From a virus, in the IMG/VR virus record IMGVR_UViG_3300031857_001003, positions 1-29,263 of that record: a stretch of DNA of 29,263 nucleotides; one strand, written 5' to 3'. Shown here piece after piece: positions 1 through 29,263 of this stretch; position 1 is the stretch's first letter, and the number at the start of each line of letters is the position of its first letter. The notes under the pieces are model-generated. The model ran no database searches. It was not told the DNA's origin and saw nothing but the letters and a program-made list of their open reading frames with translations. Both the position numbers and the translations under genes were made by a program.

Positions 1-1
1 T

Positions 2-15
2 GTCTCGCGTTCACC
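2..15. repeat. Left terminal direct repeat, probable filled-in cos end
   Basis: The 14 bases GTCTCGCGTTCACC at 2-15 are identical to 29249-29262. One extra base lies outside each copy: T on the left and A on the right. That is what a filled-in cohesive end plus one untemplated 3' A on each strand would give. A GpA-type terminase gene beginning within 1 kb of the other end fits a cos site as in lambda. The repeat is seen directly; the cos reading is inference. Confidence 0.55.
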
Positions 16-30
16 TGTTTCTGGGTATTA

Positions 31-378
31 TCAAAAAGATTCCTTAGTGCTATTGGGATCTTTCCTTAGCCTTAAGAGGTAATCTTCGTGACCCTTTGAT
101 ACAATGTAAGCAATAGATCCACGAGGAACACCGCACACTGTTGCAATGTTATCCAGTGTGATCCCTCTCTCTCTAAGGAGGAACGCCTTGTTGCACAGCT
201 CCGGTGTAATCGGGCTGCTGGTCTCCTCCTCAGGCTCCAGGTTGGGGATAGGGTCGCCCTCGGCGTCCATCTGGGTGCCGCGCGGGTAGGACATCCAGCC
301 GTGCTTGATGGCGTACCGGACGAGGTGCTTGGCTTCCCGCAGGACTTGGGTCTGGCTGATGCTGTATTGTGTGGTCAT
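31..378 (-). CDS. Small HTH-containing phage protein, last gene before the left end
   Basis: Encodes 115 residues of unknown role. Residues about 63-98 look like a resolvase/MarR-type helix-turn-helix: a helix around LCNKAFLLRERG, a turn, then a recognition-like helix after ITLDNIATVCGVPRGSI. The N-terminal half is acidic and proline-containing and has no recognisable domain. It lies 6 bases downstream of the DnaB-like helicase gene in the same transcript and is the last gene before the putative cos end. Its leader lacks a Shine-Dalgarno motif. It could be a DNA-binding regulator or a small-terminase-like DNA binder, but a separate TerS candidate sits in the usual place, so I leave the function open. 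Confidence 0.75.
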   Translation of the reverse strand: MTTQYSISQTQVLREAKHLVRYAIKHGWMSYPRGTQMDAEGDPIPNLEPEEETSSPITPELCNKAFLLRERGITLDNIATVCGVPRGSIAYIVSKGHEDYLLRLRKDPNSTKESF

Positions 379-384
379 TGGTAT

Positions 385-1680
385 TTAGAAACTGGGTGAT
401 GGGTCGGAGAAGCGGCAGTACTGGCCGTCGTACCAAAGAGGCACCAGGCCGCATTCTCCGTCTCGTTGTTTGGCGATAGCGATCACAGCCTCGCCCTGTG
501 GTTGGTTGCGCTCCCGGTTCAGCAGTAGCACAAGGTCGGCGTCCCTCTCGATCTGACCTGAGTCAGCCAGGTCGGTGAGTCGAGGCACTCGGCCTTTGTC
601 CTTTTCGTTCTCTCGATTGAGCTGGGCCAGGGCGACCACGGCTGTCTTGGTATCAGAGGCCACGCCTTTGAGTCTGCCAGAGACCTCGGCAATCTCGTAG
701 GTCTTTTTCTCTGCGGCCTTGGATCCATGGATCTTCTGTAGGTAGTCGACCAGTACCAGCTTCACACCCCATTTGCGTACAGCACGACGTATCACCGCGG
801 TGATGGTTGCAATGTTGGACACACCGGATCCTGAGACAAAATGTATCGGGCTGCCTGCGATCTTGGCCGAGGCAGTCGACATAGCCTTCATGCCTCCTTG
901 GTCGAGCTGGCCGGTCTTGATGTCCTGCATCGGTATGGTGCCAATAGCCGATACCATACGACGCACGATGGACTCGTCGGACATCTCCAGGCTGATGAAC
1001 AGCGTCGGGATCCTGGCGTCTATGCCGGCTGCCTTGGCAATGGCAATGGCGATAGCTGTCTTCCCGATGCTGGGTCGGGCTGCAATGATGGCCAGCTCAC
1101 CGTACTGGAATCCATCGGTCATCTGGTCGAGCCGATGGAAGCCCGAGGTGATCCCGGAGAGCTGGCCCTGCCTTGAGAATCTTTCCTGGGTCGAGTCGAT
1201 GAACCGGCTGACAACGGACTTGGACGATTGCACCTCCTCTTTAGAGGCCTCAACGCTGAGCCCTGCTTCGGCATTGGAGACGATTTGATCGACGGATAGG
1301 GTGGAGACAGCGGACTCACGGATCAGACGGTCTCCAGCGGTTCTGAGCTGGCGTCTGTGGTAGGCTTCTAGGACAGCCTGGGAGAAGGCTGGGTGATTCG
1401 CCGGGCTAGGGCACAGCTCGTCGCAGCGGTTGAGATCCTCGAATGGTGGAGTGACCTGAGGCATCGAGCGCTTCCATTCCTTGACCACCGTCGTCAGGTT
1501 GACCGGCTCGGTCTTGGCGACCAGGCCTTTAGTGATCTCGTACAGGTGCCGGAGGCTGTCGGTCTCGATGGCATGGGTCGGAATCTTGGCAAACACCTCG
1601 TGGCAGACATCCGAACCACCGGAGAGACAGGCGCCGATCAGGCCGTACTCGTCGTCCTGGGCAAAGTAGGGGTCGTTCAT
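385..1680 (-). CDS. DnaB-like replicative DNA helicase
   Basis: 431 residues, the usual length for a DnaB-family hexameric helicase, which unwinds DNA at the fork with ATP. The N-terminal domain (about 1-150) starts with an EYGLIGACL helix typical of DnaB-N. The RecA-like domain (about 170-431) has Walker A ARPSIGKTA at 201-209, the catalytic-glutamate segment SLEMS at 230-234, and Walker B LVLVDYLQ with Asp312. A late DSGQIERDADL segment matches the conserved H3/arginine-finger region. The start ATG overlaps the stop of the upstream helicase-loader gene (ATGA), so the two are probably translationally coupled. No primase domain or separate primase is seen, so priming is presumably done by the host. 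Confidence 0.95.
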   Translation of the reverse strand: MNDPYFAQDDEYGLIGACLSGGSDVCHEVFAKIPTHAIETDSLRHLYEITKGLVAKTEPVNLTTVVKEWKRSMPQVTPPFEDLNRCDELCPSPANHPAFSQAVLEAYHRRQLRTAGDRLIRESAVSTLSVDQIVSNAEAGLSVEASKEEVQSSKSVVSRFIDSTQERFSRQGQLSGITSGFHRLDQMTDGFQYGELAIIAARPSIGKTAIAIAIAKAAGIDARIPTLFISLEMSDESIVRRMVSAIGTIPMQDIKTGQLDQGGMKAMSTASAKIAGSPIHFVSGSGVSNIATITAVIRRAVRKWGVKLVLVDYLQKIHGSKAAEKKTYEIAEVSGRLKGVASDTKTAVVALAQLNRENEKDKGRVPRLTDLADSGQIERDADLVLLLNRERNQPQGEAVIAIAKQRDGECGLVPLWYDGQYCRFSDPSPSF

Positions 1681-2411
1681 AGCCAGTCAGCGATGTTTTG
1701 GTTGGAACCGGCCTGTGATTGATTGGAGCCAGAAGCCAATGGGCTCCTAGCCTTGTCGATCTCGCCGTTCCAGTTGTTCAGCAGGGTCATCAGCTCACGG
1801 CGAAGGTATTTGTCGTCCGACTGGTAGCGTGCTTCCAAGGCAACCAGGTCTTCCTCCGGAGTGTTGAAGTCGAAGACCTCTTTCAAGGTCTTGATCTCCT
1901 TGGTGCTCCATTGGGTCGTAGGTCGACGCTTGATCAAAGCACCGACTCGTAGGCGGAAGGCTTCCAGCTCAGGTGAAAGCTCACGCGAGACATTTCGCTC
2001 CTTCTCTTCCATTCCCTGTTCCTCTTCCCTGTTCCCTGTTCCAAGGCTATTTTTCTCGAATCCTCGCGAATCCTCTCGAACATCGTCGAATGATGGCAGC
2101 TTAGAGGCTGAAGGTTTGTCGATTTTCTGGTGATTCTGCCATTTTGGGATGTCGAGGTAGGCCTCGCCGTCAACCTGGTACAGGCGAATACAGCCCTGCT
2201 TCTCAAGTTCAGAGATCCAGCCTGGGAGCTTTTTAAAAGCATCGTCGTCGTAAGGGTAGAGACGGCTCGCGAGGAGTCGCGAGGATGCGCGAGCCCTCCC
2301 GACATCATCACAGCAGGAAAACAGCCCGATGAAAAGCAGTCGTGCCTCTCTTGAAACCCTGCCAAGGCTTTCGGACTCCCAGAACTCTGGTTTGATCGAC
2401 CGGATTCTCAT
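1677..2411 (-). CDS. Replication organiser / helicase-loader-like protein
   Basis: 244 residues. The N terminus (MRIRSIKPEFWESESLG, then a helix and CCDDVGRARASSRLLASRLYP) is the winged-helix start common to many phage replisome-organiser proteins. The middle (about 120-150) is charged and low-complexity. A C-terminal helical region (about 150-225) could be a DnaD/loader-type helicase-interaction module. The gene is immediately upstream of the DnaB-like helicase with an ATGA overlap, the classic initiator/loader plus helicase pair. By inference it binds the origin and recruits the helicase. I saw no AAA+ Walker motif, so it is not a DnaC-type ATPase loader. Confidence 0.8.
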   Translation of the reverse strand: MRIRSIKPEFWESESLGRVSREARLLFIGLFSCCDDVGRARASSRLLASRLYPYDDDAFKKLPGWISELEKQGCIRLYQVDGEAYLDIPKWQNHQKIDKPSASKLPSFDDVREDSRGFEKNSLGTGNREEEQGMEEKERNVSRELSPELEAFRLRVGALIKRRPTTQWSTKEIKTLKEVFDFNTPEEDLVALEARYQSDDKYLRRELMTLLNNWNGEIDKARSPLASGSNQSQAGSNQNIADWL

Positions 2412-2644
2412 TGGGTGATTTCCTTATTAACCAACCAATCGGTTTTCTTTTGAAGATATTTTTTATGGAGTTCAATAGCTATTTGCTTTTTTTCTTGTAA
2501 CATTTCGCATATAATATCAACATTGTTAGCAGCAATAAACACAATGTAGTTATCACCTCCACTAATAGTTTGCTGTATTACAACGTGTCCAGAACACATT
2601 GCTCCAATCTCTGTACGGTCTTGGCTTGGTATTTCGTATTTCAT
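2408..2644 (-). CDS. Small AT-rich protein of unknown function
   Basis: 78 residues, not recognised. The first half is beta-like with hydrophobic runs (HVVIQQTISGG, YIVFIA). The second half is a lysine-rich helix ending KTDWLVNKEITQ. The gene is clearly more AT-rich than its neighbours, which suggests separate acquisition. Its stop overlaps the start of the helicase-loader gene (ATGA). Just upstream is a structured stretch with a 30-codon open frame that ends 3 bases before this ATG, so its translation may be controlled by a leader. No signal peptide or membrane helix is convincing. Confidence 0.65.
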   Translation of the reverse strand: MKYEIPSQDRTEIGAMCSGHVVIQQTISGGDNYIVFIAANNVDIICEMLQEKKQIAIELHKKYLQKKTDWLVNKEITQ

Positions 2645-2647
2645 GTC

Positions 2648-2740
2648 TTAAACGGAAAACCCCACCCAGACCGTGGTGAGAACTCGCGCAGAACCAACGC
2701 GACGTAACACGGAAAGGGTGGGGAAAAGTTTGTTTAGCAT
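2648..2740 (-). CDS. Candidate 30-residue leader peptide
   Basis: An ATG at 2740 opens 30 codons ending in TAA at 2648, three bases before the ATG of the next gene. The peptide begins MLNKLFPTLSVLRR and is basic and hydrophobic. It has a CA-rich leader (CACCACAACCAGGACCC) like those of accepted genes here. Its body coincides with the nested inverted repeats at 2660-2723, so a translating ribosome would have to melt that structure. This could be a leader peptide or a small gene; the open frame may also be chance. Confidence 0.35.
   Translation of the reverse strand: MLNKLFPTLSVLRRVGSARVLTTVWVGFSV
2660..2723 (-). promoter_or_regulatory. Nested inverted repeats (structured leader or attenuator)
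   Basis: Three nested complementary pairs are visible. CCCCACCC at 2660-2667 pairs with GGGTGGGG at 2716-2723. CCGTG at 2671-2675 pairs with CACGG at 2708-2712. TCGCG at 2684-2688 pairs with CGCGA at 2698-2702. On the transcribed strand the outer stem is followed by GTTTTCCGTTT, so it resembles a terminator or attenuator placed 15 bases before the ATG at 2644. The rest of the gap (2741-2828) shows nothing I can name. Confidence 0.5.
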
Positions 2741-2828
2741 GGGTCCTGGTTGTGGTGTCGGCGTTTGCTTCTCACGGCTCACGTCGACAGGCCGCTCCTT
2801 AGCTGACAGCCGGGGCGGTGTCCAGCGC

Positions 2829-3488
2829 TCAGTAGGCCGGTATCAGGACGTCGGCCACCTGCTGGGTGAGCTGCACGTCCCGCAGGCAATAGTCGATGGC
2901 TGCCTGGCGGTCGGTATTCCACAGCAAAGAGAACTCGGCGCCGCTGCCCGACTTCTCACCGAGGCCTAGGTGCCGGCAGATAGATCCGAGGCTGCCGTGG
3001 GCTCGATTGTCCCCAAGCTGCCACACCTCGCGCAGGTCCACAATCAAGTCGTTCCAATAGCGTCCCTGGCGCAGCCAGTAGGGCACCGTGATGCGATGCT
3101 TCCAGCTCCTCTTGATGAGGAAGGGCAGGTCGAAAGCCTTGATGTTGAAGCCGATGAGTTTTGGCTGCCGTTCATAATAATTGAGCATGGTCCACCATTC
3201 CCGGAGCATGGCGGCCTCGTTGTCCTCGTTCTTGAGCACACCGAGGTGTTGGTGCTCGAAACGGTAGCCGATGCACAGGATCTGGCCTGAGAGGGCATCC
3301 AGGGCAGCGTTGCGGATGTAGTCCGCGGTGTGGTTCTCCTCGGCCTTCTGCAGCTTCTCGGCGATCAGGTCCGGGTTCTTGATGTTGCCCAGCTTCACGT
3401 CTGCCGGGTTGAAGGGTGGGATGTTGAGTTCTGAGAGCGGTAAAGGCCCGGTCTCGATGTCGAAGATGATGGTCGGATTGGCTGGCAT
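2829..3488 (-). CDS. DEDDy-type 3'-5' exonuclease (PolB-exo-like)
   Basis: 219 residues forming a stand-alone exonuclease of the DnaQ/RNase H-like fold, closest to the predicted 3'-5' exonucleases related to family B polymerases. The acidic residues are visible in order: Exo I FDIETG (Asp10, Glu12), Exo II GFNIKAFDLPFL (Asp120), and Exo III YCLRD with Tyr200 and Asp204, which makes it DEDDy. It would remove nucleotides from 3' ends of DNA using two metal ions. No polymerase is encoded in the window, so it may proofread for, or process ends with, host enzymes or recombination. It has a 91-nt leader that resembles the one upstream of the gene at 9354-9596. Confidence 0.88.
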   Translation of the reverse strand: MPANPTIIFDIETGPLPLSELNIPPFNPADVKLGNIKNPDLIAEKLQKAEENHTADYIRNAALDALSGQILCIGYRFEHQHLGVLKNEDNEAAMLREWWTMLNYYERQPKLIGFNIKAFDLPFLIKRSWKHRITVPYWLRQGRYWNDLIVDLREVWQLGDNRAHGSLGSICRHLGLGEKSGSGAEFSLLWNTDRQAAIDYCLRDVQLTQQVADVLIPAY

Positions 3489-3490
3489 AG

Positions 3491-3540
3491 TTCTATTGGT
3501 TGAGATTGTTGCGCGTTTGTCCCGATGCGCGCCCCCGGTT
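3491..3540 (-). promoter_or_regulatory. Conserved structured 5' leader element, copy 1
   Basis: On the plus strand the block reads TTGGTTGA, then TTGCGCGTTTGTCC, then GCGCGCCCCCGGTT. It matches 9621-9657 in sequence and in position upstream of a start codon. GCGCG at 3511-3515 can pair with CGCGC at 3528-3532. A second small hairpin (GCAGC/GCTGC) lies upstream on the transcript. Possible roles include control of translation or a regulatory RNA site. Confidence 0.5.
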
Positions 3541-3579
3541 ACCCACGAGTCCCAGCAGCAACAGGCTGCCGGAAAGTTG

Positions 3580-3975
3580 TTAGATCGGTTTGCCGCAATG
3601 AGGGCAGACGGTCTTGGTCAATGGCTGTCTTACCGTAGGCACGCCCAGCCATTCGCATATTTCACGGTACGATACCCACCCGAACCCACGCACCGACCTG
3701 GGCTGTAGGTGGCCTAGGTTGTAGAGGTCAAGAGCCTCCTGCCGGCTCTTGATGGCCAGGCTTTCCAGGATGTTGAAAGTCCTGGTCGAGAATGGGAAGC
3801 CCCACACCCGCAGGATCTCCTCGTGCTTCTGTGCTGCCTGCTCGATCTGGTTTATCCTTTGTCGGCTCAGATTGAACCGTTTGCCGATCTCCTCGAGGGT
3901 GCAGCCCTCGGATCTGAGCTGCACCACCTCGGGCACCATGTGCCGTAGCTTCATCGTGGGTTTGCGGGTCTTCAT
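3580..3975 (-). CDS. Sigma-region-4-like HTH fused to an RNAP alpha-CTD-like domain
   Basis: 131 residues in three visible parts. Residues about 14-47 form a helix-turn-helix much like sigma-70 region 4 (LRSEGCTLEEIGKRFNLSRQ, then RINQIEQ). Residues about 60-111 resemble the C-terminal DNA-binding domain of RNA polymerase alpha: FSTRTFNILESLAI, then a second helix pair ending RSVRGFGWVSYREICEWLG, the helix-hairpin-helix signature. The tail has one CPHC at 124-127, half of a zinc site. The combination suggests a transcription factor that touches promoter DNA or host polymerase. The domain calls are by pattern; the role in early/late switching is inference. Confidence 0.72.
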   Translation of the reverse strand: MKTRKPTMKLRHMVPEVVQLRSEGCTLEEIGKRFNLSRQRINQIEQAAQKHEEILRVWGFPFSTRTFNILESLAIKSRQEALDLYNLGHLQPRSVRGFGWVSYREICEWLGVPTVRQPLTKTVCPHCGKPI

Positions 3976-4002
3976 GTGTAGAATGTTTGCAGAATTTCAG
4001 GT

Positions 4003-4599
4003 CTAATTTTTTGATTCAAACAAAGACAGTTTTTCAGTCTCTGCCTGGCGGGTTTCAATCATGCTTTGGACGATCCAAAGCGTTTCTTTATATCGGACCC
4101 ATTTCCCCCCGTCCTTTGAGATGGTCACGTTGCTATGCGGAATTATGTTCCACGGGATCCAGTAAGTAGCTCCGGTGTCTAACTGATGGAGCGCGATTAG
4201 GTCTGCTTGAGGCGTTTTTCCAATGCGGTAAAACCAACCTTTGCATGGACCATATTCCGCGAAGTTGGCCGACTTAACATCAACTCGGAGAACCTTGTTG
4301 ATCAGCAGGTCAAACGGCCACTTCACGGCTGCAATTCTCTCAACTTGGAACCCTGCCGATTCCAGTATTTTCTGCACTCTCTTCTCACCGTCCCATCCGG
4401 TGTCTGAGTCGGAATGTTGTCTTGAAAGACCGAGTCGCTCGGCCCATTTGAAGAACCCACCTTTCTTTGAAATTTGACCTGCTAGATCGCATTGTCCTGT
4501 TTCTTTCAGATACTGATTTGTGGGCATCAGTCCTGTGCTGCGGTAGTTTTCCATGATTCGGTCTGCAATCATGGCCTCATTCCAAGTTTTTCTTGTCAT
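4003..4599 (-). CDS. PD-(D/E)XK nuclease-like protein
   Basis: 198 residues. The N-terminal part (about 10-60) looks like a small helical DNA-binding module (YLKETGQCDLAGQI, then KKGGFFKWAERLGLS) of a sort often attached to phage nucleases. The C-terminal part (about 68-165) fits a PD-(D/E)XK core: Glu72 in WDGEKRV, Asp97 in PFDLLI, and Asp107-x-Lys109 in RVDVKSANF. It could be a Holliday-junction or restriction-like endonuclease. The gene is more AT-rich than its neighbours and is followed and preceded by short gaps, one with an 11-bp hairpin, so it may be a late-acquired cargo gene. The substrate is unknown. Confidence 0.7.
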   Translation of the reverse strand: MTRKTWNEAMIADRIMENYRSTGLMPTNQYLKETGQCDLAGQISKKGGFFKWAERLGLSRQHSDSDTGWDGEKRVQKILESAGFQVERIAAVKWPFDLLINKVLRVDVKSANFAEYGPCKGWFYRIGKTPQADLIALHQLDTGATYWIPWNIIPHSNVTISKDGGKWVRYKETLWIVQSMIETRQAETEKLSLFESKN

Positions 4600-4618
4600 C
4601 GGGGCTACCGTGTATCAG

Positions 4619-4650
4619 CTAAAACGATCAAAGACAAGAGATCGTTTTAG
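4619..4650 (-). terminator. Perfect 11-bp hairpin after the SSB-like gene
   Basis: CTAAAACGATC at 4619-4629 is perfectly complementary to GATCGTTTTAG at 4640-4650, with a 10-nt loop. The TAA stop of the SSB-like gene lies inside the stem. On the transcribed strand the 3' arm carries TTTT. It looks like an intrinsic terminator or a 3'-end stabiliser. The U-run is inside the stem rather than after it, which lowers confidence. Confidence 0.55.
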
Positions 4651-5387
4651 AATGGAATGTCTGAATCGTTAGGATCTTCTTGGGCGTCGATCTCCTCCAT
4701 TCGCTTTGTAACCGCGGCGATGAGTATGATGTCCTCCGGGCTCTTGCCGGGCGCCACCTTAGCCTTGGGCAACCAATGCTCGGCCAGGCCGCGCACGGCG
4801 TCCGGGGTCAGCTCTGAAAGCGCCACGCCCTTGAACTTGCCGACGTGCACCTTCACCTCGGCGATCTTGACCGGCGCCGCGGTGGCCGGCGTCACCGTCT
4901 TCACCTGGTCGTCTTCGCGCGGCGGCCTGTCCTCCAGGCGTACCCACAGGCCCGAGGGCTTGAGGGGCTCGCCATGTTTGTGCGGCATGATCAGCTTGAT
5001 GTTGGCGAACGTCTTGGTGCCGTCCTGGCTCTTCTCATGGACGATCACCACGGTGGCCGGCCTGCCGATCAGGCTGTCGAGGTTGAGGCTGACGGTCTCC
5101 TCGGCGGTCAAGGCTCGGCCATGCCAGTCCTTGAGGAACTTGGTCAGGCCGGCCTTCTCGTGAAGGCTGGGCGTCATCGGGGCTGTCATCACCACCCAGG
5201 GCTGCACCGGGTTGCGTGACTGGTCGATCAGATCCAGCTCGAACGCGATCTTGAACTTTTGCTTGGTGCCGTATTGCGTCTCATAGGCCTTCAACGGCGT
5301 GATGTCGACGCAGACCGCGCGGCCTGTGTATTCCGGGCACGGCTCGAAGTTGCCGCCGCCCTTGTTGCTTGTGACTGTGATTCCCAT
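4647..5387 (-). CDS. Single-stranded DNA-binding protein-like, with SSB-type acidic tip
   Basis: 246 residues from the ATG at 5387. Residues about 15-155 are beta-rich, with segments YTGRAVCVDITPLKAYET, KFKIAFELDL and RPATVVIVHEKS, consistent with an OB-fold ssDNA-binding domain of the type found in many phage replication clusters. The last residues, acidic and ending DSDIPF, closely match the C-terminal tip of bacterial SSB that recruits replication partners. It probably coats ssDNA and docks the helicase or nucleases. I chose ATG 5387 over the upstream in-frame start because the intervening codons translate a CA-rich leader (poly-threonine), which fits untranslated leader sequence. Confidence 0.78.
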   Translation of the reverse strand: MGITVTSNKGGGNFEPCPEYTGRAVCVDITPLKAYETQYGTKQKFKIAFELDLIDQSRNPVQPWVVMTAPMTPSLHEKAGLTKFLKDWHGRALTAEETVSLNLDSLIGRPATVVIVHEKSQDGTKTFANIKLIMPHKHGEPLKPSGLWVRLEDRPPREDDQVKTVTPATAAPVKIAEVKVHVGKFKGVALSELTPDAVRGLAEHWLPKAKVAPGKSPEDIILIAAVTKRMEEIDAQEDPNDSDIPF

Positions 5388-5419
5388 GTGTTGCTGTGTT
5401 GTCGTTGTTGTTGTTGTGT

Positions 5420-5611
5420 TTATTTCGAGGCTTGTTTTTCGACCTCGGAAAGTTGCTTCGCCATGCGGGCATATTGGCTCCAGTAGTCCGGCCAAGTCGC
5501 CTTGATCTTCGCCATATTCTCCTGGTCGGCCACCAGTGCCGCGGCGCCCAGTTTGCGAACGAACGAGCCGCCGTATTCAATCATGGTGTTGATGATCTGC
5601 CTGTCGTTCAT
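5420..5611 (-). CDS. Small conserved-type phage protein, unknown
   Basis: 63 residues beginning MNDRQIINTMIEYGGSFVR, with a central LGAAALVADQENMAKIKATWP and a helical tail. This kind of short helical protein is common in phage early regions, but its function is not known to me. The ATG overlaps the stop of the upstream 49-residue gene (ATGA), evidence that both are real. A 32-nt CA-rich stretch separates it from the SSB-like start downstream. It may act with the SSB-like protein, judged only from position. Confidence 0.75.
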   Translation of the reverse strand: MNDRQIINTMIEYGGSFVRKLGAAALVADQENMAKIKATWPDYWSQYARMAKQLSEVEKQASK

Positions 5612-5757
5612 TTGGTGGCCTTTCCCCGCTTACGAGTGAAGAACGAGGTGAACTCGACCTTGACCTTCCGGGCAGCCCTGAAGGCCTCCCCGGCGTCCTT
5701 CTTGGTCAGGTGGTAGGGGCCGGTGCCCTCCTGTTGGATTTGTAGGGCTGTTTTCAT
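5608..5757 (-). CDS. 49-residue basic protein, unknown
   Basis: A short gene starting at ATG 5757 and ending in TGA at 5608. It begins MKTALQIQQEGTGPYHLTKK and ends in the basic run FFTRKRGKATK. It overlaps both neighbours by the ATGA motif, upstream at 5754-5757 and downstream at 5608-5611, which is strong evidence that it is translated. The C-terminal basic stretch suggests nucleic-acid contact, but nothing more can be said. Confidence 0.7.
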   Translation of the reverse strand: MKTALQIQQEGTGPYHLTKKDAGEAFRAARKVKVEFTSFFTRKRGKATK

Positions 5758-5945
5758 TGCAGGATGAAGTCGAAGTTGATGTGCCAGGTGTCGCAGAGCC
5801 TGTTGTAGGTGTCGTTCTTGATGCGCCAGGTGCGCGGGTCACGGGTGGTCCCGCTATGCCGGCACTTGATCCGCACGTCGATGTCCTGGATGGCCGTGTT
5901 CCGCAGCGGGTGGTCGGGTGGGAGTTCGTGGAGTTTGGTGATCAC
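5754..5945 (-). CDS. 63-residue protein with GTG start, unknown
   Basis: I place the start at GTG 5945, which overlaps the upstream stop as GTGA and is preceded by AAGGAGG at the right distance. An in-frame ATG at 5972 lies inside the upstream gene and lacks this support. The protein has HELPPDHPLRNTAIQDIDVRI, then a CRHSGTTRDPRTWRI segment and an aromatic tail. I do not recognise a family. A single Cys-His pair is present but no full metal site. Confidence 0.7.
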   Translation of the reverse strand: MITKLHELPPDHPLRNTAIQDIDVRIKCRHSGTTRDPRTWRIKNDTYNRLCDTWHINFDFILQ

Positions 5946-6277
5946 AGCTTGTCCTCCTTGGCTTTGCGCCATTTATGGGACAGGAATGGATCGTCTCCAA
6001 GATTCCTGCTGCTCGACAACCATCTTGCCATTTCATCACCTACCTCTTCCATCCGCTTTATGCGCTTTAGAGTGCCGGTCAGCTCTCGCTTCAAAAGTCC
6101 CATGACATTTGAGCCAAGGAACTCCGGACGCTCACCAATTACTCCCTCGTACATTTCTTCCAACTGCTTAATCCGATCATCCATCTTGCGGACCTCTAGG
6201 GCGATGGCGCGGAGTTCTCTACCGTCGTACCAGTTCGGTCCTTCAGCGATGTTTAGTATTCGTTCTTCGATGCTCAC
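5942..6277 (-). CDS. Coiled-coil protein of the RIKRLEE set, copy 1
   Basis: 111 residues from GTG 6277 (GTGA overlap, AAGGAGG seven bases upstream). It is helical, with DRIKQLEEMYEGV and LKRIKRMEEVGDEMARWL, and ends with a tail KWRKAKEDKL. Two more genes just upstream share the RIKRLEE block and similar tails. The family is typical of phage early regions, with unknown function. The tail codons double as the ribosome-binding site of the next gene, so the shared KEDK ending may reflect nucleotide rather than protein selection. Confidence 0.75.
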   Translation of the reverse strand: MSIEERILNIAEGPNWYDGRELRAIALEVRKMDDRIKQLEEMYEGVIGERPEFLGSNVMGLLKRELTGTLKRIKRMEEVGDEMARWLSSSRNLGDDPFLSHKWRKAKEDKL

Positions 6278-6513
6278 AGCTTGGCCTCCTTGTCCCATGC
6301 TTCGACGGCAGCTTCTGCGCGATCCATCGTTTTTATTTCCCCGCAATCATACGTCCCAATAAGGTCTGCACACTCGCGGAGTTCTTTGCCAAGCTCCTCT
6401 AGCCGCTTGATGCGCTCTTGAGCGTTTTTAAGATCGTAACGAGCAAACCATAGTCGGTCCTGCTCAATACATAGAGCGTCCTTCAGTATTTGGTTCTCAC
6501 GTTTTAGTGTCAC
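6274..6513 (-). CDS. Coiled-coil protein of the RIKRLEE set, copy 2
   Basis: 79 residues from GTG 6513, which overlaps the previous stop as GTGA and follows AAGGAGG. The in-frame ATG at 6540 lies inside the upstream gene. The body is one long helix (LKRENQILKDALCIEQDRL, then NAQERIKRLEELGKEL), then an ADLIGTYDCGEI turn and a second helix ending EAWDKEAKL. It is related to its two neighbours by the coiled-coil block. Function unknown; oligomerisation is likely. Confidence 0.72.
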   Translation of the reverse strand: MTLKRENQILKDALCIEQDRLWFARYDLKNAQERIKRLEELGKELRECADLIGTYDCGEIKTMDRAEAAVEAWDKEAKL

Positions 6514-6803
6514 GGCTTGTCCTCCTTGGCTTTGTTCCACTGTTTAATGGCTTCCGATTGCAGGAAACTAATGTCTCCCGTGTTTTTTGGGCAGAAATAC
6601 CACAGCAACGCACCCCCCGCCTCCTCCAGCCGCTTGATGCGCTGCTTCTGTTCCTCCGCACCTTCGTAGAGTTGCGCCACTTTCGCGGTCAGACGATCAA
6701 TCTCGGAGTTGGCTGCGTTGAGTTCGCGTTCGAGTTCGCAACCAGTTTGCCAAATGGCTCCGTCATCATGTGCTGATGCGTCCATCCTCGGCGTATCGCT
6801 CAT
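6510..6803 (-). CDS. Coiled-coil protein of the RIKRLEE set, copy 3 (MSDTPR type)
   Basis: 97 residues beginning MSDTPRMDASAHDDG, a start seen in many small phage proteins that then run into ELERELNAANSEIDRL and a coiled coil. The RIKRLEEAGGALLWYF block and the WNKAKEDKP tail tie it to the two genes downstream. ATG 6803 overlaps the stop of the upstream ribbon-helix-helix-like gene (ATGA) and has AAAGGAG five or six bases upstream. Function unknown; probably an oligomeric helical protein. Confidence 0.8.
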   Translation of the reverse strand: MSDTPRMDASAHDDGAIWQTGCELERELNAANSEIDRLTAKVAQLYEGAEEQKQRIKRLEEAGGALLWYFCPKNTGDISFLQSEAIKQWNKAKEDKP

Positions 6804-6955
6804 TGTTGCTCCTTTCGCTTGAGGTATTCACTGACAGCCTCATCGGCCACAAACTGTAGCTTGTAGCCCTTCTTGGTTGCGTAGTCCTTCAGCCTGCGAT
6901 GTGTGTCCGCGCTGACGATAAAGACTTTCTCGGCGGGTCTCTTAGCCTTGGTCAC
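6800..6955 (-). CDS. Ribbon-helix-helix-like protein, downstream copy
   Basis: 51 residues from GTG 6955 (GTGA overlap with the resolvase gene, GGAGG seven bases upstream). The layout is a short basic strand (KVFIVSADTHRRL), a helix (KDYATKKG) and a second helix (KLQFVADEAVSEYLKR), the Arc/MetJ-type ribbon-helix-helix pattern. It closely resembles the 45-residue gene on the other side of the resolvase. Such proteins bind DNA as dimers and often repress their own operon. DNA binding is inferred from fold only. Confidence 0.7.
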   Translation of the reverse strand: MTKAKRPAEKVFIVSADTHRRLKDYATKKGYKLQFVADEAVSEYLKRKEQQ

Positions 6956-7407
6956 TTGAGGCCCTCCGAGATCATGGCGTGCTCCAGGATCAGCACGGCG
7001 TCCGCGGTCTTCAGCGTGATCACCTGGCGGGGCTGCCTCTGCTGGGCAATGCCCTTCAGGTGGGCTTTCCATTTGGTGCCATGGGTCGCCTTGTTTCCAA
7101 CCCCCAGAGTCTTCTGCCAGCGCTGTGGGGGCACCTCGATGCATCTGGTCTTCGAGGCTGCGATCAATCCACGGACGAATCCGACATTGTAGCCGAAATT
7201 AAACATGGAGCTGCCCGGGGCTCCCTTGCCGCCCACATAGCCTCCGACCTTCTCGATGTAGACCACGTCGCTGATCGCCAGCCTGTCGCTCACCAGGACA
7301 CTGATGTCCTGGTCGGTGGTGGGCATAGAGTTCAGGATGATTCCGGAGGCGCCCAGGTAGGCCAGGCCGCCGCTCATGCCCGGGTCGATAGCAAGGATGC
7401 GAGTCAC
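6952..7407 (-). CDS. RuvC-like Holliday-junction resolvase
   Basis: 151 residues with the RNase H-like RuvC layout: ILAIDPGMSGGLA with Asp8, VVYIEKVGG with Glu52, and the C-terminal KTADAVLILEHA with Asp136. RuvC-type enzymes nick four-way DNA junctions symmetrically with Mg2+; in phages they resolve branched DNA before packaging. The length is slightly below bacterial RuvC and fits phage versions. The start is GTG 7407, overlapping the upstream stop (GTGA). It is sandwiched between two small ribbon-helix-helix-like paralogues in one translationally coupled string. Confidence 0.88.
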   Translation of the reverse strand: MTRILAIDPGMSGGLAYLGASGIILNSMPTTDQDISVLVSDRLAISDVVYIEKVGGYVGGKGAPGSSMFNFGYNVGFVRGLIAASKTRCIEVPPQRWQKTLGVGNKATHGTKWKAHLKGIAQQRQPRQVITLKTADAVLILEHAMISEGLK

Positions 7408-7541
7408 TTGGCAGCCTTTCTCAGCCAGGACAAGATGGCCTTGTCGGCGATGGCCTGCAGCTTAGAGCCGGTCTGCAGGCAGTAGTCGCGCAGGGCTTTG
7501 TGAGTTTCTTTGGTCACGTTGATGGTTTTCGGTTTGGTCAT
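7404..7541 (-). CDS. Ribbon-helix-helix-like protein, upstream copy
   Basis: 45 residues from ATG 7541 to TGA 7404. It begins MTKPKTINVTKETHKALRDY and continues through a helix and SKLQAIADKAILSWLRK. It aligns along its length with the 51-residue protein at 6800-6955 (strand, THxxLxDY helix, SKLQ/YKLQ turn, then the second helix). Both ends overlap neighbours by 4 bases (ATGA upstream, GTGA downstream). A dimeric DNA-binding regulator is the best guess. Confidence 0.7.
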   Translation of the reverse strand: MTKPKTINVTKETHKALRDYCLQTGSKLQAIADKAILSWLRKAAK

Positions 7542-8014
7542 TGGGTGATCTGCTTTGCGATCTCCTGGCCGAGGCCAGCGTTCGACCGTCCCAGGAGGGC
7601 CAGCCTGTGCGCCATCTTCTCGGTGACCGACTCATGGCGTTTGCGCTCGCAGTCGGAGAGTAGGTTGAGATTAGTCTTGGTGCCCAGGATCACCGAGGCC
7701 TTGAGGCTGTTCAAGGCCACCCGGTTCAGGTGCTCCATTTCGTCGGCGTTGGTGTTGGGCGGCAGGATCTGGAAGCCAGCCCCGCGGAGGCCCCGCTGGC
7801 TGAAGTTCATGCCACGCTGCCGGAGCAACACCCGGATGTTGTGCGCGGCCATCTGGAAGGCCATGGAGTTGGCCTTTTCCTCCAGGGCTGCCTCCATCTC
7901 CTCGATGGTCACGGTCAGGCCATAGGCCAGCCGGTGCTCGTTGCGGTCGATCCAGTCCTTCCAGAGCGGAAGGCGCCGGACTTCTTCTTCGTTGATCATG
8001 TCTTGTGTTTCCAT
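7538..8014 (-). CDS. Unknown helical phage protein
   Basis: 158 residues. It starts METQDMINEEEVRRLPLWKD and continues with mostly helical segments (IEEMEAALEEKANSMAFQMA, then HNIRVLLRQRG). A central NFSQRGLRGAGFQILPP loop is followed by helices rich in basic residues. I do not recognise the family. The gene follows the second pair of pentamer-array elements directly: the start codon is 5 bases past the last hairpin/U-run unit. Its expression is therefore likely to depend on read-through of that structure. Confidence 0.75.
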   Translation of the reverse strand: METQDMINEEEVRRLPLWKDWIDRNEHRLAYGLTVTIEEMEAALEEKANSMAFQMAAHNIRVLLRQRGMNFSQRGLRGAGFQILPPNTNADEMEHLNRVALNSLKASVILGTKTNLNLLSDCERKRHESVTEKMAHRLALLGRSNAGLGQEIAKQITQ

Positions 8015-8019
8015 TTGCT

Positions 8020-8112
8020 AAAAGTTGCCCGGTGTTACCGCACACCGGAAAGCGTTGTTGCCGCTCCACTCCAAGTCCGGCCTCGCCCGACCTTGCCTCG
8101 CCATGCCGCGCC
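8020..8112 (-). repeat. Pentamer-array element B1 (11 GGCNN-type units, hairpin, U-run)
   Basis: On the transcribed strand, eleven 5-nt units occupy 8112 down to 8058. The leading triplets are GGC in seven, and GGT, GAC, GGA and GGA in the others. A short linker is followed by a 7-bp stem (8029-8035 with 8042-8048) around the hexaloop GCGGTA, then GGGCAACTTTTAGC. It is the copy nearest the downstream gene. Confidence 0.8.
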
Positions 8113-8115
8113 CTG

Positions 8116-8199
8116 AAAAATTGTCCCGGATACCGCGCCGGGTCGCGTGTTGCCGAGCCCTGCCACGCCCCGCCGCGCCATGCCCTGCCGAGCCCTGCC
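8116..8199 (-). repeat. Pentamer-array element B2 (10 GGCNN units, hairpin, U-run)
   Basis: Ten perfect GGCNN units fill 8199 down to 8150, with spacers AG, TC, AG, AT, GC, GG, GT, AG, TC and AA. They are followed by linker CACGCGA, stem CCCGG/CCGGG (8138-8142 with 8125-8129) around loop CGCGGTAT, then ACAATTTTT. The array starts within about 10 bases of the stop codon of the RAMP-like gene. This is the least degenerate copy. Confidence 0.85.
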
Positions 8200-8208
8200 G
8201 TGAGAAAA

Positions 8209-8793
8209 TCAAACCACCTCGACGGTGAACCGGCCGAACTTCGGCCGCCAGTCGCCCAGGCCGATGATGGCGCCGGCCTCCCGTGTGGAGTCGATCACCT
8301 GAGCCTGGTTCACAATGCTTTCGTCGAACTCAATGGTGCACGTCAGCCACCAGCCGGTGGGCACCAGGGGCCGGATCCGAATGATCCGGGCCAGCTGCAC
8401 CTTGACGCCCTTCCGGATGGTGTAGGCCGGGTCCGCGTAGATCTGCTCCTTGCTCTGGCCGATCTTGCGATGGTGGACAACCACCTCGGGCTCCGAGACG
8501 AACACCGCGGCGGCGAAGTCCTTGCCAAGCCGGCTTTTCTTGGCGCCCTCCTGGATGCAGCGCTCGATGTTGTCGGAAGGCATGACCATGCCGCCCTCGG
8601 CCTCGGACCAGTACAGGCCGGCCTCCCATTCCAGACGGTCGCGCTCCTGATGATCGTGGATGGTCATCTTCTTGGAGCCCTTGGCGGTGATCTTCTTGAT
8701 CGCCACCGTGTATGGGTTGGTCGGATCTGCCATCAGACCGTTGTGCATGATGAGGGGCCGCAGCCCGGTGAGTTTGACTTTGATTTGCTTCAT
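8209..8793 (-). CDS. RAMP-like (Cas7/RRM-fold-like) phage protein of unknown function
   Basis: 194 residues beginning MKQIKVKLTGLRPLIMHNG. The protein has a first beta strand, a central region (LEWEAGLYWSEAEGGMVMP, then DNIERCIQEGAKKSRLGKDF), two more strands (VKVQLARIIRIRPLVPTGWW and LTCTIEFDE), and a glycine/arginine-rich end, GAIIGLGDWRPKFGRF. Proteins with this layout occur in many phages. The start strand and the GLGDxRPxxGRF end recall the RRM-fold and G-rich loop of RAMP proteins, so RNA or ssDNA binding is plausible but not shown. It is flanked on both sides by paired pentamer-array elements, the only such elements in the window. Confidence 0.8.
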   Translation of the reverse strand: MKQIKVKLTGLRPLIMHNGLMADPTNPYTVAIKKITAKGSKKMTIHDHQERDRLEWEAGLYWSEAEGGMVMPSDNIERCIQEGAKKSRLGKDFAAAVFVSEPEVVVHHRKIGQSKEQIYADPAYTIRKGVKVQLARIIRIRPLVPTGWWLTCTIEFDESIVNQAQVIDSTREAGAIIGLGDWRPKFGRFTVEVV

Positions 8794-8829
8794 GTTGTTT
8801 TGCTTTGGTTGCCTTGGTTGTTACTGACG

Positions 8830-8919
8830 AAAATGTCCGGTGATACCGCCCACCGGCAGGCGATTAGCCGAGCCGGGCCCTGCCCCGCCCCGCCGCGCCG
8901 GGCTGGGCCCTGCCCCGCC
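8830..8919 (-). repeat. Pentamer-array element A1 (11 GGCNN units, hairpin, U-run)
   Basis: Eleven units run from 8919 down to 8865; ten have GGC and one AGC. They are followed by a linker, then a 6-bp stem CCGGTG/CACCGG (8851-8856 with 8837-8842) around loop GGCGGTAT, then ACATTTTCG. It sits immediately before the leader of the RAMP-like gene, so a hairpin/U-run lies between the upstream transcript and that gene. Confidence 0.85.
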
Positions 8920-8922
8920 ACG

Positions 8923-9011
8923 AAAAATTGTCCCAGTTGCCGTACTGGGGAACGTGTAGCCTCTCCCGGCCTCGACGCGCCTGGACTCGCCGGGCCTCTG
9001 CTGGTCGGGCC
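8923..9011 (-). repeat. Pentamer-array element A2 (11 degenerate units, hairpin, U-run)
   Basis: Eleven units run from 9011 down to 8957 with the same 5-nt period. The leading triplets are GGC in six and GAC, GCA, GTC, GTC and GGA in the rest, so the first G is invariant. The stem is CCCAGT/ACTGGG (8932-8937 with 8944-8949) around ACGGCA, followed by GACAATTTTT. The stem sequence differs from the other copies but pairs perfectly. It begins right after the stop of the transglycosylase gene. Confidence 0.75.
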
Positions 9012-9019
9012 TCGTAAAA

Positions 9020-9349
9020 TCATTTGATCGCCTTCTGCACCCGGCGCCAGTAGGCCACTGTGGCCGTCTTCCGGTCCCCGGTGGGACCGCCATTCCAGAT
9101 CCGGGCCTGCTGCTCGGTGGTCTTGCCGCGGCCGTAGTGCCGCAGGTAGGCCTCGCACACAGCCCGGGCTGCCACGCGGTTGGTCATCTCGGAGTGCTTG
9201 TAGTGCGACCCGGTGATTCGGTTCACGTCGAGGACCACTGCCTTGTGGATCTGGAGGCAGCCAATGGCTCGGCCTTGGTCACCGATGGCTTGGTCGTTGT
9301 TGCTGCTCTCGACCAGCATCAGGGCTGAGATCAGGTTGGTGAGGTTCAT
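9020..9349 (-). CDS. Minimal lytic transglycosylase (SLT/lysozyme-like), candidate endolysin
   Basis: 109 residues from ATG 9349. The N-terminal half shows the SLT core: a helix ending in the catalytic-type glutamate (LMLVESSNND, Glu14) and then DQGRAIGCLQIH, equivalent to the GAxGLMQI signature. Later GSHYKHSEM and ARAVCEAYLRHYG helices match the rest of a small goose-lysozyme-type fold. It would cut peptidoglycan between MurNAc and GlcNAc. No signal peptide is visible, so it would need the holin encoded near 19.2 kb. It is about 9.7 kb away from that holin. The first pentamer-array pair starts directly after its stop. Confidence 0.8.
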   Translation of the reverse strand: MNLTNLISALMLVESSNNDQAIGDQGRAIGCLQIHKAVVLDVNRITGSHYKHSEMTNRVAARAVCEAYLRHYGRGKTTEQQARIWNGGPTGDRKTATVAYWRRVQKAIK

Positions 9350-9353
9350 GGTG

Positions 9354-9596
9354 TCAGAGTGCAGAGGTCCAGTTGTCCTGGATGAACTGGTGAATGCTAT
9401 CCATGAGGCATTCATCGTCGCCCCAGATACCGCGGCCTCGAGGCTCCGGCATATGCTGGAAGTCGATGTCGACGTCAGGGAATTGGCTCCGGATCATCAT
9501 CTCCAGGTTGCCGATGATGCGATAGACGTCGGCCTCGGTGGCGGTGCTGCCCCAGTAGGAGGGCTCGGTAGGAAGTTGGATTGTGACGATGCTCAT
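9354..9596 (-). CDS. 80-residue acidic protein, unknown
   Basis: Begins MSIVTIQLPTEPSYWGS, then a helix (EADVYRIIGNLEMMIRSQF), then an acidic end with DVDIDFQHMPEPRG and CLMDSIHQFIQDNW. Not recognised. It lies 4 bases upstream of the transglycosylase ATG and so may be coupled to lysis, by position only. The leader has the conserved hairpin block at 9621-9657 and a CA-rich stretch AGCAAACCACAGCAAAAC just before the ATG, nearly the same as that of the next gene upstream. Confidence 0.7.
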   Translation of the reverse strand: MSIVTIQLPTEPSYWGSTATEADVYRIIGNLEMMIRSQFPDVDIDFQHMPEPRGRGIWGDDECLMDSIHQFIQDNWTSAL

Positions 9597-9620
9597 GTTT
9601 TGCTGTGGTTTGCTGTGGTG

Positions 9621-9677
9621 TTGGTTGATTGCGCGTTGGCCAGTCGCGCCCCTGGTTGGATGGTATTCGCCCCATCC
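9621..9677 (-). promoter_or_regulatory. Conserved structured 5' leader element, copy 2
   Basis: The plus strand carries TTGGTTGA, TTGCGCGTTGGCC and CGCGCCCCTGGTT at 9621-9657, aligning with 3496-3540. GCGCG at 9631-9635 can pair with CGCGC at 9645-9649. Next to it GGATGG at 9658-9663 pairs with CCATCC at 9672-9677 around an 8-nt loop. As in copy 1, two hairpins lie between a stop codon and a CA-rich start region. Confidence 0.5.
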
Positions 9678-9690
9678 GGGCGTAAAGTGA

Positions 9691-9918
9691 TCAGTTCCAG
9701 TCAGGGTGTGTGCTGGTCACAAGGGCCACCCGATGCCAGCCGCGGCAGAGGGCGATGTGGCCGCCACCGATGTGAACGTAGGCGGCCTTAACCACATCAC
9801 GAAGGACAGAGGCGGCCTCGTTGCGGGTCAGGTTGTTGCCGGCCAAGCGAAGAGCATCAATTGCTTTGTGTTCTTCGATGGTGGGCACGTTCTCGAACTT
9901 GATGGTGATGTTGCTCAT
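9691..9918 (-). CDS. 75-residue protein, unknown; first gene of the left block
   Basis: Begins MSNITIKFENVPTIEEHKAI and continues with a helix rich in Asn/Ala (NLTRNEAASVLRDVVKAAY) and a glycine/histidine strand (HIGGGHIALCRGWHRVALV). No family recognised. Being first after the hairpin at 9983-10010, it is probably the promoter-proximal gene of the early or middle transcript. The leader AGCAAACCAAAGCAAAAC matches that of the 80-residue gene. It is roughly the size of ring-forming RNA-binding proteins, but shows no TRAP signature. Confidence 0.7.
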   Translation of the reverse strand: MSNITIKFENVPTIEEHKAIDALRLAGNNLTRNEAASVLRDVVKAAYVHIGGGHIALCRGWHRVALVTSTHPDWN

Positions 9919-9982
9919 GTTTTGCTTTGGTTTGCTGTTGTTGCTTTCGACGTGATCAAGATGGCCTATGCTGCGCCTTCCG

Positions 9983-10010
9983 TCTACAGAGAAAACTGTT
10001 TTTCTGTAGA
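9983..10010. terminator. Imperfect palindrome between the late block and the left block
   Basis: TCTACAGA at 9983-9990 pairs exactly with TCTGTAGA at 10003-10010. The inner GAAAAC and GTTTTT add three more A-T pairs after one mismatch. It lies about 40 bases past the stop of the 902-residue gene on the transcribed strand. A TTTT run follows on the plus side. It may be a two-way terminator or an operator. The rest of the 132-base gap holds two GGGTCAAA copies (10037, 10048) and the CA-rich leader. Confidence 0.45.
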
Positions 10011-10050
10011 TTTTGAAGAAAACCCAATGTTTATGCGGGTCAAACAGGGG

Positions 10051-12759
10051 TCAAATTCCTTTGAGATCCACCAGACTCAGGGTCAGGTACTTCTGGTCGT
10101 TGGTGGTGGCGTCGAAGTAACTGGCGATCACCTGGGTCTCCCGTTCCGAGTAAGAACGGTAGGGCTTCACCCGGGTGGCCAGGACCGCCGGGAACTCGGT
10201 GGGCTGGCCGTTCTCTGTCTGCCAGTTGCCCGAGGTGAACCCAAAGCGCCGGCACCAGGTCTGCAGGTTCTGCGGTGGGACGAACCAGTAGTCGGTGCCG
10301 AAACTGTCCTGGCTGGCAAAGCATTGGACGCCGTATCCGGTCAGGAGATCGTAGCCGGCCTGGTCGAGATACCAGGCGTCCTCGTCGAAGTCGGGCTCGT
10401 AACCGGTGCCAAAGAAGGCAGGAAGCCCCGGGGCCTTGTCCATGGTGCAGAGGCAGTCGGAGCGGGTCCACGAGTCGACGCGCCACTGCATCAGGTTCCA
10501 GAGCCAGGCGCTCTTAGGGATCTTGTGGAAGAATGGGCCGCTGCCGGGGCCGCCGTTAAAAACGTTGAATCTTGACGTGTATGGTATGTCGAACGTCTCG
10601 TCTATTTGATCCTCAAGATCAAACTTTATTGATGTAAGTGAGTCCCGGAAAACAGAGACCGTTTGCAGTGTCTGAAGAGGGACTGTCGAAGCAAAACGAG
10701 ATCCTTGCTGGTCCTTAAAAATGTCGTCGACCGTTGTCTGAAACAATCCATCCGGGCTTTCAATAAATTTCGGTGTTTTATTTGGACTTCCTAAGATCCT
10801 TACTGATGCATCAATACCGCCTGGACCTCCCCATTTGTTGACCCAGAAGTCGGCCTCGAAACCAAAGTTTGACGCATAATTAGGATCTCCATAGAAAGCT
10901 CGCATTAGCTCATTGTCGTAATTGCTAGATGAGAAACCCCAGGGGCCTCCAGGAGGAATGAAGGCAGTGTTGATAGATCCTTGATACAGCAGGGCCGAGG
11001 TTGCTGTAGATGTGCTGATCTTTGTAGGGAACAGATTGGTCCATTGACCCGTTACGGTGCTAACCTTTGAAGGCCCAATCAGAACCGTCTTGTCGCTTGA
11101 GGAAAAGTAGAAGTTCTGCCAGCCGCCCACACCGAACCCAGGATCATGACTCCTGATGTAAAGCTGGCCTGAGGTGGCGTAGGCCTCAAAGTCGATCAAG
11201 AGGTTTCCGTCGATGCCAATCGGGTTGCCGACGCTGCACGCAAGGCCCTGAGGTGTCAGCCTGAGCAGCCCGATGCGGTCCTCGGTAATGTCATGGACGT
11301 CGTCGTAATCGTTCAGGAAGCCTTCCTCAACTGCCAGTCGTCGCCGGACATCAATCACCTTGTCGAAGATGGTTGCCTCGTTGCCAGGAGACCAAAATGG
11401 TTGAAGGTTTAATCCGCTTGGGTAAATCGTTGAAATAGTCTTCGGAACCACACCGATCTCCCACATCGGCACCAGTGGATCGCTAAAGATATTGCAGTCG
11501 ACTGGGCTGATCTGAATCAAGCCGCGGCGACTGGTTAATGTGAGGCTGTTGGCATTCTGCACCACGGTGATGCCAAGGCCTTCGAGGCGCTGCACCAGGC
11601 TTCCAACACCCGGGAAGTTGACCAGCCGTTCCTCGGAGATCTCGCCGCTGGCTCCGAAATAATACCGCACCCGGGCACGTCCCCAGGTGAACACCAGGTC
11701 GCCCAGTTGCTGCCGGAAGTCCCCAGGGTCGGCATAGGTGCCTGGGTAGACCTGTCGCACGTCGTGATGAACATCCGGGTCGATCTGGGCATCCATGGTG
11801 TGCATCCAGTCGAACATGATGAACGGGTTGGCCACGTTGTTTGCCTGGGCCGACCGTTCCAAGGCCAGGAAGTCCGATGTGTTGGCGCCCTGCCAGCTCG
11901 GTGGCCCTTCAGCAAAGAAGGGCACGTCCCCCGGGAAGAACGGGAAGAACTGATAGCAGAACCCACCGTTGGGCCAGCGCGTGGCCCAGGTGCCGTCCTG
12001 GCGGCGTCGGAAGGCCCGGACGGCTCCAGGACCAACGAACTGCCTGTCGGCGCTGCCATCGGGCAACTGCAGCAGCACCTGCACGGTCGTGGTGCCGCAG
12101 TTGTGGACGCGCCAGCAGTCGTAGCGCTGGTATGTGTTCAGGATCCGGAAGTCGGTCAGGCCCTCGATGGCGATCTCGGCCACCGCCAGCCTGTGCTTGT
12201 GGATCCGCCCAGGAGGCAGTGTTGGGTCGGAAGGCCCGAGGCTGCCGCGGACGTAGGACGTGAGCCCGGATCCGGCCTGTGGATCCCAGCCGAGGTGCAC
12301 ATCGTACTCGATGCCGGCCACCTCACGGCGCAACAGCTCGTAGCTAAAGTGGATCTTGCCGACGTCGCAGGTAAACGGATCTCCCGTGGTGCTGTGGTGG
12401 TCGACGTAGACCTGGCCGCCGGCCACATCGAGGTGCTTGTTCTCCAGATTCGACAGCTCGATCCGCGCGGCCACCTGGTTGTGCTCGTCACGGTAGGTGC
12501 CGATGCCGGGAATGCTCGGGCTGGGCACGGCGCCGTTGTCCTTTAGCCTGAGGGCGGTCTCCGGGTCGTTCCGGTAGACGTACCACACACCATACGGGAA
12601 CGGCGCCGACCATTGAGCGTATGGGTGGAATCTTGATTGGGCCCACAGCGGCCCCATCCCGTTCAGGGCCAATTGGCACTTCTTATCGAATCGGCTGTAA
12701 AGGTTGTTCAGGTTTGCGGCCGTGAACATCTTATCCAGCCTGCCAAGGGCGTAGGGCAT
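10051..12759 (-). CDS. Large structural protein, probable tail-tip or adsorption protein
   Basis: 902 residues, the longest gene, at the end of the tail cluster. No enzymatic motif was recognised. The protein is rich in aromatic residues, Gly, Asp and Pro, typical of large virion baseplate or receptor-binding proteins. The N-terminal third has QVYVDHHSTTGDPFTCDVGK. A central part has FPFFPGDVPFFAEGPPSW and NPFIMFDWMHTMDAQIDPD. The C-terminal end has KPYRSYSERETQVIASYFDA. Base composition is visibly more AT-rich across about 10,555-11,060 than on either side, suggesting a swapped or fast-evolving segment. The order (tape measure, tail genes, this gene) supports a tail-tip role. Confidence 0.7.
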   Translation of the reverse strand: MPYALGRLDKMFTAANLNNLYSRFDKKCQLALNGMGPLWAQSRFHPYAQWSAPFPYGVWYVYRNDPETALRLKDNGAVPSPSIPGIGTYRDEHNQVAARIELSNLENKHLDVAGGQVYVDHHSTTGDPFTCDVGKIHFSYELLRREVAGIEYDVHLGWDPQAGSGLTSYVRGSLGPSDPTLPPGRIHKHRLAVAEIAIEGLTDFRILNTYQRYDCWRVHNCGTTTVQVLLQLPDGSADRQFVGPGAVRAFRRRQDGTWATRWPNGGFCYQFFPFFPGDVPFFAEGPPSWQGANTSDFLALERSAQANNVANPFIMFDWMHTMDAQIDPDVHHDVRQVYPGTYADPGDFRQQLGDLVFTWGRARVRYYFGASGEISEERLVNFPGVGSLVQRLEGLGITVVQNANSLTLTSRRGLIQISPVDCNIFSDPLVPMWEIGVVPKTISTIYPSGLNLQPFWSPGNEATIFDKVIDVRRRLAVEEGFLNDYDDVHDITEDRIGLLRLTPQGLACSVGNPIGIDGNLLIDFEAYATSGQLYIRSHDPGFGVGGWQNFYFSSSDKTVLIGPSKVSTVTGQWTNLFPTKISTSTATSALLYQGSINTAFIPPGGPWGFSSSNYDNELMRAFYGDPNYASNFGFEADFWVNKWGGPGGIDASVRILGSPNKTPKFIESPDGLFQTTVDDIFKDQQGSRFASTVPLQTLQTVSVFRDSLTSIKFDLEDQIDETFDIPYTSRFNVFNGGPGSGPFFHKIPKSAWLWNLMQWRVDSWTRSDCLCTMDKAPGLPAFFGTGYEPDFDEDAWYLDQAGYDLLTGYGVQCFASQDSFGTDYWFVPPQNLQTWCRRFGFTSGNWQTENGQPTEFPAVLATRVKPYRSYSERETQVIASYFDATTNDQKYLTLSLVDLKGI

Positions 12760-12761
12760 GA

Positions 12762-12971
12762 TCAGTAGAACCAGGACTCTTCAGCCGTCTGCACCGTGGT
12801 CGAGCCCACCGCTGTCTTCAGCGTCGTGCCATTGGCATTCTGCTCGACCCGTTGGCCAGGCCCAGCAACAAGCTGGACCCGGCGCACGGCCTCGATCAGT
12901 TGATTGATGGCCCGGGCATGGTCTGCCTTCAGGCCGCGCTCCGACAGCTTGGATGGCAGTTGTAAAGGCAT
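12762..12971 (-). CDS. 69-residue tail-cluster protein, unknown
   Basis: Starts MPLQLPSKLSERGLKADHAR with a helix INQLIEAVRRVQLVAGPGQ, then a strand-like NGTTLKTAVGSTTVQT, ending EESWFY. Short proteins of this layout (helix, GPG turn, strands) are common beside tail-tip genes. Two bases separate it from the 902-residue gene and three from the paralogue pair. Probably a small virion component; no enzymatic feature is seen. Confidence 0.72.
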   Translation of the reverse strand: MPLQLPSKLSERGLKADHARAINQLIEAVRRVQLVAGPGQRVEQNANGTTLKTAVGSTTVQTAEESWFY

Positions 12972-12974
12972 GGT

Positions 12975-13331
12975 TTACAGCTCGCAGAACTGGGCGAAGA
13001 TCTTGACCGGGCTGTTCGAGGCTTTGACGTACATCGTCGCATCGACCCAAGGGATCAGGATGAACTGCCCGGCCGGGATCTGGAATGAGTAGGGCGAGGA
13101 AGGCCCGATGGAGACCGGGTTGACCAGATCAAGGTTGACCACCAGCAGCCGGTAGGGTGTGGCCAGGTCGGCGGTCAGATCCAAGGCCTCGTCGGTAGTG
13201 CCGACCACCTGGGTCTGCTGGCCCATATCGGTGCCGGTCATGTTGGCCACCGTGCTATAGGACTGTGAGTTGATCACGGCGCCGCCCTTGCTGGCGTACA
13301 GCCGGGCCGACATCTCGACTTCGTTAGCCAT
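12975..13331 (-). CDS. Small virion protein, tandem paralogue 2
   Basis: 118 residues, a clear relative of the next gene: shared starts MA(N/D)E plus ARLYASK, GTDMG(Q/S)QTQV, (V/I)PAG with LIPWV/LIPYV, and ends with xFCE(L/I). Beta-rich with no catalytic motif. Tandem duplication of a small beta protein beside the tail-tip gene suggests a decoration or tail-tip-associated subunit. Leader AACCGACCAACCCT of the pair is CA-rich with no Shine-Dalgarno motif. Confidence 0.75.
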   Translation of the reverse strand: MANEVEMSARLYASKGGAVINSQSYSTVANMTGTDMGQQTQVVGTTDEALDLTADLATPYRLLVVNLDLVNPVSIGPSSPYSFQIPAGQFILIPWVDATMYVKASNSPVKIFAQFCEL

Positions 13332-13343
13332 AGGGTTGGTCGG

Positions 13344-13703
13344 TTAAATCTCGCAGAAGGTGGCCTGGACGGTCACCGCGGAGGTGTTGGCCAGGAGGTA
13401 CAAGGTAGCGCTGACGTAAGGAATCAGCAGGGTCTCACCGGCCGGGATCCGCATGGTGTAGGTGCCGGAGACAAAACCCAACTCGACGTAGTTGGTGTTA
13501 TCCAGGTTGCTGATCAGCAGCTTGTAGGGGCTGGTGACGTCGACCGGCACGTCGAGAGCCTCGACGGTCAGGCCGATCACCTGAGTCTGGCTGCCCATGT
13601 CGGTGCCGACCATGGTGGCGCTCTTGGTGTAGGTTACTGAGGGCAGGTAGGCTCCGTTCTTGGAAGCGTACAGCCGGGCGGTCATTTGAATTTCGTCTGC
13701 CAT
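13344..13703 (-). CDS. Small virion protein, tandem paralogue 1
   Basis: 119 residues starting MADEIQMTARLYASKNGAY. It aligns end to end with the protein at 12975-13331. The shared blocks are ARLYASK, MVGTDMGSQTQV, SPYKLLISNLD (versus TPYRLLVVNLD), and IPAGETLLIPYV (versus IPAGQFILIPWV). The two genes sit head to tail 12 bases apart. No known domain. Most likely a structural tail component. Confidence 0.75.
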   Translation of the reverse strand: MADEIQMTARLYASKNGAYLPSVTYTKSATMVGTDMGSQTQVIGLTVEALDVPVDVTSPYKLLISNLDNTNYVELGFVSGTYTMRIPAGETLLIPYVSATLYLLANTSAVTVQATFCEI

Positions 13704-13722
13704 AGAGGTGTGTTAGTTGAGG

Positions 13723-14535
13723 TTAAAAGAAGGGATAGATGTCGAGATCGTAAGGGGCAAATGTCCAGGAAACAACCTGCTCAACCTGGTTTGTCTTAGT
13801 CACAAGACTGGTTGAATAGTTTGTCTGTTTCCATCCCCAGGCTGTTCCAGCCGGAGCTTGTATCTGCCCCGTATTAGGATCGACCGGAATCGGAGGAAGC
13901 ATCTGCTGCACAGCAAACGGAAGCTGCCAAGCGATTGCAAATGATGCCGGTGTGTAGACAGGTGGGATTCCTTGGGGCGTTTGTGGTAGACCTAGGTTTC
14001 CCGAAAATGTGGCTATCCTGGTCAGGCTGACCCGAGCAACTGGGAAAGAATCCTCACCGCGGGACAGCTTCTGATAAACCTTGGTGGCCATGGTTCCGCT
14101 GTTTGTTGGCAGCGGATCTCCGTTCCTGACAGCAGTCTCAAGGGTGTATTTGTAGCCTGCCGGATTTCCAGTGATTGTGGCCTCCCGGGCGACGGCAGGA
14201 AGCGCAAAGATGCTCACGTCGACATAATCAGTCCGGAACTCGTATCGGATGTCGGCGATCTCGCCCACCTGCGGGGCGGTCTGATCTTGAATCGGAACAC
14301 CTGGGTCGAATGAGGTGCCGCCGATGGTGACGGTGGCCTCGGAATAGGGGCCGTCCTCCCGGATGCTGTATTTGGCGCCCAGGGCCACCCATTGGGCCGA
14401 GGCGATCCGTAGGGCATCCTTGGAGCCTTTAAAACTGAGTGTTACCACCCGGCCGTTGCCGACGTTCTCATAACCTCGGCTTACTTCGATGTATTCAAGA
14501 GCCGTCGGGTTGGGGATACCTTGGATCGTTGCCAT
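13723..14535 (-). CDS. Tail-associated structural protein, unknown
   Basis: 270 residues just after the tape measure, in the place of distal-tail or minor tail proteins. It starts MATIQGIPNPTALEYIEVSR. The first half is beta-rich (RYEFRTDYVDVSIFALPAV). The second half is proline-rich (GLPQTPQGIPPVYTPASF) and ends WTFAPYDLDIYPFF. No enzymatic motif. Its start lies one base after the tape-measure stop. Function is inferred from position. Confidence 0.7.
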   Translation of the reverse strand: MATIQGIPNPTALEYIEVSRGYENVGNGRVVTLSFKGSKDALRIASAQWVALGAKYSIREDGPYSEATVTIGGTSFDPGVPIQDQTAPQVGEIADIRYEFRTDYVDVSIFALPAVAREATITGNPAGYKYTLETAVRNGDPLPTNSGTMATKVYQKLSRGEDSFPVARVSLTRIATFSGNLGLPQTPQGIPPVYTPASFAIAWQLPFAVQQMLPPIPVDPNTGQIQAPAGTAWGWKQTNYSTSLVTKTNQVEQVVSWTFAPYDLDIYPFF

Positions 14536-14536
14536 G

Positions 14537-15616
14537 TTATTCCTCGACGGCCTCAGCCGTCCTCTGAGTGTTTCGGGCTATGTCCCGGATATCCTGAGCC
14601 TGAGTTTTTACCGATCCAAAATATCGGTCCATGTTGGTCTGAAAAGCGGTAAATCCACCAGTGCGTGCGAGCTGGTCGCCGGTAGCCGCGGAAACTGCCA
14701 CGGTCTTGAACTTTTCACCTTCCGGAGTCATCTCAATCTTCCGTCTGACCTCTGCTCGCTTGTCTCTGGCCTCGCGTTTGCCTTGCATTTCGGCATCCAT
14801 CTCGTCCAGGGCTGCACGCCTGGCCTGAGCAAACTGCTGAAAGAAGTTCTCGATTTGGAAACCAGCTCTGCCTTCGGCAAACATGGCACCAAAAAATCCC
14901 TGGATGCCTGCTCCAAGCGCTTCGAGTTGCCGGAAAGCTGGCTCAATAATCTTGGCCATGAATGAGCCGGTTCCGGCTTCCATGGTCTTCCGCATAATAT
15001 CCACTCGGTCGTTTGCCTCGTCCAAGGTGTCTATAACGTCGGTCGACATGATCATGCCCAGTCTGTGGGCTTGATTTGCTGCATCCGAAAGTCCCGACGC
15101 CATGGCCGGAATCAATGCGCCAGCGCTTTTGCCAGCCAGTTCACGAAAAGGTGTGAGAAGGTTTTGCGGGTTGGCATCACCTTCAAATGCACGGCCGATC
15201 TTCAGGAAGATGTCCTCAATCTTTGCCGATTTAATTTCCGCAGCGCTGACTTTGAAACGGGCAAAGGCATCGACCAAGCCTTGGTCTCCTCCAAGTGCTT
15301 TGCCTCGTGCAATAGTGATTTTTTCAAGTGCCGCAGAGACCGCATCCAGGCTTGATCCGCCCATATCGGCGGCGAACTTCATCTCCTGCAAGAACTCGGC
15401 AGACACACCGAGTTGCGTTGATAGGTCTTGGAGTTTTCCAGCAGTCTCAAGAGCTTGATTTCCAAACGCTACCAGCTTATCCACCGCGAAAACACCAGCC
15501 ACCGTTCCTGAGATGTCCCTGCCGATGCTTTTAGCAAGCGATTGAGATCGCTTTAGGCCTGTTTCAAAGGCAGTGCCATCAAGCCCGAGTTTTGCGAGCA
15601 GAGAGAAGATAGCCAT
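14537..15616 (-). CDS. Short tail tape measure protein
   Basis: 359 residues from ATG 15616. The N terminus MAIFSLLAKLGLDGTAFETG followed by KRSQSLAKSIGR is typical of tape-measure proteins in lambda-like tails. It is followed by long alpha-helices, alanine-rich stretches and a heptad-type region near 270-310 (QFAQARRAALDEMDAEMQ). It sets tail length and threads the tube. At about 0.15 nm per helical residue, 359 residues imply a tail near 50 nm, short for a siphovirus. I chose ATG 15616 because the upstream in-frame codons run through the previous gene and the leader CACCAACAACTGACC is CA-rich. No lytic domain is visible. Confidence 0.82.
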   Translation of the reverse strand: MAIFSLLAKLGLDGTAFETGLKRSQSLAKSIGRDISGTVAGVFAVDKLVAFGNQALETAGKLQDLSTQLGVSAEFLQEMKFAADMGGSSLDAVSAALEKITIARGKALGGDQGLVDAFARFKVSAAEIKSAKIEDIFLKIGRAFEGDANPQNLLTPFRELAGKSAGALIPAMASGLSDAANQAHRLGMIMSTDVIDTLDEANDRVDIMRKTMEAGTGSFMAKIIEPAFRQLEALGAGIQGFFGAMFAEGRAGFQIENFFQQFAQARRAALDEMDAEMQGKREARDKRAEVRRKIEMTPEGEKFKTVAVSAATGDQLARTGGFTAFQTNMDRYFGSVKTQAQDIRDIARNTQRTAEAVEE

Positions 15617-15618
15617 GG

Positions 15619-16179
15619 TCAGTTGTTGGTGTTTTGTTGCTGCGCCCAATGCCACAGGGCCTCGTCCTTGGGGCTCCACAGCTCGACATCACCGTGGGTT
15701 TCCGCACGAGCCAGGACAAGGCGCTCGGCGTCACCGATTGGCATGGCCAAGACGGTATCCTCCTGGAGACCGATGTCCATGCAGCAGGCCAGCATTCTCT
15801 CGGGCCATGGCATCGACAACTGCCGAGATTTGCCTGGCTTGCTTAGGATCTCAGGCGCCGTCGACTGCTTGGCCATCCAGTCGTTCCATTTCTCGAACTC
15901 GGCATCGAATGAAAGGTGCTTGGTTCTCTTTGCCCACAGCCAGATCGCCAGGCCTCGAAGCGGTGATCGGATTGCTTTCAGAGACTCTCTGACAGGCTGG
16001 GAGCATACCAACACAGCCTCCATGAGATTGGAACGCTCTACGGGGCCGCCAATGGCCAAGGGTGAGCCAATACGATGCAGCACCAGAGAATGGCCGACAG
16101 AATACGGCACCAGCCGGAGCCCCATCACGACAGGACAGGGCTCGGCTGTAGCGTTCAGGATGTCGGCCAGGGCGGTCAC
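15619..16179 (-). CDS. Putative tail assembly chaperone-position protein
   Basis: 186 residues from GTG 16179, which overlaps the tail-tube stop as GTGA. It starts MTALADILNATAEPCPVV and later has MPWPERMLACCMDIGLQED and a Q/N-rich end (HWAQQQNTNN). Position between the tube and tape-measure genes is that of gpG/gpT-type assembly chaperones. There is no room for the usual frameshifted extension because the tape-measure ATG follows two bases after the stop, and I see no clear slippery heptamer. It may work without a frameshift or be something else. Confidence 0.68.
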   Translation of the reverse strand: MTALADILNATAEPCPVVMGLRLVPYSVGHSLVLHRIGSPLAIGGPVERSNLMEAVLVCSQPVRESLKAIRSPLRGLAIWLWAKRTKHLSFDAEFEKWNDWMAKQSTAPEILSKPGKSRQLSMPWPERMLACCMDIGLQEDTVLAMPIGDAERLVLARAETHGDVELWSPKDEALWHWAQQQNTNN

Positions 16180-16652
16180 AGGTTGGTGGCGGCTCCGGAG
16201 GCGGTCAGGTTGGTGTAGCGCTTCAGCGTGATGGTGCCGGTGGCCTTGCCGGTCTGGGTGGTCTTGATCGACCCGCCTCCAGCATAGATCCAACGGTTTC
16301 CAGTAGCGGCATTGATGGCGTCCACATAGCCACCGATCTCGATGATCGGAGCCCCGGTGATGACGCAAGTGCCGTTCACATCCGGCAGGCTGGCCGCCAG
16401 CAGGGCATTTGCAGTCGAGGCACCAGACGGGATGAAGTTCACGGTCAGGGTCAGGCGGTTGTTGTAGCCGATGTGACCGACTACCTCGCCAGCACTATTC
16501 CGCACCTCCTCGGTGTCGGCCTCGTGGGTGATGTCGTAGGACTCGATGTCGGGTGAAACGTAGCCGGTGACAACCAGGGCGCCTGCAGCGTCATAAAGCG
16601 CCAGGGAGGCCGGTGAACCGAAAACGTATTTGCTGCCTTGTGTGTTAGCCAT
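16176..16652 (-). CDS. Major tail tube-like protein
   Basis: 158 residues starting MANTQGSKYVFGSPASLALY. Beta-rich, with ESYDITHEADTEEVRNSAGE, then NRLTLTVNFIPSG and IKTTQTGKATGTITLKRYT, the alternating strands and central acidic loop expected in a tail-tube monomer that stacks as hexamer rings. The place in the gene order (tail terminator, tube, chaperone, tape measure) supports the call. It has its own CA-rich leader (AACCCAATCCACAC), as expected for a highly made protein. Confidence 0.75.
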   Translation of the reverse strand: MANTQGSKYVFGSPASLALYDAAGALVVTGYVSPDIESYDITHEADTEEVRNSAGEVVGHIGYNNRLTLTVNFIPSGASTANALLAASLPDVNGTCVITGAPIIEIGGYVDAINAATGNRWIYAGGGSIKTTQTGKATGTITLKRYTNLTASGAATNL

Positions 16653-16664
16653 GTGTGGATTGGG

Positions 16665-17147
16665 TTAGAGGGTTGCGCTGCAGTAAAGGGTGAACGTCCG
16701 GGTGAACGTCCTGGACCGATTAGAGATTGAGGCTGCCCCAAAGTCCAGAGGGGCGGCAAACTGGGCCGTAAACGGGCCGCTGGCGTCGTTTGATGGTGCA
16801 TCCAGGGCAGAGGCCCCGGACTCGTCAAAGAGCGGCAGGATCCAATTGTCGAGCACCTGGACGGTGGTCAGGACATCGGCCTCGTCGGTGTCGTCTGCCG
16901 ATAGTTGCAGCTCGACTGCGATCTCCAGCTCACAGGTCAGGTCGGTGCGTTGAACCGGCCGCGCGGAGTTGGTCGAGACAACCAGGCGCGGGAAGTTGGG
17001 CATCACATCCTGCTCGTCCGGGTCGTCGTACAAGCCCCGGCTGTAGGATGTCAGGCAGGTGGGTGTGCCGGCGCCGGAGGCCGACCAGTCGGCGGCTGCC
17101 AGGTAGTCGGCCACGGCCTTCTCTGCTCTTAGGGCGACAGCGTTCAT
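16665..17147 (-). CDS. Tail terminator / tail completion-like protein
   Basis: 160 residues. It starts with a helix MNAVALRAEKAVADYLAAAD, then a strand block around PRLVVSTNSARPV, TCELEIAVELQLSADDTDEA and a helix VLTTVQVLDNWILPLFDE, ending FTRTFTLYCSATL. The helix-sheet layout and position match gpU-type terminators that cap the tail tube and join it to the head. The ATG overlaps the upstream stop (ATGA). No close family match can be claimed by eye. Confidence 0.65.
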   Translation of the reverse strand: MNAVALRAEKAVADYLAAADWSASGAGTPTCLTSYSRGLYDDPDEQDVMPNFPRLVVSTNSARPVQRTDLTCELEIAVELQLSADDTDEADVLTTVQVLDNWILPLFDESGASALDAPSNDASGPFTAQFAAPLDFGAASISNRSRTFTRTFTLYCSATL

Positions 17148-17941
17148 TTGATGGCGATTCCGTTATCTTCGAGCACCTTTCCGTTTTGCAGCATGGCCTC
17201 GGTCATGTGGTTGGTCAGCTCGGCCAGCTCGTCGTCCATGGCCTTCTGCATGGCCTGATTGTAGATCATGGCCACCCGGTTGTACTGGTTGTCAGCCACA
17301 CCGGCAGTCATGACCACCGAGGCTGTCGGGTTGAAGCCTGGTGTGGCCTGGATGCCTCGGGCCTTGGTGCCCTTGTGCACGGCCACGTTCTCCTCGGGCA
17401 GCCCGTATTGGTTGGCGAGTGAGACCAGGGCGGCGTTGGTCTTCTTGGGCGCCTTGTAGCCTGCAGGCTTTGACAGAGGCTTCCATTTCGGGCTTTGAAA
17501 CTGGGTGAAGCCCTTGTTGTAGATCCGGATGATCTTCACCACACCGGAGCGGAGGTAACCGACTGAGCCGATAGCCTTACGCATCAGGGCCGAGGCTGCT
17601 GCCTTCATCTCCTCGCCGTACAGGCCGCGGCGGCCGGCCTTGGCTTCCTTCGACTGGGCGATCAGGTGCACCCGGCGAAGCAGGCGGGACTTGCCGATGC
17701 GCTTGCCGGTCTTCTTGGACTTCCGATTGATGTCGCCCATCGGTTTGGACAGATAGTCTCCGATGCGGATCCGCTCTTGTGCCGGGCTCTTAGGCGGCAC
17801 CAGGACGAACAGCCGAACCATGAGGTAGAAGAACCGGGAGTTAACTGCCTTGTGAAGGTCGCGGCTCGTCTGCAGCAGGTAGGCCTTCATTGCAGCGTCG
17901 AACTTGCTGCTGTCGACCGTCATGTTTACGACAGGTCTCAC
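17144..17941 (-). CDS. Basic connector-region protein (gp10-like position)
   Basis: 265 residues if GTG 17941 is used; this start overlaps the upstream stop as GTGA and has AGGAG ten bases before it. ATG 17923, six codons in, is the alternative (259 residues). The protein is very basic in the middle (KSKKTGKRIGKSRLLRRV, AKAGRRGLYGEEM). The C-terminal helix is acidic (NQAMQKAMDDELAELTNHM). Position between a connector-type gene and the tail terminator is that of head-tail joining or tail-completion proteins such as HK97 gp10, but no certain homology is visible. Confidence 0.65.
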   Translation of the reverse strand: MRPVVNMTVDSSKFDAAMKAYLLQTSRDLHKAVNSRFFYLMVRLFVLVPPKSPAQERIRIGDYLSKPMGDINRKSKKTGKRIGKSRLLRRVHLIAQSKEAKAGRRGLYGEEMKAAASALMRKAIGSVGYLRSGVVKIIRIYNKGFTQFQSPKWKPLSKPAGYKAPKKTNAALVSLANQYGLPEENVAVHKGTKARGIQATPGFNPTASVVMTAGVADNQYNRVAMIYNQAMQKAMDDELAELTNHMTEAMLQNGKVLEDNGIAIK

Positions 17942-18393
17942 CGGGTCTTGGCTCCTAGTTCTAGGCTGTAGTAGGCGCCGGAGGCATCGACCCGGCAGGA
18001 CAGGATCCGCAGGGTGCGTCCCTGATAGACCAGGGTGCGACCGACCACGGGGCGGGGCTTGCAGAAGGTCAGGGCGATGCGGTCGGTGTTCTCCTGGAGC
18101 AGATAGTAGCCGTCCTCCTTGAGAAGTCGGGAGAACTCGGTGCCCTGGTCCAGGGTGTACAGCGTGGTGTCCATCGTGACCAGGGTGCTGTCCCAGGTCT
18201 TCCAGTCGGAGAACTTGACCAGGATCCGGGATGCCACGTTGTCCTGGAACCCACCGGGCACCGGGGTGTTGGCATCGGTGACCATGGCCGGGATGCACCG
18301 GATCGACGAGCCCTCCCAGATGAACATCGGCGCCCCCAGCATCTGCTGGAGCACCGTCATGCCCTGCTGGAGACTGGAGCCGATGATGGTCAT
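17938..18393 (-). CDS. Head-tail connector-region protein
   Basis: 151 residues starting MTIIGSSLQQGMTVLQQMLG. Contains SIRCIPAMVTDANTPVP, then FSRLLKEDGYYLLQEN and GRTLVYQGRTLRILSCRVD. Mostly beta strands. The LLKEDGYYLLQEN stretch recalls the LQEDG motifs of the 77-residue protein at 21628. In gene order this is the head-tail adaptor position, upstream of the tail terminator. Its start directly abuts the stop of the upstream gene. Role by position only. Confidence 0.6.
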   Translation of the reverse strand: MTIIGSSLQQGMTVLQQMLGAPMFIWEGSSIRCIPAMVTDANTPVPGGFQDNVASRILVKFSDWKTWDSTLVTMDTTLYTLDQGTEFSRLLKEDGYYLLQENTDRIALTFCKPRPVVGRTLVYQGRTLRILSCRVDASGAYYSLELGAKTR

Positions 18394-18894
18394 TTAGGCT
18401 GTGAAGTAGGTGCCGGAGATTACGATGCGGCTGGTTGCCTGCAGTTGCCCGGCCAGGCTGGTCGAGTCGCCGTTGTCGTAGTGATACAGCGCTGCGTAGG
18501 ACGTGCCACCGACAGCCAGGCCGATCACCGCGGTCTTAGCCTGGGTGGTGGCGTTGTCCAGCCAGATGGCCAGGGCGGCGTCGTAGGTGACTGGATCCGG
18601 CAGGCTCAGTCGGAGATCGCCGGTGGCTGCACCGCTCACCGAGTTAATTGTCAGGTCGACCGTGAAGGTCTCAATAAATCCAATGGCGGTGTGTCGCGCC
18701 ATGTTGACCGTGATCGCAAAGGTGCGGCCACCGCCGGAATCGGTCAACGTAGGCACCCAGGTGGCCGGGGCGGTCAGAGGCAGGGCGGCATAGATCTCGG
18801 TGAAATTATCGTTCAGCTTCTGCCCGGCGCCGCGGAGGGTGTCCCCGGTGTTGTCGTTGGCGATTGCTCCGATGTTGATGATTTGCTGGGCCAT
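18394..18894 (-). CDS. Structural protein with a fibre-type NIGAIANDNTGDTLR motif
   Basis: 166 residues. The N-terminal segment INIGAIANDNTGDTLRGAGQ followed by KLNDNFTEIYAAL is a motif found at the start or within many phage tail-fibre, baseplate and head-fibre proteins, where it helps attach a fibre to the virion. The rest is beta-rich (TFAITVNMARHTAIGFIETF, LRLSLPDPVTYDAALAIWL). It is short, so it may be a virion-anchor or appendage rather than a full fibre. Located just after the lysis-like genes. Confidence 0.7.
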   Translation of the reverse strand: MAQQIINIGAIANDNTGDTLRGAGQKLNDNFTEIYAALPLTAPATWVPTLTDSGGGRTFAITVNMARHTAIGFIETFTVDLTINSVSGAATGDLRLSLPDPVTYDAALAIWLDNATTQAKTAVIGLAVGGTSYAALYHYDNGDSTSLAGQLQATSRIVISGTYFTA

Positions 18895-18895
18895 A

Positions 18896-19117
18896 TCAGT
18901 TCTTCGGTAGTGCGTACCAACCAGCCGGCAGGACCACGGTCGAGGGCCCCACCAGCTTCTTGTCTTTGTCGAATCCGTACACGCTGGCCTTGGTGGGCTT
19001 GGCGAGCATCACGGGATCACCGGAAGGGACCAGGACCACCTTGGTCATCTGGCAGCCGAGGCAGTCCAGCAATGCGATCAGCCAGATCGTCTTTGAGAGC
19101 CTCGGGAGCTTTTCCAT
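18896..19117 (-). CDS. Lipoprotein-like lysis-cluster protein (o-spanin-like)
   Basis: 73 residues. The N terminus MEKLPRLSKTIWLIALLDCLGC is a short basic stretch, a hydrophobic core and a Cys at about residue 22; the lipobox-like CLGC is not canonical because position -3 is Cys rather than Leu. The remainder (VVLVPSGDPVMLAKPTKASV, STVVLPAGWYALP) is a beta-type domain often found in phage lysis clusters. The first 101 bases overlap the end of the gene at 19017-19190 in another frame, like Rz/Rz1 pairs. Outer-membrane attachment and spanin function are inference. Confidence 0.65.
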   Translation of the reverse strand: MEKLPRLSKTIWLIALLDCLGCQMTKVVLVPSGDPVMLAKPTKASVYGFDKDKKLVGPSTVVLPAGWYALPKN

Positions 19118-19190
19118 GTTGGATATCGGTGGGTGGTGTTTCCCGCAGCCAATCGAGCAGGGCCTTCAGGATCTGGTAGATCCAGTTCAC
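19017..19190 (-). CDS. 57-residue amphipathic lysis-cluster protein, overlapping gene
   Basis: Starts at GTG 19190, sharing GTGA with the holin stop at 19187, and ends in TGA at 19017. The N-terminal helix MNWIYQILKALLDWLRE is hydrophobic and amphipathic; the C-terminal half is acidic and proline/glycine-rich (APEALKDDLADRI, DDQGGPGPFR). It shares 101 bases with the downstream lipoprotein-like gene in a different frame. Small proteins with this N terminus occur beside phage holins. It could be an inner-membrane spanin partner or a second holin. Confidence 0.6.
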   Translation of the reverse strand: MNWIYQILKALLDWLRETPPTDIQHGKAPEALKDDLADRIAGLPRLPDDQGGPGPFR

Positions 19191-19369
19191 TGCTTCGGAT
19201 CGGCAGGCTTCTTGAGGTTGCTCTTGATGGACCAGCCGACGCTGGCCAGCGACAGCAGAGCCCCAACCAGCTCGGTGATCTGCTCGGAGGAAGCGAGGCC
19301 GCGGGCGATGACAAAACCGCCGGCGGCGGTGAGGCCGTGGCGGATGAGGGATGCGATGTTGGGATTCAT
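19187..19369 (-). CDS. Small holin, Pam3-gp28-like
   Basis: 60 residues from ATG 19369, which overlaps the upstream stop (ATGA). MNPNIASLIRHGLTAAGGFV and a later LVGALLSLASVGWSI make two short hydrophobic segments separated by an ARGLASSEQITE linker; the tail is basic (KSNLKKPADPKQ). The layout matches the Pam3-gp28 family of putative phage holins as I remember it. It would form lesions in the inner membrane to release the endolysin (candidate at 9020-9349). Confidence 0.72.
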   Translation of the reverse strand: MNPNIASLIRHGLTAAGGFVIARGLASSEQITELVGALLSLASVGWSIKSNLKKPADPKQ

Positions 19370-19536
19370 TTTCCGAAAAACAGTTTGTAGGTGCCGTAGG
19401 CCATGCATAGGAACCCCAGCACGGCGGTTCCTAGCTGGACCCACTGGGTGAGGATAGGGGCCAACGATGCAGCGGTCAGGCCAGCGGCTGCGCTGATGGC
19501 TACAGTGACGGCGTTGGTCGATGAATCGTTGGTCAT
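19366..19536 (-). CDS. 56-residue membrane protein, holin-like
   Basis: From ATG 19536 to TGA 19366, overlapping the next gene's ATG (ATGA). It begins MTNDSSTNAVTVAISAAAGL with a hydrophobic stretch, then WVQLGTAVLGFLCMAYGTY, a good membrane helix, ending KLFFGK. One or two transmembrane segments and the position beside a holin suggest a second holin or an antiholin. No charged cytoplasmic domain of note. Confidence 0.68.
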   Translation of the reverse strand: MTNDSSTNAVTVAISAAAGLTAASLAPILTQWVQLGTAVLGFLCMAYGTYKLFFGK

Positions 19537-19539
19537 GTC

Positions 19540-19692
19540 CTACTCGGGCTTGTGTTGGGCTGCTGCGGTTTCGAGGAGTTCCACCAGAGGAAGGCCGACC
19601 TTCATGTTGGTCACGTTGCCGGCCTTCATTCCAATGACGAGCAGCTCATAGAGTTGGTTGAACTGCTGGGGAGTGAGTTCGATCTTGATCAT
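19540..19692 (-). CDS. 50-residue soluble protein, unknown
   Basis: From ATG 19692 (ATGA overlap) to TGA 19540. It begins MIKIELTPQQFNQLYELLVI, with GMKAGNVTNMKVGLPLVELL after it. Looks like a short helical protein of a kind seen in phage tail/lysis clusters. No transmembrane segment. Function unknown. Confidence 0.7.
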   Translation of the reverse strand: MIKIELTPQQFNQLYELLVIGMKAGNVTNMKVGLPLVELLETAAAQHKPE

Positions 19693-20072
19693 GCGGCGGG
19701 AGCATCGGCAACAACCTCGGGCTCGGCAACAACAACCGGCTCGGGCGGAGGCGTAGGCGGCACCCACGGCAGCGGCAGCACCACAACCGGCGGGTCGATC
19801 TGGTTCTGGATCTGCGAGGTGACGTTTGCTTCGATAGCGCTCTTGTCCACGCCGTTGGCGTAGCACCAGCCAAGCACCTGCGCCTCAGTCAACTGATCGT
19901 AAGGCGTGAAGTTCTCGCTCGGCGGCTGGAACGAGCAGGAGCCGTAGCAAGTGCCGCTGTAGTTATCCTGCGAGCCGTTGCAACGCCAGTCGGCGGTGAT
20001 GACGACGTCCGTGAGACTGCCTTCGGTCGGTTTAACGAGAAGGCGTTCGATGATCCAGTTGATAGTAATCAT
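19689..20072 (-). CDS. Fibre-associated small protein (DUF7936-like)
   Basis: 127 residues starting MITINWIIERLLVKPTEGSL. A beta-rich domain (VVITADWRCNGSQDNYSGT) is followed by FTPYDQLTEAQVLGWCYANG, a helix AIEANVTSQIQNQI, and a proline/valine-rich tail (PTPPPEPVVVAEPEVV). The LTE..VLGW and QIxNQI blocks match a domain I recall as DUF7936, found right after tail-fibre genes in many phages. It may assist fibre folding or attachment. Gap to the fibre gene is three bases. Confidence 0.7.
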   Translation of the reverse strand: MITINWIIERLLVKPTEGSLTDVVITADWRCNGSQDNYSGTCYGSCSFQPPSENFTPYDQLTEAQVLGWCYANGVDKSAIEANVTSQIQNQIDPPVVVLPLPWVPPTPPPEPVVVAEPEVVADAPAA

Positions 20073-20075
20073 GGC

Positions 20076-21626
20076 TTACTTAGCTTCGAGAGTTTGAACA
20101 CGGGCGGTGAGTTCTTTGATGGCAGCAACCAGCAGCGGTATGACATCGGTGTAGGCCACGCCAAGTCGATCAGGATTCGACGCATCGACCGCTTCAGGAA
20201 GAACCGATTGAACATCCTGAGCAATCAGGAACGAGCGACGAGTGCCTTCGCTGTCGGTCTTGAACTTGCCGATGACAGAACGAAGCGAACCAATCTTAGA
20301 AACAGCGTTGCTGATTGGCTCAATAATGTCCTTCAAACGCTCGTCAGACGCAGAAGTCCACGAAGTGGCAGCGGTTCCATTGAGATAAACACCACCGCCA
20401 CTGGCTCCTGAGATAACGAAGTTAGTGGCAGTAGAATACGGACCAACAGCCCATCTAGTCGTTCCAGAATCAGATGAAAGAGTCAGTCGCGTATTCCATG
20501 TGGCATTCAGCCCCGTCGTCCCCACCAGCAAATTCCCGCTCGCATCGAGCGTCATGACGTTCGTGAATGAACAATCGGTATTTGCTGCAGCGGTTCCTCC
20601 AATGCGCCAAACGTGCGTCCCGTTTGTTTGATAGTACTGCGAAGTGAATCCAGAGGTGATTCGTTCCCATCGGGAATCTGTGGTGTCGAAGTAGCAGTTG
20701 CTGCCGAATACTGCCAATTCAACAGAACTTCCACCAGAAACAGATGCACTCTGACCAATTTGATATACTTTATAGATGCTCGACCACGCACTCGGCGTAA
20801 CTCCGATGCCGACGTTGCCGTTTCCGTCTAAAACCATCTGCTGAACGCCATTGATTCCAAAGCCGAGAAGCCGGTTAGCGGCAGTCGCGCTTCCGGTCAG
20901 AGTGATGTTACCATCGGTGGTGACGGCATCGCTCAGAGTAAGCTTTGCGGTGTTTCCGCTGCCATTGTTGACGATGTAGGCAATCGGATTAACAGCAGAA
21001 GCGGTTCCGGCAAGAGTCTGCTGAACGTGGAACCTGTACGAAGGTCCAGCACCCACCCCAAGTCCGTTGGCGTTGAGGGTCATCCGAGTGCCGCCTGCGC
21101 CGTCGTACCAATTAAACACGCCATTCGGATCAATGGTGTGTTGCTGCTGATTGTTCGTAACAAACCGCATCCGGTTTGTAGAATGGTCGTATCCAACCTC
21201 GCCAACACTTGCCAAGTCGGTATCTCCGAAATTGATTCGGACTTGAGATGTATTCGGACCAACAAGCGTAAGATCATTGGCAACAGCACTTGCACCAGTA
21301 ATTCTAGCCATCGCAAACGAACTGGTTGCAGTAATTGCGCCAGCAGCCAAAACATCGAGCAAATAAGCCGGACTCGCCGTCCCAATACCCACCCGATTGT
21401 TCGCGCTATCAACCTTCAGCGTCGAGGTGTCCACCGTCAGATCGCCGGTGATGGTGGCGGAGGCGAGCGTGGCGGATGGCGAACAAGCCAACAAGTTGTT
21501 GATGCTGATTCGCTTGGTGTTACCTGAAGCCGGTGGAGTTGCTGACACATCCACAATCGGGATCATGTCATTTGCCGGATCGGCTGTTGTAAGGTTGTCT
21601 AGTGCTGTAATCTTTGAGTCTGCCAT
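20076..21626 (-). CDS. Fibre/spike protein with C-terminal S74 intramolecular chaperone
   Basis: 516 residues. The N terminus MADSKITALDNLTTADPAND is typical of fibre-like virion proteins. The middle is Ser/Thr/Gly-rich repeats with RVGIGTASP, LLVGTT and NVGIGVTPSAW, the recurring beta-strand repeats of trimeric fibres. The last 90 residues (427-516) are an S74 peptidase/chaperone domain: SDERLKDIIEPI with Ser427 and Lys432 spaced as in endosialidase (i, i+5), then LIAQDVQSVLPEAV and a C-terminal coiled coil. After trimer folding the domain cuts itself off. It lies next to head genes rather than at the tail-tip end, so it may be a head or tail fibre. Confidence 0.88.
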   Translation of the reverse strand: MADSKITALDNLTTADPANDMIPIVDVSATPPASGNTKRISINNLLACSPSATLASATITGDLTVDTSTLKVDSANNRVGIGTASPAYLLDVLAAGAITATSSFAMARITGASAVANDLTLVGPNTSQVRINFGDTDLASVGEVGYDHSTNRMRFVTNNQQQHTIDPNGVFNWYDGAGGTRMTLNANGLGVGAGPSYRFHVQQTLAGTASAVNPIAYIVNNGSGNTAKLTLSDAVTTDGNITLTGSATAANRLLGFGINGVQQMVLDGNGNVGIGVTPSAWSSIYKVYQIGQSASVSGGSSVELAVFGSNCYFDTTDSRWERITSGFTSQYYQTNGTHVWRIGGTAAANTDCSFTNVMTLDASGNLLVGTTGLNATWNTRLTLSSDSGTTRWAVGPYSTATNFVISGASGGGVYLNGTAATSWTSASDERLKDIIEPISNAVSKIGSLRSVIGKFKTDSEGTRRSFLIAQDVQSVLPEAVDASNPDRLGVAYTDVIPLLVAAIKELTARVQTLEAK

Positions 21627-21627
21627 A

Positions 21628-21861
21628 TCAGTAAACGGTTAAGATGAATTTGCCGAGGTCTTCTTGTAAAAGGAAACTGACTCCATCCTCCAGCACTATG
21701 CTGTCGAATGTACCAAATGAAATGACGAGTTTGCTCACGCCATCCTCCTGAAGCAGGAAGGTCTCGTCCTCTTGGAGAACATCCCTCCGCATTATGGGAG
21801 GCTCAGGCATGACCGCATTCAGCGGTCGCATCCTGTTGATTGATGTTCCGATTGAGATCAT
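21628..21861 (-). CDS. Small LQEDG-repeat protein
   Basis: 77 residues. It contains three related stretches, DVLQEDETFLLQEDGVSK, FDSIVLEDGVSFLLQEDLG and the shorter variants within them, with the unit LxxDxxxxLLQED. Such acidic/leucine motifs occur in small phage virion proteins of unknown function; a related LLKEDGYYLLQEN is in the connector-region protein at 17938. The ATG is one base from the stop of the upstream gene (TAATG). The function is unknown. Confidence 0.65.
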   Translation of the reverse strand: MISIGTSINRMRPLNAVMPEPPIMRRDVLQEDETFLLQEDGVSKLVISFGTFDSIVLEDGVSFLLQEDLGKFILTVY

Positions 21862-22121
21862 TAGCTGCGAGCTAGGAAAGCCACAACGCTGCCGGATGAA
21901 ATCTGGAATCCAGTAATCTCACCGGGGAGAGGTTGTCCTGCTGGAATGGTTTTCGATGACCAAGTGCCACTGATATTAGTGCCAGTGATCGAAGTGAAAA
22001 CGGTTGGCTCGATTGGAACCAGCGCAGACCAGTTGCCGGTCTGGGCGGCGGTTGAGGTGACAAGCTGGAACCCCTGTCGTCCCATGCTGTACTCGGTTGC
22101 GATGTCTGCTTGAACGGCCAT
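21861..22121 (-). CDS. Small capsid-associated protein, unknown
   Basis: 86 residues starting MAVQADIATEYSMGRQGFQL. Beta-rich (TVFTSITGTNISGTWSSKT, then GEITGFQISSGSVVAFLARS). Located just after the capsid transcript's hairpin, with leader CTAACCAAGACAAAACATG. The size and position fit a head decoration or head-fibre anchor. No homology claimed. Confidence 0.65.
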   Translation of the reverse strand: MAVQADIATEYSMGRQGFQLVTSTAAQTGNWSALVPIEPTVFTSITGTNISGTWSSKTIPAGQPLPGEITGFQISSGSVVAFLARS

Positions 22122-22138
22122 GTTTTGTCTTGGTTAGA

Positions 22139-22172
22139 GGGGAGGCCACCGGAACTTTCCAGCAGCCTCCCC
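22139..22172 (-). terminator. GC-rich hairpin after the capsid gene pair
   Basis: GGGGAGGC at 22139-22146 is complementary to GCCTCCCC at 22165-22172, with an inner pairing of GGA/TCC near AAGT. On the transcribed strand it lies 11 bases past the stop of the 58-residue gene. It is followed by TCTAACC, not a good U-run. It may be a terminator or a barrier that protects capsid mRNA 3' ends. Confidence 0.5.
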
Positions 22173-22183
22173 AATTTGAACGG

Positions 22184-22360
22184 TTAACCTTTACGAACTT
22201 TCGGTGCCAGGGCTCCCTGTATCCACAGGATGAGCTTGCCTCCTTCGGGAACGGTCGCGGTGTTGAAGCCGTCGCGCTGGAGAGACGCGTCGACATCGGG
22301 ACCAGAAACGAGCTTGGTTTTGCCGTTCTTGTCCACCGAGATGGTTGTGGCGATTCTCAT
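22184..22360 (-). CDS. 58-residue protein after the capsid gene, unknown
   Basis: From ATG 22360 to TAA 22184. It begins MRIATTISVDKNGKTKLVSG and continues PDVDASLQRDGFNTATVPEG, ending in LILWIQGALAPKVRKG. Beta-rich start, short amphipathic end, basic tail. It sits 11 bases after the capsid-gene stop and before a GC-rich hairpin. The place suggests a small capsid-associated or assembly protein. Function unknown. Confidence 0.7.
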   Translation of the reverse strand: MRIATTISVDKNGKTKLVSGPDVDASLQRDGFNTATVPEGGKLILWIQGALAPKVRKG

Positions 22361-22371
22361 GGGTCAGCCAA

Positions 22372-24528
22372 TTAGGCGGTGATGAGAACTTCGGCCTGCG
22401 TGGTGTCCGCGGCGGCAGCACCGAACATGATGTCGTAGGACGCCATGTGAGCGCGGGTGGCGCGGCTGTACCAGACCGACAACAGCACGGAGAGGCCGTT
22501 GGACAGCTCGACCGTGCGCTGCTCCAGGAACTCACCGGCGATCATTCCGACCGGCAGACCCGAGGCCACCGCAATGGCATCCTGGCCGCAAACGAAGCCG
22601 GCGGTGTTGGCGATGGCGCCGGTCCAGTCGTTCTGCTCGAGGATGTTGGCGAATCCGAAATAGCCATTGTTCAACGGGCCGTAGCGGCTGTCCGGGAACG
22701 GGTTGGTTCCGGCGGCAGCCGTGAATTGACCGGAGAACATCAGGCGAGCCAGGTGGCCACCGTCGAGCAAGAGCAGCTTCTGGCGGTAGTTCTTGGCCAG
22801 AGCCAGAATCGCCGGAAGGTCGGAGCTGTCGAAGTTGGCAGCCGTGCCGATGGTCGTGCCGGCGCCGTAGTTACCGGAGGTCATCACCGCGGTGACCTTC
22901 TTGGAGATCGCCAAGGCGAAGATCTCGGCTGAGCCCTGGGACAGGTCGGAGAGGGCGAAGCCCTGGTTCAGCTCCTGCTGGGTGACCGTGAAGGTCTTGG
23001 TGATCTGGTTCACCGTCACCGAGGTGGCGGCCAGAGTCGATTGGTTGGCGGCGCCGTCCTCGAAGTTGGTGGCGTTGTCGACCGCGGCGTCGCCGGTGGT
23101 GAACTTCTTCACCTGCACCGTCGCACGGGGGCGAAGGTTATCCAGGCCGACGTTGCGGGTGAAGTTGGCGATCATGGCCAGCTTCGTGGTGGCCACGGTG
23201 ATCACGGCGTCGGCGAGATAGTCGACAACCAAGCCGACAGCGAAGGTGTTCGCGTTCTGCGGGGCGATCAGCGCCGACTGACGGAGCAGTTCGCTGTGGT
23301 TCTCAACCAGGAAGCGCTGGCGCTCGGCACCGGCGCGGAGGCTCTTGTGCTTCTCCAGGAGCGGGTTGCCCAGGTTCTGGATCAACGGCCGGAGGGGCTC
23401 GGGAGCAGGGGCGGCGGTGATGCCCTTGGCGCTGATGGCCGCGGCAACTGCCTTGGCCACGATGGCGTCGATGTCGAGGGCGGACGGCGCACTAGGAGCG
23501 GCCGCCACCACGGTGTTTGTATCAGTCATGTTGTGTGGTGTCTGCTGTGATGTCGGCGCGGTTGTCGCGCCATCGGCGGCAGCGTCGGTGCTGCCGGTCG
23601 AAATCTTGTCGTCGATAGACTCCTCGGCCTCCTCGAGTTCTTCGCGCTCGAGCTGGGCATAGAGGGCCTTGAACCAGTCACGGCCAGCGGCGCCGCCCCA
23701 TAGGTTGGCAGCCACATCGGCCGGGGTGTTGGGATCGGCCTCGAGGAATCGCTCGTTGCGTCCCCACCAGGCGTTGGCCGTGCGAACCTTGTCCTCGGTC
23801 GGGGCCTCACCGGCGACCAGCGCCTCGGCATCGAGCACCGTCTGCTTCTCCAAACCATCACCGGCGAGGCCCTCGGCGTATTGCTCAAGACCGCGGCGAA
23901 GGTTGTTTTTAACGGTCTCCGGGGCAGTCTTGGTGACAGCCCGAGGGTGCCAGCAGGCGGCGATGGCCATCTGCTCCTCGGTCATCTTGTCGGCCAGGCC
24001 GAACTGGATGGCCTCCTGGGCGGTGAACCAAGTCTCCTCTTTCATGGCAGCCCGGATCTGGGAGGTCGGGCGGCCGGTCACCTTCGAGTAGATACCGGCC
24101 AGCACCTCGGCGTGTTGATCCAGGGCATCGGCCATCTTCCGCATTTCCTCCGAGGTGCCTGCCACCATTCCGGAGGGGTCGTGAATCATAAACAGGGCGG
24201 CGTCGGCGATCTCAACGGTGTCGCCGGCCAGGGCGATAATCGAAGCAATCGAGGCAGCAATACCGACCACCCGGGTGGTGACGGGCGCCTGCCGGCCTCG
24301 CAGCATATTGTAGATGCCCAGGCCGTCCCAGACGTTGCCGCCGGGGCTGTTGATCTCGATCACCAGGGGTCCTTGGCCGACGTCCTGCAGGGCCTGGCTG
24401 AAGGCCTTGGCCGAGATCCCGGAGCCACCGAACCAGTCCTCGCCGATCTGATCGAAGATCTGGAGGGTGGCCGGCTCCGAGGCCGAGGCCCGGGGCTGGT
24501 AGGAAAGCCAGTTGTTGATCTTGGTCAT
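22372..24528 (-). CDS. ClpP-type prohead protease fused to major capsid protein
   Basis: 718 residues. Residues 1-190 are a ClpP/S14 serine protease: SPGG at 61-64 (oxyanion region), GIAAS with nucleophile Ser93, MIHDP with His116 and GLAD with Asp180. Residues about 200-310 carry a helical linker with TANAWWGRNERFLEADPNTP and an acidic end (LEREELEEAEESIDD). From about 334 to the end is the capsid subunit (NEDG-type loops, KNYRQKLLLLDGGHLARLMF, NGYFGFANILEQNDWTG), HK97-fold by inference. Met334 (ATG 23529) has a CA-rich leader and may be an internal start giving free capsid subunit. The start ATG overlaps the portal stop (ATGA). The protease would also cut the precursor free. Confidence 0.88.
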   Translation of the reverse strand: MTKINNWLSYQPRASASEPATLQIFDQIGEDWFGGSGISAKAFSQALQDVGQGPLVIEINSPGGNVWDGLGIYNMLRGRQAPVTTRVVGIAASIASIIALAGDTVEIADAALFMIHDPSGMVAGTSEEMRKMADALDQHAEVLAGIYSKVTGRPTSQIRAAMKEETWFTAQEAIQFGLADKMTEEQMAIAACWHPRAVTKTAPETVKNNLRRGLEQYAEGLAGDGLEKQTVLDAEALVAGEAPTEDKVRTANAWWGRNERFLEADPNTPADVAANLWGGAAGRDWFKALYAQLEREELEEAEESIDDKISTGSTDAAADGATTAPTSQQTPHNMTDTNTVVAAAPSAPSALDIDAIVAKAVAAAISAKGITAAPAPEPLRPLIQNLGNPLLEKHKSLRAGAERQRFLVENHSELLRQSALIAPQNANTFAVGLVVDYLADAVITVATTKLAMIANFTRNVGLDNLRPRATVQVKKFTTGDAAVDNATNFEDGAANQSTLAATSVTVNQITKTFTVTQQELNQGFALSDLSQGSAEIFALAISKKVTAVMTSGNYGAGTTIGTAANFDSSDLPAILALAKNYRQKLLLLDGGHLARLMFSGQFTAAAGTNPFPDSRYGPLNNGYFGFANILEQNDWTGAIANTAGFVCGQDAIAVASGLPVGMIAGEFLEQRTVELSNGLSVLLSVWYSRATRAHMASYDIMFGAAAADTTQAEVLITA

Positions 24529-26060
24529 TCTGATTTCTTGGCTCTGGGTTTCCGTTTCTTGGCCACTGCAACCACCTCCTGGATGGGTTGAGCCGGGATC
24601 TCCTCGGGCATTGTCCCGGAGGGCTCCACCTCGGCTGCCATCTCGGCAGGCTCGGGTGCGATGGGTTGCTTCTGGGCCGTCGAGATCTCGGAGACATCGA
24701 GGCCGTACTTGGCGGCCAGGTCTTGGATGTATTTGGCCTGTTGGGCCTTGGCCTCCAGTGCAGATCGCCAGTCGATGCCTCGGGCGCCGTAGATCTCGTC
24801 GTAGGTGGTGACGCCGGCGGTCAGCTCAGCGAGCTGGGCCGATGAGTTGCGGCCGACATCGACATTCGGAGCCCGGGGGGCCTGGATGGCGATCTCGTAC
24901 CAGTCGTCGGGAGAATCGCGCAGGGTGGGGTCGGTACGGATGGCGTATTCCATCACATATTCCCAGATCCTACGGGCGGCCGAGGCCATCACCTGGTGAC
25001 GGCTCCGGAACCACACTGAAGACATATCCAGGGCGCCGCGGTAGACCGTGCCCTGCATCCCTTCTGGGAACACTAGGACGTAAGGAATGCCGACGCCGGC
25101 ACAGACCTTCTCGGTCAGGCTGCGCCAGTATTCCCGCATATTGACGTTGGGGCGGTCGGCCTGGAACTGCTCGAACTCGTCGCCGCTCTTGAGAACCTTA
25201 ACCGTCGAGCCGAACACGTTCTCGTAGTACGTCTGGGCAGTGCCTTGGCTACCGACAACACCGGAGCGGAGGCTGCTGGCCTGCACCTCCCCGGAGCTGG
25301 TCTTGATCACCTGGGCCACGCTGGAGGCCAGTTTGCAGGATTCCATCTCCAGCTTCTGGAGGTCGTCCAGGTCGTGCAGGTCGTTAATGACGCACGCCAC
25401 GAAGGGCAGGCCGCGGAGCTGGCCGGCACGCTGGGCCTCGTAGATGTGGACGATGGAGTCGGAAGATATCGACCGGACTTCGGTGAGTTGGCCCTGGTTT
25501 GTTTCCTGCCCAATAAAGTAGGCAAGAGCGCGGCCTGTCTTGGTATCAAACCGGACTCCATCGAAGATGTCCGGCGATTGCTCCTGGCCGGTAGGTGTTG
25601 CCACCTGTTGCGGCTCGATGAGCTGAAGACGGGGGCGGCCCGAGTCGCCCTTGGTCAGAAGCAGGAAGGATTCGCCATCGTAGAACCAGCCCCGCGCGGC
25701 CAGGCTCATGAGCGTGCCGAAAGACTGCCGGGATCCGATGTCGGGATAACGGCTCCAGGTGTCCCACCATTTCTTGGCCCGGAGATTCCAGTCGGGATCC
25801 GAGGAAGCCGGCTGCACCGAGAAGTTGCTGCCGACCGTGTAGTTCTCGAACAGGTCACCGAGGCGGTTCATCACCGCGTTGTTCTGCTCGAAGAATCGGG
25901 ACTTCCGCACGATCTGCTGCCGGGTCGAGGCAGTGACATCGAACCGCACCGAGGTGTAGCTGGTGTCTAGGAAGGAGCGCCGGATCGAGTTGGACGCGCC
26001 CTCGTAGCGGTTTACGGGGGCCGACCGGAACTTGGCCAGGATGTTGTCGAGGAATCCCAT
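24525..26060 (-). CDS. Portal protein, lambda gpB-like family
   Basis: 511 residues. The start MGFLDNILAKFRSAPVNRYE at ATG 26060 overlaps the upstream stop (TAATG). N-terminal segments FDVTASTRQQIVRKSRFFEQ and NNAVMNRLGDLFENYTVG, then FYDGESFLLLTKG and QLIEPQQVATP, are the pattern of phage_portal_2 (lambda B, HK022-type) proteins. The C terminus has YEIAIQAPRAPNVDVGRN and a lysine-rich tail (KKRKPRAKKSE). It forms the dodecameric ring through which DNA is packaged. It lies directly before the protease-capsid gene, as in lambda. Confidence 0.92.
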   Translation of the reverse strand: MGFLDNILAKFRSAPVNRYEGASNSIRRSFLDTSYTSVRFDVTASTRQQIVRKSRFFEQNNAVMNRLGDLFENYTVGSNFSVQPASSDPDWNLRAKKWWDTWSRYPDIGSRQSFGTLMSLAARGWFYDGESFLLLTKGDSGRPRLQLIEPQQVATPTGQEQSPDIFDGVRFDTKTGRALAYFIGQETNQGQLTEVRSISSDSIVHIYEAQRAGQLRGLPFVACVINDLHDLDDLQKLEMESCKLASSVAQVIKTSSGEVQASSLRSGVVGSQGTAQTYYENVFGSTVKVLKSGDEFEQFQADRPNVNMREYWRSLTEKVCAGVGIPYVLVFPEGMQGTVYRGALDMSSVWFRSRHQVMASAARRIWEYVMEYAIRTDPTLRDSPDDWYEIAIQAPRAPNVDVGRNSSAQLAELTAGVTTYDEIYGARGIDWRSALEAKAQQAKYIQDLAAKYGLDVSEISTAQKQPIAPEPAEMAAEVEPSGTMPEEIPAQPIQEVVAVAKKRKPRAKKSE

Positions 26061-26467
26061 TAGGTCATCCCCGTTCTGATGGCGCCCTCTCGACGGAAGT
26101 TCGAGAAGTCGCCGCCGTAACTGGTCACAGCGACCAGGACGACGGCCATCATTTTGTTGAAGATCTGGGTGTCGGTAGGGGCGGCGATTCCGTCCTGGCC
26201 GAGTAGGTAGACCGCCAGCTCGTAGTCGGCGATCAAGCTTTCCCACATCTCGACCATCTCGGAGGGTGTGGGAGCGCCCTTACCGGGCTCGGCAAACTCG
26301 ACCGAGACATCCGAGGAAGACGTCGACCGGACCACCTGGCCGGACTCGATCACCGAGGCCGCGGCAATGACCTTCGAGGTCAGGGCGGCCAGCAGTGTGG
26401 CGCCACCGAGGGCGCTAAAGACACTGCGAAGATAGGCACGCTTGATTGCGACCGTGAAAGTGAACAC
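26060..26467 (-). CDS. Connector-position protein between terminase and portal, unknown
   Basis: 135 residues if GTG 26467 is the start; no upstream ATG is available and GAGG abuts the GTG, too close for a normal ribosome site, so the true start may be internal (Met near residue 71 is in frame). It has a hydrophobic stretch SALGGATLLAALTSKVIAAA and an acidic C-terminal half (MVEMWESLIADYELAVYLLG, TQIFNKMMAVVLVAVTSYGG). Position is that of gpW-type head-tail joining proteins, but the sequence does not confirm it. Confidence 0.6.
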   Translation of the reverse strand: MFTFTVAIKRAYLRSVFSALGGATLLAALTSKVIAAASVIESGQVVRSTSSSDVSVEFAEPGKGAPTPSEMVEMWESLIADYELAVYLLGQDGIAAPTDTQIFNKMMAVVLVAVTSYGGDFSNFRREGAIRTGMT

Positions 26468-26513
26468 CTCGGGCTGGAGGCTTTCACATTTTTTGGCCTG
26501 TTCAATAGCTTAG

Positions 26514-28364
26514 CTAAGACTGGACATCACTTGACGTAAGGTCATCCCAGAGCATCACCATGGCCAGTTGCATGATCTCGCAGTCATGCAGATGGTCGGG
26601 CCACTTTTGGTTCCGTTTGACCCAGACGTGTTTGATCCTGCCGGCTCGGTTGGCTTGGGGCCGTAGCAGGTGAGAGTCGAGGTGGCGCCAGTAAAGATCT
26701 GGATCGGCCACATAGGCGCCTTCGGCCTGGACGCTGGGTGGCTCCTGGTGGACGCCCCATTCCCGGTCGATGTCGCCCTTCCGGAGCCTGGACAGCATAT
26801 CCCGCAGGTGCTCGGTGTCGAACACCAGGAGAGGCTGCACCACGTCGGTACGCATCGAGGAAGACGTCGACAGGCCGAACGGGTGCACCGCTCCGGTGGC
26901 TGTCGTGAACCGGGCGCCGGTCTCCCTGCCTTTGAGCGGCAGCCATCCTACCAGGGCAGGTTTTCGGAGACCGCCCTCCGGTGGGAACCGCAGGCCGCAC
27001 GGGTAGCTGATAGGGTTGGAGGTCACCGAGGAATAGGCGCCGCAGGCGTCGTAGACGGTCTGGGTGTTGAATCCTGAGTCAATGCCCACATCCATATCGT
27101 GGACCTCGAGGGCCACCTGCACCCGTCGCAGGGCAGCGAAGTCATCGGCATGGCCGGCAGCCACCAGGGTGCTGTTGCCGTCCTTCCATTCCCGGCAGAC
27201 CCACCAGAGGAACGGCGCCACGGCCTGGACGTCTGCGGTGAGGTAGCGGCGCCCACCGGTGATCGTGACCGCGGCCGAGGCTTCGGGGCGTTCCTGCTGC
27301 ACGTCCTGCTGCTCCCAAGGCTCGGCCAAGTTGCCGTTGATGAAGCCCTGCAGGCCGGCCATGGATGCCTTGGCCTCGATGAAGGCCACAGCCAGGTGCC
27401 CCCAGGTGCACTTGCGGTCGGGGCTGTAGAGGCTGCTCAGATGGTAGGACCGCACGCCGGGCATGGCGTTTGGATTCTCTGGGCGCCATTGGCCGTGCCG
27501 GAGGGCTGCCACCTTGTGGGCGTCGGTGATCTTGCCGAGGCAGAGCTGGCAGACGTAGTGCGCGGAGGCCCGGATCTTGGCCAGGTCGTGCTTGCCGTCC
27601 TCGGTCTTGGCGTCGTCCCAAGTCACCTGACGCCATTCGAGTTTGATCAGCTCCCGGCAGTGTGGGCAGGGCAGGTAGTACCGGCGCTGGTCACCTCGAA
27701 GGAATCGCTGCCAGATCCGGCCTTCGACCACGGTGGGCGTCGAGGTCATGAAGGCCTTGCTACTTGAAAAGCTCTTGAGGCGCTGTTCAGCCAGATCCAG
27801 GGCGTCGGCCTCCTTGGCGGTAGCCTCGGCGAACTTGTCCACCTCGTCGGCGATCAGCACCCGTACCGGGCGACTGGCTAGGTTGGCCGGGCTGTTGGAT
27901 CCGACAAAAGTCAGGGTCGACCGGGTAAAGTTCTGCTCCAGGTTGGTGATCTTGTCGGCCTCGGCCGGGAAACACTCCAGCATGGTCGGGCTGTCCTCCA
28001 GCATGGGCAGCCATCGGCTCTTTGAGAATGACCTGGCCAGATTCTCCGATGGCATCAGCCACAGGGCTGGGCTGGGCTCGTTGGCGATTAGCCAGGCCAG
28101 GCCAGCCATCAGGGTGGTCGTTTTGCTGGTCTGTGATCCCCAGCACAGTGTCACCTCGGAGACCGATGGATCTTTCCAGGCCTCCATGGGCTCCCGGGTG
28201 TAGGGCCGCACCGAGGTGCTGAACGGCCCGGGGTGCTCGGTCTGCCGTTGGGTTAGCCGCAGGTTGGCCTCGGACCATTCGACCACCGTTTGCTGTGGGG
28301 TCGGGCGGTAGAGGCTCCGGCGGTAGTCCAGGAGGGAACGCTGGAGGTCGGTCAGGATTTCCAT
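26514..28364 (-). CDS. terL: Terminase large subunit, GpA family
   Basis: 616 residues from ATG 28364. This is the packaging motor and nuclease of the lambda gpA family. Walker A is the variant GSQTSKT at 76-82 and Walker B is VRVLIADEVD, with Asp173 and Glu174. A Cys4 site (CPHC at 233-236 and CQLC at 272-275) follows, as in other GpA proteins. The later RYLTADVQAVAPFLWWVCRE begins the nuclease domain, with Asp residues in the expected place. The start is inside the last 13 bases of terS. It cuts the concatemer at cos and drives DNA through the portal. The stop at 26514 is followed by a 46-base gap. Confidence 0.95.
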   Translation of the reverse strand: MEILTDLQRSLLDYRRSLYRPTPQQTVVEWSEANLRLTQRQTEHPGPFSTSVRPYTREPMEAWKDPSVSEVTLCWGSQTSKTTTLMAGLAWLIANEPSPALWLMPSENLARSFSKSRWLPMLEDSPTMLECFPAEADKITNLEQNFTRSTLTFVGSNSPANLASRPVRVLIADEVDKFAEATAKEADALDLAEQRLKSFSSSKAFMTSTPTVVEGRIWQRFLRGDQRRYYLPCPHCRELIKLEWRQVTWDDAKTEDGKHDLAKIRASAHYVCQLCLGKITDAHKVAALRHGQWRPENPNAMPGVRSYHLSSLYSPDRKCTWGHLAVAFIEAKASMAGLQGFINGNLAEPWEQQDVQQERPEASAAVTITGGRRYLTADVQAVAPFLWWVCREWKDGNSTLVAAGHADDFAALRRVQVALEVHDMDVGIDSGFNTQTVYDACGAYSSVTSNPISYPCGLRFPPEGGLRKPALVGWLPLKGRETGARFTTATGAVHPFGLSTSSSMRTDVVQPLLVFDTEHLRDMLSRLRKGDIDREWGVHQEPPSVQAEGAYVADPDLYWRHLDSHLLRPQANRAGRIKHVWVKRNQKWPDHLHDCEIMQLAMVMLWDDLTSSDVQS

Positions 28365-28984
28365 GGGTCGGTGTTGTGTAGGGTCTTGAGCGCCACCTCC
28401 TGCACCCACCTGGTGAGTTCGATCTCGCAGTGCTCCGGGTCGTGTGGGGCAATCCGGCCTGAGAGCTGTTTGGGCATGGCCTTCAGTAGGGATGCCACCG
28501 CCCCGTCGTGCTCCTGCATGACCCGGCGCACCCAGTCGCCGCTGACCAAACGCCGTTCCTTCTCGGCCTGGGCGATCACCTCGTCACGGGCGCTGGTCAG
28601 ATTCTTGGCTGCCGCGGCATGGATGGCAACCAGGCGCCCTGCATCGGCTCGACCGCCCCGGAGGGCATCGACAGCCAGGTCGTAGGCTGCACGCTCGATT
28701 TGCCGCTGACGCTCGTAGGCGCCCTGTGGCGAGTCGATAGCCGCGGTGGCTGTGTCGATAGGGTTCGAGGCTTCCGCGGGGCGGTAGGGGCCTTCCTGTT
28801 CGATTGTGGTGGGTTCTGGTGGTGGTGGTGTTTCTATGTGTTGCGTCGTGGACTTGGCCCGGATGTTTTTCTTGCGCCAGGCATCGGCGGCCTCGGGACT
28901 ATGCATAGGCATTCCCTTTGCAGCCAGTTGGGTGACGTAGCCGTGCGAAACACCGGCGTGCTTGGCGTATTCCCGTTGGGTCAT
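28352..28984 (-). CDS. terS: Terminase small subunit, Nu1-like
   Basis: 210 residues from ATG 28984 (ATGA overlap with the upstream gene); longer in-frame starts run through that gene. MTQREYAKHAGVSHGYVTQL is an N-terminal winged/HTH module like the Nu1-type DNA-binding domain, followed by an alanine-rich linker and a helical oligomerisation region (YERQRQIERAAYDLAVDALR, then SARDEVIAQAEKERR). Small subunits of this family bind cos and recruit TerL. It is the second gene from the right end, the place where cosB-type sites usually lie. Some phages use this fold for other HTH proteins, but the gene order is decisive. Confidence 0.85.
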   Translation of the reverse strand: MTQREYAKHAGVSHGYVTQLAAKGMPMHSPEAADAWRKKNIRAKSTTQHIETPPPPEPTTIEQEGPYRPAEASNPIDTATAAIDSPQGAYERQRQIERAAYDLAVDALRGGRADAGRLVAIHAAAAKNLTSARDEVIAQAEKERRLVSGDWVRRVMQEHDGAVASLLKAMPKQLSGRIAPHDPEHCEIELTRWVQEVALKTLHNTDPWKS

Positions 28985-29208
28985 GGCTTCAAGGCTCCCA
29001 GGATCTCGGGAGGTAGCATCGAATTGGGCACGGTCGAAGCGTACTGCAAAGCCCGGAAAACACCGTCGCGCCTGCTGTCCTGCGGGTTGGGCACGCAATA
29101 GCTGGCCAGTTGCTCCGGTGGGGTGCCACGTTTCATGAGGCGAATGAACCAGGCCACGTTTGCAACACCGTATTGATCCACCAGGAACTGTATGTGTGTT
29201 GAATGCAT
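28981..29208 (-). CDS. 75-residue protein at the right end, unknown
   Basis: Starts at ATG 29208 and overlaps the TerS start (ATGA). It begins MHSTHIQFLVDQYGVANVAW and has FIRLMKRGTPPEQLASYCVP and a helical end. The first gene after the putative cos end. No known domain; it might help packaging or be an HNH-free remnant of a packaging gene, but nothing supports a specific role. Confidence 0.65.
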   Translation of the reverse strand: MHSTHIQFLVDQYGVANVAWFIRLMKRGTPPEQLASYCVPNPQDSRRDGVFRALQYASTVPNSMLPPEILGALKP

Positions 29209-29248
29209 AGATATTGTTTTTTGTGCTTGATCACACAGAACGATAGGG

Positions 29249-29262
29249 GTCTCGCGTTCACC
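29249..29262. repeat. Right terminal direct repeat, probable filled-in cos end
   Basis: Identical 14 bases to 2-15, followed by a single A at the last position. It lies 40 bases upstream of the first gene of the terminase block. If the ends are cohesive, joining them gives an uninterrupted intergenic region between the HTH gene at the left and the 75-residue gene at the right. Confidence 0.55.
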
Positions 29263-29263
29263 A

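Follow-up and report, generated by a model that had tools for sequence, protein, structure and literature searches.

Organization of the locus

The window is a 29,263-nucleotide stretch of viral DNA (positions 1 to 29,263 of IMG/VR record IMGVR_UViG_3300031857_001003), and the presence of genes for a terminase and a DnaB-like helicase on the contig marks its carrier as a phage. The minus strand has four arrays of GGCNN pentanucleotide units with a strict 5-nt period; in genome order they contain 11, 11, 10, and 11 units. A hairpin follows every array, so that two array-plus-tail modules are found on each side of a gene for a 194-amino-acid protein (Table 1). An initial annotation, made from the sequence alone, had placed the four blocks correctly to the base, with the same strand and period. 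Its description of 10 to 11 units per block, most of them with the triplet GGC (exactly so in 33 of 43) and nearly all with G as the first base (42 of 43), was also borne out.

TABLE 1 Features of the array locus and of the related site in the phage's own terminase gene
Feature	Position	Strand	Description
vap1 (putative, divergent; Vipr-accessory protein)	7538..8014	-	158 aa; downstream of vipr
vrRNA 4 tail	8020..8057	-	Hairpin CCGGTGT-GCGGTA-ACACCGG + GCAACTTTT; covarying stem
vrRNA 4 guide region	8058..8112	-	11 units; NN = GC AT GA AA CG GA CG TT GT GC (AA)
vrRNA 3 tail	8116..8149	-	Hairpin CCCGG-CGCGGTAT-CCGGG + ACAATTTTT; covarying stem
vrRNA 3 guide region	8150..8199	-	10 units; NN = AG TC AG AT GC GG GT AG TC (AA)
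vipr	8209..8793	-	194 aa RAMP protein, phrog_4652
vrRNA 2 tail	8830..8864	-	Hairpin CCGGTGG-GCGGTA-TCACCGG; covarying stem
vrRNA 2 guide region	8865..8919	-	11 units; NN = GG AG CC CC GC GG GG AG CC TC (TA)
vrRNA 1 tail	8923..8956	-	Hairpin CCCAGT-ACGGCA-ACTGGG + ACAATTTTT; covarying stem
vrRNA 1 guide region	8957..9011	-	11 units; NN = CC CA GA CC GA CA GC GA CG GA (TA)
Own terminase small-subunit site	28415..28447	-	Encodes PHDPEHCEIEL; self counterpart of guide 1 target

The literature on phage pentanucleotide repeats includes a 2026 preprint describing VIPR, a system related to CRISPR (PMC13142463). It is made up of vrRNAs and two proteins, namely Vipr, a RAMP protein encoded by the phage, and the accessory Vap. 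Each vrRNA consists of 9 to 16 GGY/NN units followed by a structured tail, reads double-stranded DNA with one base skipped per dinucleotide, and represses the target (PMC13142463). The Vipr of such a system is a RAMP homologue of ∼20 kDa with a single RRM-type core. The kind of element seen here, of which the initial annotation knew no description, had therefore been described in that preprint.

The protein encoded between the second and third arrays was 30% identical in BLASTP (E = 3e-35) to the product of a gene of the Escherichia phage SUSP1 (28474-29061), with phrog_4652 common to both, and was matched by phmmer to PDB chain 36pp_D, 'SUSP1 Vipr protein' (E = 2.8e-27). Its AlphaFold model had a pLDDT of 96.5. 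The best structural matches of the model in the PDB were Csm3/Cas7-type and type VII backbone subunits, which are CRISPR RAMPs (probability, 1.00), and its top match among viral models was a 'Cas system-associated RAMP superfamily protein'. Moreover, a Vipr homologue was detected with an HMM in 79 of 115 loci that had been fetched by the array pattern alone, versus none of 126 control loci.

The gene downstream of the fourth module is, as judged from its sequence, a divergent homologue of vap1. Its product matched phrog_5926, to which the candidate SUSP1 vap1 belongs, over the full length (E = 0.0037), 5 of 11 homologues matched this family as well, and a profile-profile comparison with vap1 relatives gave a match of 96% (E = 4.1e-9). 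Most relatives with a Vipr identity of 59 to 65% also have a vap1 homologue close to vipr. The gene upstream of vrRNA 1 (9020-9415) has a lysozyme- or transglycosylase-type look, and positions 10051-12759 encode a 902-amino-acid protein; neither product had a Pfam or PHROG match.

Scaffold, guide, and tail of the vrRNAs

The four arrays scored 20.6, 20.3, 15.2, and 11.2, compared to a maximum of 9.8 in 500 local first-order simulations; the maximum of 30 simulations of the whole window (8.3) was likewise below all four. When related phages were searched for arrays, as had been suggested from the sequence, the arrays recurred, with 90 vrRNAs in 36 contigs and a nearly fixed GGY. The entropies of the five unit positions in this family were 0.30, 0.33, 0.73, 1.96, and 1.98 bits, and those of 321 arrays in other viral contigs were 0.28, 0.16, 0.37, 1.89, and 1.99 bits. 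The third base was C or T in 96 to 99% of units in the family and the other viral arrays. Family arrays had 10 to 18 units, with a mode of 11, and arrays in other phages had from 9 to more than 30. The entropies and the spread in unit number indicate that GGY is fixed, that NN is free, and that 11 is merely the commonest count. The GGC triplets are a scaffold, and the information sits in NN, which would act as a gapped guide to DNA; the two variable nucleotides, earlier taken for a spacer, carry a decodable target sequence. Array RNA did not fold consistently better than its shuffles, in line with an RNA that would be coated by protein.

The hairpin after each array has an RCGGYA loop and is followed by a T-rich stretch. 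Across 12 distinct tail stems, 86.9% of the pairs were kept, and the covariation score was 0.68 versus 0.14 for shuffled stems (0 of 500). The hairpin is thus a conserved, structured 3′ tail, with a sequence unlike that of the SUSP1 tail, and inspection by eye found no pseudoknot in it. The spacing between neighboring modules, ∼90 nt, is near the ∼100 nt of each SUSP1 vrRNA (PMC13142463). No described RNA family in Rfam was matched at the gathering score, and a blastn search of isolate phages with a model array, with the low-complexity filter on, gave no match.

Decoding of the guides

Guide 1 was first decoded in a related phage, where 21 of 22 bases matched at a skip of 1, in a sample of 2.45 Mb of loci that had been gathered for other reasons before target-based retrieval. 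This site is within the gene for the terminase small subunit (terS) and is in codon register, CCG CAT GAC CCC GAG CAC GCC GAG CGT GAA (PHDPEHAERE), against which guide 1 reads CC CA GA CC GA CA GC GA CG GA. None of 200 shuffles of its unit order reached the score of guide 1. The exact 10-unit pattern, with a 1-nt skip, was present in at least 120 viral contigs in IMG/VR. All 120 sites examined shared the codon register, with 119 encoding PHDPEHAERE and one encoding PHDPEHADRE, and 119 of the 120 target reading frames were homologous to the terminase small subunit of the window (58 to 95% identity). The sites represented 62 DNA variants that differed at wobble positions, and in every one of the 120 the skipped base was the wobble position. 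Because codon positions 1 and 2 are read and position 3 is skipped, guide 1 is insensitive to synonymous change, and 62 synonymous variants of the rival gene are covered by a single guide.

Convincing targets came from a skip of 1 and from that skip only. At eight consecutive exact units, 10 family guides had matches at skip 1, although several of these are related copies and the events are therefore not independent; the corresponding numbers at skips 0, 2, and 3 were 0, 0, and 3, the last including guide 1 on its own array, and shuffles at skip 1 gave 0 and 3 guides. Guides in L426, L022, and L030, together with one in L060 that is shifted by one unit, decoded to LERWVQ(E/D)V and ELERWVQ(E/D), and the LERWVQ(E/D) codons come right after the guide 1 site within terS. 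Decoding of 95 whole family guides in 4 Mb at skip 1 gave nothing significant except guide 1 and a probable chance match of guide 2. The exact pattern of guide 2 had one match in IMG/VR (L425), where the frame in that register is only 34 codons long; this is not a credible rival target and the match is probably due to chance. The exact patterns of guides 3 and 4 had no matches in IMG/VR, and an 8-unit core of guide 4 had seven.

Related guides of 17 to 18 units in L004, L007, L017, and L034 decoded to TGERETP over 7 to 8 units only, which is near chance level. In 35 loci, a short reading frame that contains TGERETP immediately precedes terS, and TGERETP is a possible target of these guides. 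Several off-consensus triplets (GAC, GCA, GTC, GGA, TGC, and TGT) occur in decodable guides, namely the window array at 9011-8957 and those of L060 and L426, and a GAC/GCA pair near the array start is common to guide 1, L060, and L025.

The scaffold of vrRNA 1 departs from the consensus in 5 of 11 triplets, and exact GGC triplets account for 6 of 11 units in vrRNA 1 and 7 of 11 in vrRNA 4, versus 10 of 11 in vrRNA 2 and 10 of 10 in vrRNA 3. Perturbation of GGY abolishes silencing (PMC13142463), so guide 1 could be weakened. It could even be that the locus is a decayed VIPR, with an intact Vipr and a guide 1 that no longer works. However, a second contig (L034) has the identical vrRNA 1, whose targets are still matched exactly, Vipr is 95 to 99% conserved among close relatives, and the tails are intact. 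It thus seems unlikely that the system has decayed.

Probable targeting of rival phages and alternative readings

The phage that carries the locus has a different sequence at the guided position of its own terminase. The own site encodes PHDPEHCEIE, which differs from PHDPEHAERE by two amino acids, and it matches guide 1 at 16 of 20 bases, with four mismatches. The targeted terS sequence was present in six related contigs with VIPR-type modules. It is plausible, from the one carrier with a known terminase, that the differences in its own terS spare the carrier.

The locus has these features of VIPR: a Vipr protein, GGY/NN vrRNAs, a 3′ tail, a flanking layout of two vrRNAs up and two down of vipr with a vap1 homologue downstream, a phage origin, and, for guide 1, a target read with a 1-nt skip. 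We put at roughly 95% the probability that this is a phage-borne VIPR locus with the order vrRNA1-vrRNA2-vipr-vrRNA3-vrRNA4-vap1, in which the NN dinucleotides are a gapped guide to DNA and guide 1 is aimed at terS of rivals. As VIPR had been described in a preprint a few months earlier, the locus is of a known kind rather than an unprecedented element. What it adds to VIPR is a hairpin tail unlike that of SUSP1, a packaging gene as a natural target, and, probably, self-sparing.

By analogy with the SUSP1 work (PMC13142463), the four arrays would be transcribed from the minus strand as RNAs of ∼90 nt, each coated by multiple molecules of the 21-kDa RAMP protein Vipr. The GGC bases would serve as a scaffold and the hairpin as a handle, and the NN dinucleotides would pair with double-stranded DNA as N1N2-x-N3N4-x, with binding expected to repress the target gene. 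Guide 1 would be aimed at terS of rival related phages, and the phage's own terS copy would be spared by its two amino-acid differences. The homology and fold of Vipr, the Vap1 homology, the division into scaffold and NN, the tail covariation, the decoded target, and the self mismatch were observed in this analysis; transcription, complex formation, DNA binding, and repression are extended to this locus from SUSP1 by homology (PMC13142463). On balance, we lean slightly toward a broader account, in which a branch of VIPR that has a hairpin handle of its own silences the conserved terS in warfare between close relatives, the carrier is immune because the guided codons of its own terminase encode different amino acids, and guides are reshuffled between fixed tails. 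With such reshuffling, guides and terminase codons would co-evolve.

Target details in the preprint (PMC13142463) concern two phage clades, and the present locus lends support to the gapped code of VIPR from a family of phages outside both. It also suggests that genome packaging is a target when phages are in conflict, and the natural self/non-self pair PHDPEHCEIE and PHDPEHAERE makes predictions about specificity and an arms race directly testable.

The type II VIPR of SUSP1 (PMC13142463) resembles that of the window in its homologous Vipr and Vap1, in GGY/NN vrRNAs on either side of vipr, in a tail after every array, in 1-nt skip decoding, and in a target in a competing phage. The two differ in that Vipr identity is only 30%, vrRNAs 3 and 4 lie between vipr and vap1 in the window, and the scaffold is mostly GGT in SUSP1 but GGC in the window. 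The window tail is a simple RCGGYA-loop hairpin and then a T-rich stretch, and the decoded target is a satellite for SUSP1 versus a packaging gene of close relatives for the window. Class 1 CRISPR effectors, with their Csm3/Cas7 RAMP backbone, share the fold of the backbone protein and the combination of a variable guide with a constant handle. However, the window has no recognized repeat-spacer CRISPR array or cas genes, and CRISPR pairing is contiguous whereas the code here is gapped and read two bases at a time.

The initial annotation had proposed that a ring-shaped RNA-binding protein, comparable to TRAP (TrpBP), reads the GGC triplets to control read-through; in its TRAP-like form, this would be a ring on 11 triplets with a terminator close by. 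TRAP sites likewise consist of about 11 short triplets that contain G and recur every 5 nt, arrays of 11 units are the most frequent here, and a hairpin and a T-rich stretch follow each array. The 11-fold geometry is not fixed, however, given the 10 to 18 units in the family and more than 30 elsewhere. The triplets are GGC rather than GAG/UAG, the information is in the spacers, from which a target can be decoded, and the arrays are accompanied by a different protein family, Vipr. No TrpBP (PF02081) match was found in the contig in a search in which the Bacillus subtilis control was positive. These results refute a TRAP ring in its specific form and make a TRAP-like ring highly improbable, and no evidence for control of read-through was found. 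The idea of RNA elements that are read by a protein fared better, the protein probably being phage encoded and assembling along the repeat.

It is just as improbable that the arrays are DNA elements that have spread between genes, be they iterons, protein sites, or linkers for recombination. The arrays are intergenic, and block-wise exchange of arrays between tails seems to occur in relatives, but the covariation of the tail is that of a stem in a single strand, the arrays have one orientation relative to vipr throughout the family, and the gapped code has a target. Two-layer G-quadruplexes in RNA or DNA, for which GG every 5 nt would provide G2L3 tracts, are very improbable too, as a quadruplex loop has no need of the conserved C or T at the third base and leaves Vipr, the tail, and the decoded target unexplained.

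The tail together with four units was found as a pattern in 32 viral contigs, whose modules had the same few positional tails and different arrays. Identical or near-identical arrays stand before different tails in different phages (L008, L017, and L018), which suggests that guides are exchanged at the GGCAACACG junction while the tails remain in place. The array pattern alone was found in at least 120 viral stretches and in at least 117 stretches of bacterial or archaeal genomes, the latter mostly not real arrays. GGCNN arrays with a Vipr homologue were seen in L184, L186, L209, L229, L230, and L238, which were binned as Fibrobacteres, Patescibacteria, Lokiarchaeota, Lentisphaerae, Opitutaceae, and Magnetococcales and could be prophages or mis-binned phages alike. 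A TerL search of five bacterial genomes gave a sole match, at 32% identity, in one genome. One viral contig (L162) carries two different Vipr homologues, and another (L123) has at least seven GGCNN arrays.
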